A stretch of DNA of 50,676 nucleotides from an uncultured Clostridia bacterium (lineage in GTDB: Bacteria > Bacillota > Clostridia > Oscillospirales > Ruminococcaceae), in the NCBI GenBank assembly GCA_947625125.1, contig CANQNF010000021.1, positions 1 to 50,676 on the forward strand. Direction: 5' to 3'. Both the position numbers and the translations under genes were made by a program. Numbering within the stretch: position 1 is the first letter of the stretch; each line of letters opens with the position of its first letter. This document shows, piece by piece, positions 1 through 50,676 of this stretch. The notes below the pieces were generated by a model. It worked only from the letters and a program-made list of their open reading frames with translations, was not told the DNA's origin and did no database searches.

Positions 1-132
1 CGCAGCTCCGACAGGAGCTGCGAACCTTTAATCATCTAACCATGAATTATTATAATGTGGGCGATTTAGACACTCCCGATAAGTGCAAAAAGGGAGGATG
101 AGGGAATATGCCGAAAAAGCCCCCTTAGCCAC

Positions 133-160
133 AACGGGCCCACCATATAGGTGGACCCGC
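133..160 (-). terminator. Hairpin downstream of the sugar ABC ATPase gene
   Basis: A 10-bp stem (135-144 with 150-159, one mismatch) lies about 50 nt past the stop of the minus-strand ATPase gene. On that strand a run of five T follows only about 20 nt later, so it is an imperfect intrinsic terminator. A second perfect hairpin, 9-bp stem with a GACA loop, sits at 1-22 at the window edge and may belong to a neighbouring unit. No gene is seen in 1-206. Confidence 0.35.
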
Positions 161-206
161 TGCGGTATGTAGAGAGCTTAAAAATGAAGAAATCTGAGTT
201 TTATCA

Positions 207-1349
207 TCAGTTGATGATGACCTTTTCGGTCTCCTTGTCGAAGATGTGAATTCTGTTCGCGTCGAGAGCGCAGGTGATGACATCCTGAGGTCTGGCGGTC
301 GAACGGTTGGAGACGCGAGCTGTGAGGTTGATGCCCTCGCAGTTGAGGTAGAGATAGGTCTCTGCGCCCATCATTTCGGCGACGTTGACGGTGGCCTCGA
401 TGATGCCGGTCTTGGAGGCGGAAATGAACATTTCCTCATCGTGGATGCACTCGGGTCTTACGCCGGTGATGATCTCCTTGCCGACATAAGGAGCAAGAGC
501 TTCCTCGTTGACCTTGGACTCGGGGATCTCAATGTAGAACTTGCGGCCGCGTCTTTCCTTGGTGTCCTCGGAACCGAATTCGATGTTATATTTGCCGTCG
601 ATCTTGACGAGCTTGGAATCGATGAAGTTCATCTGAGGAGAACCGATGAAGCCCGCGACGAAGAGGTTGCAGGGGTAGCTATAGAGGGTCTGCGGGGTGT
701 CGACCTGCTGAATGAAGCCGTCTTTCATAACGACGATACGGTCGGCCATGGTCATGGCTTCGGTCTGGTCGTGGGTAACATAGATGAACGTGGTGCCGAG
801 CTTCTTATGAAGAAGAGCTATCTCGGTACGCATCTGAGCACGCAACTTAGCGTCGAGGTTGGAAAGAGGCTCGTCAAGGAGGAAGACCTGGGGCTCGCGA
901 ACGAGGGCACGTCCGAGGGCGACGCGCTGTCTCTGGCCGCCGGAGAGAGCCTTAGGCTTTCTGTCCAAAAGGTGGGATATATCAAGGATGCGGGCTGCTT
1001 CCTCGACCTTTCTTGCGATCTGGTCCTTAGGAGTTTTTCTGAGCTTAAGGCCGAAAGCCATGTTCTCAAAAACGGTCATGTGCGGATAGAGGGCGTAGTT
1101 CTGGAAAACCATCGCGATATCTCTGTCCTTAGGTGCGATGTCGTTTACAAGGCGGTTGCCGATGTAAAGCTCACCGTCGGTGATCTCTTCAAGACCCGCT
1201 ATCATACGGAGAGTGGTGGATTTTCCGCATCCGGAAGGACCTACGAAGATGATGAACTCCTTGTCCTTTACCTCGAGGCAGAAATCCGAGACTGCCACTA
1301 CGCCGCCGGCGTATTTCTTGTAGATGTGCTTGAGTGATAAGCTTGCCAT
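207..1349 (-). CDS. ugpC: Sugar ABC transporter ATP-binding protein, UgpC/MsmX family
   Basis: Cytoplasmic ATPase that energises carbohydrate importers of the CUT1 class. Visible motifs are Walker [19 protein letters not shown], signature [15 protein letters not shown], Walker [13 protein letters not shown] and the H-loop [16 protein letters not shown], followed by a C-terminal TOBE/OB regulatory region (roughly residues 240-380). 380 aa is normal for MsmX/UgpC. The start is set at the inner ATG (1349): an upstream in-frame ATG at 1364 is followed directly by GGAGG, which is the ribosome site for the inner ATG (8-nt spacing). No permease or binding-protein gene adjoins it; in Firmicutes such stand-alone MsmX proteins serve several sugar transporters (family knowledge). 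Its own promoter with two dyads lies upstream. Confidence 0.93.
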
Positions 1350-1430
1350 TTGGTTGGCCTCCATTTCGAGAAATATTTTTAGGCTCTCGTACTGTAATGC
1401 GCTGAAGCGTCACAGCCCGCGCCCAGTCAT

Positions 1431-1490
1431 ACTAATGTAGATTAGTTACTCTTATATTATAGACAAAAAAACCCCAAAACACAAGTGTTT
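1431..1490 (-). promoter_or_regulatory. Promoter and two operator-like dyads of the sugar ATPase gene
   Basis: On the minus strand a -35 TTGTGT (1479-1484) and -10 TATAAT (1456-1461) are exactly 17 bp apart. A perfect dyad AAACAC-AA-GTGTTT (1477-1490) overlaps the -35. A second dyad ACTAAT-GTAG-ATTAGT (1431-1446) sits just downstream of the -10, near the expected start of transcription. Both are positioned to act as repressor sites, consistent with sugar-responsive control; the regulator is unknown. Confidence 0.6.
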
Positions 1491-1558
1491 TTTTTAACAA
1501 AGATATTCCCCGGGCTTTATTAAAATTGACGGAAAATCATGGGTAACAACTTTTTTCA

Positions 1559-2260
1559 TCAAATTCCGAGAGCTTTTTCCTCGTCCGGGCTGAGCTCTCT
1601 TGCCGCCCCCTCGGGCAGGCTCTTATCAAGCTCTACGCCCGCAATGCCGAGCCTTTTTAAGTACGCGACCTCGTTGCCTACGGCCTGAAACATCCTCTTT
1701 ATCTGGTGGAATTTGCCCTCTTTTATTCTGAGCATACATTCTTTATCACTGATTTTTTCAAGGGTCGCCGGCAGAAGCTTCTCGCCCGAAAGCTCCATGC
1801 CCGATAAAAAAATCCCGGCCGTTTCGGGGGATATAATGTCCCGAAGCCTGACGAAATACCGCTTCTCGACGTGATTTTTCGGGGACAGGAGCCTATGCGC
1901 AAGCTCGCCGTCGTCGGTGATGAGCACGAACCCGACTGTGTCCTTGTCGAGTCTGCCGGCAGGAAAAAGGCCCTGCCGTCTCAGCCTCGGCGGCAGGAGC
2001 TCCAAAACCGTTTCGGAAAGCCCGTCCCTTGTCGCGCACACGACCCCGGCGGGCTTGTTGAGCATTATATAAAGGTGTTTTTTGTAGCCTATCGTCTCCC
2101 CCGAGACCGAGACCTCGTCCTTTTCGGGGTCGATTTTTTCATCAAAAGACCCGGCAACTCGGCCGTTTACCGACACCAAGCCCCTTTTTATGAGCTCCTT
2201 TACGTCCTTTCGGGACAGCTCGGCCCGCTGCGAGGCTATGAATTTATCGAGTCTTTCCAT
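1559..2260 (-). CDS. rsuA: 16S rRNA pseudouridine synthase, RsuA/RluB family
   Basis: Isomerises a uridine in rRNA to pseudouridine. An N-terminal S4 RNA-binding domain (residues about 1-45, RLDKFIAS...VSVNGRV) is followed by the synthase domain with the catalytic-Asp motif PAGRLDKDTVGFVLITDDG and the family block EGKFHQIKRMFQAVGNEV. 233 aa is typical for RsuA. The start is MERLDKFIAS at 2260, preceded by AGGAGG; the in-frame extension to 2344 is repeat DNA, not protein. The RsuA (position 516) assignment over RluB rests on the short length and the HRLLSPKNHVEKRY segment. It follows the DUF4830 gene, from which a cloverleaf repeat separates it. Confidence 0.88.
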   Translation of the reverse strand: MERLDKFIASQRAELSRKDVKELIKRGLVSVNGRVAGSFDEKIDPEKDEVSVSGETIGYKKHLYIMLNKPAGVVCATRDGLSETVLELLPPRLRRQGLFPAGRLDKDTVGFVLITDDGELAHRLLSPKNHVEKRYFVRLRDIISPETAGIFLSGMELSGEKLLPATLEKISDKECMLRIKEGKFHQIKRMFQAVGNEVAYLKRLGIAGVELDKSLPEGAARELSPDEEKALGI

Positions 2261-2281
2261 TTTCGTCCTCCTTTTACGGGG

Positions 2282-2397
2282 CCCGCTGCCCGAGGCCGCC
2301 CGCTCCCACGGCGGCGGAGCCGCCGTGGGGCGCCGTCCCCCCAAGGGGGGGACGGCGGCCGGCGGAAGCCGGCTGCGGGCGGCGGAGCGGCAGCGGG
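2282..2397. repeat. Cloverleaf palindrome, family CL copy 1
   Basis: G+C-rich nested palindrome. Outer stems are CCCGCTGCC (2282-2290) with 2389-2397, and GCCGCCCGC (2295-2303) with 2375-2383. Inside are three arms: 2305-2329 (11-bp stem, GGA-type loop), 2331-2357 (12-bp stem) and 2358-2373 (6-bp stem, GGAA loop). It fills the gap between the DUF4830 gene and rsuA. The same three-armed plan with different sequence recurs at about 23.0, 42.1, 44.7 and 46.6 kb. Confidence 0.8.
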
Positions 2398-2401
2398 TCG
2401 G

Positions 2402-2860
2402 TCATGCGCCTTGAGGCGCAATGCCCTGCATAAACCCGCCGAGCTCGGTGCAGCTTATATCGGCGGCGATGAGCCTCCCCTTGCATATCAGAAGATTCGC
2501 GACCATGTTGTCGGGGTGGCCGTCGTAGTTGAGTATTTTGAATGAATAGACCGTCGCGGGCTTGCCCTTATAGCCCGAGAGGTCGAAGCCCTGCTGCTTT
2601 TGCAGGTCGTTGTACCGGGTATAGACCTCGTTCCAGTCGGTCGGCACGGTCACGTCCCGAACGTTTATCGCGCAGTCCGACGTCTCCCAGCCCAAGTTCC
2701 CGAGAAATTCAAGCATATCCTCCTCGGTCTCAAGCCTCGGGCAGCCCGGCTTAACAAGGCGGTTCACGGCATACACCGCCGCAAAAACCGCAGCCATGAT
2801 TATAAGCAGCGTGAGAAGTACCTTTAAAAGCTTCTTTATTTTTACAGTCTTGACAAACAT
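2402..2860 (-). CDS. Membrane-anchored DUF4830-like protein
   Basis: 152 aa. A single N-terminal hydrophobic helix (about residues 9-34, LLKVLLTLLIIMAAVFAAVYAV) suggests an uncleaved anchor with the rest outside the cell. The body, with GFDLSGYKGKPATVYSF and MVANLLICKGRLIAADI and a C-terminal GGFMQGI, resembles the DUF4830 family of Clostridia as I recall it; function is unknown. Start ATG at 2860 follows an AGGGG ribosome site. It lies just downstream of the ABC exporter pair on the same strand but with a gap of about 85 bp, so co-transcription is uncertain. Confidence 0.7.
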   Translation of the reverse strand: MFVKTVKIKKLLKVLLTLLIIMAAVFAAVYAVNRLVKPGCPRLETEEDMLEFLGNLGWETSDCAINVRDVTVPTDWNEVYTRYNDLQKQQGFDLSGYKGKPATVYSFKILNYDGHPDNMVANLLICKGRLIAADISCTELGGFMQGIAPQGA

Positions 2861-2946
2861 ATGCTCATACCCCTTTTAAAAAAGTTTGGTAGTCAAGTAT
2901 ATGCTTGTTTTTTTCTCGGTATGTTTAAAAAATCAATATCCGCCCA

Positions 2947-4665
2947 TTAACAGAACTGACTGTTATAAAGCTCGGCATAGAAACCGTTTTTCGACATCAG
3001 TTCCGAGTGGGTGCCCTGCTCTATCACGTTTCCGTCGCGCATGACCAGAATAACGTCGGCGGACATGATGGTCGAAAGCCGGTGCGCCACAATGAAGCTC
3101 GTCTTTCCTTTCATCAGCTTCTCGAACGCCCTCTGGACCCGAAGCTCCGTCTTGGTGTCGATGTTTGAAGTCGCCTCGTCAAGTATCAGCATCGGCGGCG
3201 CCGAGAGCATGACCCTCGTTATGCAAAGGAGCTGCCTCTGACCAGCAGAGAGATTTCCGCCGTCCTCGCCGACGGGCGTGTCATAGCCCTGCGGCAGGCG
3301 TTTTATGAAGCTGTGCGCATGGGTCGCCTTTGACGCGGCGATTATCTCGTCCTCCGTCGCGTCCGGCTTGCCCATTATGATATTGTCGCGTATCGTCCCA
3401 GAGCGAAGCCATGTGTCCTGCAAAACCATGCCGTAACCCCGCCTTAAGGAAGCCCTTGTCACCTTGGAAATATCCGAGCCGTCGACGGTTATCCTGCCGG
3501 AGCCGACGTCGTAAAATCTCATGAGAAGATTTATAAGGGTAGTCTTTCCGCAGCCTGTCGGTCCCACTATCGCGACCCGCCTGCCGGGTTCGACGGAGAG
3601 GTTGAAGCCCCGTATCAGCGGCCTCTCGGGGGTATAGCTGAACGAGACGTTTTCTATCCCGACGGCGCCCTTTATATTTTCAAGCTCCGGGAAACCCTCG
3701 TCGGACGGCTGTGCGGGCGCGTCTATAAGCTCAAATATCCTCTGCGCGCATACAAGCGCGTTCTGAAGCTCGGTTATAACGCCGGAAATTTCGTTAAAGG
3801 GCTTGGTGAACTGGTTGGCGTAGGCAAGTATCGCCGACAGCCCGCCCACCGTCATCCCCTCGGGTATGGCGAAGCTACCGCAGAGGCAGACGGCCGCGTA
3901 TACTATCGAATTTACAAATCTTGTGGCAGGATTGACAAGGGACGAATAGAACACAGCCTTTCGCGTGGTGGTCTCGAGGCGGCCGTTCACGTCGTTGAAG
4001 CGCTCCTTGGCCCTGTCCTCATAGCCGTAGGCCGCGACGGCCCTTGCCCCGCCTATCATTTCGTCTATAAGGGCGGTCTGCTCGCCCCTGATGACCGACT
4101 GCTTCTGAAACAGAGAGTGGGTATTTTTGGCGACAAATCTTGCCACGAATACCGAAAGCGGAGTTAAAACGAGCGCCACGAGCGCGACCCACGGGTTTAT
4201 CCTGAGCATGAAAACAAACGTCACGACCACCGTGACAACGCCGGTGAAAAGCTGTGAAAAGCCCATCAGAAGCCCGTCCGCAAAGGTGTCGACGTCGGAT
4301 ATTACCCGGCTCAGAAGATCTCCGTAGGCGTGCCCGTCGATGTATTTAAGCGGCAGTATCTCGATTTTTTCAAACGCCATGTCCCGAATTCTTCTCACGG
4401 TCTCAAAGGTCACGCGGTTGTTGATAATTCCCATTATCCATTGCAGTACGGCGCAGACCCCCGCGACTATGCCTGCCCTGAAAAGAAATCCCGCGATTAT
4501 TTCAAAATGCACGCCTGACTCGGTTATCTCGTCTATAGCGTTGCCGAAAAGTATCGGCACATACAGCGACAGCCCCACGCTCGCAGCCGCCAAGACCGCC
4601 GAACAGATAAGCGCCGTCCGGCTCTTTCCGAGAAGCGAAAGAAGCTTTTTCACGGTGTCTTTCAT
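2947..4665 (-). CDS. ABC exporter half-transporter, canonical ATPase subunit
   Basis: 572 aa. An N-terminal exporter transmembrane domain with six predicted helices (about residues 15-310) is fused to an ATPase domain (about 335-572). Walker A is GPTGCGKTTLINLLMRFYD, signature LSAGQRQLLCITR, Walker B MLILDEATSNID with a normal catalytic glutamate, and H-loop IVAHRLSTI. The gene overlaps the stop of the preceding exporter gene by 4 bp (ATGA), which implies translational coupling and a heterodimer of the multidrug-exporter type. The ribosome site GGGAGG is good. Substrate cannot be told from sequence. Confidence 0.92.
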   Translation of the reverse strand: MKDTVKKLLSLLGKSRTALICSAVLAAASVGLSLYVPILFGNAIDEITESGVHFEIIAGFLFRAGIVAGVCAVLQWIMGIINNRVTFETVRRIRDMAFEKIEILPLKYIDGHAYGDLLSRVISDVDTFADGLLMGFSQLFTGVVTVVVTFVFMLRINPWVALVALVLTPLSVFVARFVAKNTHSLFQKQSVIRGEQTALIDEMIGGARAVAAYGYEDRAKERFNDVNGRLETTTRKAVFYSSLVNPATRFVNSIVYAAVCLCGSFAIPEGMTVGGLSAILAYANQFTKPFNEISGVITELQNALVCAQRIFELIDAPAQPSDEGFPELENIKGAVGIENVSFSYTPERPLIRGFNLSVEPGRRVAIVGPTGCGKTTLINLLMRFYDVGSGRITVDGSDISKVTRASLRRGYGMVLQDTWLRSGTIRDNIIMGKPDATEDEIIAASKATHAHSFIKRLPQGYDTPVGEDGGNLSAGQRQLLCITRVMLSAPPMLILDEATSNIDTKTELRVQRAFEKLMKGKTSFIVAHRLSTIMSADVILVMRDGNVIEQGTHSELMSKNGFYAELYNSQFC

Positions 4666-6398
4666 GCGCTCTCGCCTCCCTCGGCAGCCTTTATCTGGCT
4701 CTCGTAAATTTCGGCATAGTCGGGGCAGCTCTTTAAAAGCTCCTCGTGCGAACCGATACCGACTGCGGCGCCGTCCTCCAAGACGACTATCCGGTCGCAG
4801 TGCATTACCGTCGAGACCCTCTGCGAAACTATCATGACGGTGGGACGGTAGTCGAGCGCTCCGACGGCGGCGCGAAGCCTTGAATCGGTCCTGAAATCAA
4901 GGGCGGAGGAGCTGTCGTCCAAAACGAGTATCTTCGGCTTCCTGACGAGCGCCCTCGCTATGCAGAGCCTCTGCGCCTGACCGCCCGAAAGATTCGACTG
5001 GCCCTGCTCTATGACGTGGTCGAGGCCGTCCGGCAGTTCGGATACAAACTCCCACGCCTGAGCCGCTTTAAGGGCCTCGATGATTTCATCGTCGGTCGCG
5101 TTTTCTGCGCCAAGCTTCATGTTGCTGCGTATCGTACCCTTAAAAAGCCGATTTTTTTGCAGCACGAACCCGAAAAGACTGCGAAGATATGTCAGATTGT
5201 AGTCCTTTACATTCCTGCCGAAAACCCTGACCTCGCCTTTGTGGACGTCGTAAAATCTCGGCGGGAGTGAGGCAAGGCTCGACTTTCCGCAGCCGGTAGG
5301 GCCGATTATGCCGAGAGTTTCGCCGGGTTTAAGTTTAAGGCTGATGTTTTCAAGGGAATCGGCGCCCGCACCCTTGTATCTTAATGAGCAATTTATATAC
5401 TCTACGGAATATTCCGAATTTATATTACATTCTGTAGCAGTACCGTTCTTCTGAGACGAGTCGGTGTTTAAGACCTCGGTCACTCTCTTAAGGCATGCCG
5501 CGGTCTTGGGAACGCTTATAATGAGGTTTGCAAGCTTTATAAGCTCCACCAAAATTTGGGACATGTAGTTGTAGAGCGCTATCACGAGCCCCTGAGTAAG
5601 CGCGCCCGCCCGGACCGAGAGCGCGCCCCTGTAGATGAGGGCGATGATGGAAAGATTTATTATCACAAAGGTGAGCGGGTTCATCGCCGCGGAAATCCTG
5701 CCGACGAGCTTCTGGCTTCGGCAGAGGTCCCGGCTTCCGTCCTTGAAGCGGGCCGTCTCGCTTTCCTCCTTGCAAAACGCCCGGATGACCCGTGAACCGG
5801 TGAGGTTTTCTTTTGTCAGAAGCAGGACGCGTTCGAGCTTTTTCTGCACCGACGAATACAAGGGGATGCACTTTAACGTTATCCCGACGACGACCGCCGT
5901 CAGCACCGGGATGGTGAGAACGAAGATGAGCGCCGCCTTGAAGTCGATGGTAAAGGCCATTATCATCGCCCCGAAAACGATTATCGGGGAACGCATCATG
6001 AGCCGGAGCATCATGTTCAGCCCCGACTGAACGGTGTTTATATCGCTCGTCAGGCGGGTGATGAGTGCAGAACTGCCGAGCGAGTCGAGCTCGGAAAAGG
6101 ACAGGCTTTCGATATGCTCAAAAAGAGCCCGCCGAAGATTCGTGCAAAAGCCGACAGCGCCTTTTGCGGCAAAGTACTGTGCGGCCAGGGTGGATGCGAG
6201 GCCGACTGCTCCCAAAAGAACCAAAACGCCGCACATTCTGAGAATATAAAGCCGGTCGCCCGACGGCACGCCGTTGTCGATTATCGCCGCCACGACAAAC
6301 GGCACCAAAAGCTCAAAGCAGGCTTCTAAGATCTTGAAGAAAGGCGCCGAAAACGCCTCGGGCGCGTAGCCCTTGAAGTATTTTAGCAGGTTTTTCAT
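4662..6398 (-). CDS. ABC exporter half-transporter, degenerate ATPase subunit
   Basis: 578 aa. Same layout as its partner: transmembrane domain then ATPase domain. Walker A is GPTGCGKSSLASL, signature LSGGQAQRLCIARAL. Walker B reads ILVLDDSSSALD, so the catalytic Glu after the Walker B Asp is replaced by Asp, and the H-loop motif is SQRVSTV with Gln in place of His. This is the pattern of the degenerate member of heterodimeric exporters such as TM287/288 and BmrCD, where only one of two ATP sites hydrolyses. Start ATG at 6398 has GGAGA upstream. Together with the next gene it forms one operon. Confidence 0.92.
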   Translation of the reverse strand: MKNLLKYFKGYAPEAFSAPFFKILEACFELLVPFVVAAIIDNGVPSGDRLYILRMCGVLVLLGAVGLASTLAAQYFAAKGAVGFCTNLRRALFEHIESLSFSELDSLGSSALITRLTSDINTVQSGLNMMLRLMMRSPIIVFGAMIMAFTIDFKAALIFVLTIPVLTAVVVGITLKCIPLYSSVQKKLERVLLLTKENLTGSRVIRAFCKEESETARFKDGSRDLCRSQKLVGRISAAMNPLTFVIINLSIIALIYRGALSVRAGALTQGLVIALYNYMSQILVELIKLANLIISVPKTAACLKRVTEVLNTDSSQKNGTATECNINSEYSVEYINCSLRYKGAGADSLENISLKLKPGETLGIIGPTGCGKSSLASLPPRFYDVHKGEVRVFGRNVKDYNLTYLRSLFGFVLQKNRLFKGTIRSNMKLGAENATDDEIIEALKAAQAWEFVSELPDGLDHVIEQGQSNLSGGQAQRLCIARALVRKPKILVLDDSSSALDFRTDSRLRAAVGALDYRPTVMIVSQRVSTVMHCDRIVVLEDGAAVGIGSHEELLKSCPDYAEIYESQIKAAEGGESA

Positions 6399-6441
6399 AG
6401 ACTTCTCCGAGGGAAGATTTTTTGGGTACAGGGGGGGTAAG

Positions 6442-6575
6442 AGGTATTCGCTTCGCTCATGCTGTCATAAGCCCCCTCCCCGATAAAGGCTTGCGGGGGA
6501 ACCGAAGCTTCATGCCGCCCCCCTCCCCCAAAGCAGGGGAGCGAGCCCCGATAGCTATGCTCGGTAAAAACATTG
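6442..6575 (+). repeat. MITE-like repeat, family A copy 1
   Basis: Begins with GGTATTCGCTTCGCTCATGC, runs into the CCCCCTCCCC block, an imperfect central hairpin and a second C-rich block with its G-rich partner. It resembles the fuller copy at 36296-36435 read from the left terminus. It occupies the space between the exporter operon and the fakA terminator; no gene is visible in 6399-6629. Confidence 0.75.
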
Positions 6576-6595
6576 CCCCGTCGGGCTTTAAATTC

Positions 6596-6623
6596 CAAAA
6601 GCGCCGCTTTTTGGGGCGGCGTT
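6596..6623 (-). terminator. Terminator of the fakA operon
   Basis: On the minus strand a CGCCGC/GCGGCG stem (6616-6621 with 6602-6607) closing an A-rich loop is followed by CTTTTGG, seven bases after the fakA stop. It is a compact intrinsic terminator. Confidence 0.6.
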
Positions 6624-6629
6624 TGGCAT

Positions 6630-8294
6630 TTATTCAACCGAAATGATGTAGTAATACACCGGCTGACCGCCGCGTATCACCGTAATATCCATCCTTGAGC
6701 CGAACTTCTCGTTGACCCTCTCTCTGAGGGCTTCGGCGTCGGCGTCGGTCACGTCCTCTCCGACGATTATCGTTATAAACTCGCTGTCGCCGTCGACCAT
6801 CCTCTTGATGAGCCTGTAGGCCGCCTTGTTCATATCCGTCTCGACGAGCGTGAGCTTTCCGTTCTCAAGCGCTAAAATTTCGCCGTTTTTGATCTGCTGG
6901 CCGTCAAATTCGCTGTCGCGTGCGGCGAAAGTCACCTGCCCCGTCTTGACCCGCTCGAAAGCCTGAGTCATGTCGGAGCGCATCGTGTTGAAATCCGCGT
7001 CGGGGTCGAACGCTAAAAGCGCCGAGAGTCCCTGGGGGATGGTCCTCGTCTGCAAAACGCAGACCTTTCTGTCGGCAAGCTTTACGGCCTGCTCGGCGGC
7101 CATGATTATATTTTTATTGTTCGGCAGGACAAAAACAGTTTCGGCGGGAGTGGCCTGCACAGCGGCCAAAATATCCTGCGTAGAGGGGTTCATCGTCTGT
7201 CCGCCCTTTACTATGCAGTCGGCGCCCGCGTCCCGAAACATCGCTTCAATGCCGTCGCCTGCGGCTACCGCGACAAACCCGTAGGGCTTCTCGGGAGGCA
7301 CCGAAACATATGCCTTATTCGAGCTTGAGACCGTGACCTTATCGGGCTTCTTGGCGGCCTCGTGCTGCATTCTCATGTTCTCGATTTTCGGCAGATTTAT
7401 AGAGCCGAACTCAAGCCCCTTTTCTATCGCAAGCCCGGGGTTGTTGGTGTGAACGTGCACTTTGATTATTTCGTCGTCCTCGACCACGACCACGCAGTCG
7501 CCTATCGACTCAAGATATGCCCGAAGTTTCAGACTGTCGTCGCAGCCCTCGGATTTATGCACGATATATTCGGTGCAGTATGTAAAAGTTATCTCGCCGT
7601 CGAATTCCCCGACGACCGAGGCGAAAGTCTCTATGGTCACGGGCTCGGCAGGCTTGGCCTCGGGCTCTTTGTATTCATAAACGCCCTCGCCCTTAAAGAC
7701 CTGCTCCATCGCTCTCATATACATGCAGAATCCCTTGCCGCCTGCGTCTACGACCCCCGCCTTTTTGAGGGTCGGCAGAAGCTCCGGCGTGGTCTCAAGC
7801 GCCCTCTCGGCCTCGTCGCATACTATTCCCCAGAACTCCGCAACATCGGGAGTGTCGGGGGCTATCTGTTTGGCCTTTTCGGCGGCAAGCCTCGAGACCG
7901 TGAGTATGGTGCCCTCGGTAGGCTTCATGACCGCCTTGTACGCCCTTTCGACGCCGAGCTCCATCGCCCTTGCGAGGTCCTCGGTGGAGGCCTCTTTCAG
8001 CTCTTTGAACGCCTTGTCGTAGCCTTTAAAGAGAATGGAAGTTATAACGCCCGAGTTGCCCCTTGCGCCCCGAAGAAGCGCGCCGCTCATGATTTTGGCT
8101 ATCTCGCCGACCCCGAGGGAGTCGGAGGCTGCCGAAAGCTCGGCCTTGGCGCTGCCCAAAGTCATCGACATGTTGGTGCCGGTGTCGCCGTCGGGAACGG
8201 GGAACACGTTAAGAGCGTCTATATCCTTTTTATTTGCGGCTATGCAGTTGGCCGCGCTGATAAAAGCGTCTCTGAGAATTTTTCCGCTTACCAT
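6630..8294 (-). CDS. fakA: Fatty acid kinase catalytic subunit FakA-like (DAK2/YloV)
   Basis: Predicted to phosphorylate fatty acids carried by a FakB/DegV protein, feeding exogenous acids into phospholipid synthesis. The N-terminal DhaL/DAK2 kinase domain (about residues 1-195) shows NVFPVPDGDTGTNMSMTL, LLRGARGNSGVITS, EGTILTVSRLAAE and VDAGGKGF. A middle and a C-terminal FakA domain follow; 554 aa is normal. Two ATGs overlap the ribosome site AGGAGG; the second (8294) has the better spacing. It sits 11 bp after an Asp23-family gene, the usual YloU-YloV pair of Firmicutes. No fakB gene is in the window. Confidence 0.9.
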   Translation of the reverse strand: MVSGKILRDAFISAANCIAANKKDIDALNVFPVPDGDTGTNMSMTLGSAKAELSAASDSLGVGEIAKIMSGALLRGARGNSGVITSILFKGYDKAFKELKEASTEDLARAMELGVERAYKAVMKPTEGTILTVSRLAAEKAKQIAPDTPDVAEFWGIVCDEAERALETTPELLPTLKKAGVVDAGGKGFCMYMRAMEQVFKGEGVYEYKEPEAKPAEPVTIETFASVVGEFDGEITFTYCTEYIVHKSEGCDDSLKLRAYLESIGDCVVVVEDDEIIKVHVHTNNPGLAIEKGLEFGSINLPKIENMRMQHEAAKKPDKVTVSSSNKAYVSVPPEKPYGFVAVAAGDGIEAMFRDAGADCIVKGGQTMNPSTQDILAAVQATPAETVFVLPNNKNIIMAAEQAVKLADRKVCVLQTRTIPQGLSALLAFDPDADFNTMRSDMTQAFERVKTGQVTFAARDSEFDGQQIKNGEILALENGKLTLVETDMNKAAYRLIKRMVDGDSEFITIIVGEDVTDADAEALRERVNEKFGSRMDITVIRGGQPVYYYIISVE

Positions 8295-8305
8295 CATTTA
8301 CCTCC

Positions 8306-8665
8306 TCAACTGTTCTCCATGCCGTCCACAAAGACGTTGACGGCGGAAACCGTAAGTCCCGTTTCGCGCTCGACAACATATTTCACCTTGTTCATTATGC
8401 TGTCGGTTATAGCCGAAACGTTGACGCCGTACATTACCGTTATATGAAGGTCGATGACAATAGCTTTCGGGCTGTCTCCCGCGGTGACTTTAACGCCGTC
8501 GTCGAGCTCCTCGGCCCTTTTAAGAACCTTTTTAAGGCCCTGGGCGGGGCTTGCCGGGTTCATTCTTACGACTCCGAAGCAGCCCGTTGCGGCATGGCCG
8601 ATGAGGTTTGAGAGATAGCCCTCGGTGAGCATTATAGCCCCGAGGTGAGTGTTCATCCTTATCAT
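8306..8665 (-). CDS. Asp23/Gls24 family envelope stress protein (YloU-like)
   Basis: 119 aa. Asp23/Gls24 domain with the typical GVVRMN...GVKVTAGDSPKAIVIDLHITVMYGVNV progression and ETGLTVSAVNVFVDGM at the end. Family members are abundant, membrane-associated or envelope-stress proteins; this short type is paired with YloV/FakA. Start ATG at 8665 is chosen because AGAGGG lies 6 nt upstream; a TTG six codons earlier would contain that ribosome site. First gene of the operon with fakA, under a strong promoter. Confidence 0.9.
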   Translation of the reverse strand: MIRMNTHLGAIMLTEGYLSNLIGHAATGCFGVVRMNPASPAQGLKKVLKRAEELDDGVKVTAGDSPKAIVIDLHITVMYGVNVSAITDSIMNKVKYVVERETGLTVSAVNVFVDGMENS

Positions 8666-8717
8666 TTGGGACCCTCTTTTCAATATAATACAGCAAATTA
8701 AAACGCTATCTTAAAAC

Positions 8718-8746
8718 ACTATACCACATTTTAAAGAGGATTGCAA
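8718..8746 (-). promoter_or_regulatory. Sigma-A promoter of the asp23-fakA operon
   Basis: Minus strand: -35 TTGCAA (8741-8746), 17-bp spacer, -10 TATAGT (8718-8723), about 50 nt before the start codon. Confidence 0.7.
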
Positions 8747-8765
8747 CCCCTTTGCCGTTGATTTT

Positions 8766-9863
8766 TCAATATTTAAAAAGCGAGGCTCTGACGTTAAATG
8801 TCGTTTTTTGGATGATTTCCCCGATGGAATCTTTTTTTGAGCGAAAGTAATCGCCCTCGTATTTTATCATCATCTTTTTTATCTCAAACAGATCCCCCGA
8901 CGATATATATTCATACCCCGACGAACATAGCTCCAAAAGCGCTTTTTCGGACAGTTTTTTTATTTCGTCGTCGGTCATGTCCCCCGTCGAAGCCCTGACG
9001 GTGTACCTGCCGCTTATATTTATGCTTATTTCGGGCAGGCCGTTTTCTATCCTTATTTTTCGGGACGAACGGACCTTGTCAAGCCTTATGTCGGCGCTGC
9101 CGTTTTTTGATTCCACAAGAAATTCCAGCGCCCTCGTCGAACCCTTTAAAAGGGAGATCCCCGCCGCCGAATCGCTGTCCGTCTCGGGACCGCAGCCGTT
9201 TGGGGTCATGATAATTGAATGATAAACGCCGATGTCGGTCTCGGTTAAGGTGGAGCCGTCGCCGTTGTCCCGGCCGAGGGTCATCTCCAAAACCGGCACC
9301 GCCGCCGATTCTCCGTCGAATTCAAGGGCGTTTGTAAGCTCTATCACACGAGAGCTCAGCGCCCTGCCGCACATGATCGCCTCCTCCAAAACTCCCCGAA
9401 GCAAGATCGCCGTCGCGGAGCCCTGCTTTAATTTTGCCGAGACCGTTTCGGAGGCGCTGCCCCTGCAATACGCCACGCTCACGCCGGAGTATACGTCGGA
9501 GCTTTTCAAATAGTCAAGAAACCCCATAAGGCCGATCTCGCGCAGCTTATCGCTTATCAAAATCAGCTCGCAATCCCCCAAAAAGACCTCTTTTCCGGTC
9601 TTTAAGCGGAGGTTTTCCTCAGCCTCTCCGAGAGTCCTGCCCGCCGCCAAAAGGGTCACTACCGTAGATTCGTCGGCGTCGGTGGGGCCGCTCTCGTCGG
9701 CTCTTCCGGCAAAGACCTGGTAGGAGACGATGAACCCCTCGTCCGCGGGGTCTACGCCTATCGCGTGGACGACGAGCCTGCGCTGGACTTCGCCGCTCCC
9801 CTTGCAGCCGCTCAGAAGAAATGCCAAAAGAAAAAACGCCGCCAAAAAATAAGCCTTTTTCAT
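8766..9863 (-). CDS. gerAC: Spore germination lipoprotein, Ger(x)C family
   Basis: C subunit of a nutrient germinant receptor in the spore inner membrane. A lipoprotein signal ends in LLSGC with the lipidated Cys at residue 20; the remaining 345 residues are the outer-face domain, with the conserved start RRLVVHAIGVDPADEG and the later EEAIMCGRALSSRVIELTN. The start ATG at 9863 overlaps the stop of the B gene (ATGA); a 17-codon extension in the track would put charged residues before the signal and is rejected. Third gene in the A-B-C order. Confidence 0.92.
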   Translation of the reverse strand: MKKAYFLAAFFLLAFLLSGCKGSGEVQRRLVVHAIGVDPADEGFIVSYQVFAGRADESGPTDADESTVVTLLAAGRTLGEAEENLRLKTGKEVFLGDCELILISDKLREIGLMGFLDYLKSSDVYSGVSVAYCRGSASETVSAKLKQGSATAILLRGVLEEAIMCGRALSSRVIELTNALEFDGESAAVPVLEMTLGRDNGDGSTLTETDIGVYHSIIMTPNGCGPETDSDSAAGISLLKGSTRALEFLVESKNGSADIRLDKVRSSRKIRIENGLPEISINISGRYTVRASTGDMTDDEIKKLSEKALLELCSSGYEYISSGDLFEIKKMMIKYEGDYFRSKKDSIGEIIQKTTFNVRASLFKY

Positions 9864-10894
9864 GCCGTGAGTGCCCCTTTCCCGCTTTTGAATTTGTTTA
9901 TTGCCATGGCGCACAGCGGGACTACCGTGCCCAGAATAAGAACGCCGAGAAGCTTAAAGACCAAAAACCACGTCTCGTCGTATCTTAAGCCCCGCTTATA
10001 TTCGTAGAGGGCAAACGCCGCCGCCAATGCCGAAAAAATAACGGCGCCCTTGGAGCGGCTTTTTACCGGCTCGGAGGATATGCAGATATAGAGCGCCGAG
10101 ACGAGCGTGCAGTTTATCGCCCAGACGAGCATGTTTATCGGGTCGAAGCGCTGGATAAAGTCGCTCTTTGCGAACGCCCCGAGCGCGTAGATGGGGTATC
10201 CGAGCACGCCGACGTAGCGCCAGAGCACCAGCGTTATCAGAAGAAGCAGCGTCTCGATCGCTAAAAATTTAAGCGCCAAAAAGCCGTAGGCCGCGCCCGC
10301 CGGGTTTCGGCGGAGTTTTGAGCCCAAGAGCACGAGCATGGGTATCTGCCATGACGACGACAGCGATTCAAAGAGGTATTTTGAAAAGTGGGGCAGGCCG
10401 TCCCGGGTCATCGGCCGAAGATTCAGCCAGTTGAACTTCCCCTCGCTGACCGCGACCATCGAAAGAAAGAGCGCCGCAAAGAGGATGAACACCACCGCGC
10501 CTGCTCTTGCAATGCCCTCGATGCCGGCGTATGCGCAATACCCGGCCGCAAGAGCTATGAGGATGATGGCGGCCGTCGGGGGGACTGTGCCCGAAAACTC
10601 ACGGTGTAAAAATTCCGCAAAAAGGGCCGCAGTGCCGCCGGCGATGACCGTAAAATAAAGGGAGTACAAAAGCCGCACGGGCTTCGGAAGCGCCGCCTCT
10701 CCCCTTATTGATTTTGAAGCATACGCCGCCGCCGGTATCATCAGCAGGGCTTCTATAAGTGTCGACGCCGCAAGACCGAGCATTATCGGGGTGCCGGAGT
10801 CGAAGTCGGTGACGCGAAAGATCATGGTGTGCATGAGCCTTGCAAGAAAAAGAAGTATCGCGAGCTGGGCCGCGGATATTTTGGGAGGGTTCAT
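9860..10894 (-). CDS. gerAB: Spore germination permease, GerAB family
   Basis: 344 aa, about ten hydrophobic helices, a member of the amino acid-polyamine-cation permease superfamily (spore permease family). B subunits form the germinant-binding pocket in the spore inner membrane (family knowledge). The N-terminus KISAAQLAILLFLARLMHTM and the segment NWLNLRPMTRDGLPHFSK fit the family. An AAAGGAAAG ribosome site precedes the ATG at 10894. It is preceded by the A gene with a 90-bp gap and overlaps the C gene by 4 bp. Confidence 0.92.
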   Translation of the reverse strand: MNPPKISAAQLAILLFLARLMHTMIFRVTDFDSGTPIMLGLAASTLIEALLMIPAAAYASKSIRGEAALPKPVRLLYSLYFTVIAGGTAALFAEFLHREFSGTVPPTAAIILIALAAGYCAYAGIEGIARAGAVVFILFAALFLSMVAVSEGKFNWLNLRPMTRDGLPHFSKYLFESLSSSWQIPMLVLLGSKLRRNPAGAAYGFLALKFLAIETLLLLITLVLWRYVGVLGYPIYALGAFAKSDFIQRFDPINMLVWAINCTLVSALYICISSEPVKSRSKGAVIFSALAAAFALYEYKRGLRYDETWFLVFKLLGVLILGTVVPLCAMAINKFKSGKGALTA

Positions 10895-10984
10895 AGGCTT
10901 TCCTTTCGTTTGGTGATGTATAAGGTGCGGCAGGAGCGGGCTTTTGGCGGCTGCTCCTCCCCCGGCCCGCGCTCGCCGCCGGCC

Positions 10985-12457
10985 TCAGCGGAGGCTGCCC
11001 CTGAGCGACTCTACCGTATCCTTCGTCCCGCGCTCGGCCTTTCGCAGGCGCAGGACCGCGTCTTTCATTGCGCGAAGCGTAAACGGGGTCAGGGGCGCCG
11101 TGTAGGGTACGGCGTAGCTGTCGGTGGCGCATGCGTTGACAAGCGCGGCCGTGCCCAGGAGCGCTATCCCGAAGAATCCGAAAAATCCCCCGGCAGCGAC
11201 GTTTAGGACCCGAAGTATGGTGATTTGCGAGTTCAGCCCCGGCACCACAAAGGCGCTTGTGGCGGTGATGCCGATGATGATAAGAAGCGGGGCCGATATT
11301 ATCCCGCTCGAGACGGCCGCGTCGCCTATGACCAGGCCCCCGACGATGGAGACGGCTCCTCCGACCGCCCTCGGCAGGCGTATGCCGGCCTCCCGCAGTA
11401 TCTCAAACATCACGATGACTATTATCATCTCGGCGACAAGCGGGTAGGGCGTTCTCTCCTCGGAGGCGATGAGATTTAAAAGCAGAGAGCGGGACAGCAC
11501 CTCGGGATGAAAGACCGCCGCGGCCACATAAAGCCCCGGCAGGAGCGCGCTTATAAAGAACGCCGCAAAGCGTATGAATCTCTGAAACGTCGCAAAATAG
11601 GAGCGCTCGGCATAGTCGTCGACGACCTGGAAATTTTCTATGAAAAGGGCGGGAGCCGTGACCGCAAAGGGAACGCCGTCGATCAGAACGGCTATTCTGC
11701 CCTCGTTGATTTTTGAGCATAAAACGTCGGGGCGCTCCGTCGTCGAGACCCCCGAGAAGAACGTGCCGCTGCTTCCGGTCATATATGGGATGATCCCGCC
11801 GCTTGTGAGAACAAGGTCCGAGTCTATTTTTTCAAGGCTTTTTCGGGTCTCGTCAACAAGTCCCTTTGGAGTCTTGCCCTCAAGATACACGATGCAGAGC
11901 TCGATATTTGCTATTTTTCCGGCCCTTATGAGTTCAAATCTCAAGCGCGGGCTTTTTATTCTTCGGCGGATGATGGACATGGACGTTCTGAGGCTGTCGT
12001 TGAGAGCTTCGCGCGTGCCCTTGATGTTGGGCTCGGAGTCGGATTCTCCCACCGAGCGCGCCTTAAAACCCTGGGCGCTGAACGCAAGCCCCCGGCTCAT
12101 CCCGTGAATAAACACCACCGCATAGCCCGAGCAGAGCCTTTCTGCGGCCTCGTCGATATAATTTACCGCGGCCGTTTCGGTCGAGCATATGGCCGCTCCT
12201 CCGAGATATTTAAAGACGTCGGCAGGTTCGGCGTTTTTTTGATTATAGCTCCGCATAGGCTCGAAGAGAATTTTTGTGAGGTCAGCCGTGCTCACCATCC
12301 CCTCAAGCGTCAGGACGGCGCATTTTATCCCCGAGACCTCTGCGCGCGCCGCGTTAAGGTCGGCAGAGTCTCCGAAGAGCTTTTTTACCGCCGAAACCGC
12401 CGCCTCTGCCCTTGGCGGCACGGGTATTCTGCATTTATTCAGGTCATTTTCCGCCAT
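10985..12457 (-). CDS. gerAA: Spore germination protein, GerAA family
   Basis: 490 aa A subunit of the germinant receptor. A soluble N-terminal half contains the family block REALNDSLRTSMSIIRRRI; the C-terminal half has about five helices including LLPGLYVAAAVFHPEVL and EAGIRLPRAVGGAVSIVGG. A subunits are thought to form an ion channel that opens in response to germinant. GCGAGG lies 7 nt before the ATG. First gene of the A-B-C operon; no convincing forespore sigma-G promoter was found in the 160 bp shared with the divergent spoVG. Confidence 0.94.
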   Translation of the reverse strand: MAENDLNKCRIPVPPRAEAAVSAVKKLFGDSADLNAARAEVSGIKCAVLTLEGMVSTADLTKILFEPMRSYNQKNAEPADVFKYLGGAAICSTETAAVNYIDEAAERLCSGYAVVFIHGMSRGLAFSAQGFKARSVGESDSEPNIKGTREALNDSLRTSMSIIRRRIKSPRLRFELIRAGKIANIELCIVYLEGKTPKGLVDETRKSLEKIDSDLVLTSGGIIPYMTGSSGTFFSGVSTTERPDVLCSKINEGRIAVLIDGVPFAVTAPALFIENFQVVDDYAERSYFATFQRFIRFAAFFISALLPGLYVAAAVFHPEVLSRSLLLNLIASEERTPYPLVAEMIIVIVMFEILREAGIRLPRAVGGAVSIVGGLVIGDAAVSSGIISAPLLIIIGITATSAFVVPGLNSQITILRVLNVAAGGFFGFFGIALLGTAALVNACATDSYAVPYTAPLTPFTLRAMKDAVLRLRKAERGTKDTVESLRGSLR

Positions 12458-12619
12458 GATAAAACCTCGCTTTTTTCGATTAGTCTTTCAAAAATGCAAA
12501 AAAATATACGCGAAAGGCCGAAAAACAAAAGCGAAGTTTTTTCACGCAAAAGCCGTATAAAAAGGACGGCTGCCGCCAAAAATAAAATTACAAAATCTGC
12601 CTGAAAGGAAGCATAAAAA

Positions 12620-12892
12620 ATGACCATCACAAACATCAAGGTAAGAAAGATCCTCCCCGAGGGGAGGCTCAGAGGAATCATCAGCGTGACCTTTGACGAC
12701 GCGTTTGCGGTCCACGACATCAAGGTCGTTCAGGGCGACGACCGGCTTTTCGTGGCGATGCCGTCCCGCCGCGACGACGCCGGAGTGTTTCGGGATATAG
12801 TCCACCCGATCTCGAGCGAGGCGAGGGAGAAGATAGAGGGGGAGATACTTTCGGCCTACAGGCAGGCCGTGAACGAGGTACAGGCGAGCTGA
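12620..12892 (+). CDS. spoVG: Septation protein SpoVG
   Basis: 90 aa, the normal length. The sequence starts MTITNIKVRKILPEGRLRG and contains the core VHDIKVVQGDDRLFVAMPSR and the helix REKIEGEILSAYRQAV. SpoVG is a small site-specific nucleic-acid-binding regulator affecting sporulation septum formation and many other processes. AAAGGAAG ribosome site. It is transcribed divergently from gerAA and ends at a strong bidirectional terminator. Confidence 0.96.
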   Translation: MTITNIKVRKILPEGRLRGIISVTFDDAFAVHDIKVVQGDDRLFVAMPSRRDDAGVFRDIVHPISSEAREKIEGEILSAYRQAVNEVQAS

Positions 12893-12902
12893 AAAGAGGA
12901 TA

Positions 12903-12948
12903 AAAAACCCGCACTGCGTAATATTACACAGTGCGGAAAAGTTTTTTA
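12903..12948. terminator. Bidirectional terminator between spoVG and the convergent gene
   Basis: Stem CCGCACTG (12909-12916) with CAGTGCGG (12929-12936), followed by GTTTTTTATC on the plus strand and by a T-run from TAAAAAA on the minus strand. It lies between two genes that meet tail to tail. Confidence 0.85.
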
Positions 12949-13371
12949 TCATTTGGCGGGGGCTCTTGCAGTCAGCTCGTCGATGAGGCGCTCGCGGTTT
13001 ATGCTCTGGTCGGGAAAACCGCTGCCGACGACCCGGCCCGCTATCTGCATTATCACGGGATGCTTTCTGTCGCCGCCGAACTCGAGGCGAACCCTTTTCT
13101 GGCCGAAGCCCGCCGACGAGACCTTGGCCCGCGTGAGATCGTTAAGGTCGTAAATATTTTTCTCGGTCCTCGAAATGTAATATTTTATGCATATGAGTCT
13201 CGCGGCTCCCGTCACGGAGGCGTATCCCCCGATAAACGAGCCCCCGAAGAAGCCTGTGCTCTTGAAAACGCAGTACACCGACGCGGCAATGCCCTCGCCG
13301 TGGTCGAGCATGGAAGAAACTGCCGTTTCAAGGTCCTCCTGGTCGAATTTCTTGGCTAAATTGTTTAACAT
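12949..13371 (-). CDS. Small conserved protein, possible PH-like fold
   Basis: 140 aa from the ATG at 13371, which has a GAGAGGG site upstream; a longer frame from 13440 has no ribosome site. I do not recognise a named family. A helical N-terminus (LNNLAKKFDQEDLETAV) is followed by an alternating beta-type region with small motifs GFFGGSFIGGYASVTG, RLICIKYYISRTEKNIYDL and RVRLEFGG, reminiscent of bacterial PH-like domains (inference only). No signal peptide or membrane helix. It shares no obvious operon partner. Confidence 0.6.
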   Translation of the reverse strand: MLNNLAKKFDQEDLETAVSSMLDHGEGIAASVYCVFKSTGFFGGSFIGGYASVTGAARLICIKYYISRTEKNIYDLNDLTRAKVSSAGFGQKRVRLEFGGDRKHPVIMQIAGRVVGSGFPDQSINRERLIDELTARAPAK

Positions 13372-13455
13372 ATTTAATTTTTCCCTCTCATATTTTTTAT
13401 ACCCCCGCCGTCGCAGGAGCCGTTTTAACGCTTTTTGCATGCAGATAAATATAAT

Positions 13456-13782
13456 CTACATAATTATTTCCGACCGGAAATACTGCTCGACAAATTTTAC
13501 CTGCTCAAAAATTTCTTTTTTGTCAAGCGTAAGATTTTCCGGGCATACTACCCACTTATCTTCTACGTCGTCGAGCCGGCGGATAATTGCGATTATTTTT
13601 CCGGTGAATTCTTTTACGGGCATGCCGACGCCCAAAATATACGCGTCCTGTTCTTCGCCGTCAGGCGCGGTCACGCCCTTGATATATCCGTAGTTGACGG
13701 GATAATACAGGTCTTTATGCTCAGGATGGCAACTTCCGAGGGGTCTGTCGACCGTGACTGTGACAATATCGCCTATCATCAT
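13456..13782 (-). CDS. Small inorganic-pyrophosphatase-like protein
   Basis: 108 aa. The order YYPVNYGYIKG, DGEEQDAYILGV, GKIIAIIRRLDDVEDKWVV matches the core of soluble family I inorganic pyrophosphatase, but the protein is much shorter than the usual 170-plus aa and the metal-binding DGDPLDV-type motif is changed to DGEEQDA. A reduced homologue of this kind is common in Firmicutes; true PPase activity is doubtful. Two adjacent ATGs follow GAGGTG; the second (13779) has better spacing. Confidence 0.72.
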   Translation of the reverse strand: MMIGDIVTVTVDRPLGSCHPEHKDLYYPVNYGYIKGVTAPDGEEQDAYILGVGMPVKEFTGKIIAIIRRLDDVEDKWVVCPENLTLDKKEIFEQVKFVEQYFRSEIIM

Positions 13783-13818
13783 TACACCTCTGCAAAATGC
13801 GGATAAATAGGAAGCCGC

Positions 13819-14139
13819 CTATTTTTTCTTTTTCGGTTTTGGCGCAGGCAGCTCATCATACATGGCGTTGAACAGGCCTGTCAAAAACTCTCTGCTGTCA
13901 ACTTCTTCCACAAGAAGCATCTCTTTTGCTCCGTCATAGGGCAATTCATACGAAGCCGTCGGCATATAGCTGATCGCCGATTTTGTCGGCTTTACAAGCA
14001 GCCTGTCGTCATAGACGCCGCCTACGATTTTACCGCGGTAATAGATGATGAATTCTCCCATCATAGCGCGGTACGAAATATCATCCAGCTCGGATAACTG
14101 CCCTAAAATAAAATCCAGATATTCTTTACTTGACGCCAT
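13819..14139 (-). CDS. TfoX N-terminal domain protein
   Basis: 106 aa. Matches the TfoX/Sxy N-terminal domain: DISYRAMMGEFIIYYRGKIVGGVYDDRLLVKPT is the characteristic stretch (shown in parts at residues about 20-52), ending in a lysine-rich tail PKPKKKK. Full-length TfoX is a competence regulator in gamma-proteobacteria; in Firmicutes such stand-alone domains have no known role. GAGGTG ribosome site before the ATG at 14139. Confidence 0.82.
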   Translation of the reverse strand: MASSKEYLDFILGQLSELDDISYRAMMGEFIIYYRGKIVGGVYDDRLLVKPTKSAISYMPTASYELPYDGAKEMLLVEEVDSREFLTGLFNAMYDELPAPKPKKKK

Positions 14140-14245
14140 TCCACACCTCGTGTTTTGATTTTATGCCGAAAATCCGTAAATCAAAGATCGGAACCCCGCG
14201 CTCTATTTAAAGGAGTGTGCGATTTCCGACCTCTGAGACTGAATT

Positions 14246-14650
14246 TCAGGCGATGACCGCCCGGGCCTTATTTACGATACTCTTGTCGTTTTCATAGGTC
14301 AGCACCGTCTGCGCCCTCCCTATCTCGATCCAGCGTATCTCGGCGATCTCGTCCTCCTGGGGGACATAGTCGGTGTTCTTCGCCTTGGCAAGAAAATAGA
14401 CCACGACTTTCTGAGTGCCGCGTTTAGGCGAATAGGAGACCGTCTCGCGGAAGCTGGAATCGATGATGACGTCGATGCCCGTCTCCTCGAGGATCTCGCG
14501 ATGGGCTGTCTCGACCTCGGTCTCGCCGGCCTCGACATGGCCCTTGGGGAAAGACCAGTGTCCGCTGTTGATATGCTTGATAAGAAGGATTTCGGTGTTG
14601 CCGTGAAACTTGCGGTAGACAATGGCTCCGCAGGATTTTTCATGCAACAT
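14246..14650 (-). CDS. Nudix hydrolase, Ap4A-hydrolase type
   Basis: 134 codons including stop. The Nudix box GHVEAGETEVETAHREILEE follows WSFPKG, the arrangement of bis(5'-nucleosyl)-tetraphosphatases. The N-terminus EKSCGAIVYRK is also typical of that group. Start ATG at 14650 with AAGAAAGG upstream; the 24-codon extension in the track overlaps the promoter and is rejected. Divergent from lexA; whether it responds to stress is unknown. Confidence 0.87.
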   Translation of the reverse strand: MLHEKSCGAIVYRKFHGNTEILLIKHINSGHWSFPKGHVEAGETEVETAHREILEETGIDVIIDSSFRETVSYSPKRGTQKVVVYFLAKAKNTDYVPQEDEIAEIRWIEIGRAQTVLTYENDKSIVNKARAVIA

Positions 14651-14712
14651 TTTTATAACCTTTCTTGCAGGGCTCCGCGAAACCGGACCCCGCATAAGTA
14701 AAATTCTTTTAT

Positions 14713-14741
14713 ATTGTACCACAAACGCGCAAAATTTGCAA
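14713..14741 (-). promoter_or_regulatory. Sigma-A promoter of the Nudix gene
   Basis: Minus strand: -35 TTGCAA (14736-14741), 17-bp spacer, -10 TACAAT (14713-14718), about 63 nt before the start codon. Confidence 0.7.
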
Positions 14742-14808
14742 GGGTTTTTAAAATGATTTATTTGGGGGAGATATTTCTCCGCAAGAAAAAGCTTTTCCGC
14801 TGTGCCCC

Positions 14809-14856
14809 TTGCATTTTTACTTAAAATGTGCTACAATATACAAAGAACTAATGTTT
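14809..14856 (+). promoter_or_regulatory. lexA promoter with SOS box
   Basis: -35 TTGCAT (14809-14814), 17-bp spacer, -10 TACAAT (14832-14837). GAACTAATGTTT (14845-14856), at the expected transcription start, matches the Firmicutes LexA box (GAAC-N4-GTTC) in nine or more positions, with GTTT in place of GTTC. Autorepression of lexA is the expected meaning. Confidence 0.75.
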
Positions 14857-14872
14857 TGAAAGGGGGACGCTT

Positions 14873-15466
14873 ATGGCGCTGAAAGAAAAGGACCGCGAGG
14901 TCTATGAATTCGTCCGCAGGCGCATAGGAGAGGGCTGCGTGCCGTCGGTGAGGGAGATATGCCGGGAGCTCGGCTTTAAGTCGACCTCGACCGCCCACCG
15001 CTCTATAGCAAGGCTCGTCGACGAGGGACTGCTCGAAAAACAGGGCGAAAACCTGAACCGCGCCATCCGTCTCAGGGGCGACGAGAGCGTTAAGGTACCC
15101 ATTTTAGGAACGGTCACGGCTGGTCAGCCCATCACCGCCGTCGAGAGCATTGAGGGCTATCTCGGCTTCCGTCCGAAGAAGCATTACGACGGCCGGCTTT
15201 TTGCGCTAAAGGTCAGAGGCGAATCGATGATAAACGCCGCTATCCTTGACGGCGACACCGTCATAGTGGAGCAGAGACCCGTCGCGGAAAACGGCGAAAT
15301 CGTCGTTGCGATGACTGCCGACGGGGAAGCGACTGTCAAAAGATTTTACAAGGAAAACGGCCGCTATCGCTTACAGCCCGAGAACGACTCGATGGACCCG
15401 ATAATTCTGGACGAAGTGTCGATTTTGGGACGGGTAGTCGCGGTCATGAGATACATAGAAGGGTAG
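14873..15466 (+). CDS. lexA: SOS repressor LexA
   Basis: 197 aa. The winged-helix DNA-binding domain (residues 1-65, VPSVREICRELGFKSTSTAH) is followed by the autocleavable serine protease domain. The cleavage site Ala83-Gly84 lies in GTVTAGQP, the catalytic Ser118 in RGESMINA and Lys156 in GEATVKRFY. All catalytic parts are present. AAAGGGGG ribosome site. A LexA-box-like dyad overlaps its own start of transcription. The downstream Nudix gene begins 8 bp after the stop and is probably co-transcribed, which would place it under SOS control. Confidence 0.96.
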   Translation: MALKEKDREVYEFVRRRIGEGCVPSVREICRELGFKSTSTAHRSIARLVDEGLLEKQGENLNRAIRLRGDESVKVPILGTVTAGQPITAVESIEGYLGFRPKKHYDGRLFALKVRGESMINAAILDGDTVIVEQRPVAENGEIVVAMTADGEATVKRFYKENGRYRLQPENDSMDPIILDEVSILGRVVAVMRYIEG

Positions 15467-15473
15467 GAAGCGC

Positions 15474-16022
15474 ATGAACGACAATCATCTTTTTGAAAAA
15501 ACACTTTCCGAAGAGGAAATTTTCGACGGCATAGTCGTAAAGCTTTGGCGAGATAGGGTCGAGCTCGAAAACGGTAAAACCGCCGTCCGGGAGGTAATAA
15601 AGCATCCCGGGGGAGTCTGCGTGCTGCCTATCGATTCCGACGGAAACGTCTATATGGTCAGGCAGTTCCGCTACCCGTTCAAAGAGGTTTTGTTAGAGGC
15701 TCCCGCAGGGAAAAAAGAGCCCGGCGAAGAGCCGATAGACTGCGGGATAAGGGAGCTTTCCGAGGAAATAGGAGCTTTCGCCGAAAAGGTGAGCTATTTG
15801 GGCAAGCTCTATCCGACGGTGGCGTATGACACCGAGATAATCTGGCTGTATCTTGCCGAGGGACTGAATTTCTCGGGCGGCCAGCACCTCGACCCCGAGG
15901 AATTCGTCGACGTGGTGAAGCTGCCGTTTGACGAGGCATACCGCATGGTCATGGACGGCGAGATACCCGACGCCAAGACCCAGCTCGCGATACTTAAGGC
16001 AAAGGCTTTTTTGGGCAGGTAA
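15474..16022 (+). CDS. Nudix hydrolase, ADP-ribose pyrophosphatase type
   Basis: 182 aa. Nudix box in the stretch EAPAGKKEPGEEPIDCGIRE followed by LSEEIGA; upstream VYMVRQFRYPFKEVLLE is typical of the ADP-ribose pyrophosphatase (NudF) group. It would hydrolyse ADP-ribose to AMP and ribose 5-phosphate. AGGAAG ribosome site at 15474, 8 bp after lexA, so probably in one transcript. Confidence 0.88.
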   Translation: MNDNHLFEKTLSEEEIFDGIVVKLWRDRVELENGKTAVREVIKHPGGVCVLPIDSDGNVYMVRQFRYPFKEVLLEAPAGKKEPGEEPIDCGIRELSEEIGAFAEKVSYLGKLYPTVAYDTEIIWLYLAEGLNFSGGQHLDPEEFVDVVKLPFDEAYRMVMDGEIPDAKTQLAILKAKAFLGR

Positions 16023-16386
16023 TGCCCCAAAAATTACCGTCGGCATTTTCACCGGGAAACCGGCATGCAGGCGGTATAATTTTCGGTATTCGGTTTTAAC
16101 GGGTAACGGCCCTAAAGCCCCTCTTCCATAAGAAAACAAGCCCGCATAATCTAACTCAAAGCCGCCATCTTCATCGTTGGCGGATTTTGCATTACATAAA
16201 GTAGTGCAAACAAAGCGTTAAAACTTGCTTTTCGCCTGCCCTCGGCGGCAACGATTGCCTCGGTTGGCTCAAAGAGTTTTAATCGCGTTGTTTAACGACC
16301 GTTCTGGTCGTCTTGTTGACAAAGTATTGCATATGATGTGCTTCGCAACGTCCGCCGGACGCTCTTGTTTTCTTATCTCAGAGGGG
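16023..16386. other. Intergenic stretch with a weak terminator hairpin
   Basis: No gene is supported. A stem CCGCCA (16162-16167) with TGGCGG (16178-16183) followed by ATTTTGC may terminate the lexA operon. The remaining 200 bp contain several short dyads (for example around 16298-16313) and no clear open frame on either strand. Confidence 0.5.
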
Positions 16387-16953
16387 CTAAGCGCGCTGAC
16401 TTTTAAAATCATCCCGGATATATCCGTAAATGTTGTAAGTGCAGTAGCTGCCGGCCATCTTTCCGTTTCTGATACAGCCCTCATGCGTAAATCCGCATTT
16501 TTTCAAAACCGCATTTGAGGCGGTGTTTTCTACGTCCGCTTCCGCATGCAGTCTGTCAAGCGCCGTTTCCGAAAAGATAAAATCCACGACTTTGGTCAAC
16601 GCCTCGGTACAGACTCCTTGATTCCAGCATGCGGGATTTACTCTGTATGCTATTTTGCCCAGCCTGTCGTTTTCCACATCGAATACTTCTATAATTCCGA
16701 TTATTTTATTATTTTCTTTGCTTTCGACGCCCCATTTGAAATCGTGCGACGGTTTGCGCTTAACGTGCGGTCTTGGGTCGATAAACATAAGTTCCGGATT
16801 TTTTTCTTCTTTATTCGCAGGTCGTCCCCAGTATTTATAAACAATGTCCAAGCCCAGCCATTCGCGCAAATCCTCAACATCATCCGGCGTTAGTTTTCGC
16901 AAAATAAGCCGTTTCGTTTCAAGCTCGGGGATCCACAAATATTCATTCAGCAT
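16387..16953 (-). CDS. GNAT acetyltransferase, RimJ/RimL type
   Basis: 188 aa. N-terminus LETKRLILRKLTPDDVEDL and the acetyl-CoA block NQGVCTEALTKVVDFIF, then NTASNAVLKKCGFTHEG, are typical of the ribosomal-protein/small-molecule N-acetyltransferase group. The Q/RxxGxG/A site reads WNQGVCTEA. The ATG at 16953 is preceded by AGGTG; the GTG three codons upstream overlaps this site. Substrate unknown. Separated from rpoD by a bidirectional terminator. Confidence 0.87.
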   Translation of the reverse strand: MLNEYLWIPELETKRLILRKLTPDDVEDLREWLGLDIVYKYWGRPANKEEKNPELMFIDPRPHVKRKPSHDFKWGVESKENNKIIGIIEVFDVENDRLGKIAYRVNPACWNQGVCTEALTKVVDFIFSETALDRLHAEADVENTASNAVLKKCGFTHEGCIRNGKMAGSYCTYNIYGYIRDDFKSQRA

Positions 16954-16993
16954 AATTTTCACCTATTATCATTTTTAGATTGTCCGTCAGCCC

Positions 16994-17028
16994 AAAAACC
17001 GCCGACTGTCAAGTCAGCGGTTGTTTTT
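16994..17028. terminator. Terminator after rpoD
   Basis: Stem AACCGCCGACT with AGTCAGCGGTT (about 16998-17022, one mismatch, GTCA loop). On the minus strand it is followed by TTTTTGGG and closes the dgt-dnaG-rpoD unit; on the plus strand GTTTTTTA follows. Confidence 0.8.
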
Positions 17029-17030
17029 TA

Positions 17031-18140
17031 TCAGTCTATAAAGTCCTTTACCTTGTTGGAGCGGTTCGGGTGCCTTAATTTTCTCAGGGCCTTGGCCTCT
17101 ATCTGGCGTATTCTTTCACGGGTGACGTTGAACATCTGTCCGACCTCCTCAAGAGTGCGGCTGCGGCCGTCCTCGAGGCCGAAGCGGAGCCTTAAGACCT
17201 TTTCCTCGCGCTCGGTGAGAGTCCCGAGGACCTGGTTTATCTGCTCTTTAAGGAGCACCAGCGAAGCGGCCTCGGTGGGTTCGGGGGCGTTGTCGTCGGG
17301 GATGAAGTCCCCGAGGTGGCTGTCCTCCTCCTCGCCTATCGGAGTTTCGAGGGAGACGGGGTCCTGCGCAATTCTTAAAATTTCCCTGACCCTCTCCACC
17401 GGCATGTCGAGCGCCTGGGCTATCTCGTCCGCCGTCGGGTCTCTGCCGTTTTGGTGCAAAAGCTGGCTTGAAGTCTTTTTGACTTTGGTTATCGTCTCGA
17501 CCATGTGCACCGGTATCCTTATCGTTCTCGCCTGGTCGGCGATGGCGCGGGTGATGGACTGGCGTATCCACCATGTCGCATAAGTCGAAAACTTGAAGCC
17601 CTTGGTGTAGTCAAACTTCTCGACGGCTTTGATAAGGCCTAAGTTGCCCTCCTGTATAAGGTCCAAAAAGCTCATGCCGCGCCCGCCGTAGCGCTTTGCT
17701 ATTGAGACCACAAGCCTTAAATTGGCCTCGGCAAGCCGTTTTTTGGCGGCCTTGTCGCCGTCTTTCATCCTTTGCGCAAGCTCTATCTCCTCCTCCGGGG
17801 TCAGAAGCGGCACTCTGCCTATCTCCTTAAGATAGATTTTTACCGGGTCGTCGATGGCGATGGAATCAATGGAAGCCGAGTCGATGTCGTCGTCGAAGTC
17901 GTGGTCGCCGTCCAAAGACGGTTCGTCCAGCTCGATAAGCTCGTCGAGGTTCTCGGTCTCCATGACGATGTCGTCGATGATGGTGATGCCGTTGGCCGCG
18001 CACGCCTCATAAAAGCTGTCGATCTTGTCGACGTCGTAATCAACCTCCTCGAGGGCGTCGGTTATGGCCTTTGTGGTAAGCTTTCCCGTCTGCTTTCCCG
18101 TTTCCAGAAGCGCGTCGATTGTAAGTCTTTTTTCGCTCAT
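17031..18140 (-). CDS. rpoD: RNA polymerase principal sigma factor RpoD (SigA)
   Basis: 369 aa. A short acidic N-terminus (region 1.1-like) precedes region 1.2 [20 protein letters not shown], region 2 with [20 protein letters not shown] and [20 protein letters not shown], region 3 and region 4.2 [20 protein letters not shown]. All are highly conserved. This is the housekeeping sigma that recognises the TTGACA-17-TATAAT promoters seen across the window. GGAGAA ribosome site. Last gene of dgt-dnaG-rpoD, a conserved order in Clostridia, 24 bp after dnaG. Confidence 0.98.
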
Positions 18141-18164
18141 AGTTCTCCTCCGTAGATATGTAAT

Positions 18165-19919
18165 TTAACGTTTGCCTTTTCTTTCTATATATTTTTGCAG
18201 CCCGTCGTTTGTCAGTTCCGCCCCGTCCGAGCCGTCGTCATGCTCAAGAAGCAGTCTTATACAGTCCTCGGCGGCCTCTTTTGTCGGGGGCACGTCTCTT
18301 GCGATGACAAGTATCCTCTGTATCTTTCCCGCTTCATCGGGTGAAAATTCGCTTCCGACTGCCGAAAAGCTTATTTCACGGCCGTCCCGCCACACTCTTT
18401 CGAGCGCTTCGTAGACCCGCCTGTTAAAGGACGTCGCGAGCCTGTCCGCCGGCAGCCTCTCAAAAACCTCTCCGGCATGCTCGGGGAATGTGAAGATATA
18501 CCCCAAAATGCTCTCCTCGGCCTTTGCGAGCTTCGGAAATTTCACGGCCTCGGGGTTTATGTCGTCCCGCTTCGGGCCTGAAGCTATCTGCCGAAATTCC
18601 CGCTTTTCATGCGCCCGCTGATTCTTTTTCATCAGCGCGTTTACCTCGGCCTTTACCGTCTCGGGCGAGACGCCCTGTTCCGAGGCGACTTTTGAGATGT
18701 AGACCTCGCGTTCTATCGGGCTTTCTATCCCGGCGAGGACCGTCACCGCTTTTTTCAGGTATTCTACCTTTCCGAGGTCCTGCGACGTGTCGAGGCCCGA
18801 TTTTGCCGCCCTCAGTTCATACTCTGTGGAACCCTCAGAGCCGTTTATCAGCACTCTGAAATGGTCGGGGCCGTAGCGATTGATGTAGTCGTCCACGTCC
18901 TTTACGCCGTCGCCGGAGAGGCGTATGACCTTTGCCGAGAGACCCGCCGCCGAGAGTATCGCAATGGCGTTTTTGGTGGCTTTGACTCCCGCCGCGTCCG
19001 AGTCATAACAGATATAAACCTCGTCGCAGTATTGGCTCATCAGCCTCGCGTGTTCGCCGGTTATCGCCGTCCCGCAGGTCGCGACGGCCTCCTTGAAGCC
19101 GGCCTGATGCAGAGAAATAACGTCGACGTTACCCTCGCAGAGTATCAGCCGCTTGGTTTTTACCGATTCGTTCTTTGCAAAATTGAGCGCGAAAAGAGTT
19201 TTGCTCTTTTTGTAGACAGTCGTCTCGCGGGAGTTTAAATATTTTCCTCCCGACGGGTTCTGCTCCAACGTCCTGCCGGAAAAAGCGATGACGTTGCCCC
19301 GCAAATCGAATATCGGGAAGATGACCCTGTTGACAAAGAAGTCGAAGCTGCGGCCGTTTTTTTCGCTTAAAAGACTGGCCTTTATAAGCTCCTGCTCGGA
19401 AAATCCGAGGGCGAGCATGTGGTTTTTGAGGCTTGTCCATCGGTTAAGAGCGACCCCGAGCCCGAAGCTCTTTATCGTCTCGACCCTGATCCGCCGCTTT
19501 TTTATAAGGTATTCAAGGCCCTCCTTGCCGTCGGGGGTCGAGAGGTTTTTATAGAAGAATCTTGCGGCCTCGCGGTTTATGTCCAAAAGGCGCTTGCGGT
19601 CGCGTTCCGAGCGGTCGTCGTAGCCGTCCTCCGGCATGGGTATGCCCGCCCTGTCCGCCAAAAACTTCACCGCTTCTATGTAGCTTAAGCTCTCTATTTT
19701 CATGACGAACGTGATTACGTCTCCTCCGGCATGACAGCCGAAACAGTAGAAGCTGCCGTTGTCGGAATATACCACGCAGGACGGGGTCTTTTCCGAATGA
19801 AACGGACAGAGGCACTTCAGATTTCTGCCTGTGCGCTTTAAGCTCACATAGCTTCTCATCACGTCCTCGATGGGGTTCTGGTCCTTGATTTTTTCTATGA
19901 AATCCGCCGGAAGCGGCAT
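18165..19919 (-). CDS. dnaG: DNA primase DnaG
   Basis: 584 aa. The N-terminal zinc finger (CLCPFHSEKTPSC then YCFGCHAGGD) binds template. The polymerase core includes YLNSRETTVYKKSKTLF, and the TOPRIM region has LILCEGNVDVISLHQAGF and CYDSDAAGVKA with metal-binding acidic residues. A C-terminal helicase-interaction region follows. It makes RNA primers for replication. AGGTGA ribosome site. 27 bp downstream of dgt and 24 bp upstream of rpoD, the macromolecular-synthesis arrangement. Confidence 0.97.
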   Translation of the reverse strand: MPLPADFIEKIKDQNPIEDVMRSYVSLKRTGRNLKCLCPFHSEKTPSCVVYSDNGSFYCFGCHAGGDVITFVMKIESLSYIEAVKFLADRAGIPMPEDGYDDRSERDRKRLLDINREAARFFYKNLSTPDGKEGLEYLIKKRRIRVETIKSFGLGVALNRWTSLKNHMLALGFSEQELIKASLLSEKNGRSFDFFVNRVIFPIFDLRGNVIAFSGRTLEQNPSGGKYLNSRETTVYKKSKTLFALNFAKNESVKTKRLILCEGNVDVISLHQAGFKEAVATCGTAITGEHARLMSQYCDEVYICYDSDAAGVKATKNAIAILSAAGLSAKVIRLSGDGVKDVDDYINRYGPDHFRVLINGSEGSTEYELRAAKSGLDTSQDLGKVEYLKKAVTVLAGIESPIEREVYISKVASEQGVSPETVKAEVNALMKKNQRAHEKREFRQIASGPKRDDINPEAVKFPKLAKAEESILGYIFTFPEHAGEVFERLPADRLATSFNRRVYEALERVWRDGREISFSAVGSEFSPDEAGKIQRILVIARDVPPTKEAAEDCIRLLLEHDDGSDGAELTNDGLQKYIERKGKR

Positions 19920-19946
19920 AATCTCACCTGCCTGAAAAATATAACG

Positions 19947-20945
19947 CTAAATTCTTTCCCAGCCTTTCGGCACGAATATGTTCATAAACGTCCTCGTGCA
20001 GTAGCCGTCGGTCATTCCCGCGATGTAGTCGAGCACCGCCGTCTCCTCGTCAAAGCGCTTCGCAAGGGCCTTGTAATCGTCCGGCAGGCGGTCGGGATTT
20101 GCCATGAAATACCTGTAAAGCATCTCTATCATCGTCTTTGCCTTGGATTCCTCGGACTTGCAGACGGGGTTTCGGTAGACGTTTTCAAACATGAATTCCG
20201 AGAGGACGTTTTTTGCCCTTTCTACCTGCTCGGAATAGCCGAGACGCTCCGCGCCGTTAGAAATAATATCGGAGACGAGGGCGGTTATTCGGCGGGATTT
20301 GGTGTCCCCCAAGACCTCGACAGCCTCTTTCGGGAGCATGTCCCTGCTTATAACGCCCGCACGGATGGCGTCCTCAATGTCGTGGTTTATATATGCGATG
20401 ACGTCCGCTAGGCGAACGACGTACCCCTCTTTGGTATCGGCGACGGCGTCGGTGTGCTTTAAAATACCGTCCCGCACTTCATGCGTCAGATTAAGCCCAC
20501 GACCGTCCTTTTCTATGTAATCGACGACCCGCAGGGACTGCTCATAATGCTTAAAACCTTTTTTTGAAACTTGGTTCAGTATCTGCTCCCCGGCATGCCC
20601 GAAAGGCGTGTGGCCGAGGTCATGCCCCAAAGCGATCGCTTCGGTAAGGTCCTCGTTGAGCCTTAGCGCACGGGAGACGGTCCTTGCTATCTGTGCGACC
20701 TCGAGGGTGTGGGTGAGGCGGGTGCGGTAGTGGTCCCCGGTCGGGTTCAGAAAGACCTGGGTCTTTCTTGCAAGCCGCGAAAAGGCGTTGCAGTGGATTA
20801 TCCTGTCGCGGTCGCGCTGGAAAGACGTGCGCAGGTCGTCGGGCTTGTGCTCCTCTTGGAGCCTGCCCACAGAGTCGGCGCTTTTGGCCGCGCATGGCGC
20901 GAGCATTTCACGCTCGGCGCGCTCAAGGTACTCTCTTGGGGTCAC
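19947..20945 (-). CDS. dgt: Deoxyguanosinetriphosphate triphosphohydrolase-like protein
   Basis: 332 aa HD-domain enzyme that cleaves dNTPs to deoxynucleoside and triphosphate. HD motif residues are in RTRLTHTLEVAQ, ALGHDLGHTPFGHAGE and the later VRLADVIAYINHDIEDAI. The N-terminal RTSFQRDRDRIIHCNAFSRL is diagnostic of the family. The start codon is GTG at 20945, with GGAGG 7 nt upstream. First gene of the dgt-dnaG-rpoD unit. Its promoter was not identified in the repeat-rich 5' region. Confidence 0.94.
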   Translation of the reverse strand: MTPREYLERAEREMLAPCAAKSADSVGRLQEEHKPDDLRTSFQRDRDRIIHCNAFSRLARKTQVFLNPTGDHYRTRLTHTLEVAQIARTVSRALRLNEDLTEAIALGHDLGHTPFGHAGEQILNQVSKKGFKHYEQSLRVVDYIEKDGRGLNLTHEVRDGILKHTDAVADTKEGYVVRLADVIAYINHDIEDAIRAGVISRDMLPKEAVEVLGDTKSRRITALVSDIISNGAERLGYSEQVERAKNVLSEFMFENVYRNPVCKSEESKAKTMIEMLYRYFMANPDRLPDDYKALAKRFDEETAVLDYIAGMTDGYCTRTFMNIFVPKGWERI

Positions 20946-21047
20946 GGTGTCGCCTCCTTTGGGTCGTGGGGGTTGCCGACGGAAAATACAGGTTTTCCGG
21001 ACGTCGGGAATGGGAAAAGGTAATGCTGATTAAGAGACGCGCAAGTT

Positions 21048-21441
21048 TCTGCCCCGACAGCGTGCGCTGACGTATGTGGGACACCGCGGTTTCCCCCATG
21101 CCCCTTTCCGCATAAGGTATTCGCTTCGCTCATGCTGTCTGAGTTCCCCTCCCCCCGGCCCCTCCCCAAGGGGAGGGGAGACAGGGTGGGCGGTATATTT
21201 GAGGCGCATATCTTTTAATTGAGTAGGTACGCTTTAGCAATTTAAAGTGGTGAATGAGCTTACATTTTTCAGGGGGAAGTTTTTGCCCCGACAGCGGGCG
21301 CTGACATGCGGGGGGGGGACACTTGCGGCTTCCCCCACGCCCCTTTCCGCACAAGGTATTCGCTTCGCTCATGCTGTCTGAGTACCCCCTCCCCCGGCCC
21401 CTCCCCAAGGGGAGGGGGACAGGGCGGGCGGTATATTTGGG
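21048..21441. repeat. Tandem direct duplication of about 235 bp carrying two family A copies
   Basis: The segment around 21048-21213 recurs at 21283-21441 in the same orientation with 85-90 percent identity by eye. Each copy contains GCCCCGACAGCG, a C-rich stretch, a family A half element (21116-21180 and 21355-21420) starting GGTATTCGCTTCGCTCATGC, and GGGCGGTATATTTG. Between and after them lie TTTAGCAATTTAAAGTGGTG and TTTAGCGATTTAATGCAGTG, which resemble single monomers of the satellite at 29.6-30.7 kb. The whole of 20946-21758 has no gene. Confidence 0.8.
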
Positions 21442-21551
21442 GCATGATTTTTAAACGACTTTAGCGATTTAATGCAGTGAAAACACTCGCGTTTTTGCCG
21501 GGGGTTATCCGGGGAAGAAGAGACCGCAAAAGCAAGTAAGCACGAGCGAAC

Positions 21552-21578
21552 GAATCCGGCAGGAGTCGCGAGCGAGGG
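21552..21578 (+). repeat. 27-bp repeat, family E copy 1
   Basis: Identical over 27 bp to 31054-31080. It lies in a G+C-rich palindromic tract (about 21480-21650) between dgt and yigZ that also includes a CCGCTCGC-type dyad. The tract looks like a degenerate relative of the cloverleaf elements. Confidence 0.7.
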
Positions 21579-21758
21579 CGGGGGCTGAGCCGCTCGCTTT
21601 CGGCGGCGCGGCCCCCCTGCCCCGCATCTTTCGCTTTCTGCTCCCGATTGCTTGTATCATAATATACTCAAAAAACAAAAAAACTCCTTTTTAAAACTAT
21701 AAAAAGGAGAAAATTTCGTATAGGTGCACAATTTTTTGGCATATTTTTGTGCATATTG

Positions 21759-22379
21759 CTAAGAAAAATCCGCGAAATAAGTTTCGGAAAATTCGGGGGA
21801 AATCTTGGCGTTGAATTCTTCGCGAAGCGCCTCCGCAAAGCCCTCGCAGGAGCTCTCCTCGACCAAAAGCTTCATCGTGACATTCTCGGAAAAGCCCGCG
21901 TCAAGGGTCTTTATGCCGAAATCCGGTAGGAGCCTAAGCACCCTGTCATAGAACGAATAGTCAAATTTTAGGAGGCAGTCCCGGGCGCTTTTCATGTCCA
22001 TGATCTCCGCCGCCGAAACGGCCGCAGAAGCGGCGCTCGAGTAGGCCCGCGTAAGGCCGCCCTTTCCGAGCAAAATGCCGCCGAAATATCGAGTGACGAC
22101 TATGCCGACGTCCTGCAAGCCGTTTTTTTGAAGCACGTCGAGTATCGGCGGGCCTGCCGTACCCTGGGGCTCGCCGTCGTCCGAAAATCGGGTCTCGCCG
22201 CCCTCTCTGAGAATATAGGCATAGCAGTTGTGACGGGCACGGCGGTGCTCGGCACGGACTGATGAAATAAAATTCAACGCTTCTTCGGACGTCCTGACAG
22301 GGGCGATTTTAGCGATAAATTCGCTTTTTTCGACGATAATGCTGCCGACGGCCTCGGCCCTCACGGTTTTATATGACAT
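21759..22379 (-). CDS. yigZ: YigZ/IMPACT family protein (UPF0029)
   Basis: 206 aa. N-terminal IMPACT domain with SEFIAKIAPVRTSEEAL, RRARHNCYAYIL, FSDDGEPQGTAGPPIL and VVTRYFGGILLGKGGLTRAY, then a C-terminal DUF1949 domain. Function unsettled; eukaryotic relatives regulate translation under amino-acid stress. Start ATG at 22379 with GGGAGG upstream; a 55-codon extension in frame runs back through the rpmE terminator and is rejected. Confidence 0.92.
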   Translation of the reverse strand: MSYKTVRAEAVGSIIVEKSEFIAKIAPVRTSEEALNFISSVRAEHRRARHNCYAYILREGGETRFSDDGEPQGTAGPPILDVLQKNGLQDVGIVVTRYFGGILLGKGGLTRAYSSAASAAVSAAEIMDMKSARDCLLKFDYSFYDRVLRLLPDFGIKTLDAGFSENVTMKLLVEESSCEGFAEALREEFNAKISPEFSETYFADFS

Positions 22380-22416
22380 ATCTGCCTCCCGAAAAATATG
22401 ACGAAAAGTCAAAAAC

Positions 22417-22441
22417 AAAAAGAGGGGAAACCCCCTCTTTA
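22417..22441 (-). terminator. Terminator of rpmE
   Basis: Stem AAAGAGGGG/CCCCTCTTT with a three-base loop, followed on the minus strand by TTTTTG. It begins directly after the L31 stop codon and separates it from yigZ. Confidence 0.85.
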
Positions 22442-22444
22442 AGC

Positions 22445-22660
22445 TTACTTCTTGTCGTTTGAGATGCCGTAGCGCTTGTTGAAGCGGTCCACGCGTCCGC
22501 CGGTATCGACGAGCTTCTGCTTGCCGGTGAAGAACGGATGGCACTTAGAGCAAATTTCAACCTTGATGTCCTTCTTGGTGGAACGGGTCTCGATGACATT
22601 TCCGCAGGCACAGGTGATGGTGGTCGCCTCGTACTTGGGGTGAATACCTTCCTTGGGCAT
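22445..22660 (-). CDS. rpmE: 50S ribosomal protein L31
   Basis: 71 aa. [20 protein letters not shown] starts the protein, and cysteines in CACG and [12 protein letters not shown] form the zinc-site type (C+ form) of L31. The later [15 protein letters not shown] is the standard end of the protein. Part of the large subunit central protuberance. Own promoter and terminator give a monocistronic unit. Confidence 0.97.
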
Positions 22661-22764
22661 TGCAATTCTCCTTTCGGAATATTTTTATGACCAATAGCAG
22701 CCCATCGTTCCGATCCTGACAGTAGTGCTATGTGGAAATCACAGGGTATAAATACCGCTCGGAT

Positions 22765-22793
22765 ATTATAGCACAGAAACCCATGGTTGTCAA
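22765..22793 (-). promoter_or_regulatory. Sigma-A promoter of rpmE
   Basis: Minus strand: consensus -35 TTGACA (22788-22793), 17-bp spacer, consensus -10 TATAAT (22765-22770). The transcript has a leader of about 95 nt before rpmE; a short dyad in it could bind L31 or a regulator, but nothing definite is seen. Confidence 0.85.
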
Positions 22794-22830
22794 GTGGTTT
22801 GGCATAATATTATGCGCCTAAATCGGACGA

Positions 22831-22921
22831 ATTGAGAATACGGATGTCGGAAATCGGATGACAGAGTTTCAAGGCGCCGCCAAGGCAGCGATTTAAAAAC
22901 AGTGACAATGCGGGCAGCCGG
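22831..22921. repeat. CAGA-rich repeat, family C copy 1
   Basis: Pattern: purine-rich arm with ATCGGATGACAGAG, TTTCAAGGCG, a short GCCGCC/GGCAGC dyad, then ATTTAAAAACAGTGACAATG and CGGGCAGC. The order is the same in the copies at 29.5, 40.1 and 46.5 kb. It lies next to cloverleaf copy 2, just upstream of rpmE. Confidence 0.65.
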
Positions 22922-22965
22922 ACGCCACTGCTAATTATGTATGCGGCCCCGGACCTCCTGCGCAC

Positions 22966-23137
22966 CGCCCGCACCGGGGGACTGCGAGCCGGAGGCTTGC
23001 AGAATTCATCGGGATAGCGCAAGGCGGAGCCCCGGCCCGCTTCGCGGGCCTTTCGTCGGCTTCGCCGACGAAAAAGCCGGCCGCATGGCGGCCGGCTGGG
23101 GGCTCCGCCCCCTCGGGTCAGCAGTCCCTGCGGGCGG
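22966..23137. repeat. Cloverleaf palindrome, family CL copy 2
   Basis: Outermost stem 22966-22986 with 23121-23137, next stem GGCGGAGCCCC (23023-23033) with 23098-23109. Three arms sit inside: 23034-23050 and 23053-23071, each closed by a CTTCG loop, and 23076-23096 closed by GCAT. The arms are perfect palindromes of 6 to 9 bp. Intergenic between the acetyltransferase and rpmE; nothing else is seen in 22661-23190. Confidence 0.85.
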
Positions 23138-23190
23138 AGAACGGCATGGCAGGAGATGGGGGCGTCCCCGCACCCCTCCGTCTCATCTCA

Positions 23191-23706
23191 TTATCCGTCA
23201 ATTTTAATGTCATCCAGTCGGCGGGTCATCGTCCCGCAGGTGAATGCGAAGCCGTCGAACTTTTCCGATTTAATGTAGCAGAATCCCTTGGCTTCGTACC
23301 ACCGCCGCAGCCTCAGATTGTCGACGACTATCGAGACTTCGGCCTCGGAGGCTCCCATGCTTTTGGCCCTTAACAGCGCGTCCCGAAGAAGCTCGCCGCC
23401 CACGCCGTCATGCCGAAATCTCGGCGGGACTGCCAAGTTATTTATCTCGCAAGCGCCGCATTTAAGGGGCGCAAGCGAGTAATACCCGGCGATCTCTCCG
23501 CCAATCTCAGCACAGATCATCGGCCGCTTCTCCACGTCAAAATGGTAGCAGAGCCTCTGCTCCGAAATGCTGAAGCCCGTGAATTTCGGGGAGGTTTCGG
23601 GACGAAGCCCAAGCTCATCCGCGACGGTGAGAAAGCTTTCACGAATTAAAGCGACGCAGCAAGGTATCTCGCTGCGCGCTATCTGACGTATGGTTATTTC
23701 TGCCAT
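23191..23706 (-). CDS. GNAT family N-acetyltransferase
   Basis: 171 aa. The central block EINNLAVPPRFRHDGVGGEL is motif A of the GNAT fold (R-x-x-G-V-G, acetyl-CoA pyrophosphate loop), followed by RAKSMGASEAEVSIVVDN and RRWYEAKGF. The region FDVEKRPMICAEIGGEIAGY precedes it. Start ATG at 23706 with GGAGAC eight bases upstream. Substrate unknown. Confidence 0.88.
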   Translation of the reverse strand: MAEITIRQIARSEIPCCVALIRESFLTVADELGLRPETSPKFTGFSISEQRLCYHFDVEKRPMICAEIGGEIAGYYSLAPLKCGACEINNLAVPPRFRHDGVGGELLRDALLRAKSMGASEAEVSIVVDNLRLRRWYEAKGFCYIKSEKFDGFAFTCGTMTRRLDDIKIDG

Positions 23707-23758
23707 TTTCATGTCTCCAAAACGGACTTTGCGCATGATTATATATCAATGCAAAGCC

Positions 23759-24139
23759 TCAGATATGTTCGTAAATTTCATCCTCGGAGGAAATGGGGAT
23801 CGCGTTTTCTATCTCGATTTCGGGTTCTTCGGGAGCGGATTTTGCCGAAAATTTGGAAGTAATTCCGGCAAGCGCGCCGTGTTGGGCCGCGGACTTTGCT
23901 GCCTTAAAAACAAGCGGAGCGGCCAAAAGAGGCAGGGCTTTTCGCTTTTTTTCGGCCTTTTTGGGGCTTCCGGCACGCTTCGAGGCCGGCTTTTTCGGTG
24001 CAAAAATACCGCCGATCGCGCCTGCGGCGACCGTGAAAGCTGCTGCAATCAGTCCGGCAGCTAACTTTTCGGAGGTCATGCTGTTGGAGCCGACTGCGAA
24101 TCCTCGCTTTGAATCCTTGGAAAAATATTGAATGATCAT
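23759..24139 (-). CDS. Unknown Ala/Lys-rich small protein
   Basis: 126 aa, not recognised. N-terminal charged segment, then a glycine/alanine-rich hydrophobic stretch (about residues 23-47, AAGLIAAAFTVAAGAIGGIF) that could be a membrane helix, then a strongly basic linker PKKPASKRAGSPKKAEKKRK, a second small-residue segment LLAAPLVFKAAKSAA, and an acidic C-terminus ending SSEDEIYEHI. GAAAGGA ribosome site and a good promoter indicate a real gene. The basic linker suggests binding to nucleic acid or acidic phospholipid (inference). Confidence 0.65.
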   Translation of the reverse strand: MIIQYFSKDSKRGFAVGSNSMTSEKLAAGLIAAAFTVAAGAIGGIFAPKKPASKRAGSPKKAEKKRKALPLLAAPLVFKAAKSAAQHGALAGITSKFSAKSAPEEPEIEIENAIPISSEDEIYEHI

Positions 24140-24236
24140 GGCGGTCCTTTCTTTTCATAATAAAAAAATCTGCGTTTTGCACAAATTTATGCATAAAACT
24201 TTGTCAAATGCTACAAATTTCAAGAGCCTATACTAT

Positions 24237-24265
24237 ATTATAGCACGGATTTTTTGCGATGTAAA
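24237..24265 (-). promoter_or_regulatory. Sigma-A promoter of the Ala/Lys-rich gene
   Basis: Minus strand: -35 TTTACA (24260-24265), 17-bp spacer, -10 TATAAT (24237-24242). The leader is about 95 nt. A second possible -35 TTGACA (24203-24208) lies within it without a good -10. Confidence 0.7.
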
Positions 24266-24268
24266 GGG

Positions 24269-24958
24269 CTACAGCCAGAGCGACCCGCCCGCGTTTCGCA
24301 CCCGAACGACCTCCGAAAGCGGCGCGAACCCCTCGTCGGTCACGAAATAAAAGTCGCCGGGCCGTCGGAGCGAGTCCATGAGCTTGCTCGCGCGCTGCAC
24401 CTCGTCGTTTTCGATGTCCGGCGAGTCGTAAAATTTTGCAGCAAACACCCGGCAGCCGTCCCCGTAGGGCTTCAAAAACGCGTCCAGCTCGGCCGAGATT
24501 CCGGCGTCGGAAAGCTGTTTTTTCATGAATCCCGCGGCGAGAATCCTGTCGCGGCTGTCCGCGACAAGCCCGAAAATGCGGTCTTTGCCCATTACTTCAA
24601 AAATTTTCCTGAGATAGATGTCGACCATCAAGGGGTTTGAGACGACGAGCAGCCCGTCGCACAAAAATCCGCCGTATTTCTCGTAAATATCGTAAATCAG
24701 CTTAATAAAAACGGCCGCCGACTCGCTTAGGCCGCCCTTTTTGCAGAGGTCGTCGACCGAGGATATGAAGACCTCGCCTATACATGAGAATCCGTCAAGA
24801 AGTCGGTGGGCCTGTTCGTTGGTGTCCTGCTGCTTGACAGTGTAAAAAAGCAGGAATTCAAGGAGCTGATGAGGTTTCATTTCCTCCACGCGCTTTGGCG
24901 TCATTGCGCTTCTTACGCGGCTTCGATGCCCCGCATGAGATACCTCGGGCTTGCTCAT
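24269..24958 (-). CDS. RadC-like protein lacking the JAB metal site
   Basis: 229 aa. The N-terminal part (GHRSRVRSAM, PHQLLEFLLFYTVKQQDTN) matches the helical domain of RadC/UPF0758 proteins with a helix-hairpin-helix-like segment. The C-terminal part is the position of the JAB/MPN domain, but the usual HNHPSG and downstream Ser/Asp ligands are absent; the equivalent region reads AAKFYDSPDIENDEVQRASK. So it is a divergent, probably non-peptidase RadC relative. GTGATCT region before the ATG has weak ribosome-site character. A good promoter lies upstream. Confidence 0.78.
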   Translation of the reverse strand: MSKPEVSHAGHRSRVRSAMTPKRVEEMKPHQLLEFLLFYTVKQQDTNEQAHRLLDGFSCIGEVFISSVDDLCKKGGLSESAAVFIKLIYDIYEKYGGFLCDGLLVVSNPLMVDIYLRKIFEVMGKDRIFGLVADSRDRILAAGFMKKQLSDAGISAELDAFLKPYGDGCRVFAAKFYDSPDIENDEVQRASKLMDSLRRPGDFYFVTDEGFAPLSEVVRVRNAGGSLWL

Positions 24959-25079
24959 TTTAGATCACCTGCTTGATATTTTATTTGAATTTTTTTCGGC
25001 ATGCAAAGCGCGCGGAACAGTAGAATATGTTAATTTTAAAAATGTGAGAAAACGAGCATGCCGAAAATTATCCTATTAT

Positions 25080-25108
25080 ATTTTAGCATTTTGCCATGGG
25101 ATTGTCAA
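25080..25108 (-). promoter_or_regulatory. Sigma-A promoter of the RadC-like gene
   Basis: Minus strand: -35 TTGACA (25103-25108), 17-bp spacer, -10 TAAAAT (25080-25085), with a second TATAAT-like run directly after. Leader about 120 nt. Confidence 0.75.
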
Positions 25109-25254
25109 GATGGGCGGGAAAATTTTGTGGGATTTGTGGCGAGGGAAGATTTTTGAACGGGCCTTGGCACAGACTGTGGAGAAAAGAGCTTGTAAAAATG
25201 AGAGAACGCATAGCTTGGGGTAAAAGGCGGAGCAGCGGAATGAGCTTGAGGTGC

Positions 25255-25303
25255 TTTCAAATGCGCAGCATGCAGAAAGCGCCGCAAGCGATATGAAGCT
25301 TGC
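25255..25303 (+). repeat. 49-bp repeat, family D copy 1
   Basis: Identical over all 49 bp to the reverse complement of 36151-36199. It starts TTTCAAATGCGCAGCATGCA and ends with a GCAAG/CTTGC dyad. Directly after it a hairpin (25312-25341, AAAATCC/GGATTTT core flanked by CCCC/GGGG) has the same plan as the terminator at 48655-48695. No gene in 24959-25388. Confidence 0.8.
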
Positions 25304-25388
25304 AAAAGGGGCCCCCGCAAAATCCGTGGATTTTGTGGGGCAAAGTCCGGAGCGACGGAGTGAATGAGCGGCGGCATTTATCCAATTA

Positions 25389-25426
25389 TAAAAATGCCGT
25401 CGCGAACGATACGGAGTCCGCGACGG
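25389..25426 (-). terminator. Terminator of tRNA-Pro
   Basis: Minus strand: CCGTCGCG and CGCGACGG form an 8-bp stem (25419-25426 with 25397-25404) followed by CATTTTTATAATT, beginning three bases after the tRNA CCA. Confidence 0.75.
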
Positions 25427-25428
25427 AC

Positions 25429-25504
25429 TGGTCGGAGTGAAGGGACTTGAACCCCCGACATCCTGCTCCCAAAGCAGGCGCGCTACCAACTGCGCTACAC
25501 CCCG
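25429..25504 (-). tRNA. tRNA-Pro (anticodon UGG)
   Basis: Complete cloverleaf on the minus strand, 76 nt with encoded CCA. Acceptor CGGGGTG/CACTCCG with one G-T pair, D-arm with AGTTGGTAG, anticodon stem CCTGC/GCAGG with loop TTTGGGA giving anticodon TGG, and T-arm GGGGGTTCAAGTCCC-type with TTCAAGT. Own promoter and terminator. Confidence 0.95.
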
Positions 25505-25512
25505 GCAGATAT

Positions 25513-25541
25513 ATTATAAACCCTATTTCCGATTTTGTCAA
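25513..25541 (-). promoter_or_regulatory. Promoter of tRNA-Pro
   Basis: Minus strand: TTGACA (25536-25541), 17-bp spacer, TATAAT (25513-25518), with the -10 ending 8 bp before the mature tRNA 5' end. Confidence 0.88.
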
Positions 25542-25589
25542 GAACGCAGATTATTTTTAGGCATGACGTCTTATGCCGTACCCCGGTTT

Positions 25590-25928
25590 TTATCTTTTTC
25601 TGTAAAGATTTCCCATGCACTGGCCGAAATAACAGAATATCGGCAGCAAAATTAGATATATCCATGCCGAAAAATTGTAAAAAATAAACATTATCGGCAG
25701 GAAAAGGAGCGCGCTGCAAAGGGGCATCAGAGGGTCGCGGCCGTTGCTTTTACCGTAGAAAAAGCCGATTGCGCTGACTATGCAGCAGTCAAGAAGCGGC
25801 ACGCCGATGACATAGACAGTCCCGCTTCCGGTTGCGATGGCCGCAAAGGGCAGGGCAGTGTAGACGCCGATGGTGATTATCAGAAACGGCAGCGCCCGCT
25901 TTAAACGCTCCGGCAGATTCGATTTCAT
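25590..25928 (-). CDS. Small unknown membrane protein
   Basis: 112 aa, four likely transmembrane helices (LPFLIITIGVYTALPFAAIA, VYVIGVPLLDCCIVSAIGFF, LMPLCSALLFLPIMFIFY, AWIYLILLPIFCYFGQ) and a basic C-terminal tail NLYRKR. No named family is recognised. AGGAGG ribosome site; it starts 9 bp after rqcH and is the last gene of that operon. Confidence 0.75.
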   Translation of the reverse strand: MKSNLPERLKRALPFLIITIGVYTALPFAAIATGSGTVYVIGVPLLDCCIVSAIGFFYGKSNGRDPLMPLCSALLFLPIMFIFYNFSAWIYLILLPIFCYFGQCMGNLYRKR

Positions 25929-25937
25929 GGCGACCTC

Positions 25938-27701
25938 CTACTGTTTTTTGGGCAGCAGCTTCTCGACCTCGCCGAGTTCCGGCGTGACGAAAAGCGTTTT
26001 CTGATTTGTGTATATGACCATGCCCGGCTTAGCCCCCGACGGTTTTTTGACATATTTTACAAGCGTGTAATCGACCGGCACGTTCGAGCCGTTTCTTGCG
26101 GAAGAATTATATGCGGCGACGGCTGCGGCGGCCCTCACGGCTTCATCGGTCGGATCTAAGCCGTCAAGAATAAGAATGACATGGGAGCCGGTCATATCCT
26201 TGACATGGAACCAAAGGTCAGACTTGTCCGCCGTTTTCAGGGTCAGGCGGTCGTTCTGAACGTTATTTCTGCCGGATAAAATTTTAAACCCGTCGGGAGA
26301 ACGGTACTCTATCGGCGGCAGGGCTTTCTGCTGTTTTTGCTTTGAGCGCACGGAGCGTATATACCCCTGCGACCTGAGCTCGTCGCGAATCTCGGACAGC
26401 TCTCCCTCGGTCTGCGCTCTTGACAGCGAGTCAAAGACCGATTCGAGGTATTTTATCTCCTCCTCGCCCTTTTCGATAAGCCCCCGAAGCATCCTGTCGG
26501 CGGTGTCTGCTTTTCGGTATTCGGAATAATATTTTTGGGCATTCTGCGACGGCGTGAGCTTTATATCGAGGGGTATTGAGATCTCGGGCGAATTTTCTTC
26601 ATAGAAATTCTCGACTCTTGCCTCGTTCATGCCCTTTTCAAGGCGGTAGAGGTTCGACATGATGAGATCGCCCTTGATTCGCAGTTCGTCCCGGTTTTTG
26701 CAGTCCTCAAGTTCTATTTTCTGCGACGACACCCGCCGCCTCACTCTCTCGTTCAGCGAAGTGAGCAGCTTAAACAGGTCGTCGGCACGCTGTTTGGTCT
26801 GGGCTAGGACGTCCCTCTCGGAATAAAAATAATCCAAAAGCTCGGACGGCGACGTGAAATCCTTAGTGACCATAAGACTGCCGTACTGATTTATTTTTAT
26901 GAATGAAAAGTCTTTCATCAGGCCGTTTCTGTCCTTTAACAGGCAGTAGACGTTTTCCCCCGATGAGATCTTTTCTTTCATATCCTTAAAGAAATAGCAA
27001 AGCCGCGTGAATTCGTCCTCGGTCAGTTCATCCGAAAATTTTTCACCGCCTCTTAACGCAAAGTATGCGGCTTCCCGTGCCACGACCGGCGAAATGCCCT
27101 CAAACAGCTTTATAAGCGCCTTTGACAGCTCAAGCTTTGAGGAAATGAGCCCCGCGTGCAGATCGTCCTGCAAAAAATCAAAAGGATCTAAACGGTCGTC
27201 TCTCGGCGGCAGGGTATAGCTTATCCCCGGAAGTATCATCCTGACCCGGGACATATCCTCGCTGACCCGCTTTATGGAGTCGATGACCCGGCCCTCTTGG
27301 GAGATGAGCAGGATATTCGAGCACCTGCCCATTATCTCGACCGCAAGCGTAAGAGTCACCCGGTCGCCGAATTCGTCTGTTGCCTCAAAATCCAGAAACA
27401 GAATTCGCTCGAAGCCGTCCTGGCGGATGGCGATGAGTTTTCCCGCGCCGATATGCTTTCTTAGAAGCATGCAGAACATCGGCGGGACCTTGGGGTTTTC
27501 CGGCTCTCTTTCGGTGAAGTGGAGCCTCGCCGTCCCTGCGGACGAGCTTATCATGAGCTTTTTGGCGCCGAAGCCCTGCGTCCGCAGGGTAATGACAAGG
27601 CTCTCCCTCGACGGCTGGTGAATTTTGTCCACCCGCGAACCGACGAGGGTTTTTGAAAGCTCGTTTTTAATAAGGCTAAGGTATATTCCGTCAAGCGCCA
27701 T
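25938..27701 (-). CDS. rqcH: Ribosome quality control protein RqcH (NFACT family)
   Basis: 587 aa. NFACT-N domain from MALDGIYLSLIKNELSKTLV, with VDKIHQPSRESLVITLRTQG and VEIMGRCSNILLI; a coiled-coil middle (about residues 280-440, KYLESVFDSLSRAQTEGELS) and the NFACT-R domain with SGRNNVQNDRLTLK and DLWFHVKDMTGSHVIL. It recruits tRNA-Ala to stalled 50S subunits and adds C-terminal alanine tails; older databases call it fibronectin-binding protein. AAAGGAG ribosome site; follows nif3 by about 40 bp. Confidence 0.95.
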   Translation of the reverse strand: MALDGIYLSLIKNELSKTLVGSRVDKIHQPSRESLVITLRTQGFGAKKLMISSSAGTARLHFTEREPENPKVPPMFCMLLRKHIGAGKLIAIRQDGFERILFLDFEATDEFGDRVTLTLAVEIMGRCSNILLISQEGRVIDSIKRVSEDMSRVRMILPGISYTLPPRDDRLDPFDFLQDDLHAGLISSKLELSKALIKLFEGISPVVAREAAYFALRGGEKFSDELTEDEFTRLCYFFKDMKEKISSGENVYCLLKDRNGLMKDFSFIKINQYGSLMVTKDFTSPSELLDYFYSERDVLAQTKQRADDLFKLLTSLNERVRRRVSSQKIELEDCKNRDELRIKGDLIMSNLYRLEKGMNEARVENFYEENSPEISIPLDIKLTPSQNAQKYYSEYRKADTADRMLRGLIEKGEEEIKYLESVFDSLSRAQTEGELSEIRDELRSQGYIRSVRSKQKQQKALPPIEYRSPDGFKILSGRNNVQNDRLTLKTADKSDLWFHVKDMTGSHVILILDGLDPTDEAVRAAAAVAAYNSSARNGSNVPVDYTLVKYVKKPSGAKPGMVIYTNQKTLFVTPELGEVEKLLPKKQ

Positions 27702-27740
27702 AAAGTGCTCCTTTCAAGCTTATATGAGAAAATTTATTCC

Positions 27741-28526
27741 TCACATCCCCCTGACGACCCGGTCGGACTTGGTGATAATGCAATTCAGGCCGAACTCGGA
27801 CTCGAGGGCGCTCTTTAAATACGGGAGCGCGATCGCCTCGGTCTCGTAGTGACCCGCGTCGATGAGCGTCATGCCGAGGCGGTCGGCCTCGATAAACCGG
27901 TCGAGCTTGACGTCCGCCGTGACGACCGCCTGCGCGCCCTGCTCGAAAGCGTACTCCATGATATCCGAGCTTGCGCCCGAACCGCATGCTACCCGCGTAA
28001 TTTCGCGGCCGCCGTCGACCCATCTCAGACCCGCCGTCCCGAAGCGCTCCTTACAGAGCCTCGCCAGCTCCTCGCCGGTCATTTTTTCGCATTCCGCCGT
28101 CGCGCCGTAGCCGACCTTTCGCCCTGTTACCGGGTCCTCGCGGTTTATGTAGGGGGTCCTGTGCAGGTTCTCAAATCCCAGAATTTTTATCATCATGTCG
28201 CTGATACCGTTCTCTGCCGAGTCGAGGCAGGTGTGCGAGCAAATTATCGGTATTCCGTATTTTATCGCCAGGGCGTAGGGGTAGCCGCAGTCGAGATGTT
28301 TGACCGCATGAAAAATTACCGGATGATGGGTCAGGATCATGTCGGCGCCCATATCACGGGCCTCCTCAACGACTCTGACGGTCGCGTCCAGGGCGATAAG
28401 AACGGTGTTTATCTCTTTTTCACAGCCCATGTCCCCGATTACAAGTCCGGAATTGTCAAAGCCGTCCTGGGTGCGGAACGGCGCAAGGATGTCCAAATAA
28501 TTGTAAATTTCTTTAATTTTTGCCAT
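27741..28526 (-). CDS. Nif3-like dinuclear metal-centre protein
   Basis: 261 aa. Metal-ligand motifs MILTHHPVIFHAVKHLD, CSHTCLDSAENGISDMM and the C-terminal GHYETEAIALPYLKSALE are all present; N-terminal PFRTQDGFDNSGLVIGD is typical. This is the short form without the middle PII-like insertion of YqfO. Activity is unknown (a GTP cyclohydrolase 1 type 2 label is often used). Start taken at 28526, with GAGG nine bases upstream; an ATG at 28535 overlapping the trmK stop is equally possible. Confidence 0.92.
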   Translation of the reverse strand: MAKIKEIYNYLDILAPFRTQDGFDNSGLVIGDMGCEKEINTVLIALDATVRVVEEARDMGADMILTHHPVIFHAVKHLDCGYPYALAIKYGIPIICSHTCLDSAENGISDMMIKILGFENLHRTPYINREDPVTGRKVGYGATAECEKMTGEELARLCKERFGTAGLRWVDGGREITRVACGSGASSDIMEYAFEQGAQAVVTADVKLDRFIEADRLGMTLIDAGHYETEAIALPYLKSALESEFGLNCIITKSDRVVRGM

Positions 28527-28531
28527 TTTTA

Positions 28532-29227
28532 TCATCCTCTGTCGGCAAATTTTTCGAGCCTTTCGGCAATTTCAAGATTTTTTTCGGCATAGGGGCTCCC
28601 GGGGTCCGATTTTTTCATGCCCACGGCCGCGGCCCTTAAGCGCTCTGCGGTCCTTTTTATGTATTCATTTGCGGCAGGTTCATCCGGGTCGAGCTCTCCC
28701 GCATAAAGAAAAATATCGTCGTCGGGGCGGGCATACTTACCTGCGGACGCTTCGATGACGGTGTAGACGAATTTTCCGTCAAAAACAGCGCGTTCGCGGG
28801 TTATGACAAGGCCGCTGTCATATAAAAACCGCCTGAGCAGGTGCGCCCTTGTGTTCGGCTGCAAGACAAATCTCACGCCCTCGGGGAGCGCGTCTTTAAG
28901 GCTTAAAATTTCCGCGATGAGCTCTCCTCCCATGCCGGCTGCGACCACGTCGGTGAGGCTTTGCAAAACCTGCGGCGGAATATTCTTAAGGCCGTCGGAC
29001 TTTATGACGAAAACACGGTCCGAAAGCCCGCGGGAAGCAACCGTTTTCAGCGCAGACGACACCGGCCCGTCGGCAATGTCGGAGGCCCAGCAAAGTCTGA
29101 CGAGCTGATTTTCTGCCAAAAAACAGGGCAGATAGGCGTGGTCGGTGCCGATATCGAGGACAGCCCCACCGCGGCCGACGCTGTCCGCACAGAGCCGAAG
29201 CCGCGGAGAAAGGGAGCCTTTAGTCAT
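28532..29227 (-). CDS. trmK: tRNA (adenine-22-N1)-methyltransferase TrmK
   Basis: 231 aa SAM-dependent methyltransferase of the TrmK (YqfN) family. SAM site GGAVLDIGTDHAYLPCFLAE, ASDIADGPV, and the family motif AAGMGGELIAEIL; the C-terminal half is a helical domain. It methylates A22 of Ser/Tyr tRNAs. It overlaps the DUF1858 gene by 8 bp and the nif3 gene by up to 4 bp; trmK-nif3 adjacency is common in Firmicutes. Confidence 0.94.
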   Translation of the reverse strand: MTKGSLSPRLRLCADSVGRGGAVLDIGTDHAYLPCFLAENQLVRLCWASDIADGPVSSALKTVASRGLSDRVFVIKSDGLKNIPPQVLQSLTDVVAAGMGGELIAEILSLKDALPEGVRFVLQPNTRAHLLRRFLYDSGLVITRERAVFDGKFVYTVIEASAGKYARPDDDIFLYAGELDPDEPAANEYIKRTAERLRAAAVGMKKSDPGSPYAEKNLEIAERLEKFADRG

Positions 29228-29423
29228 TCTGGCCGAAGTATTCGCGGAGCTTTTTTACGAGCTCTTCGGGGTCGTTGCCGTGTACGGCGCAGGCCTCCTC
29301 GATGGACTCGCCCCTCGCCGACGGGCATCCGAGGCAGTGCATACCCATCTCCAAAAACAGGGGCGCGCAACCGAAATCGACGTCCAAAATATCGCCGATG
29401 ATGGATTCCTTAGTAATGTTCAT
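29220..29423 (-). CDS. DUF1858 domain protein (redox disulfide type)
   Basis: 67 aa. The whole protein is a DUF1858 domain: MNITKESIIGDILDV, then MHCLGCPSARGESIEEAC with a CxxC pair and a third Cys, then a C-terminal helix. Such domains occur beside hybrid-cluster and redox proteins and may bind metal or undergo disulfide exchange. AGGAGG lies 7 nt before the ATG at 29423. First gene of the trmK-nif3-rqcH operon. Confidence 0.9.
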   Translation of the reverse strand: MNITKESIIGDILDVDFGCAPLFLEMGMHCLGCPSARGESIEEACAVHGNDPEELVKKLREYFGQND

Positions 29424-29460
29424 GATCTTACCTCCTGAGTTTAATATGGCCGTTTTTCTT

Positions 29461-29489
29461 ATTATAATACATTTCGTGGGAAAATGCAA
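29461..29489 (-). promoter_or_regulatory. Promoter of the DUF1858-trmK-nif3-rqcH operon
   Basis: Minus strand: -35 TTGCAT (29484-29489), 17-bp spacer, -10 TATAAT (29461-29466), about 40 nt before the first start codon. Confidence 0.8.
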
Positions 29490-29525
29490 GGGGGGAGAGG
29501 GGGAGTGGCTAAAGCGGCCACATCA

Positions 29526-29610
29526 AGAATACAGAAGTCAGATCTCAGATGTCAGAATTTCAAGGCGTCGCCTATGGCGACGACTTTAAAAACAATGCGG
29601 GCGGGGTGGG
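29526..29610. repeat. CAGA-rich repeat, family C copy 2
   Basis: CAGAAGTCAGATCTCAGATG, then CAGAATTTCAAGG, a perfect hairpin CGTCGCC-TAT-GGCGACG, then ACTTTAAAAACAATGCGGGC. It abuts the start of the satellite array. Confidence 0.75.
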
Positions 29611-29619
29611 CGCTCTCCT

Positions 29620-30660
29620 TTATTACTTTAAATCAGTGCAGTTTGCGCGTTGGCATTGCACCACCTACCAAAGTGTCGCTTTAGCACTTTAAATCAGCGC
29701 ACTCTAATCGTTATCACTATACCTATCGTCACTTGCGCTTTTCTGCTTTAAATCAACACAACTTTTAACCGGCATTTTACCCCAAGCCTCTTGGCAGGCG
29801 TGAGCATTATGCCCCCCTCATTCCCGTCGCTGTTGGTCTCAGTCCTTAACCGACCTTTTGGCGGCATGGGCTAACACGTCGCAATGTTATACAAAAAAAG
29901 CCGAACTTTAGTGCTTTAAAGTGACAATGCTTATGCGTTGGCATTGCGTCGCCCACCAAAATGCCGCTTTAGCACTTTAAGCCGGCATAGCTTATACACT
30001 TATACATTAGTACCGTGCCAATCGTCAAGAAGTCTCTATCACTTTAAACCGTTACAGCTTATGCGTTGACGTTGCACCGCCCACCACAGTACCACTTTAT
30101 CGCTTTAAACCGGCGCACTTTTTGGAAGGGCATTGCCTTGACACTAAAGATGCGCTTTATTATTTTAGTCGGTGCAGTTTGAACATTTACGCTGTGTCAA
30201 ACGTCAAAATGGATTTATCGCTTTAAATCGGCACGACGTATGTCACAATGATATGCAACCATCAAGGAACCCTTTAGCACTTTAAACCGGCGCGACTTAT
30301 GAAAGGGCATTGCTATGCCCAGTAAAGAACTTGCTTTAGCACTTTAAACCGGCATGGCTTGTGTGTTAGCGCTATGCCAATTGTCAAGACGACTTTACTG
30401 CTTTAAACCGGTGTAGTTTATGCGTTGACGTTGCACCGCCTACCATAGTGCCACTTTATTGCTTTAAATCGGTGTGACTTATGGAAGAGCATTGCTCTGC
30501 TCAGTAAAGAACTTGCTTTAGCACTTTAAATTGGCATAGCTTGTGTGTTAGCGCTATGTCAATTGTCAAGATGACTTTACCGCTTTAAAACGGTGCAGTT
30601 CATGCATTGATATTGCTCTGCCTATCAAAAAAGCTCTTTATCGCTTTAAATTGCTGAGCC
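29620..30660. repeat. Satellite array of ~60-bp monomers with trimeric higher-order structure
   Basis: About 16 diverged monomers. The boundary motif (GCACTTTAAA or GCTTTAAA) occurs near 29625, 29685, 29745, 29911, 29972, 30039, 30100, 30160, 30219, 30278, 30340, 30399, 30460, 30521, 30580 and 30641, that is every 59-67 bp apart from one interruption at about 29765-29905. Three monomer types alternate: A with GCGCTATGCCAATTGTCAAG, B with GCGTTGACGTTGCACCGCC, C with GAAAGGGCATTGC and AGTAAAGAACTTGC, so blocks about 180 bp apart are more alike than neighbours. No open reading frame crosses it. Confidence 0.88.
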
Positions 30661-30690
30661 AATTATTAGTGAGGTTCCTCGACCCCGACC

Positions 30691-30788
30691 CACTCCCTCC
30701 CCTTGGGGAGGGGCAGCACTATGCCCGGGCATCCCGAAAGCCCGGACTGGGGAGGGGTACTAAAATAGCATGAGCGAAGCGAATACCT
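30691..30788 (-). repeat. MITE-like repeat, family A copy 4
   Basis: Right-hand part of the element: CCCTCCCCTTGGGGAGGG, a central GCCCGGGC/GCCCGG region, GGGGAGGGGTA, AAAATAGCATGAGCGAAGCG and the AATACC end. It directly follows the satellite array. Confidence 0.75.
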
Positions 30789-30820
30789 TTTGACCTCGGG
30801 TCAGGCCGGAGGATATATCA

Positions 30821-30860
30821 AAGCCCGCGTCGGTTTCCATTCGGAAACTAATGCGGGCTT
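30821..30860. terminator. Stand-alone hairpin between two family A copies
   Basis: AAGCCCGC (30821-30828) pairs with GCGGGCTT (30853-30860), and GTTTCC with GGAAAC inside. No T-run follows closely and no gene ends nearby, so a terminator role is only a guess. Confidence 0.35.
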
Positions 30861-30884
30861 ACCCAACCTACGTTCGGCCGCAGT

Positions 30885-30948
30885 TCCCCCTCCTTGATGA
30901 GGGGGTCAGGTGGTTGAATTAAAATAGCATTCGCGAAGCGAATACCTT
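30885..30948 (-). repeat. MITE-like repeat, family A copy 5
   Basis: CCCCCTCCTTGATGAGGGGG hairpin, then AAAATAGCATTCGCGAAGCG and AATACC. Here the terminus is itself a palindrome (ATTCGC-GAA-GCGAAT). About 100 bp of the central part seen in other copies is missing. Confidence 0.7.
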
Positions 30949-31053
30949 TTGTCTATGGGCGGAGAGGCGGGAATCTAAATTTTGGCGCTATTATTTGCTC
31001 TTTGACCTCGGGTAGGAGCACAAAGCCTTGATTTTTGCAAAGCCCGAGCGAGA

Positions 31054-31080
31054 GAATCCGGCAGGAGTCGCGAGCGAGGG
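31054..31080 (+). repeat. 27-bp repeat, family E copy 2
   Basis: Identical over 27 bp to 21552-21578 in the same orientation; both copies are preceded by GAGCGA and lie near family A copies. Confidence 0.7.
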
Positions 31081-31113
31081 TCGGTCAAGTCACAAAGGTT
31101 GGAGTCTCGCAGC

Positions 31114-31178
31114 CTCCTCCCCTTGGGGGAGGGGGTCAGGGGGAGGTGACTCAAATGGCATTCGCGAAGCGAATACCT
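31114..31178 (-). repeat. MITE-like repeat, family A copy 6
   Basis: CTCCCCTTGGGGGAGG hairpin followed by GGAGGTGACTCAAATGGCAT and the palindromic end TTCGCGAAGCGAATACC. Same short version as copy 5. Confidence 0.7.
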
Positions 31179-31228
31179 TATCCCGCGGGTTGGAGCAGAG
31201 GGGCAGGGAAAAGTGCAGGCAGGGGCTT

Positions 31229-31340
31229 CGAGCCTCCGGATATAAAGCGTTTTGGTGGGGACCGCGCCCGACTCTGCAATCGTCGCGGCGTTGGGGACGT
31301 GCTGGCGACCGGGTTTATTTTTCTGGACCGCCCCGTTATC
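31229..31340 (-). pseudogene. Relic of a second collagen-like protein, C-terminal end only
   Basis: On the minus strand this stretch reads [18 protein letters not shown], against [18 protein letters not shown] at the C-terminus of the intact collagen-like protein at 31548-32810. DNA of about 60 bp (31238-31297 versus 31564-31623) is close to identical. Upstream and downstream homology is lost and the frame is unrelated. It is the remnant of a tandem paralogue or a partial duplication. A degenerate 29-bp direct repeat (CGCTCAAG...GCTGCAAAAAATG at 31421-31449 and again at 31492-31520) lies between the two. Confidence 0.75.
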
Positions 31341-31547
31341 GCCCTGCAAAAATGCCGAATTTAAAATCACGCGGTCGAAGCACGGTCAAATCGTGGCCAC
31401 CCCAAAATCAATTAAAACGCTCAAGCTTGCCGGGCTGCAAAAAATGCTAAATAATTCATAACCAACCCGGCCAATCCCTAAAGCAGATAATCGCTCAAGC
31501 CTGCCGAACTGCTAAAAAATGAAAACGTCTTAAAGGTTTTGGAAGTC

Positions 31548-32810
31548 TCACGCGCCTGTGGCAATGCTCTGGATATAGAGCGTTGCGGTGGGGACAGCGC
31601 CCGACTCGGCGATCGTCGCGGCGTCGGGAGAGGTGTTGACGATCGAGATCCTGTCGCCGGCGTTCGCGGTCACGACGACCGGGCCTGCGGCCGTGTTTCC
31701 GCTGTTCGGGAGAACCCCTCCCGTCACCGGCTCGCCGTTCAGCTCGACCGCAAACTCACCGGGCGCAGACGCCGTAACGCTCGGCATTACGAGATAGGTC
31801 CCGGCCTGTTCGACGACGGCCTCTGTGTCGCCTGCGGCAAAGGTAATCCCGTTTGAGGCGACGGCGGTGTCGAAGCTGACAGGGCTTCCCGAGGCGACGG
31901 TCTGGGCGGCGGTGTTGAAAATTTGTGCAAAGACTGTTGCGGGGGCGGCTCCTGCGGGCCCGGTGGCTCCCGTTGCTCCGGTAGCTCCGGTTGCGCCTGT
32001 CGGTCCGGTCGGTCCGGCGGGGCCTACGGCACCCGTTGCGCCGGTTGCTCCTACTGCTCCGTCAGCGCCTGCGGGACCGGTGGCACCTGTTGCACCAGTT
32101 GCGCCAGTGGGTCCGGCGGGGCCGGTGGCTCCCGTCGCGCCGGTGGGGCCAATGGGGCCGGCTGCTCCTGTAGCACCGGTGGCTCCTGTGGCTCCTACTG
32201 CTCCGTCAGCACCTGCGGGACCGGTGGCACCTGTGGCTCCGGTTGCACCGGTGGGTCCAATGGGGCCTGCGGCACCCGTTGCGCCGGTTGCTCCTGCGAC
32301 TCCGTCAGCGCCTGTGGGGCCCGTGGCACCTGTTGCACCGGTGGGGCCAATGGGGCCGGCTGCTCCCGTAGCACCGGTGGCTCCTACTGCTCCGTCAGCG
32401 CCTGCGGGACCGGTGGCACCTGTTGCACCGGTGGGGCCAATGGGGCCGGCTGCTCCCGTAGCACCGGTGGCTCCTACTGCTCCGTCAGCGCCTGCGGGAC
32501 CGGTGGCACCTGTGGCACCTGTTGCACCAGTGGGCCCGGTGGGGCCAATGGGGCCGGCTGCTCCCGTTGCACCTGTAGCGCCGGTCGGGCCGACAGGGCC
32601 GGTCACGCCGGTCGGGCCGATGACATAGCTTCCGCAGCCGAGACCGCAGCCGCAGCTGTAATTTGCACCGCAGGCTGCTGCCCCGGAAACAGAACCCGAA
32701 ACATAACCCGAGCCCGAGCCGGAACCCGGGCCGAGGCCCGCGCCGCAGCCGAAATTATAGACATTTGTGCCGCCGGGAAGACCCGGGCAGCCGCAATTGT
32801 TATTTGGCAT
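31548..32810 (-). CDS. Collagen-like repeat protein, BclA-type spore surface protein
   Basis: 420 aa. A Cys/Gly-rich N-terminus (residues 1-64, seven cysteines) is followed by about 74 uninterrupted Gly-X-Y triplets (65-287) dominated by GATGAT and GPTGPT. The C-terminal domain (about 290-420) with [20 protein letters not shown] and [17 protein letters not shown] resembles the trimerising beta jelly-roll of exosporium BclA proteins. Such proteins form hair-like filaments on spores. DNA repeats of 90 bp (30 aa, with [20 protein letters not shown]) are nearly perfect at 32341-32430 and 32431-32520, so the length is likely variable between strains. AGGAGG ribosome site; sporulation-type promoter upstream. 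Confidence 0.9.
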
Positions 32811-32853
32811 AATATTCCTCCTGTAAATTTTTGGCCGGCGTCCCGGCCTGCTA

Positions 32854-32879
32854 TATTATATGCGGCAGGCGGAGGGGGT
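32854..32879 (-). promoter_or_regulatory. Possible late mother-cell (sigma-K/E-type) promoter
   Basis: Minus strand CATATAATA (32854-32862) fits the sigma-K -10 consensus CATA-N3-TA, with an AC dinucleotide (32878-32879) about 15 bp upstream where sigma-K has its -35 AC. There is no sigma-A -35 at the right distance. This would fit expression of a spore coat or exosporium gene. Confidence 0.45.
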
Positions 32880-33143
32880 GATAGGGAACGCTCGCATAAA
32901 GTAAAAAAATCGTGCCAAATCCTTGCGGGAGCTGATACGGGTTATGTGTTTTAATATGCCATCTGCACGGCTCATTAGCAAAGGAGTTGACCGTAAAAAG
33001 TTCACTATCTCACGTTTGATCAATGTGGGCAAGGGGTTCGTGCATGAACGCAAATTCAAAAAGGGAGTGGCGTCCGCTGCCCTGTTAAGGGGCTCGCCGC
33101 GACGTAAAAATAAAAAATCCCGATCCGCCGCAACCCTGTTAAA

Positions 33144-33208
33144 AGGTATTCGCTGCGCGAATGTTATTTTAAGTCACCTCCCCCTGACCCCTCCTCGAGG
33201 AGGGGGCG
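33144..33208 (+). repeat. MITE-like repeat, family A copy 7
   Basis: GGTATTCGCTGCGCGAATG then TTATTTTAAGTCACC and the hairpin CCCCTCCTCGAGGAGGGG. Left-hand half of the element, with a palindromic terminus like copies 5 and 6. The preceding 32880-33140 contains no gene. Confidence 0.7.
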
Positions 33209-33230
33209 CCCGACCGCACCTTTCCAGAAA

Positions 33231-33270
33231 AAATCCATCACAAGAACTTCAGTTTTGAGATGGATTTTTT
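33231..33270. repeat. ATCCATCTC hairpin, family B copy 1
   Basis: AAATCCATC pairs with GATGGATTT around a CTTCAG-containing loop, followed by TTTGCACAATCTTATTGCAA and TCTG-rich DNA. It sits directly behind a family A copy, as do the other two B copies at 36.5 and 36.7 kb. Confidence 0.75.
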
Positions 33271-33410
33271 GCACAATCTTATTGCAACGATTTTCTGATT
33301 TCGGACTATCTGTCGTCTGTCCTCTGATAGACCTTCCTCCCCGCGCCATCCCCAAGGTGGGGCGTCACAAGGAAGTCGAAACTAATTTTTCTGAAACGGC
33401 GTGATTTCAG

Positions 33411-34037
33411 TCACGCCGTTTCTCTTTGCTTTTCCGCTTGCAAAAGCTCATTAATTGGTATAAATCCCACAAGGTCATATTGAATCCTAATCTTTTGCTT
33501 CTTCTTGCCGCTTGACTTGTCGGGTTTCTCAACGTAAATCGCCTTAACAAGCTCGCGCAAAGCATAGGGAGTAAGCTCCTTAAGTCCATTATATTTTTTG
33601 GCTTTCTTAATGAACAACTCCAGATTTTCATTCTGCCGCTCCTGTTCTGCAATTTCTGCCTGCAAGGAAATAATCTCGGATTTGAGCATTGCCTGCTCGT
33701 CCTCATATTGCTCGCTCATCATCGCAAATCGTTCATCACTAAGTTTTGCCGCCACGTTGTCCTCATAAATCTTTATGAATAATCGGTCAAGTTCGGCGAG
33801 CCGCTTTTCCTTTTGCGCGAGTTTACTTTTAGCCGACTTGATAATCTCAGCACTTTTGAGCGACATTTTTTCGGTCATGACCTGCCGAAAATAATTCTCG
33901 TGAGCCGTAACGTATGAGATTACAACCTGCAAATTATTCAGCACAAGATGTTCAAGGACGACCGCACGGATAAAGTGAATGGTACAGCTCCCGGTGTTGC
34001 TTTTGTAATTTCCGCAGACAAATGGTCCTGCCGCTTT
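33411..34037 (-). pseudogene. C-terminal remnant of a large serine recombinase
   Basis: In frame on the minus strand from about 34030: a zinc-ribbon end CGNYKSNTGSC, THFIR-type segment TIHFIRAVVLEHLV, then a long coiled coil (KSAKSKLAQKEKRLAELDRL, EQYEDEQAMLKSEIISLQAE) and the C-terminal RIQYDLVGFIPI of the DUF4368-type domain of transposon/phage serine recombinases. The catalytic domain (resolvase N-terminus with the active serine) and the recombinase domain are missing, and a stop (34038-34040) closes the frame upstream. No ribosome site. A relic of an integrative element. Confidence 0.85.
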
Positions 34038-34190
34038 TCAAATAGCAACTTGAATCAGATTTTCAAGCTCGGCAAGGCGTTTGTCAATCGTTGTCAACTC
34101 GGTTTTAAGCATGCTCGTCTTTTCCTCATTTGAGGTCTTTTTCATGGCGAGAATCCGCTCTTTCAATGCTTCGCGATTTCTTTGCGCGAA
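34038..34190 (-). pseudogene. Second serine-recombinase coiled-coil fragment
   Basis: Minus strand, in a different frame from its neighbour, reads EALKERILAMKKTSNEEKTS and MLKTELTTIDKRLAELENLI before the TGA at 34038-34040. The pattern is again the coiled coil of a large serine recombinase (compare KRLAELDRL in the neighbouring remnant), so parts of two recombinase genes, or two rearranged parts of one, have been joined here. Confidence 0.6.
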
Positions 34191-34292
34191 GATAGCCTTG
34201 CTCCGAATAAGGTTTGTTTATTTTTTCAAACTCATCTCCCCCCTTTTCCCCACCTCAAATGTTAAAATATTCTTTAATTTGCTGATTATGGG

Positions 34293-34323
34293 TTGACTTA
34301 TGGCGGGGGGGATGATGTATAAT
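34293..34323 (+). promoter_or_regulatory. Promoter of the alpha/beta hydrolase gene
   Basis: TTGACT (34293-34298), 19-bp spacer, TATAAT (34318-34323). The spacer is longer than usual. The start codon is 58 nt downstream. Confidence 0.55.
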
Positions 34324-34381
34324 GTATTAAAACAAATGTCAGAGTGCAAAAATCAATTTGATTTATCATTGGGAGGGAAAT

Positions 34382-35275
34382 ATGCCCTATTTGACCGTTT
34401 TCGGCAGGAAAATCTATTACGAAGAATACGGTGTCGGCAACGCCCCCGTCCTCGTTTATTTACACGGCGGGCCGGGCGAGAGCTGCCTCACATATTCCTA
34501 TCAGGCCGAAAAACTCGGCGAGACTTTTCATGTCGTCAGTTTCGATCAGTACGGCGTATTCCGGTCCGACGCGGTCGGCGAAGAACCTCTCGGCGTTGGC
34601 GAACTTGTCCGCATGACCGAGCAGATGAGGCTCGCCCTCGGAATAAAAAGCTGGATACCTCTCGGGCATTCCTTTGGCGGAATGCTCGCGCTCGTCTATG
34701 CCCACACCTATCCCGACAGCATTGACGCCGTAATTTACGACTGTCCGATGTGGAGCGCTCTGCACACGGCAAGAGCCATGGCCGAAGCGACTCTGCCATG
34801 CTTTGAGCGCGACGGGAATGCCGAGCAAACGGCGCTATGCAAAGAAATTCTTGACAGTAAAATTTCTTCCAAAGAAGCCTTTGAGAAAGCGATGTCGATA
34901 GATATGAACGAAAACGTTCAGCGGCATTGTCATGTAATAGAAACCGACCGGTATAACGACTATATCGAAGCGCATATCAGCGACCCGATGGCGCCGGAGG
35001 AGTGCTGGGGCAGATTCGTCGGTTTCAGGAAAAAGATTTTTGATTCTGATGATTTTTATGCAGACTACCTGCCCTATCTTAAAGATATTTCAAAGCCGCA
35101 GCTGCTGATAGTCGGTGAATATGACATGACCTGCGGAAAGTTTGAGCAGGACCGGTTTGCGGACAGCGCTCCAAACGGCAGGACCGTGATAATTCCGGGC
35201 AGCGCTCACCTGACATGGTTTGAGCAGCCCGAAAAATATACCGAGATAATAAAAGAGTTTGGCAAAGAAGTATAA
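34382..35275 (+). CDS. Alpha/beta hydrolase, proline iminopeptidase-like
   Basis: 297 aa. Oxyanion motif LVYLHGGPGESCLTY and nucleophile elbow PLGHSFGGMLALVYAH (Ser97); Asp248 in VGEYDMTC and His276 in GSAHLTWFEQPEKY complete the triad. This order and the HGGPG motif are those of the S33 family (prolyl aminopeptidase, tricorn-interacting factor F1). It releases N-terminal residues from short peptides in other members. Start ATG at 34382 with GGGAGGG upstream; the eight-codon extension lacks a ribosome site. Confidence 0.9.
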   Translation: MPYLTVFGRKIYYEEYGVGNAPVLVYLHGGPGESCLTYSYQAEKLGETFHVVSFDQYGVFRSDAVGEEPLGVGELVRMTEQMRLALGIKSWIPLGHSFGGMLALVYAHTYPDSIDAVIYDCPMWSALHTARAMAEATLPCFERDGNAEQTALCKEILDSKISSKEAFEKAMSIDMNENVQRHCHVIETDRYNDYIEAHISDPMAPEECWGRFVGFRKKIFDSDDFYADYLPYLKDISKPQLLIVGEYDMTCGKFEQDRFADSAPNGRTVIIPGSAHLTWFEQPEKYTEIIKEFGKEV

Positions 35276-35348
35276 AGGCAGGGTAAAACGGGCGTACTGA
35301 TATGACTAATAGCGCAATAAAAAAGAATTTGTAGAGGCGGGAAACCGT

Positions 35349-35861
35349 ATGCATTTGTATTTTGAAACAGATAGATTAATTGTTCGGCAGTACATGATAA
35401 GCGATATTGGTGAATTGTTCAAAATCATGTCTGATATTAGAATGCATAAATATACGAAAGATAAAAATAACCCTTGGGATGAACAGAGAACAGAAGAATA
35501 CATCAAATATATGATAAATAAAGATTTTAAAACACTTGATTGCTTTCATGGGGCGGTAATAGAGAAAAGCGCAAATCAATTGATTGGATTATGTGGATTA
35601 AATCCTTATAAATCATGTGAGCCTGAGATTGAATTCAAAATAGGAGTACCATATTGGAGGAAGGGTTATGCAACTGAACTCGGAAAGCAAATTATTAAAG
35701 AATCATTTGCTACTACTGATATCAAGGGAATTTACGGGATGGCACGACCTGAAAATATAGCATCCAGAAAAGTATTAGTGAGGATAGGAATGAAATATTT
35801 AGGAAATCAAGTGTTCAGAAATTATGAAGATTCGTTTTACTACATTGGTAATTTGAAATAA
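35349..35861 (+). CDS. A+T-rich GNAT acetyltransferase
   Basis: 170 aa of the RimJ/RimL group. N-terminus MHLYFETDRLIVRQYMISDI, then acetyl-CoA motif IGVPYWRKGYATELGKQII and ENIASRKVLVRIGMKYLG. The gene is strikingly A+T-rich (many AAA, ATA and TTA codons) compared with all neighbours, which favour G/C-ending codons, so it was probably acquired recently. It lies close behind recombinase debris. GAGGCGGG ribosome site at unusual distance (8-9 nt); followed by a good terminator. Confidence 0.88.
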   Translation: MHLYFETDRLIVRQYMISDIGELFKIMSDIRMHKYTKDKNNPWDEQRTEEYIKYMINKDFKTLDCFHGAVIEKSANQLIGLCGLNPYKSCEPEIEFKIGVPYWRKGYATELGKQIIKESFATTDIKGIYGMARPENIASRKVLVRIGMKYLGNQVFRNYEDSFYYIGNLK

Positions 35862-35941
35862 TGCTTTCAGATCAATGGTTTCAGCGTTGCAACTTCTGAT
35901 TTATCTGTCATCCGAGTTCTAAAGTGCGCACTTCTATACAC

Positions 35942-35976
35942 AAAAAGCAGACGATTCTTCGCCTGCTTTTGCTTTT
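35942..35976 (+). terminator. Terminator after the A+T-rich acetyltransferase
   Basis: AAAAGCAG (35943-35950) pairs with CTGCTTTT (35963-35970), with CGA/TCG inside, followed by GCTTTTT. A further hairpin GTCCCG/CGGGAC lies at 36090-36119 and a small palindrome ATTTTGC/GCAAAAT-type at 36068-36082; no gene was found in 35862-36290. Confidence 0.75.
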
Positions 35977-36150
35977 TATGCGTAACTGCTTAAACCCCTG
36001 CATTTTATGTTTGTGGCATGCCGTAATTCGGGACAGCGCAGGTTGTCCACAGCCTTGCGGGCCCATCATTTTGCGGCAAAATGAAAAAAGTCCCGGCTTG
36101 CAGGTATGCAGGACGGGACAAATTTTAAAACATATTCATATCGTATCGTC

Positions 36151-36199
36151 GCAAGCTTCATATCGCTTGCGGCGCTTTCTGCATGCTGCGCATTTGAAA
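36151..36199 (-). repeat. 49-bp repeat, family D copy 2
   Basis: Reverse complement of 25255-25303 without a mismatch. Begins GCAAGCTTCATATCGCTTGC and ends TGCGCATTTGAAA. An open frame on the plus strand runs across it but lacks any gene-like property. Confidence 0.8.
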
Positions 36200-36295
36200 T
36201 CGCCGCTCACACATTGCGCGATTCCTGCCGGTTTCGCTTGAGAATTCGGCACAACGCTCAGACTTTGTACACTGACTGAAAACAAGGTATTCGCT

Positions 36296-36435
36296 TCGCT
36301 CATACTATTTAAAGTATTCCCCACCCCTTGACCCCCCTCCCCTTGGGGGGAGGGGGCTGTGCTATACCCGAGCTTCCTGCAAGCCCGGTCGGGGAGGGGG
36401 TATCTCAAATAGTATGAGCGCGAAGCGCGAATACC
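36296..36435. repeat. MITE-like repeat, family A copy 8, full length
   Basis: Both ends present. The left GGTATTCGCTTCGCTCATAC and TATTTAAAGTA are mirrored on the right by TATCTCAAATAGTATGAGCG and GCGAATACC, giving terminal inverted repeats of about 30 bp. Inside are CCCCTCCCCTTGGGG, a central CCCGAGC/GCCCGG imperfect hairpin and GGGGAGGGGG. Length about 140 bp; no coding capacity. This copy defines the family. Confidence 0.85.
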
Positions 36436-36466
36436 TTATCCCCGGTGTCGAGCCGCAAGCGTTGAT

Positions 36467-36506
36467 AAAAATCCATCTCAAAAACTTAAGCTTTGAGATG
36501 GATTTT
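36467..36506. repeat. ATCCATCTC hairpin, family B copy 2
   Basis: AAAATCCATCTCAAA pairs over 15 bp with TTTGAGATGGATTTT around a nine-base loop, then CCGCACAATCTC and TCTG-rich DNA. Looks like a strong bidirectional terminator. Confidence 0.8.
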
Positions 36507-36572
36507 CCGCACAATCTCTTTTCCGCACTTTTCTGTCCTCTGCCAATCTGCCCTCTGTCCTCTAACTTGCCT

Positions 36573-36686
36573 CTCCACCCCCAACCCCCTCTCCTTGGGG
36601 AGGGGGTTGTGCTATCCCCAACTTTTCTGAAAGCCCTGTTGGGGAAGGGGGACTTTTCAATAGCATGAGCGCGTAGCGCGAATACC
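36573..36686 (-). repeat. MITE-like repeat, family A copy 9
   Basis: CCCCCTCTCCTTGGGGAGGG, central TGTGCTATCCCCAAC, GGGGAAGGGGGA, then AATAGCATGAGCG and CGCGAATACC. Right-hand two-thirds of the element. Confidence 0.75.
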
Positions 36687-36720
36687 TTATCCCCCCCGGG
36701 TAGTGGCAGGAGGCTCGTAA

Positions 36721-36759
36721 AAAATCCATCTCAAAAACTTTAGTTTTGAGATGGATTTC
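36721..36759. repeat. ATCCATCTC hairpin, family B copy 3
   Basis: AAATCCATCTCAAAA pairs with TTTTGAGATGGATTT around CTTTAG, followed by CCGCACAATCTCATTACAAC, as in copies 1 and 2. Confidence 0.8.
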
Positions 36760-36866
36760 CGCACAATCTCATTACAACGCTCTTCTGTTTTCTGACAATC
36801 TGTCATCTGCCCTCTGACTTGCTCCTCCACCCCCATCCCCCTCCCCCGGAGGGAGAGGGGGCTCTT

Positions 36867-36891
36867 CTTTTTTCTTCCGAGAAGAAAAAAG
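36867..36891. terminator. Poly-pyrimidine palindrome
   Basis: CTTTTTTCTTC and GAAGAAAAAAG form an 11-bp perfect stem with a three-base CGA loop in an otherwise repeat-filled stretch. Function unknown; it could terminate transcription in both directions. Confidence 0.4.
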
Positions 36892-36985
36892 AATCAAAAA
36901 AGAAGCTGCGGGGGGACTACCGTCCCCCACGCCCCCCTCAAAGCTATAACTCGGGGCTTGCGGCTCACAACGGTTGACGTGACAA

Positions 36986-37060
36986 GGTATTCGCCACTGA
37001 CGTGGCTCATACTATTTGAAGTATCCCTCTCCCCCGGCCCCTCCCCCAAGGGAGGGGAGC
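36986..37060 (+). repeat. MITE-like repeat, family A copy 10
   Basis: GGTATTCGCCACTGACGTGG then CTCATACTATTTGAAGTA and CCTCTCCCCCGGCCCCTCCC followed by the G-rich partner. The terminus carries an eight-base change (CACTGACGTG), itself a CAC/GTG dyad, where other copies have TTCG. Confidence 0.7.
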
Positions 37061-37100
37061 CGTGCTCCTGCCCTAACATTGCTCGAAAATCCCCCCTCCC

Positions 37101-37601
37101 CTATCCCCTCTTTCTGCTCCCAACAAAGCACCCCGCGGCCCCCGCTAACCCCAACATCACGGCAAAGCCGACCCCCGTGCCCGGGTTCGGGTTCGGGCTT
37201 TCGGCTTCACCCTCGGTTCCTTGCACCGGGTCGGGCAGGGCGAGCATCCAATCCGGGACGGGCGTGGGCTCGGGCTCGGGCGCGGGCTCTGCCCAGGGGT
37301 TGTTTTCGTCGGAGAGCTCATAGCTCAGCTCTTTTCCGTCCGCGGTGACGGTGAGGATTCCGTTCTCACCGACGGCCGCCTCGACCGCGTCCCAGTTGAA
37401 GCGAGTATAGACCTTGTCGCCGCCTTGGGGCAGATAATAGTCGCCGTACTCGTCCGAGCCCGTTTCATAAATGCCGAGGTCGGGGGAAACGTCGACGTCG
37501 ACTTCCGGCACGTCCTCGGGTATATCGCCGACCGCAAAGGCGCTCGCCGTCATCAAAAGCGCAAGCGCTGCCGAAAAAATAACCGCTAAAATTTTTTTCA
37601 T
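37101..37601 (-). CDS. Secreted protein with C-terminal NPGTG-type wall/membrane anchor
   Basis: 166 aa. Signal peptide of about 23 residues (MKKILAVIFSAALALLMTAS, cleaved after AFA). The mature part is acidic, with one small domain (LGIYETGSDEYGDYYLPQGG, VYTRFNWDAVEAAVGENGIL) and a Pro/Glu linker EPAPEPEPTPVP. The end NPNPGTGVGFAVMLGLAGAA followed by SRKRG has the layout of a sortase signal: an NPxTG-like motif, a hydrophobic helix and a basic tail. No family is recognised. Weak AGGATG ribosome site; it follows secF by 80 bp on the same strand. Confidence 0.78.
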   Translation of the reverse strand: MKKILAVIFSAALALLMTASAFAVGDIPEDVPEVDVDVSPDLGIYETGSDEYGDYYLPQGGDKVYTRFNWDAVEAAVGENGILTVTADGKELSYELSDENNPWAEPAPEPEPTPVPDWMLALPDPVQGTEGEAESPNPNPGTGVGFAVMLGLAGAAGCFVGSRKRG

Positions 37602-37681
37602 TTAAATCATCCTTTCAAAATACCCCGCCCCCGATTTTGCCGGGGGGGGGTATAATTAACGTTATTTGATTTTTATTGTCA

Positions 37682-38626
37682 TCATTTTGCAGCCTTTGCG
37701 GCATGGCGTTTATCTATAGCGCCCTGCCAGACCGTCCAGAGGGTCGGGGCTATGAAGTTCGAGCTGTAAACGCCGGCCAAAAGTCCGACGACGAGCGGGA
37801 ACGCGAAGCTTAAAATCGACTGAACGCCGGCAATAACGGCAACTATGCAGATAGTCAGCATCGCTATAACGGTGGTCGCGGTGGTGTGAAGCGACCTGCC
37901 GAACGACTGAGTAACGCTCATGTTTACAAGCTCGGAAAGAGTTTTCTCCTGCCCGTAAAGGCGGCGGTTTTCTCTTATTCTGTCATAGATGATTATCGTG
38001 GCATTTATCGAGTAGCCCAAGATAGTCAGCAGCACCGCCATGAAGTTCGAGTCGACGTCGAAGCGGCAGATGAGGCAGCAGGCGTAGACAAAGCACATAT
38101 CATGCACCAGAGCGACGACCGCGCAGCAGCCGGCGACCCAGCCGCCTATCTTGCGGAATCTGAAGCCGATGTAGATTATCATGACGACCGCCGAGAAGAT
38201 AACGGCGACGATGCACTTGCCGAAGAACCCGAGACCCGTGGACGGGTTTACGTCCTGTGAGCTGTAGAGCTCTAAGTTCGCGGAGGCGAACTGCTCCTGC
38301 AAAGCCGCCGTGAGATCGGCCTGCATATCGGCAGTCAGGCCCTCGGAGGACGGAAAGCTTAAAGCTACCGTCGTCTCACCGTCGGCAAGGCTCTCCCCAA
38401 GGGTGGCGTTACAGGGCTGTCCGGTGATATTCTGGGCAGCGGAAGCGACGGCGTTTTCATCAACAGTGCCGTCGTAGGCATAAGAGATGATGGTGCCGCC
38501 CTTGAATTCGATGGCGATATTCATGCCGAAAATAGCGGTAAATACAAAGCTGAGAATGATAACGGCCAGCGAAACGATGTAAAAGATCTTTTTCTTTCCG
38601 CAGACGTCAAAAGTCTTATTCTTCAT
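37682..38626 (-). CDS. secF: Protein translocase subunit SecF
   Basis: 314 aa. Six helices; N-terminal IEFKGGTIISYAYDG, periplasmic-type P1 domain, then the SecDF channel helices with STGLGFFGKCIVAVIFSAVV and GYSINATIIIYDRIRENRRL. With SecD it uses proton flow to help pull exported proteins out of the Sec channel. The start ATG at 38626 has GGAGG eight bases upstream and overlaps the end of secD by 11 bp. Confidence 0.95.
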   Translation of the reverse strand: MKNKTFDVCGKKKIFYIVSLAVIILSFVFTAIFGMNIAIEFKGGTIISYAYDGTVDENAVASAAQNITGQPCNATLGESLADGETTVALSFPSSEGLTADMQADLTAALQEQFASANLELYSSQDVNPSTGLGFFGKCIVAVIFSAVVMIIYIGFRFRKIGGWVAGCCAVVALVHDMCFVYACCLICRFDVDSNFMAVLLTILGYSINATIIIYDRIRENRRLYGQEKTLSELVNMSVTQSFGRSLHTTATTVIAMLTICIVAVIAGVQSILSFAFPLVVGLLAGVYSSNFIAPTLWTVWQGAIDKRHAAKAAK

Positions 38627-40025
38627 TCGTAACACCTCCGTAAAGCTTGGGGTTTCTTAAGGCCTTGAATTTGGAGAGGGAGGCGAGCATAAGTCTTGTC
38701 GCTCCTACGCCGAACACGAAGTTTAAGATAACGCCGACCAAAAGCGTGTAGCCGAAAGAGTAAATCGTTCCCTCGATGGTGGTCGGGAAGAGGAAGTAGA
38801 GCCACTTCATGATGATGGCGAACGCCGAATCCGGAGGCCCGAACGCTCCCATGAGGATTATCGCCACGAAAACGATGGTGATGTTTCCGTCGAAGATGGC
38901 CGCCCACGCTCTTGAATAACCCTGCTCCAAAGCGCTTGTCAGGCCCTTGCCGTTCCGCAGTTCTTCCTTTACGCGCTCAAAGGTGACGACGTTCGCGTCA
39001 ACGCCCATGCCGACCGCTAAGATGATACCGGCGATACCGGGGAGCGTGAGGGTAAAGCTCGGGAGATTTCCGAAGAAGCCCGTGATGCATGCTATGGTGC
39101 CGACGACCTGTCCGAACAGGGCGATAGCGGCGACGACGCCGGGTAGACGGTAGACGCAGATCATGTAAATGCAGATAAGCGCAAAGGCGATAACGCCCGC
39201 GATTAACATTGCGTTTCTTGCGCCCGAACCGAGGGTCGGCGAGATGGTGGAGAAGTTGGACGTCACCATCTTATAGGGCAGAGCGCCCGCCGAGATCTTG
39301 TCCGCCAAATCCTTAGCGGAGTCGTAGGTGAATGTAGACGAAGAGATCTGGGCCTTGCCGTCGGTGATGGCGGTCTCGACGTTAGGATAACTTATGCAGG
39401 TGTCATCCATCCAAATCGAGATGCAGCCGTTGCCTGCAAGCCTTGCAGTCGCGTCGGCGAAGGCTTTCGCGCCCTCCTCGTCGAATTCAAGGGCTACCAT
39501 GAATTCGGTCTTGCCGTCCTGTTCGGTCCAGACTGCCTGGGCGGAAGTCACCTGATCGCCCTTGACGATTATATTTTCGGCAGTCACTCCGGTGGGCAGG
39601 CCGTATTCGTCGACCTCGTGGCCCTCGCGGAACGTCAGTTCGGCAGTCTCGCCGAGTTCCCTTACGGCGGCTTCCGGGTCGAAGTTTTCCTCTCCGGCCT
39701 GCCACGGGAATCTGACGATGATGTCATAGTTAGAATCGTCGACATAGAGTTCATAGTCGGTGATGCCGAGGTTTACGAGTCGGACCTCGATGGCGGCCTT
39801 GGCGGCGTCCATCTGTTCGACGGTAGCGGTAACGCCCTCCGGCGGTGCGAACGTGACGTCCACGCCTCCCGAGATATCGATACCCCAGCGGATCTCATCG
39901 ACGCCTTTGATATAGCTCGTCTTTACGTCGCCGTAGTAAGTCGAGACGCCGTGGAATGTTAAAAACGCGAAAACGGCGATAAGAACGACGACGACAAAGA
40001 ATACGGGTTTTTTGATACGTCGCAA
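38616..40025 (-). CDS. secD: Protein translocase subunit SecD
   Basis: 469 aa. N-terminal helix, then WGIDISGGVDVTFAPPEGV, the large outer P1 region, and helices with TLPGIAGIILAVGMGVDANV and VTFERVKEELRNGKGL, which carry the conserved Asp of the proton path. The start codon is TTG at 40025, eight bases after AGGAGG; no ATG exists nearby. Followed by secF in an overlapping arrangement, driven by the consensus promoter at 40105-40133. Confidence 0.95.
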   Translation of the reverse strand: MRRIKKPVFFVVVVLIAVFAFLTFHGVSTYYGDVKTSYIKGVDEIRWGIDISGGVDVTFAPPEGVTATVEQMDAAKAAIEVRLVNLGITDYELYVDDSNYDIIVRFPWQAGEENFDPEAAVRELGETAELTFREGHEVDEYGLPTGVTAENIIVKGDQVTSAQAVWTEQDGKTEFMVALEFDEEGAKAFADATARLAGNGCISIWMDDTCISYPNVETAITDGKAQISSSTFTYDSAKDLADKISAGALPYKMVTSNFSTISPTLGSGARNAMLIAGVIAFALICIYMICVYRLPGVVAAIALFGQVVGTIACITGFFGNLPSFTLTLPGIAGIILAVGMGVDANVVTFERVKEELRNGKGLTSALEQGYSRAWAAIFDGNITIVFVAIILMGAFGPPDSAFAIIMKWLYFLFPTTIEGTIYSFGYTLLVGVILNFVFGVGATRLMLASLSKFKALRNPKLYGGVTNEE

Positions 40026-40104
40026 TTTTATATCCTCCTGCTAATAGATTTCAGTCGGGGCGAGCCGCGACCGATAAAAATGCCGATACAGCATATTCTT
40101 ATAT

Positions 40105-40133
40105 ATTATAGCGGTTTTGAAAGGAAAAGTCAA
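40105..40133 (-). promoter_or_regulatory. Sigma-A promoter of secDF
   Basis: Minus strand: TTGACT (40128-40133), 17-bp spacer, TATAAT (40105-40110). The leader is about 75 nt. Confidence 0.85.
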
Positions 40134-40140
40134 TAGCAAA

Positions 40141-40290
40141 TTAGAAAACAGATTTGAGAAATCAGAAAACAGATTTTCAAAGGGTCGTCTCAGACGACGG
40201 ATTTAAAGGCGCAGGCCCTATTCTGATTTCTGATTTCTGTCATCTGTTTTCTGAGAGTCTATCCTCTGTTCATCTATCTTCTAACGCTCT
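40141..40290. repeat. CAGA-rich repeat, family C copy 3
   Basis: GAAATCAGAAAACAGATTTT, CAAAGGG, hairpin TCGTC-TCA-GACGA, GGATTTAAAGGCGCAGG, then TTCTGATTTCTGATTTCTGT and similar TCTG runs to 40290. The flanking CAGA and TCTG runs are complementary, so the whole element can fold back. It fills the gap between secD's promoter and the lipoprotein gene. Confidence 0.75.
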
Positions 40291-40308
40291 GAAAGCGCTC
40301 CGAAAGGT

Positions 40309-40968
40309 TCAGAACCCGTTTACCAATCTGTTGTACACTTCCGTTACCCATCTGTACTCGTAGGTGTACCAGAAGTCGGCCTCCATCGCTTCGAGGAAGT
40401 CGGCGACGACGTCGGCGGTGATGCCGGCCTCGGTGTACTCGGTGGCGTTGTGGGAGGACAGCCATTCAAGGTCGTAGTCCACCGTCTCGTCCCCGGTGGT
40501 GACGGTTATGCCGCCGGCCTTGACCTCGCCGTCGGCGGTCGGAGAGAGCATCATCAGCTCGGTGAAGTCCGACACCTTGAGCTTTATCGCCTCAAAGGCT
40601 TCGTCGCTGTAGTCGATGCCCAAAAGCTGGGCAGAACGGTCGTTTACCTGCTCAAAGGTTATGCCCGCCTCGCGCCAGTCGTAGATGTTGTGGTCGTAGA
40701 GCCATCTTAAGGTGTAGGTCTCGCCGTCGACGACTATCGCGTTGGCCTCGTCGTCAAGCTCGGGAAGATCCGCCTCGGGCATGTCGTCCGGCTCGCAGAA
40801 GCGGTCGATCTCGATGGGAGGCTCGACCTTGGGGGCTTCGGTGACGGGAGCCTCGGTGACGGCGGGTTCCGTGATCACGTCGACGACTTCCTCGGGCTCT
40901 TCGGCTGCGCAGCCGAAAAGCGTGAGCGCCATAACTGCCGCCAAAATAAACGCTAAAATTTTCTTCAT
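40309..40968 (-). CDS. Lipoprotein with two internal repeats
   Basis: 219 aa. Lipoprotein signal ending TLFGC (Cys20), then a Glu/Pro/Thr-rich linker. Two halves of the mature protein look alike: GETYTLRWLYDHNIYDWREA and DYDLEWLSSHNATEYTEAGI, both followed by GIT-type helices. No enzyme motif is seen and no family is recognised; the acidic, low-cysteine make-up fits a surface protein. GAGG eight bases before the ATG at 40968. It lies 27 bp behind the membrane-protein gene, so both likely form an operon. Confidence 0.75.
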   Translation of the reverse strand: MKKILAFILAAVMALTLFGCAAEEPEEVVDVITEPAVTEAPVTEAPKVEPPIEIDRFCEPDDMPEADLPELDDEANAIVVDGETYTLRWLYDHNIYDWREAGITFEQVNDRSAQLLGIDYSDEAFEAIKLKVSDFTELMMLSPTADGEVKAGGITVTTGDETVDYDLEWLSSHNATEYTEAGITADVVADFLEAMEADFWYTYEYRWVTEVYNRLVNGF

Positions 40969-40995
40969 TTTCATAACCTCTTTATTTTTAAATTT

Positions 40996-41967
40996 TTATT
41001 TGTTTCCTTCATCATTCTGCGGCTCGGCTTCGGGCTCGGGCGTGGGCGCGGGCTGCGGTTCCGGCGCGGGCTGTTCGGGCATAGGCTGTTCCGGCATGGG
41101 CGCGGGCATGGGCATGGCCGCCGGATAGCCCTGCTGAGCCGGGTATTCGTAAACTACTTTCGGAGCATGCAAGGACGCTTCATAGAATCCCGCAAAACCG
41201 AGCGCGTAGAAATACGGCAGGAAAATCACCGCGAAAAGTATCAGGACGGTCACTGCGATAAGGAAAACCGAGCCGATAAAGGGTATGAACGACAGCCCGA
41301 CCAGAATGCCCAAAACGACCCCAAAAGCGAGCGCCGGCAAGACTGCGAAGCCGAACAACCTGCCCTTTAAGCCGTAGGTCAGCTTTTTCGACTCTTTCCA
41401 GGCGTCGAACGGGCTTATATCCTCTCGGGTAAGGAGAATGTAGGGCACAAACGCTATCTCAAAGGACTTGACGATGAAAATTACCGTAAAGACCCAGACC
41501 GCGATTCCTGCGACGCCGATGAAGATGCCTGTTCTTGAGAGGTCGGAGAAGTCGGCGAAGTACATGAAGTCCTCGATAGTGGCCGCGCCGTAGAAGCCGC
41601 TGTAGCCCAAGGACATGGCAAGGACCAGCGAGATTATCGCCGGGACGACCATCCAGACCGATATTATAAGGTAGGACCAGAGCTGCCCGCCGATGACGCG
41701 CTTTGCTGTCTTGAAATCCTTAAAGGCATAGAAGATATCTTTCGGCTCGGGCTCCTCGTTCCGGACGGTCTTTAGCGCCAGCAGCGCACAGCCGGCGGAA
41801 AGGCCGTAGGTAATGGGAAGCGAGAGAATAAGAAAGCTTTGGCATGCCTCGGCGATGATGAGATTTGCCAAAAAGCACAAAAAGAACAGCCACATCAGCC
41901 TCTTCGGTTTTGTTTTTATAAGGTAGAGAGCGTGCTTAAAGCGCTGACCCATGGTGTTATACTGCAT
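40996..41967 (-). CDS. Polytopic membrane protein, DUF975-like, with Pro-rich tail
   Basis: 323 aa, about six helices (for example LMWLFFLCFLANLIIAEACQ, GIFIGVAGIAVWVFTVIFIV, FLIAVTVLILFAVIFLPYFY), between them KESKKLTYGLKGRLFGFAVL. The pattern of helices and the PYILLTREDISPFDAWKES motif is like DUF975 or the glycerophosphodiesterase membrane domain. The C-terminal 60 residues are almost only Pro, Ala, Met, Glu (PMPAPMPEQPMPEQPAPEPQ). Role unknown. AGGAG ribosome site and consensus promoter upstream. Confidence 0.75.
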   Translation of the reverse strand: MQYNTMGQRFKHALYLIKTKPKRLMWLFFLCFLANLIIAEACQSFLILSLPITYGLSAGCALLALKTVRNEEPEPKDIFYAFKDFKTAKRVIGGQLWSYLIISVWMVVPAIISLVLAMSLGYSGFYGAATIEDFMYFADFSDLSRTGIFIGVAGIAVWVFTVIFIVKSFEIAFVPYILLTREDISPFDAWKESKKLTYGLKGRLFGFAVLPALAFGVVLGILVGLSFIPFIGSVFLIAVTVLILFAVIFLPYFYALGFAGFYEASLHAPKVVYEYPAQQGYPAAMPMPAPMPEQPMPEQPAPEPQPAPTPEPEAEPQNDEGNK

Positions 41968-42000
41968 AAAAATCACTCCTAAGACGTATAAGATGTATAT

Positions 42001-42029
42001 ATTTTAGCATTTTCAGCCTTTATTGTCAA
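42001..42029 (-). promoter_or_regulatory. Sigma-A promoter of the membrane-protein operon
   Basis: Minus strand: TTGACA (42024-42029), 17-bp spacer, TAAAAT (42001-42006), 34 nt before the start codon. Confidence 0.8.
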
Positions 42030-42069
42030 TAAAATATGCAGCTTTTAAGAAATTTTTCACATTTGCGCC

Positions 42070-42098
42070 TTGACAAAAACCGGCTTTTGTATAATAAT
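42070..42098 (+). promoter_or_regulatory. Divergent promoter toward the aminotransferase gene
   Basis: TTGACA (42070-42075) followed by TATAATAATAG (42090-42100). The spacing is 14 to the TATAAT or 16-17 to the overlapping TAATAA/AATAAT, so the exact -10 is uncertain. Transcripts would carry a leader of about 240 nt filled by cloverleaf copy 3. Confidence 0.6.
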
Positions 42099-42118
42099 AG
42101 ATTACAGCGACAAAGGGA

Positions 42119-42317
42119 GGGCGAACCCGGACCGGCCGCCCCCAAAGGGCTTTCTGCTCGCCGCGGGCTTACGGCGCAGCCCCTCCGGCTTCGCCGGAGG
42201 CCCGCCCCCCCAAAGGGGGCGGGGGCCCGTCGGCGGGGCCGACGGGCCGGGGCTGCGCGCGGGCTTTCGGAGGGGCAGGAGGTAAAGACGACCCCCGGCC
42301 GGTCCCGGTTTTCGCCC
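42119..42317 (+). repeat. Cloverleaf palindrome, family CL copy 3, in a leader region
   Basis: Outer stem GGGCGAACCCGGACCGG (42119-42135) with 42298-42317 (one bulge), next stem GCGCAGCCCC with GGGGCTGCGC (42175-42184, 42250-42259). Three arms lie inside: CCTCCGGCTTCGCCGGAGG, one of CCCGCCCCC/GGGGGCGGG, and GCCCGTCGGC/GCCGACGGGC. It lies between a promoter and the aminotransferase start codon on the transcribed strand, so the RNA would fold into it. Confidence 0.8.
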
Positions 42318-42346
42318 GACCCCGTATTTTTGCAGGAGGAGTAAGC

Positions 42347-43531
42347 ATGAACTATAACGTTTCCGAAAAATTCAAGAGTTTAAAGCCGTCCGCCATCCGT
42401 GAGATTTTTAAGTCGTTGGGCACCCCGGGCGCTATATCGTTTGCGGCGGGAAACCCCAACCCCGACAGCTTCCCCGTAAAGGAAATGCAGGAGATAGCGA
42501 ACGAGATCTTTGAAAACGAGCCGGTGACGGCGCTTCAGTACGGCATCACCGAGGGCTATACCCCATTAAGAGACCTTGTCAAAGCCCGCTTAAAGCGCGT
42601 TTACGGCGTCGGCGCGGACAGAGACGACCTTATTATTGTGACCGGCGGCCAGCAGGGAATAGAGCTTACCTGCAAGGTGATGTGCAACGAGGGCGACGTG
42701 GTCGTTTGCGAAAACCCGAGCTTCATAGGCGCTCTCAACGCGTTTCGTTCTTTGGGGGCAAAGCTTGTCGGCGTGCCTTTAAACGACGACGGCATAGACG
42801 TTGAAAAGCTTGAGGAGGCGCTTAAAAATAACCCGAAAGCAAAGCTTTTATACACCATCCCGACGTTCCAGAACCCCGCCGGCATAACCACCTCCCTTGA
42901 AGTCAGAAAAAAGGTTTTGGATCTTGCCAAAAAATATGACATTATAATTTTGGAGGATAACCCCTACGGCGACTTAAGATTCACCGGCGAGGACGTGCCG
43001 ACATATAAGAGCATGGATACCGAGGGCAGAGTAGTTTACTGCGGCAGCTTCTCCAAAGTCCTCTCGGCGGGCATGAGAATAGGATTTGTCTGCGCGGATA
43101 AAGACCTCGTCTCCAAAATCGTCGTCGCCAAGCAGGTCGAGGACGTGCACACAAACGTCCTGTTCCAGATGATATGCGCAAAATACATCGAAAAATACGA
43201 CCTTGAGGCGCACATTCGGGAAATCCGCAAAATGTATAAGCACAAGGCCGAGCTGATGATAAAGGCGCTCGAGGAGAACATGCCGAAAACCGTCAGCTTC
43301 ACAAGACCCGAGGGCGGCATCTTCCTTTGGTGCAGTCTCCCCGAGGGCGCGAGCCTTGACGAGTTCGTCAAAAAGGCGGGCGACAGGCTTGTTTTCGTCG
43401 TCCCGGGCACGGCTTTCTCTGCCGACCCCGACGAACCCTGCCGGTCGTTCAGGCTTAATTATTCCATGCCGTCCGACGAGGAAATAGTTAAGGGCATTAA
43501 GATTCTTGCGGACATTGCCAAAGAGCTTTAA
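42347..43531 (+). CDS. PLP-dependent aminotransferase, class I/II
   Basis: 394 aa fold-type I enzyme. The Schiff-base lysine (about residue 237) is in GSFSKVLSAGMRIGF; PLP ring contacts are in IVTGGQQGIELT, TIPTFQNPAGITTS and ILEDNPYGDLRF; the substrate-carboxylate arginine is in FRLNYSMPS. The arrangement matches the 2-aminoadipate/MocR-like subgroup without a winged-helix domain. Substrate is not determined. GCAGGAGGAG ribosome site. trmO starts one base after its stop. Confidence 0.9.
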   Translation: MNYNVSEKFKSLKPSAIREIFKSLGTPGAISFAAGNPNPDSFPVKEMQEIANEIFENEPVTALQYGITEGYTPLRDLVKARLKRVYGVGADRDDLIIVTGGQQGIELTCKVMCNEGDVVVCENPSFIGALNAFRSLGAKLVGVPLNDDGIDVEKLEEALKNNPKAKLLYTIPTFQNPAGITTSLEVRKKVLDLAKKYDIIILEDNPYGDLRFTGEDVPTYKSMDTEGRVVYCGSFSKVLSAGMRIGFVCADKDLVSKIVVAKQVEDVHTNVLFQMICAKYIEKYDLEAHIREIRKMYKHKAELMIKALEENMPKTVSFTRPEGGIFLWCSLPEGASLDEFVKKAGDRLVFVVPGTAFSADPDEPCRSFRLNYSMPSDEEIVKGIKILADIAKEL

Positions 43532-43532
43532 G

Positions 43533-44204
43533 ATGGAGCTTAAGGTCATCGCCCACATCGAAAACGGCTTCGGCTCGAAGTTCGGAATCCCCCGTCAGAG
43601 CGGGCTTTGCGGGATAAAAAGCAGGATAGTTTTCGAGCCGGAGTATGCCTCCCCCGAGGCTTTTCGGGGCATAGAGCAGTTTTCCCACCTCTTTGTCATC
43701 TGGGGCTTTTCGGAGGGCTTTGCCGCGGGTCTTTCGCGGGAGTTCTCCCCCACCGTGAGGCCGCCGAGACTCGGCGGGAACAAGAGGCTCGGGGTTTTTG
43801 CCACGAGATCCCCGAACCGCCCCAACCCCATAGGCCTCAGCGTTGTGAAGCTTTTGGACATCGGCCGGGGGTATCTCACGGTCTCGGGCGGAGATATGGC
43901 GAACGGAACGCCGGTGTATGACATAAAGCCGTATCTTAGGTATGCCGACTGCGTGCCCGAAGCCGTTTCGGGGTATGCCGACGCCCACAGCGCCGACAGG
44001 TTAAAGGCGGAGATACCCGACGCCCTCGGGAGAACCCTGCCGGAGGCCGTCATAAAAGACATAAAAGAGATACTTGAGAACGACCCGAGGCCGCAGTACC
44101 GGGACGACGGCCGGGAGTATTTTTTCGAGTATGCGGGGTACGATTTCGGCTTTCGGGTCGAGGACGGCAGGGCGATTTTAGGGCATGCCGAAAAGAAAAA
44201 GTAG
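43533..44204 (+). CDS. trmO: tRNA t6A methyltransferase TrmO (UPF0066/YaeB)
   Basis: 223 aa. N-terminal TsaA-like beta-barrel: VIAHIENGFGSKFGIPRQSG, the block EQFSHLFVIWGFS, and GVFATRSPNRPNPIGLSVVK which binds SAM. It adds a methyl group to t6A37 in tRNAs. Start at ATG 43533, one base behind the preceding stop; a longer frame overlaps the aminotransferase. The C-terminus overlaps the vanZ-like gene by 20 bp. Confidence 0.93.
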   Translation: MELKVIAHIENGFGSKFGIPRQSGLCGIKSRIVFEPEYASPEAFRGIEQFSHLFVIWGFSEGFAAGLSREFSPTVRPPRLGGNKRLGVFATRSPNRPNPIGLSVVKLLDIGRGYLTVSGGDMANGTPVYDIKPYLRYADCVPEAVSGYADAHSADRLKAEIPDALGRTLPEAVIKDIKEILENDPRPQYRDDGREYFFEYAGYDFGFRVEDGRAILGHAEKKK

Positions 44205-44697
44205 AGAGTTTTTCCGAAAGGAATTGAGAGCATTGAATAAAAAACGGCATCTGATTTTGTCGATTTCGCTGATTTTACTTACCGTCGGGTTTATCTGGAT
44301 AAATTCGGCGCTTCCCGGAAACGAGTCGGGAGAATTGAGCGGAAAGGTCCGGGAGCTGCTGCAAAAGCTTTTTGAATTCACGCATTTTCCCGAGCCGTTG
44401 GCGGGGTTTTTGCTCGACCACGTCCGAAAGCTCGCCCATGTCACCGAGTACGCGGTGATGGGGCTTGAGCTGGGGTTTTTGTGGCGGGGGCTGAGGATGG
44501 GGTTCCAGGGGTTCTGGAACGCCTTTTCAACGGTGCTTGCGATAGCTGTTTTCGACGAAACGATACAGCTTTTGGCGCTCGCCCGCGGCCCGCAGATAAC
44601 CGACGTTTTGCTTGACACGGCGAGCGGGCTTGCGGCTATACTTTTTGTATATTTTGTGTGGATAATTGCGGAGTGTATAAAATCCGGCGGGGATTGA
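44185..44697 (+). CDS. VanZ-like membrane protein
   Basis: 170 aa with four hydrophobic helices: LILSISLILLTVGFIWINSA, then after KLAHVTEYAVMGLELGFLWR, STVLAIAVFDETIQLLALAR and DVLLDTASGLAAILFVYFV. The VanZ signature E-x-x-Q within DETIQLL and DxxxxxxG in DVLLDTASG are present. Family members relate to teicoplanin resistance or unknown envelope functions. Start ATG 44185 overlaps trmO; a TTG start near 44236 behind AAAGGA is an alternative. Confidence 0.85.
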   Translation: MPKRKSREFFRKELRALNKKRHLILSISLILLTVGFIWINSALPGNESGELSGKVRELLQKLFEFTHFPEPLAGFLLDHVRKLAHVTEYAVMGLELGFLWRGLRMGFQGFWNAFSTVLAIAVFDETIQLLALARGPQITDVLLDTASGLAAILFVYFVWIIAECIKSGGD

Positions 44698-44707
44698 GGG
44701 TTCAGAC

Positions 44708-44860
44708 CGGGCGCGCCCACACCCGGGCTTGCGCGCCCCGCCTGTCCGACCCGCAGGGTCGGACCCCCGAGTGCGCCACGGCTTCGCCGGGGCGCACTCG
44801 GGGGGGTTCAGCTTCGCTGAACCGGCGGGGCGCTCCCGCAGCATGTTCGGGGCGCGCCCG
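44708..44860. repeat. Cloverleaf palindrome, family CL copy 4
   Basis: Outer CGGGCGCGCCC (44708-44718) with GGGCGCGCCCG (44850-44860), then GCGCCCCGCC with GGCGGGGCGC. Arms: GTCCGACCC/GGGTCGGAC, a long CCCCGAGTGCGCC arm, and GGTTCAGCTTCGCTGAACC. The last arm sequence recurs exactly in copy 5. Between the vanZ-like and gtrA-like genes, directly abutting a family C copy. Confidence 0.85.
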
Positions 44861-44953
44861 ATCAGAGGTTAGAGGATAGAGGTTAGAGATCAGAACCGGG
44901 AAACCCGAGCCGGCGCTGACAGAAGACAGAATTGAGAAGTCAGAGGTCAGACC
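44861..44953 (-). repeat. CAGA-rich repeat, family C copy 4, inverted
   Basis: TCAGAGGTTAGAGGATAGAG and CAGAAGACAGAATTGAGAAG are the reverse complement of the TCTAATCTCTATCTTC and CTTCTCAATTCTGTCTTC runs in copy 5 at 46.56-46.61 kb. It adjoins cloverleaf copy 4. Confidence 0.75.
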
Positions 44954-45021
44954 TGCTCCCCTGCTACCCCCGGTAATAACGCACACGGTTTATACTCTCC
45001 GTATTGAAAGAAGAGGTTTAT

Positions 45022-45438
45022 ATGGAAAAAATTAGGTCGCTGCTCCTAAGAAAACCCGTTCGGTATTTTCTCTCCTCGGTCGCGGCGTTTGCGGTAAACT
45101 ACGCCATGCTTTTAGTGCTGGAGCGGCTTCTGAGGGGGTTTTCCGGGCTTTCGATGGAGATAGCGGCGGTGCCCGCGTTCCTTATAAGCTCACAGCTAAA
45201 CTTCTGGCTCAACCGGCGGTGGGTCTTTCGCTCCGAAAATCGGGCGCTGCCTGAGCTTTTGGGCTATTACTCGCTCGCCGCGGTCAGTTTTCTGATAAAA
45301 ACCTACGTTTTGCTGGAGATTTTTGTAAGAATTTTCCGCATCCCTCTCGCGCTCGCCCAACCCATAGCCGAGGCGGTGATGTTTTTGGTCAACTATGCCG
45401 TCCAAAAAACCGTTATTTTCAACAAAAAGAAAAGGTGA
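45022..45438 (+). CDS. GtrA-family membrane protein
   Basis: 138 aa, four transmembrane helices: FLSSVAAFAVNYAMLLVLER, VPAFLISSQLNFWLNRRWVF, the region of YSLAAVSFLIKTYVLLEIFV and QPIAEAVMFLVNYAVQKTVI. NFWLNRRWVF is the conserved GtrA motif, and the end FNKKK is typical. Members flip lipid-linked sugars or take part in wall polysaccharide/teichoic acid modification. AAGAGG ribosome site before ATG 45022. The next gene starts four bases after its stop. Confidence 0.9.
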   Translation: MEKIRSLLLRKPVRYFLSSVAAFAVNYAMLLVLERLLRGFSGLSMEIAAVPAFLISSQLNFWLNRRWVFRSENRALPELLGYYSLAAVSFLIKTYVLLEIFVRIFRIPLALAQPIAEAVMFLVNYAVQKTVIFNKKKR

Positions 45439-45441
45439 GAT

Positions 45442-46446
45442 TTGTTGGTTCCTACAAATTTCGGGCAGGTTTTCTCTCCGAAATATTTTGAGCATTTTTC
45501 CTGCATGGCCTCACGGTGTCAAGACCCCTGCTGCAAGGTCGGGTGGGAGATACCGCTTGATTTAGAGTCAGCGGAAAAATACCGGAAAAGCGTTGAAAAT
45601 TTTTCCGAAACCGTTACCGAGGACGGCTTCGGCGGGCTTTTGTTTAAGCTTCGGCCGGACGGCAGCTGTCTGCATTTTGACAGCGACGGGCTCTGCGGGC
45701 TGATGAAAAAGACCGGGGAGCAGTGCGAGATATGCTCGAAATATCCGAGATTTTTTGAGGAGTACGACGGCTTCACCGAGGCCGGGCTTTCGGTCTCCTG
45801 TCCGACGGCGGAGAGGCTTATTTTGGACGGGGATTTCCCGTACGAGGGCATAGAAAACCGCACAACCGACGATCGGCTGCTGAAATTTTTGGTAGAGGCG
45901 AGGGCCATGGCAATGGAGATGGTCGAGAATGAGCCCGACCCGGACTTGGCCGCGGACAGGCTTTGCAGCTTTTCCGAGGGCCTGCAAATTTTAATAGATT
46001 ACGACGAACTGAATATGCTCAAGGCTTCGGAGTTTGACAGGGCGGAAACCCTGCCGGAGGCGGATTACAGAGAATTTATCGACAAAATCCGACAAATTAT
46101 TTTTGAAAAAGCCGAGAAGATTTCCCCGGTCTGGGAGGAGCTTACCGACCCGAAAAGGCCGATGTCAAAGGCTTTTGCAGGCACTAAGGCGGAGCGGCGG
46201 GCGTATCTTGAGTATCTGATTTACAGGCGGTTTTTAAAAGCCGTGAGTTCGGAGTTTATCTATGCCGAGTGCCTGTTTATCCGGGCGCTTTACGGGCTGG
46301 CGGCGGGGCTGAGCGAGGATTATTTTCTGAACGTCCGGCTGATTTCTCGGGAAATCGAGCACAACGACGAGAACCGTGAGGCGCTGAGGGGGTATATTAC
46401 GGATATGCTGGAGGGGTGGGACGGGGCGAGCGCGAGCACGCCTTGA
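45442..46446 (+). CDS. FliB-like lysine-N-methylase family protein
   Basis: 334 aa. The Cys cluster C-x(9)-CC in SCMASRCQDPCCKVGWEIPL, CGLMKKTGEQCEICSKYPRF and SVSCPTAERLIL is that of the flagellin lysine-N-methylase (FliB)/YkgJ-type family, which may carry an Fe-S or zinc site. No flagellar genes are in the window, so flagellin need not be the substrate. The start is TTG (45442, or 45445), behind AAAGGTGAG, overlapping nothing and 3 bp after the gtrA-like stop. Confidence 0.85.
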   Translation: MLVPTNFGQVFSPKYFEHFSCMASRCQDPCCKVGWEIPLDLESAEKYRKSVENFSETVTEDGFGGLLFKLRPDGSCLHFDSDGLCGLMKKTGEQCEICSKYPRFFEEYDGFTEAGLSVSCPTAERLILDGDFPYEGIENRTTDDRLLKFLVEARAMAMEMVENEPDPDLAADRLCSFSEGLQILIDYDELNMLKASEFDRAETLPEADYREFIDKIRQIIFEKAEKISPVWEELTDPKRPMSKAFAGTKAERRAYLEYLIYRRFLKAVSSEFIYAECLFIRALYGLAAGLSEDYFLNVRLISREIEHNDENREALRGYITDMLEGWDGASASTP

Positions 46447-46469
46447 CGGCGCTTTCTCGGCGCAGATCG

Positions 46470-46612
46470 TCAGAGAACAGAAATCAGATATCAGAATTTC
46501 AAGGTGTCGCCTTTGGCGACGGATTTAAACGCTTGACCGCATGCCCGGTTTTCCCGGTTCTAATCTCTATCTTCTAACCTCTGATTTCTGACTTCTCAAT
46601 TCTGTCTTCTAA
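46470..46612 (+). repeat. CAGA-rich repeat, family C copy 5
   Basis: GAGAACAGAAATCAGATATC, AGAATTTCAAGG, hairpin TGTCGCC-TT-TGGCGAC, GGATTTAAACGCTTGAC and GCATGCCC, then TCTAATCTCTATCTTCTAAC, CTGATTTCTGACTTCTC and ATTCTGTCTTC. The left CAGA arm and right TCTG arm are complementary over tens of bases. It abuts cloverleaf copy 5. Confidence 0.8.
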
Positions 46613-46614
46613 TA

Positions 46615-46749
46615 GCGGCGCCCGACATTGGGCGGCTCGGGTCCCGCCGGTTCAGCTTCGCTGAACCCCGGGCCCGCTTCGCGGGTCCGGGGGGCCGACC
46701 CGCAGGGTCGGCCCCCGGCGGGACCTCCCGGAACTTGCGGGGGCGCCGC
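46615..46749. repeat. Cloverleaf palindrome, family CL copy 5
   Basis: Outer GCGGCGCCC with GGGCGCCGC (46615-46623, 46741-46749), then GTCCCGCC with GGCGGGAC. Arms: GGTTCAGCTTCGCTGAACC (identical to copy 4), CCGGGCCCGCTTCGCGGG with TCCGG, and GGGCCGACCC/GGGTCGGCCC. Intergenic between the fliB-like and acyl-CoA synthetase genes. Confidence 0.85.
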
Positions 46750-46866
46750 CGCGATCTGAGGCGCAGAAGACCTTTGCTGCATCCCGGTTTTGCGCAAAGT
46801 CAACCCGTCAACAAAGTCATACCGACTTTCATATATTACGCATACTAAAAGAAAGCAGGAATTTTT

Positions 46867-48597
46867 ATGTTCACCGAAACGAAAGCCCCTTGGCTTAAAA
46901 ACTACGGCGACGTGCCGAAGACCCTTGATTACTTCAATGGCACGATGTGGGAGATGGTCGAGGAGGCCGCAGACTCCCGGCCTGCGCACATCGCCTACGA
47001 CTTCATGGGAAAATCCACCACCTACGCGACGTTCAAGCAAAACGTCCACGACTGCGCAAAGGCTCTTAGGGCCGCCGGCGTTAAGCCGGGCGATAGGGTC
47101 ACGGTATGCATGCCGAACTGCCCCCAGGCGGTGGTCATGTTCTACGCTATAAACCTGATGGGCGGCGTGTCGAACATGGTGCACCCTCTTTCAAGCGAGA
47201 ACGAGATACAGTTTTATCTCAACATCTCTAAAAGCGTCTGCGCGCTGACTCTGGACCAGTTTTACCCGAAATTCGAGGCGATAAGAACGAACGTCCCGAC
47301 GTTAAAAACGCTTGTCATTGCCGCCGTCAAGGATGAGCTGAAGCCGCTTTTAAAGATTGGCTACAGCCTCACCGAGGGCAAGAAGCTGCCGAAAATACCG
47401 AGTCCCGAAGAGGGAAATTACATAACCTGGAAAAAATTTATTTCACAGGGCAAGAGCTATCCCGGGAAATATATTTGCCGCAAAGACAAAAACGACCCGG
47501 CTGTGATTTTGTACAGCGGCGGCACTACCGGCACCACCAAGGGCATTCTGCTGTCGAATTTAAACCTCAACGCGCTCTCGGCGCAGGTCATCTCGGCGAA
47601 CCCGATTTATGACAAAGACGACAAAATTTTAGCGGTTATGCCGATATTCCACGGCTTCGGTCTCGGCGTTTCGATACACACTTTCCTTTCAAACTGTGGG
47701 CGGTGCATACTTGTCCCGAGGTTCACGCCGAAAACCTACGCGCATGACATTTTAAAGAACCGCTGCAACTTTATTGCGGGCGTGCCGACGCTCTATGAGG
47801 CGCTTCTGAGGCAGCCCGAAATGAAAGACGCAGACCTGAGCTGCTTAAAAGGCGTATTTTCCGGCGGCGACACGCTTTCTGCCGAGCTTAAGAAGCGTTT
47901 TGACAAGTTTTTGGCAGATCATGGCGCAAAAATCACCGTCAGAGAGGGTTACGGAACGACCGAGTGCGTGACCGCCTCCTGCCTCACGCCTTTGCATTTA
48001 TACAAAGAGGGCTCCATCGGTCAGCCGTTCGCCGACACATTCTACAAGATAGTCGAGGTCGGCACCAACATCGAAGTCCCCTACGGCACCGAGGGCGAGA
48101 TATGCATTTCCGGGCCGACGGTCATGCTCGGCTATCTTGACAATCCCGAGGAGACCGCGAACGCCTTAAGAGTCCACGGCGACGGCCGGACATGGCTCCA
48201 CACCGGGGACTTAGGCATCATGGACGAGGACGGGTTTATCTATTTCAGGCAGAGGATCAAGAGGATGATAATAACGTCCGGCTACAATGTTTACCCCTCT
48301 CAGCTCGAAAACGTGTTAGAGGGCTGCGACGCTGTGCAGCTCGCCTGCGTTATAGGCGTGCCGGATCCATACAAAATGCAGAAAATAAAGGCGTTTGTGA
48401 CGCTTAAAGAGGGCTTCGCGCCGAATGATGAAACAAAAGAAAAAATCATGGCGTACTGCCGCAAAAATATAGCGAAGTACGCGATGCCGTACGACATTGA
48501 GTTCAGGGAGAGCCTGCCGACGACGCTGGTCGGCAAGGTCGCGTACCGCGTCCTCGAAGAGGAGGAAGCGGCAAAGAGGGAGAAAGCAACAGTTTAA
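46867..48597 (+). CDS. AMP-forming acyl-CoA synthetase / ligase
   Basis: 576 aa ANL-superfamily enzyme that activates a carboxylic acid with ATP and transfers it to CoA. A3 phosphate loop LYSGGTTGTTKGILLSN (about residue 216), A5 EGYGTTECV (361), A7 WLHTGDLG (445), A8 RIKRMIITSGYNVYPSQLE, and the catalytic Lys of A10 in TTLVGKVAYRVL (about 555) are all present. Fatty acid or aromatic acid as substrate cannot be decided. GCAGGA ribosome site; ended by a hairpin terminator at 48655-48695. Confidence 0.9.
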   Translation: MFTETKAPWLKNYGDVPKTLDYFNGTMWEMVEEAADSRPAHIAYDFMGKSTTYATFKQNVHDCAKALRAAGVKPGDRVTVCMPNCPQAVVMFYAINLMGGVSNMVHPLSSENEIQFYLNISKSVCALTLDQFYPKFEAIRTNVPTLKTLVIAAVKDELKPLLKIGYSLTEGKKLPKIPSPEEGNYITWKKFISQGKSYPGKYICRKDKNDPAVILYSGGTTGTTKGILLSNLNLNALSAQVISANPIYDKDDKILAVMPIFHGFGLGVSIHTFLSNCGRCILVPRFTPKTYAHDILKNRCNFIAGVPTLYEALLRQPEMKDADLSCLKGVFSGGDTLSAELKKRFDKFLADHGAKITVREGYGTTECVTASCLTPLHLYKEGSIGQPFADTFYKIVEVGTNIEVPYGTEGEICISGPTVMLGYLDNPEETANALRVHGDGRTWLHTGDLGIMDEDGFIYFRQRIKRMIITSGYNVYPSQLENVLEGCDAVQLACVIGVPDPYKMQKIKAFVTLKEGFAPNDETKEKIMAYCRKNIAKYAMPYDIEFRESLPTTLVGKVAYRVLEEEEAAKREKATV

Positions 48598-48608
48598 GGG
48601 GGGAGAAG

Positions 48609-49937
48609 TCAGATATACAGAAAGCAGAAGAGCACGGCAATGAGATTGTGAGAAAAATCCCCATCAAATCCTTGCGGATTTTGATGGGGGTTTTCTGTAC
48701 CTGCCGGCACGATCCTATTAAAAGGTATTTGCTGCGCTAATGCTATTTGAAGTAACCCCACCCCCTGCCCCTCCCCCCCAACCTCGACTTCGCAGCCATC
48801 GACCGTTAATTTTTCTACATGCGAAATTTCCGCCGGCTTTATAAACGGCAAGCTGTCGCAAAAGATATCGTTTTCGGGATCGCCGTCGTTATAGTTTTTG
48901 ATCCCTCCGCTCCTGCCGCTCAGAATATAGCTCAACTCGAAAAAGGTCTCGCCGTCGCCGTAAATTCTGCCGTCGTCGAGGCAAATTTGCAGCTTGTACG
49001 GCAGGAAATATTTGTCGCCGGAAAGCGCCATGGCGGCCTCGGCAGGCTCGCTTTCATAGCAAAGATAAATCCCCATCGGCGAGATCTCCGCGGTCAAATA
49101 AACATCCCCCGATTCGGTCCGATAAACGACCTGCTCAGACTTCTTTGATTCGGCTTTTTTAAGCCCCGACGTCGGAATTTTCAGCACCTTGTCAAACTCG
49201 TCAATTGTGTGAAAAACATCGGCATAAAATCCTCGCCATTTATCAAAAACGCGCTCGTTATAGCCGAAATTTTTAATCGTGAATGTGACATTTTCGGGCA
49301 GGCTGTCAAAGCCGAGAGACGAAACTGCAAAGGTGTAAATATTTTTATCCAGGGATATCGGGTCAGCGCCCTCATATCCTTCGCCGCCGTCAAAGTGGAC
49401 CTGAGAAAAAGTCGGGACCGTTCCCTCGGGACTCCCGCCGAGCGCCTTTAAATCGTCGTCCGAGAGGGCATACTGCACCGTGGCATAAAAACAGTGGTCA
49501 TCCATAAGCACCAACGTCACCCGAAACTCTCCCGTCTTAATATCAGCGTCATATTCAAACTCATTGCCGTATTCCGACAGATCCTCATGCCAAGGAAATT
49601 CGGTCGGGTCTTTAATTTCGCTGTCGGTATAGTCATTGTAGAACGTGTAATCCTGTTCTACATCGGGAGTGAGGTCATCTTCGGCAGGGCTTTCGGTATG
49701 CTCGGTTTCACTTTTGATGCCGCTGTAACGGTCAAACGCATATTTCATTTTGCTGAGCCCGTCCGCTCGGCTGATTGCAAAAACGGTCGTTCCGAGCGCG
49801 AAAACGCCTATTGCCGCCGCCAAAAGCACCGGCTTAAGCCTGAAAAGGCCGCTCTTTTTGGTTTCCGCATCTTCGGCCTCAAGAAGATATTTGTCATCGA
49901 TATGCCCGAACGCTCTAATAATTTTTGATATGTTCAT
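48609..49937 (-). CDS. Putative anti-sigma factor of the adjacent ECF sigma
   Basis: 442 aa. A short cytoplasmic N-terminus (MNISKIIRAFGHIDDKYLLE) is followed by a transmembrane helix (about residues 36-56, PVLLAAAIGVFALGTTVFAI) and a long extracellular part with acidic linkers and beta-rich segments (VTLVLMDDHCFYATVQYALS, YADVFHTIDEFDKVLKI). This is the layout of clostridial anti-sigma proteins. The ATG at 49937 overlaps the sigma gene by 23 bp, indicating coupling. The last 56 residues (after VDGCEVEV) are encoded by a family A copy and a terminator hairpin and are probably not original. Confidence 0.75.
   Translation of the reverse strand: MNISKIIRAFGHIDDKYLLEAEDAETKKSGLFRLKPVLLAAAIGVFALGTTVFAISRADGLSKMKYAFDRYSGIKSETEHTESPAEDDLTPDVEQDYTFYNDYTDSEIKDPTEFPWHEDLSEYGNEFEYDADIKTGEFRVTLVLMDDHCFYATVQYALSDDDLKALGGSPEGTVPTFSQVHFDGGEGYEGADPISLDKNIYTFAVSSLGFDSLPENVTFTIKNFGYNERVFDKWRGFYADVFHTIDEFDKVLKIPTSGLKKAESKKSEQVVYRTESGDVYLTAEISPMGIYLCYESEPAEAAMALSGDKYFLPYKLQICLDDGRIYGDGETFFELSYILSGRSGGIKNYNDGDPENDIFCDSLPFIKPAEISHVEKLTVDGCEVEVGGEGQGVGLLQIALAQQIPFNRIVPAGTENPHQNPQGFDGDFSHNLIAVLFCFLYI
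48655..48695 (+). terminator. Terminator of the acyl-CoA synthetase gene
   Basis: AAATCCCCATCAAA and TTTGATGGGGGTTT-type stem, inner TCC/GGA, followed by TTTTCTG on the plus strand. It also lies inside the 3' part of the annotated frame of the opposite gene, which argues that this frame is overextended. The stem core AAATCC...GGATTTTG...GGGG is shared with the hairpin at 25312-25341. Confidence 0.7.
48724..48785 (+). repeat. MITE-like repeat, family A copy 11, inside a gene end
   Basis: GGTATTTGCTGCGCTAATGC, TATTTGAAGTAACCCCACCC and CCTGCCCCTCCCCCCC correspond to the left half of family A. It joins at about 48786 to the 3' end of the anti-sigma reading frame, whose following codons are then repeat sequence. 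Confidence 0.8.
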
Positions 49938-50481
49938 TTGCAAAACCCATTTCCTCTAAAAATTTTCTGAGCTTTTCACACAACCTCGTAGGGCTTGTCT
50001 TGACCTTTGACTGCGAAAAACCGTACCGCGAAGAAATACCCGAAATCGGCATTAAATGCCAATACCTCGCCGCCATTATAACGCGCGGATCATGCTCCAA
50101 AGTCTCAAGAAACGCGGTCAGAAGCTCGGAGAGCCCGCACTCGTCGGGAGCGCTCGAATCCGGCAGGATATTTTCAAGCTCGGAAAAGGAAATTTCAAGC
50201 TTTCGTGCGCGCTTTTTTCGCTTCAGAAATTTGAGCCGGTCGAGCGAGACGTTTCTGACGATTTTTAAAAGGTAGCATTTTAAACTCTGCGGCCTTTCGG
50301 GCGGAACCGTGCTCCGGACCCGCAGATACGAATCGCAGACGCACTCTTCCGCGTCCTCGCGAACGCGCAGAATACCGTATGATGCGCTATAGCACAGCCC
50401 GCCGTATTTTTCGGAGGTCGCAGCAATAGCAGCCTCGTCCCGTGAAAAATACCGCGTGATAATTTCTTCGTCACTAAGCAC
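49915..50481 (-). CDS. ECF-type RNA polymerase sigma factor
   Basis: 188 aa. Region 2: ALYGILRV-type segment REDAEECVCDSYLRV (usual DAEDVVQD-like block) and the PQSLKCYLLKIVRNVSLDRL stretch with region 2.4; region 4: ALETLEHDPRVIM, then YGFSQSKVKTSPTRLCEKLR as the -35 binding helix-turn-helix. Short size and absence of regions 1 and 3 fit ECF sigma. GTG start at 50481, seven bases after GGAGG; a TTG one codon upstream has worse spacing. It overlaps the putative anti-sigma and has a matching ECF-type promoter upstream. Confidence 0.88.
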   Translation of the reverse strand: MLSDEEIITRYFSRDEAAIAATSEKYGGLCYSASYGILRVREDAEECVCDSYLRVRSTVPPERPQSLKCYLLKIVRNVSLDRLKFLKRKKRARKLEISFSELENILPDSSAPDECGLSELLTAFLETLEHDPRVIMAARYWHLMPISGISSRYGFSQSKVKTSPTRLCEKLRKFLEEMGFANEHIKNY

Positions 50482-50514
50482 CAAAAGCCCTCCTTTCTGC
50501 GGTATATAAATTAA

Positions 50515-50540
50515 GACGACATTTCAGGGGGAAAGGTTAC
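50515..50540 (-). promoter_or_regulatory. Possible autoregulated ECF promoter
   Basis: Minus strand GTAACC (50535-50540), 16-bp spacer, CGTC (50515-50518). The AAC-type -35 and CGTC -10 at 16 bp are the standard ECF pattern, and no sigma-A promoter is visible. It sits 34 nt before the sigma start codon. Confidence 0.6.
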
Positions 50541-50600
50541 GGGGGAATGAAATTATTTTAGAGGTTTTGATATGGTGTGTCAATGCATTCTCACCGTCAA

Positions 50601-50635
50601 AAAATCGCCAATGCACAGCCCGCATTGACGATTTT
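50601..50635. terminator. Hairpin with A/T flanks at the window end
   Basis: AAAATCGCCAATGC (50601-50614) pairs with GCATTGACGATTTT (50622-50635), one mismatch, followed by ATTAT. A likely bidirectional terminator for a gene beyond the window. No gene is seen in 50541-50676. Confidence 0.6.
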
Positions 50636-50676
50636 ATTATAAATTCCTGCCGCGCTCACACCGACACCCATGTGTT

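Follow-up and report, generated by a model that had tools for sequence, protein, structure and literature searches.

The closest described systems are the REPs, BIMEs and REPINs of bacteria, which the available parts of two papers present as short, dispersed, palindromic and extragenic sequences of high copy number that often lie downstream of genes (PMC3733652, PMC3116915). In the same parts, REPs are thought to be miniature non-autonomous mobile DNA that is active as folded strands; they are palindromes of 20–40 bp, mostly with a GTAG or CGTC tag, the GTAG REPs being linked to RAYT transposases and the CGTC REPs being without a dedicated transposase (PMC3733652, PMC3116915). In organelles, the hairpin-forming elements of sponge mitochondria are portrayed, in the portion of the source at hand, as repeated invaders that diverge in structure and composition (PMC2800124), and the LIMP palindromes of an algal mitochondrion, again from part of the source, as AACCA repeats that have an invariant 7-nt loop (PMC4524435). 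Template switching, in the excerpts of two further papers, gives two-sided stem changes and spacer inversion (PMC8794818, PMC8604942).

The elements analysed here, which we refer to as cloverleaf elements, are like REPs and REPINs in that they are extragenic, palindromic and present in high copy. Multi-arm DNA hairpins with short loops and arm flip/flop are also found at the hairpin ends of parvoviruses and in the palindromic telomeres of Streptomyces, a likeness that we draw from general knowledge; those are replicon ends, whereas the cloverleaf is an internal dispersed repeat. Unlike REPs, at least as the available parts of the REP papers present them, each cloverleaf consists of three arms in a four-way junction, and the arm sequence is not common to its subfamilies. 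With the sponge elements and LIMPs it shares being a palindromic intergenic repeat, but these are organelle elements, and a three-arm junction was not met in the available parts of PMC2800124 and PMC4524435. Template-switch hairpins, as those excerpts describe them, have two-sided stem changes and spacer inversion in common with the cloverleaf, but represent a mutation mechanism and not a family of elements. Among the matches listed from open-licence papers there was no three-arm bacterial repeat, and the word cloverleaf is absent from the available part of a survey of stem–loop families in 40 bacterial genomes (PMC2267715).

Five three-armed elements in the window

The window, by which we mean the whole stretch of 50,676 nucleotides that was analysed (contig CANQNF010000021.1 of an uncultured Clostridia bacterium of the family Ruminococcaceae), contains five such elements, none of which is assigned a strand. 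Element 1 (2280–2399; outer stem P1 2280/2399, inner stem P2 2295–2383, arms 2305–2329, 2331–2357 and 2358–2373) takes up all of the sequence that separates a DUF4830 gene from an RNA pseudouridylate synthase gene. Element 2 (22966–23137) has its P2 core at 23023–23109, arms at 23034–23050, 23051–23073 and 23075–23097, and weaker outer pairing. Element 3 (42119–42317; P2 42174–42258; arms 42182–42200, 42201–42223 and 42224–42248) has the position of a 5′ leader of the aminotransferase gene at 42347–43531, and a scan placed a sigma-70-type promoter-like site (TTGACA, 17 nt, AATAAT) upstream of it at 42070–42098 on the forward strand. Element 4 (44708–44860; P1 44708/44860; P2 44733–44833; arms 44744–44764, 44764–44804 and 44805–44823) and element 5 (46615–46749; P1 46615/46749; P2 46640–46725; arms 46649–46667, 46666–46692 and 46690–46716) complete the set.

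A sequence-only reading had proposed that these places share one or two outer stems round exactly three perfect hairpins, with the shape kept and the sequence mostly not. RNA folding, DNA folding and a structural detector agree on the architecture of outer stem or stems round three hairpins. On both strands, elements 1, 4 and 5 folded as RNA with z-scores of −5.3 to −9.7, and on the forward strand element 2 reached −6.8 and element 3 −6.5; folds with DNA parameters were likewise three-armed, with z-scores of −7.3 to −10.1 (both strands of element 1 and, for each remaining element, the forward strand of the P2 core). In neither set of runs did any shuffle match the fold stability of a real element. 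The detector searches for chained hairpins, each ≥6 bp long with no more than one mismatch, enclosed by a stem that is likewise ≥6 bp long, and its limit of one mismatch per arm biases it toward perfect arms and two-sided changes. Across the whole window it reported five three-arm clusters, all at the five places, and no two-arm or four-arm cluster, while 10 local dinucleotide shuffles of the window gave two two-arm and zero three-arm clusters.

The number three therefore stands for all five window elements, whereas perfection of the hairpins does so for 13 of the 15 arms, since arm 2 of element 4 and arm 2 of element 5 (P2 starting at 44733 and 46640) each contain one non-Watson–Crick pair. 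Seven of the 15 arms have a TTC loop. The proposal that sequence is mostly not shared also calls for qualification: two arms are similar between elements 4 and 5, in reversed order, and element 2 has three paralogues in the rest of the genome with identical stems and different loops.

A second dispersed family was seen alongside, in the form of degenerate TTCTGATTTCTGA tracts at 29505–29615, 40124–40271, 46471–46614 and 44862–44945, which in places are preceded by a hairpin of the GTCGCC-AAA-GGCGAC type and CACCTTGAAATTCTGA. This family has many copies in this genome and its relatives, and several adjoin cloverleaf elements. The TC-rich degenerate repeat of this type at 46471–46614, without an assigned strand, abuts element 5; its part at 46471–46529 matches many other places by BLAST, the remainder having been read by eye. 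By eye, too, the tract adjoining element 4 (44862–44945) is an AG-rich mirror image of it.

Anatomy, abundance and distribution

The genome that contains the window comprises 3.17 Mb in 101 contigs, from which we sampled the window and 60 further stretches (1,250,676 bases). The detector found 49 three-arm, 2 four-arm and 13 two-arm clusters in this sample, the two four-arm clusters being three-arm elements with an extra hairpin. Three shuffled copies of the sample together gave 1 three-arm and 14 two-arm clusters, so that 49 three-arm clusters in 1.25 Mb stand against 1, and the possibility that the shape is as frequent in shuffled DNA did not hold. The restriction to exactly three arms holds in the window and not in this wider sample, where two-arm clusters are above the shuffle level (13 versus ∼5 per shuffled copy); this excess, also seen in the related genome G828, implies that two-arm relatives or decayed copies exist. 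Extrapolating from ∼41 per Mb, we infer a total of roughly 130 elements in the genome. An inner-stem pattern, GGCGNAGCC-45..75-GGCTNCGCC, had 53 matches per strand genome-wide, a count in which one place may appear twice, versus 2 for the reversed control.

None of 51 elements overlaps a called gene by >15 bp, where 79% of the sample is called coding by our own caller, which missed at least two window genes with Pfam matches (44185–44697 and 45004–45438). The flanking genes of these 51 elements are tandem in 28 cases, convergent in 12 and divergent in 9, and 2 elements lie at stretch ends.

Elements are about 110–200 bp long, with arms of 6–18 bp (mean 8.9). The 5′ strand of P2 contains GCGNAGC, itself a mini-palindrome, in 36/49 elements of this genome and in 96/111 of all sampled elements, and the longer GGCGRAGCCC is matched exactly in 21 of the 49. 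An internal loop separates P2 from the variable outer stem P1, which reaches at least 9 bp in 26/49 elements, compared with 2/245 when the flanks are shuffled. All 49 folds have a three-branch multiloop that with P2 makes a four-helix junction, and 144 of 196 linkers are 0 nt long. Whether as single-stranded DNA or as an extruded cruciform, the element is predicted to adopt a four-way junction with almost complete pairing.

The flanks of P2 are enriched in this genome for a CTYCTGC-like motif on one side and for CGCAC on the opposite side. With one element taken per arm family, the former occurs in 14/43 (shuffle mean 1.7, maximum 5) and the latter in 11/43 (mean 2.7). A separate comparison of motif with shuffle used 60 starts in the real data and 15 in the shuffles, which favours the motif. 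Over all genomes the counts are 15/71 families (shuffle mean 2.3) and 23/71 (mean 5.9), but the CTYCTGC-like motif is found in only 1/28 families outside this genome, and so is almost confined to it. Because similar arms were the criterion for a family, and some families are probably related, the enrichment of both motifs may reflect common descent.

The inner-stem pattern had 11 and 29 matches in two other genomes of the genus and 9 to 217 in nine related rabbit-gut genomes, one of which (G823) has the same places as G148, so that the distinct relatives number ten. In the deer-gut genome G832 it had 5 matches, and in G831 and G833 it had 0. A match is not always a three-arm element, judging from the matches listed. 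The detector found three-arm clusters in stretches of G015, G326 and G001, which belong to other genera of the family. In G156 and G832, three-arm elements were read by eye in matched sequence; over 100 kb of G156 the detector reported no three-arm cluster. The genus g16 has arms richer in A+T (e.g. CAATGATTTGC) with the form unchanged. Counting the genome of the window, a pattern match occurs in 23/197 genomes of the family, 29/245 of the order and 38/398 of the phylum, with at most 4 matches in any genome outside the family and, among the matches listed there, no three-armed look by eye in the first 80 letters of each.

Searched by structure, close relatives contained 9 three-arm clusters in 191 kb, with different arm sequences; one of the ten three-arm clusters in the scan of relatives' loci (L023) is A+T-rich and probably due to chance. 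Loci outside these close relatives, 763 kb in all, yielded two A+T-rich clusters that are probably due to chance: one in 311 kb drawn from 20 further genera of the family, and one in 452 kb from other members of the set of 38 loci that also supplied the relatives aligned at element 3, one of these loci being from G832. In G828, 360 kb (L152–L169) contained 20 three-arm and 12 two-arm clusters, compared with 0 and 1 in one shuffle, and its 217 pattern matches in 2.2 Mb exceed the prediction from this density. Several of the stretches from G148, G044, G015, G326, G156 and G001 were picked for a pattern match, which biases their densities upward. One family-A element compared with plasmid and phage records showed no similarity to them, and four pattern-matching stretches of viral contigs contained no cluster of at least two arms by the detector.

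How copies differ and where they sit

Among 111 elements, 51 fall into 11 subfamilies with similar stems and 60 are singletons; the set excludes clusters below 40% G+C, clusters not exactly three-armed, duplicated stretches and loci L010–L028, L030–L035, L038–L040 and L140–L149. The suggestion that stems are simply non-conserved is thus not supported. The subfamilies are mostly confined to a single genome. In 127 homologous pairs, 4.8% of stem sites and 44.7% of loop sites differ, and the 149 pair positions with a change comprise 139 that are altered on both sides and 10 on one. The 32 nearest-neighbour pairs behave similarly (stems 2.7%, loops 29.9%; 20 of 23 changes two-sided, 3 one-sided). 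Since homologous pairs were picked by stem similarity, their stem rate is lowered, and the loops there vary 9 to 11 times more than the stems. When single arms were compared because the other two arms matched, 16.5% of stem and 45.5% of loop sites differed, with 388 of 398 changes two-sided and 10 one-sided; in arms that were not themselves selected the ratio of loop to stem difference is 2.8, and 72 of 297 compared arms are <70% similar. Depending on selection, then, loops vary 3 to 11 times more than stems. These two-sided changes (139/149, or 388/398 without selection on the arm), together with a shape far above chance, support the proposal that selection or a copying mechanism preserves the pairing. 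Since stems are better conserved than loops, copying would seem insufficient by itself, and selection for folding, or fast change in loops, appears to be needed as well.

MAFFT with RNAalifold on 13 family-A copies, an alignment in which arm 1 is out of register, gave 35 pairs, 7 of them changed on both sides, with a covariation term of +0.35. A covariance model (R1) built from one subfamily lacked arm 1 in its consensus and was set aside.

Two further patterns were considered and set aside. Exact loop inversion (TTC and GAA) as proof of template switching was rejected, as 10/37 changed loops are inverted compared with 9.0 expected by random redraw, which is not significant; the clearest single cases are the PhoU locus described below and one pair (L173/L174) with an inverted middle loop in a core that is otherwise identical. 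As for a shuffling of arms among unrelated elements, 50 pairs have 9 bp or more of an arm in common, but many of these are homologues below the threshold and others may be chance in G+C-rich DNA.

In some pairs the likeness between copies stops near P1 or P2. For L173/L174, L053/L086 and L074/L077 it runs roughly from one strand of P1 to the other and up to about 17 nt further on one side, with unlike sequence beyond; two other pairs have the P2 domain and little else in common, and the P1 stems of L074/L093 are faintly alike. Element 3 is missing from the 200 bp upstream of the aminotransferase gene in all 12 aligned relatives (12 of 38 loci found), in 9 of which the TTGACA and the region after it are kept, as judged by eye. 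By spacing and by the detector, elements 4 and 5 are not at the corresponding places in L029. Where element 1 would lie, L029 has a tandem duplication that contains two three-arm elements whose arms are different; this is either a preferred site or an old element whose arms have been replaced. In G828, a cloverleaf and the TC-rich repeat lie together inside tandem units of 285–286 bp (L161:3902–4547, 2.3 copies; L168:7204–7934, 2.5 copies). One element, however, is kept at a PhoU/response-regulator locus (Pfam) in four genomes, with an inverted loop in one of them (G827) and 91.6% identity over 6.5 kb between the two genomes compared. Some copies therefore date far back and may act locally, and the element kept at this locus speaks for a local function and against a mobile repeat.

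Searches for the hallmarks of known mobile repeats gave the following. Ten Y1-transposase matches are present in this genome, several of them fragments, and none of the 10 surrounding loci (1.6–3.4 kb) contains a three-arm element. The two Y1 proteins scanned scored 153 and 148 bits with the IS200 model (cut-off 55) but 35 and 39 bits with the REP transposase model (cut-off 80), the other eight including the fragments; no RAYT was thus found in the two of 10 scanned. In the 26 elements whose P1 reaches 9 bp or more, no GTAG or CGTC tag lies within 6 nt outside P1 (shuffles 0.6 and 0.8), another difference from REPs as the available parts of those papers describe them. Unlike a classical MITE, these 26 have no target-site duplication above the permuted level, a direct repeat of 3–5 nt outside P1 occurring in 3/26 versus 59/520 permuted pairs. 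P1 stems might act as inverted ends, although they vary.

A probable dispersed DNA repeat and its alternatives

Overall we read the five places, with some confidence though not a great deal, as copies of one palindromic DNA repeat of the REP/hairpin-element kind, which is dispersed and probably non-autonomous. Such an element would spread as a non-autonomous unit whose folded form is recognised by some enzyme, and a folded strand whose four-way junction is almost completely paired would be a plausible substrate for an enzyme that recognises structure. The perfection of the arms may be kept by synthesis templated on the opposite arm, i.e. by template switching in the hairpin, which would homogenise the arms and could invert a loop, and selection for arms that fold would presumably act alongside it. 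Over longer times the arm sequences would be replaced while the fold persists. Movement of the element, if it occurs, implies an enzyme able to recognise DNA folded into a junction.

A bolder version of this idea, which we consider doubtful, is that of a shape replicator: mobile DNA whose recognised heritable unit would be the fold of a four-way junction in place of a sequence. An enzyme that recognises junctions or hairpins would move it, with hairpin-templated synthesis rewriting arms and loops while three arms are kept. In either case this is a bacterial repeat family in which the fold is conserved and the sequence largely is not, so ordinary similarity searches detect its subfamilies only. 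Its many near-perfect arms with variable triloops also form a natural test set for template switching versus selection for palindrome perfection.

Instead of being mobile, the elements could be chromosomal docking or recombination sites placed at many positions for a junction-binding protein, a nucleoid protein or a resolvase. We judge this quite unlikely. The nearly fully paired junction, the flank motif in this genome and the element kept at the PhoU/response-regulator locus in four genomes would suit such a site, but copies sit in unlike flanks, relatives have empty sites, subfamilies lie mostly within one genome and the pattern counts of relatives range from 9 to 217.

The sequence-only reading had named RNA as its first suggestion, and a structured RNA (a leader, a 3′ UTR or a small RNA) selected for its fold would agree with stable folding under RNA parameters, with the place of element 3 in a leader downstream of the promoter-like site, and with the many elements that by eye are nearer the 3′ end of an adjacent gene than a start. 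We nevertheless find it improbable, as the constraint on the arms looks to be at the level of DNA. The 2,975 arm pairs of 111 elements include 20 mismatches, of which 4 are G–T, 2 A–C and 14 other. In RNA minimum-free-energy folds, G–U accounts for 18 of 4,110 element pairs (0.4%) versus 34 of 477 (7%) in 21 tRNAs of the same sample. The folds are similar on both strands, 9 divergent and 12 convergent sites are among the 49 classified, the loops are the most variable part, and neither a Rfam match to an element at the gathering score (in the window only a tRNA matches) nor a T-run terminator in a scan of element 3 was found.

The loops themselves point the same way. Out of 333 loops, 312 are closed by a C–G pair and 268 are 3 nt long, 226 of the latter being GNA or TNC. 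Loops of the d(GCGAAGC) type make very stable DNA mini-hairpins. In the sample from the genome of the window, GNA/TNC triloops occur in 92 of 147 arms (those of the 49 exact three-arm clusters) versus 21 of the 343 remaining perfect hairpins of 8 bp or longer, and, counting 3-nt loops only, in 92/112 element arms versus 21/67 other hairpins. Relative to the sense of flanking tandem genes the two types are symmetric (GNA 26, TNC 26), while on the arbitrary contig strand TNC exceeds GNA by 62 to 30, perhaps because family A lies mostly one way round.

Least probable of all is a mutational by-product, in which template switching grows and perfects intergenic hairpins without selection or mobility, since, although two-sided changes dominate and arm homogenisation and spacer inversion are described for template switching in the excerpts of PMC8794818 and PMC8604942, template switching alone leaves the three arms, the common P2 and the copies in unlike places unexplained, and the 763 kb of other loci, mostly from the same broad group, are without elements apart from the two probable chance matches.

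Several other repeats were seen in passing. In the window, inverted repeats with AAATCCATC sequences lie at 36469–36506, 36721–36758 and 33228–33270 and are perhaps another small repeat family, and the segments 25218–25453 (near a tRNA gene) and 36142–36220 match several places in L007 and L116 at 71–92%, as another repeat. A hairpin repeat of two arms inside a CGGGGG stem, unlike the three-arm family, occurs twice (L062:16276–16332 and L073:1856–1912). In another genus of the family, two near-identical two-hairpin elements lie 302 bp apart (L132:7105–7179 and 7407–7481). Finally, identical CCCCTCCCCAAGGGGAGGGG palindromes are found in the window at 21159–21178 and 21398–21417, 219 bp apart.
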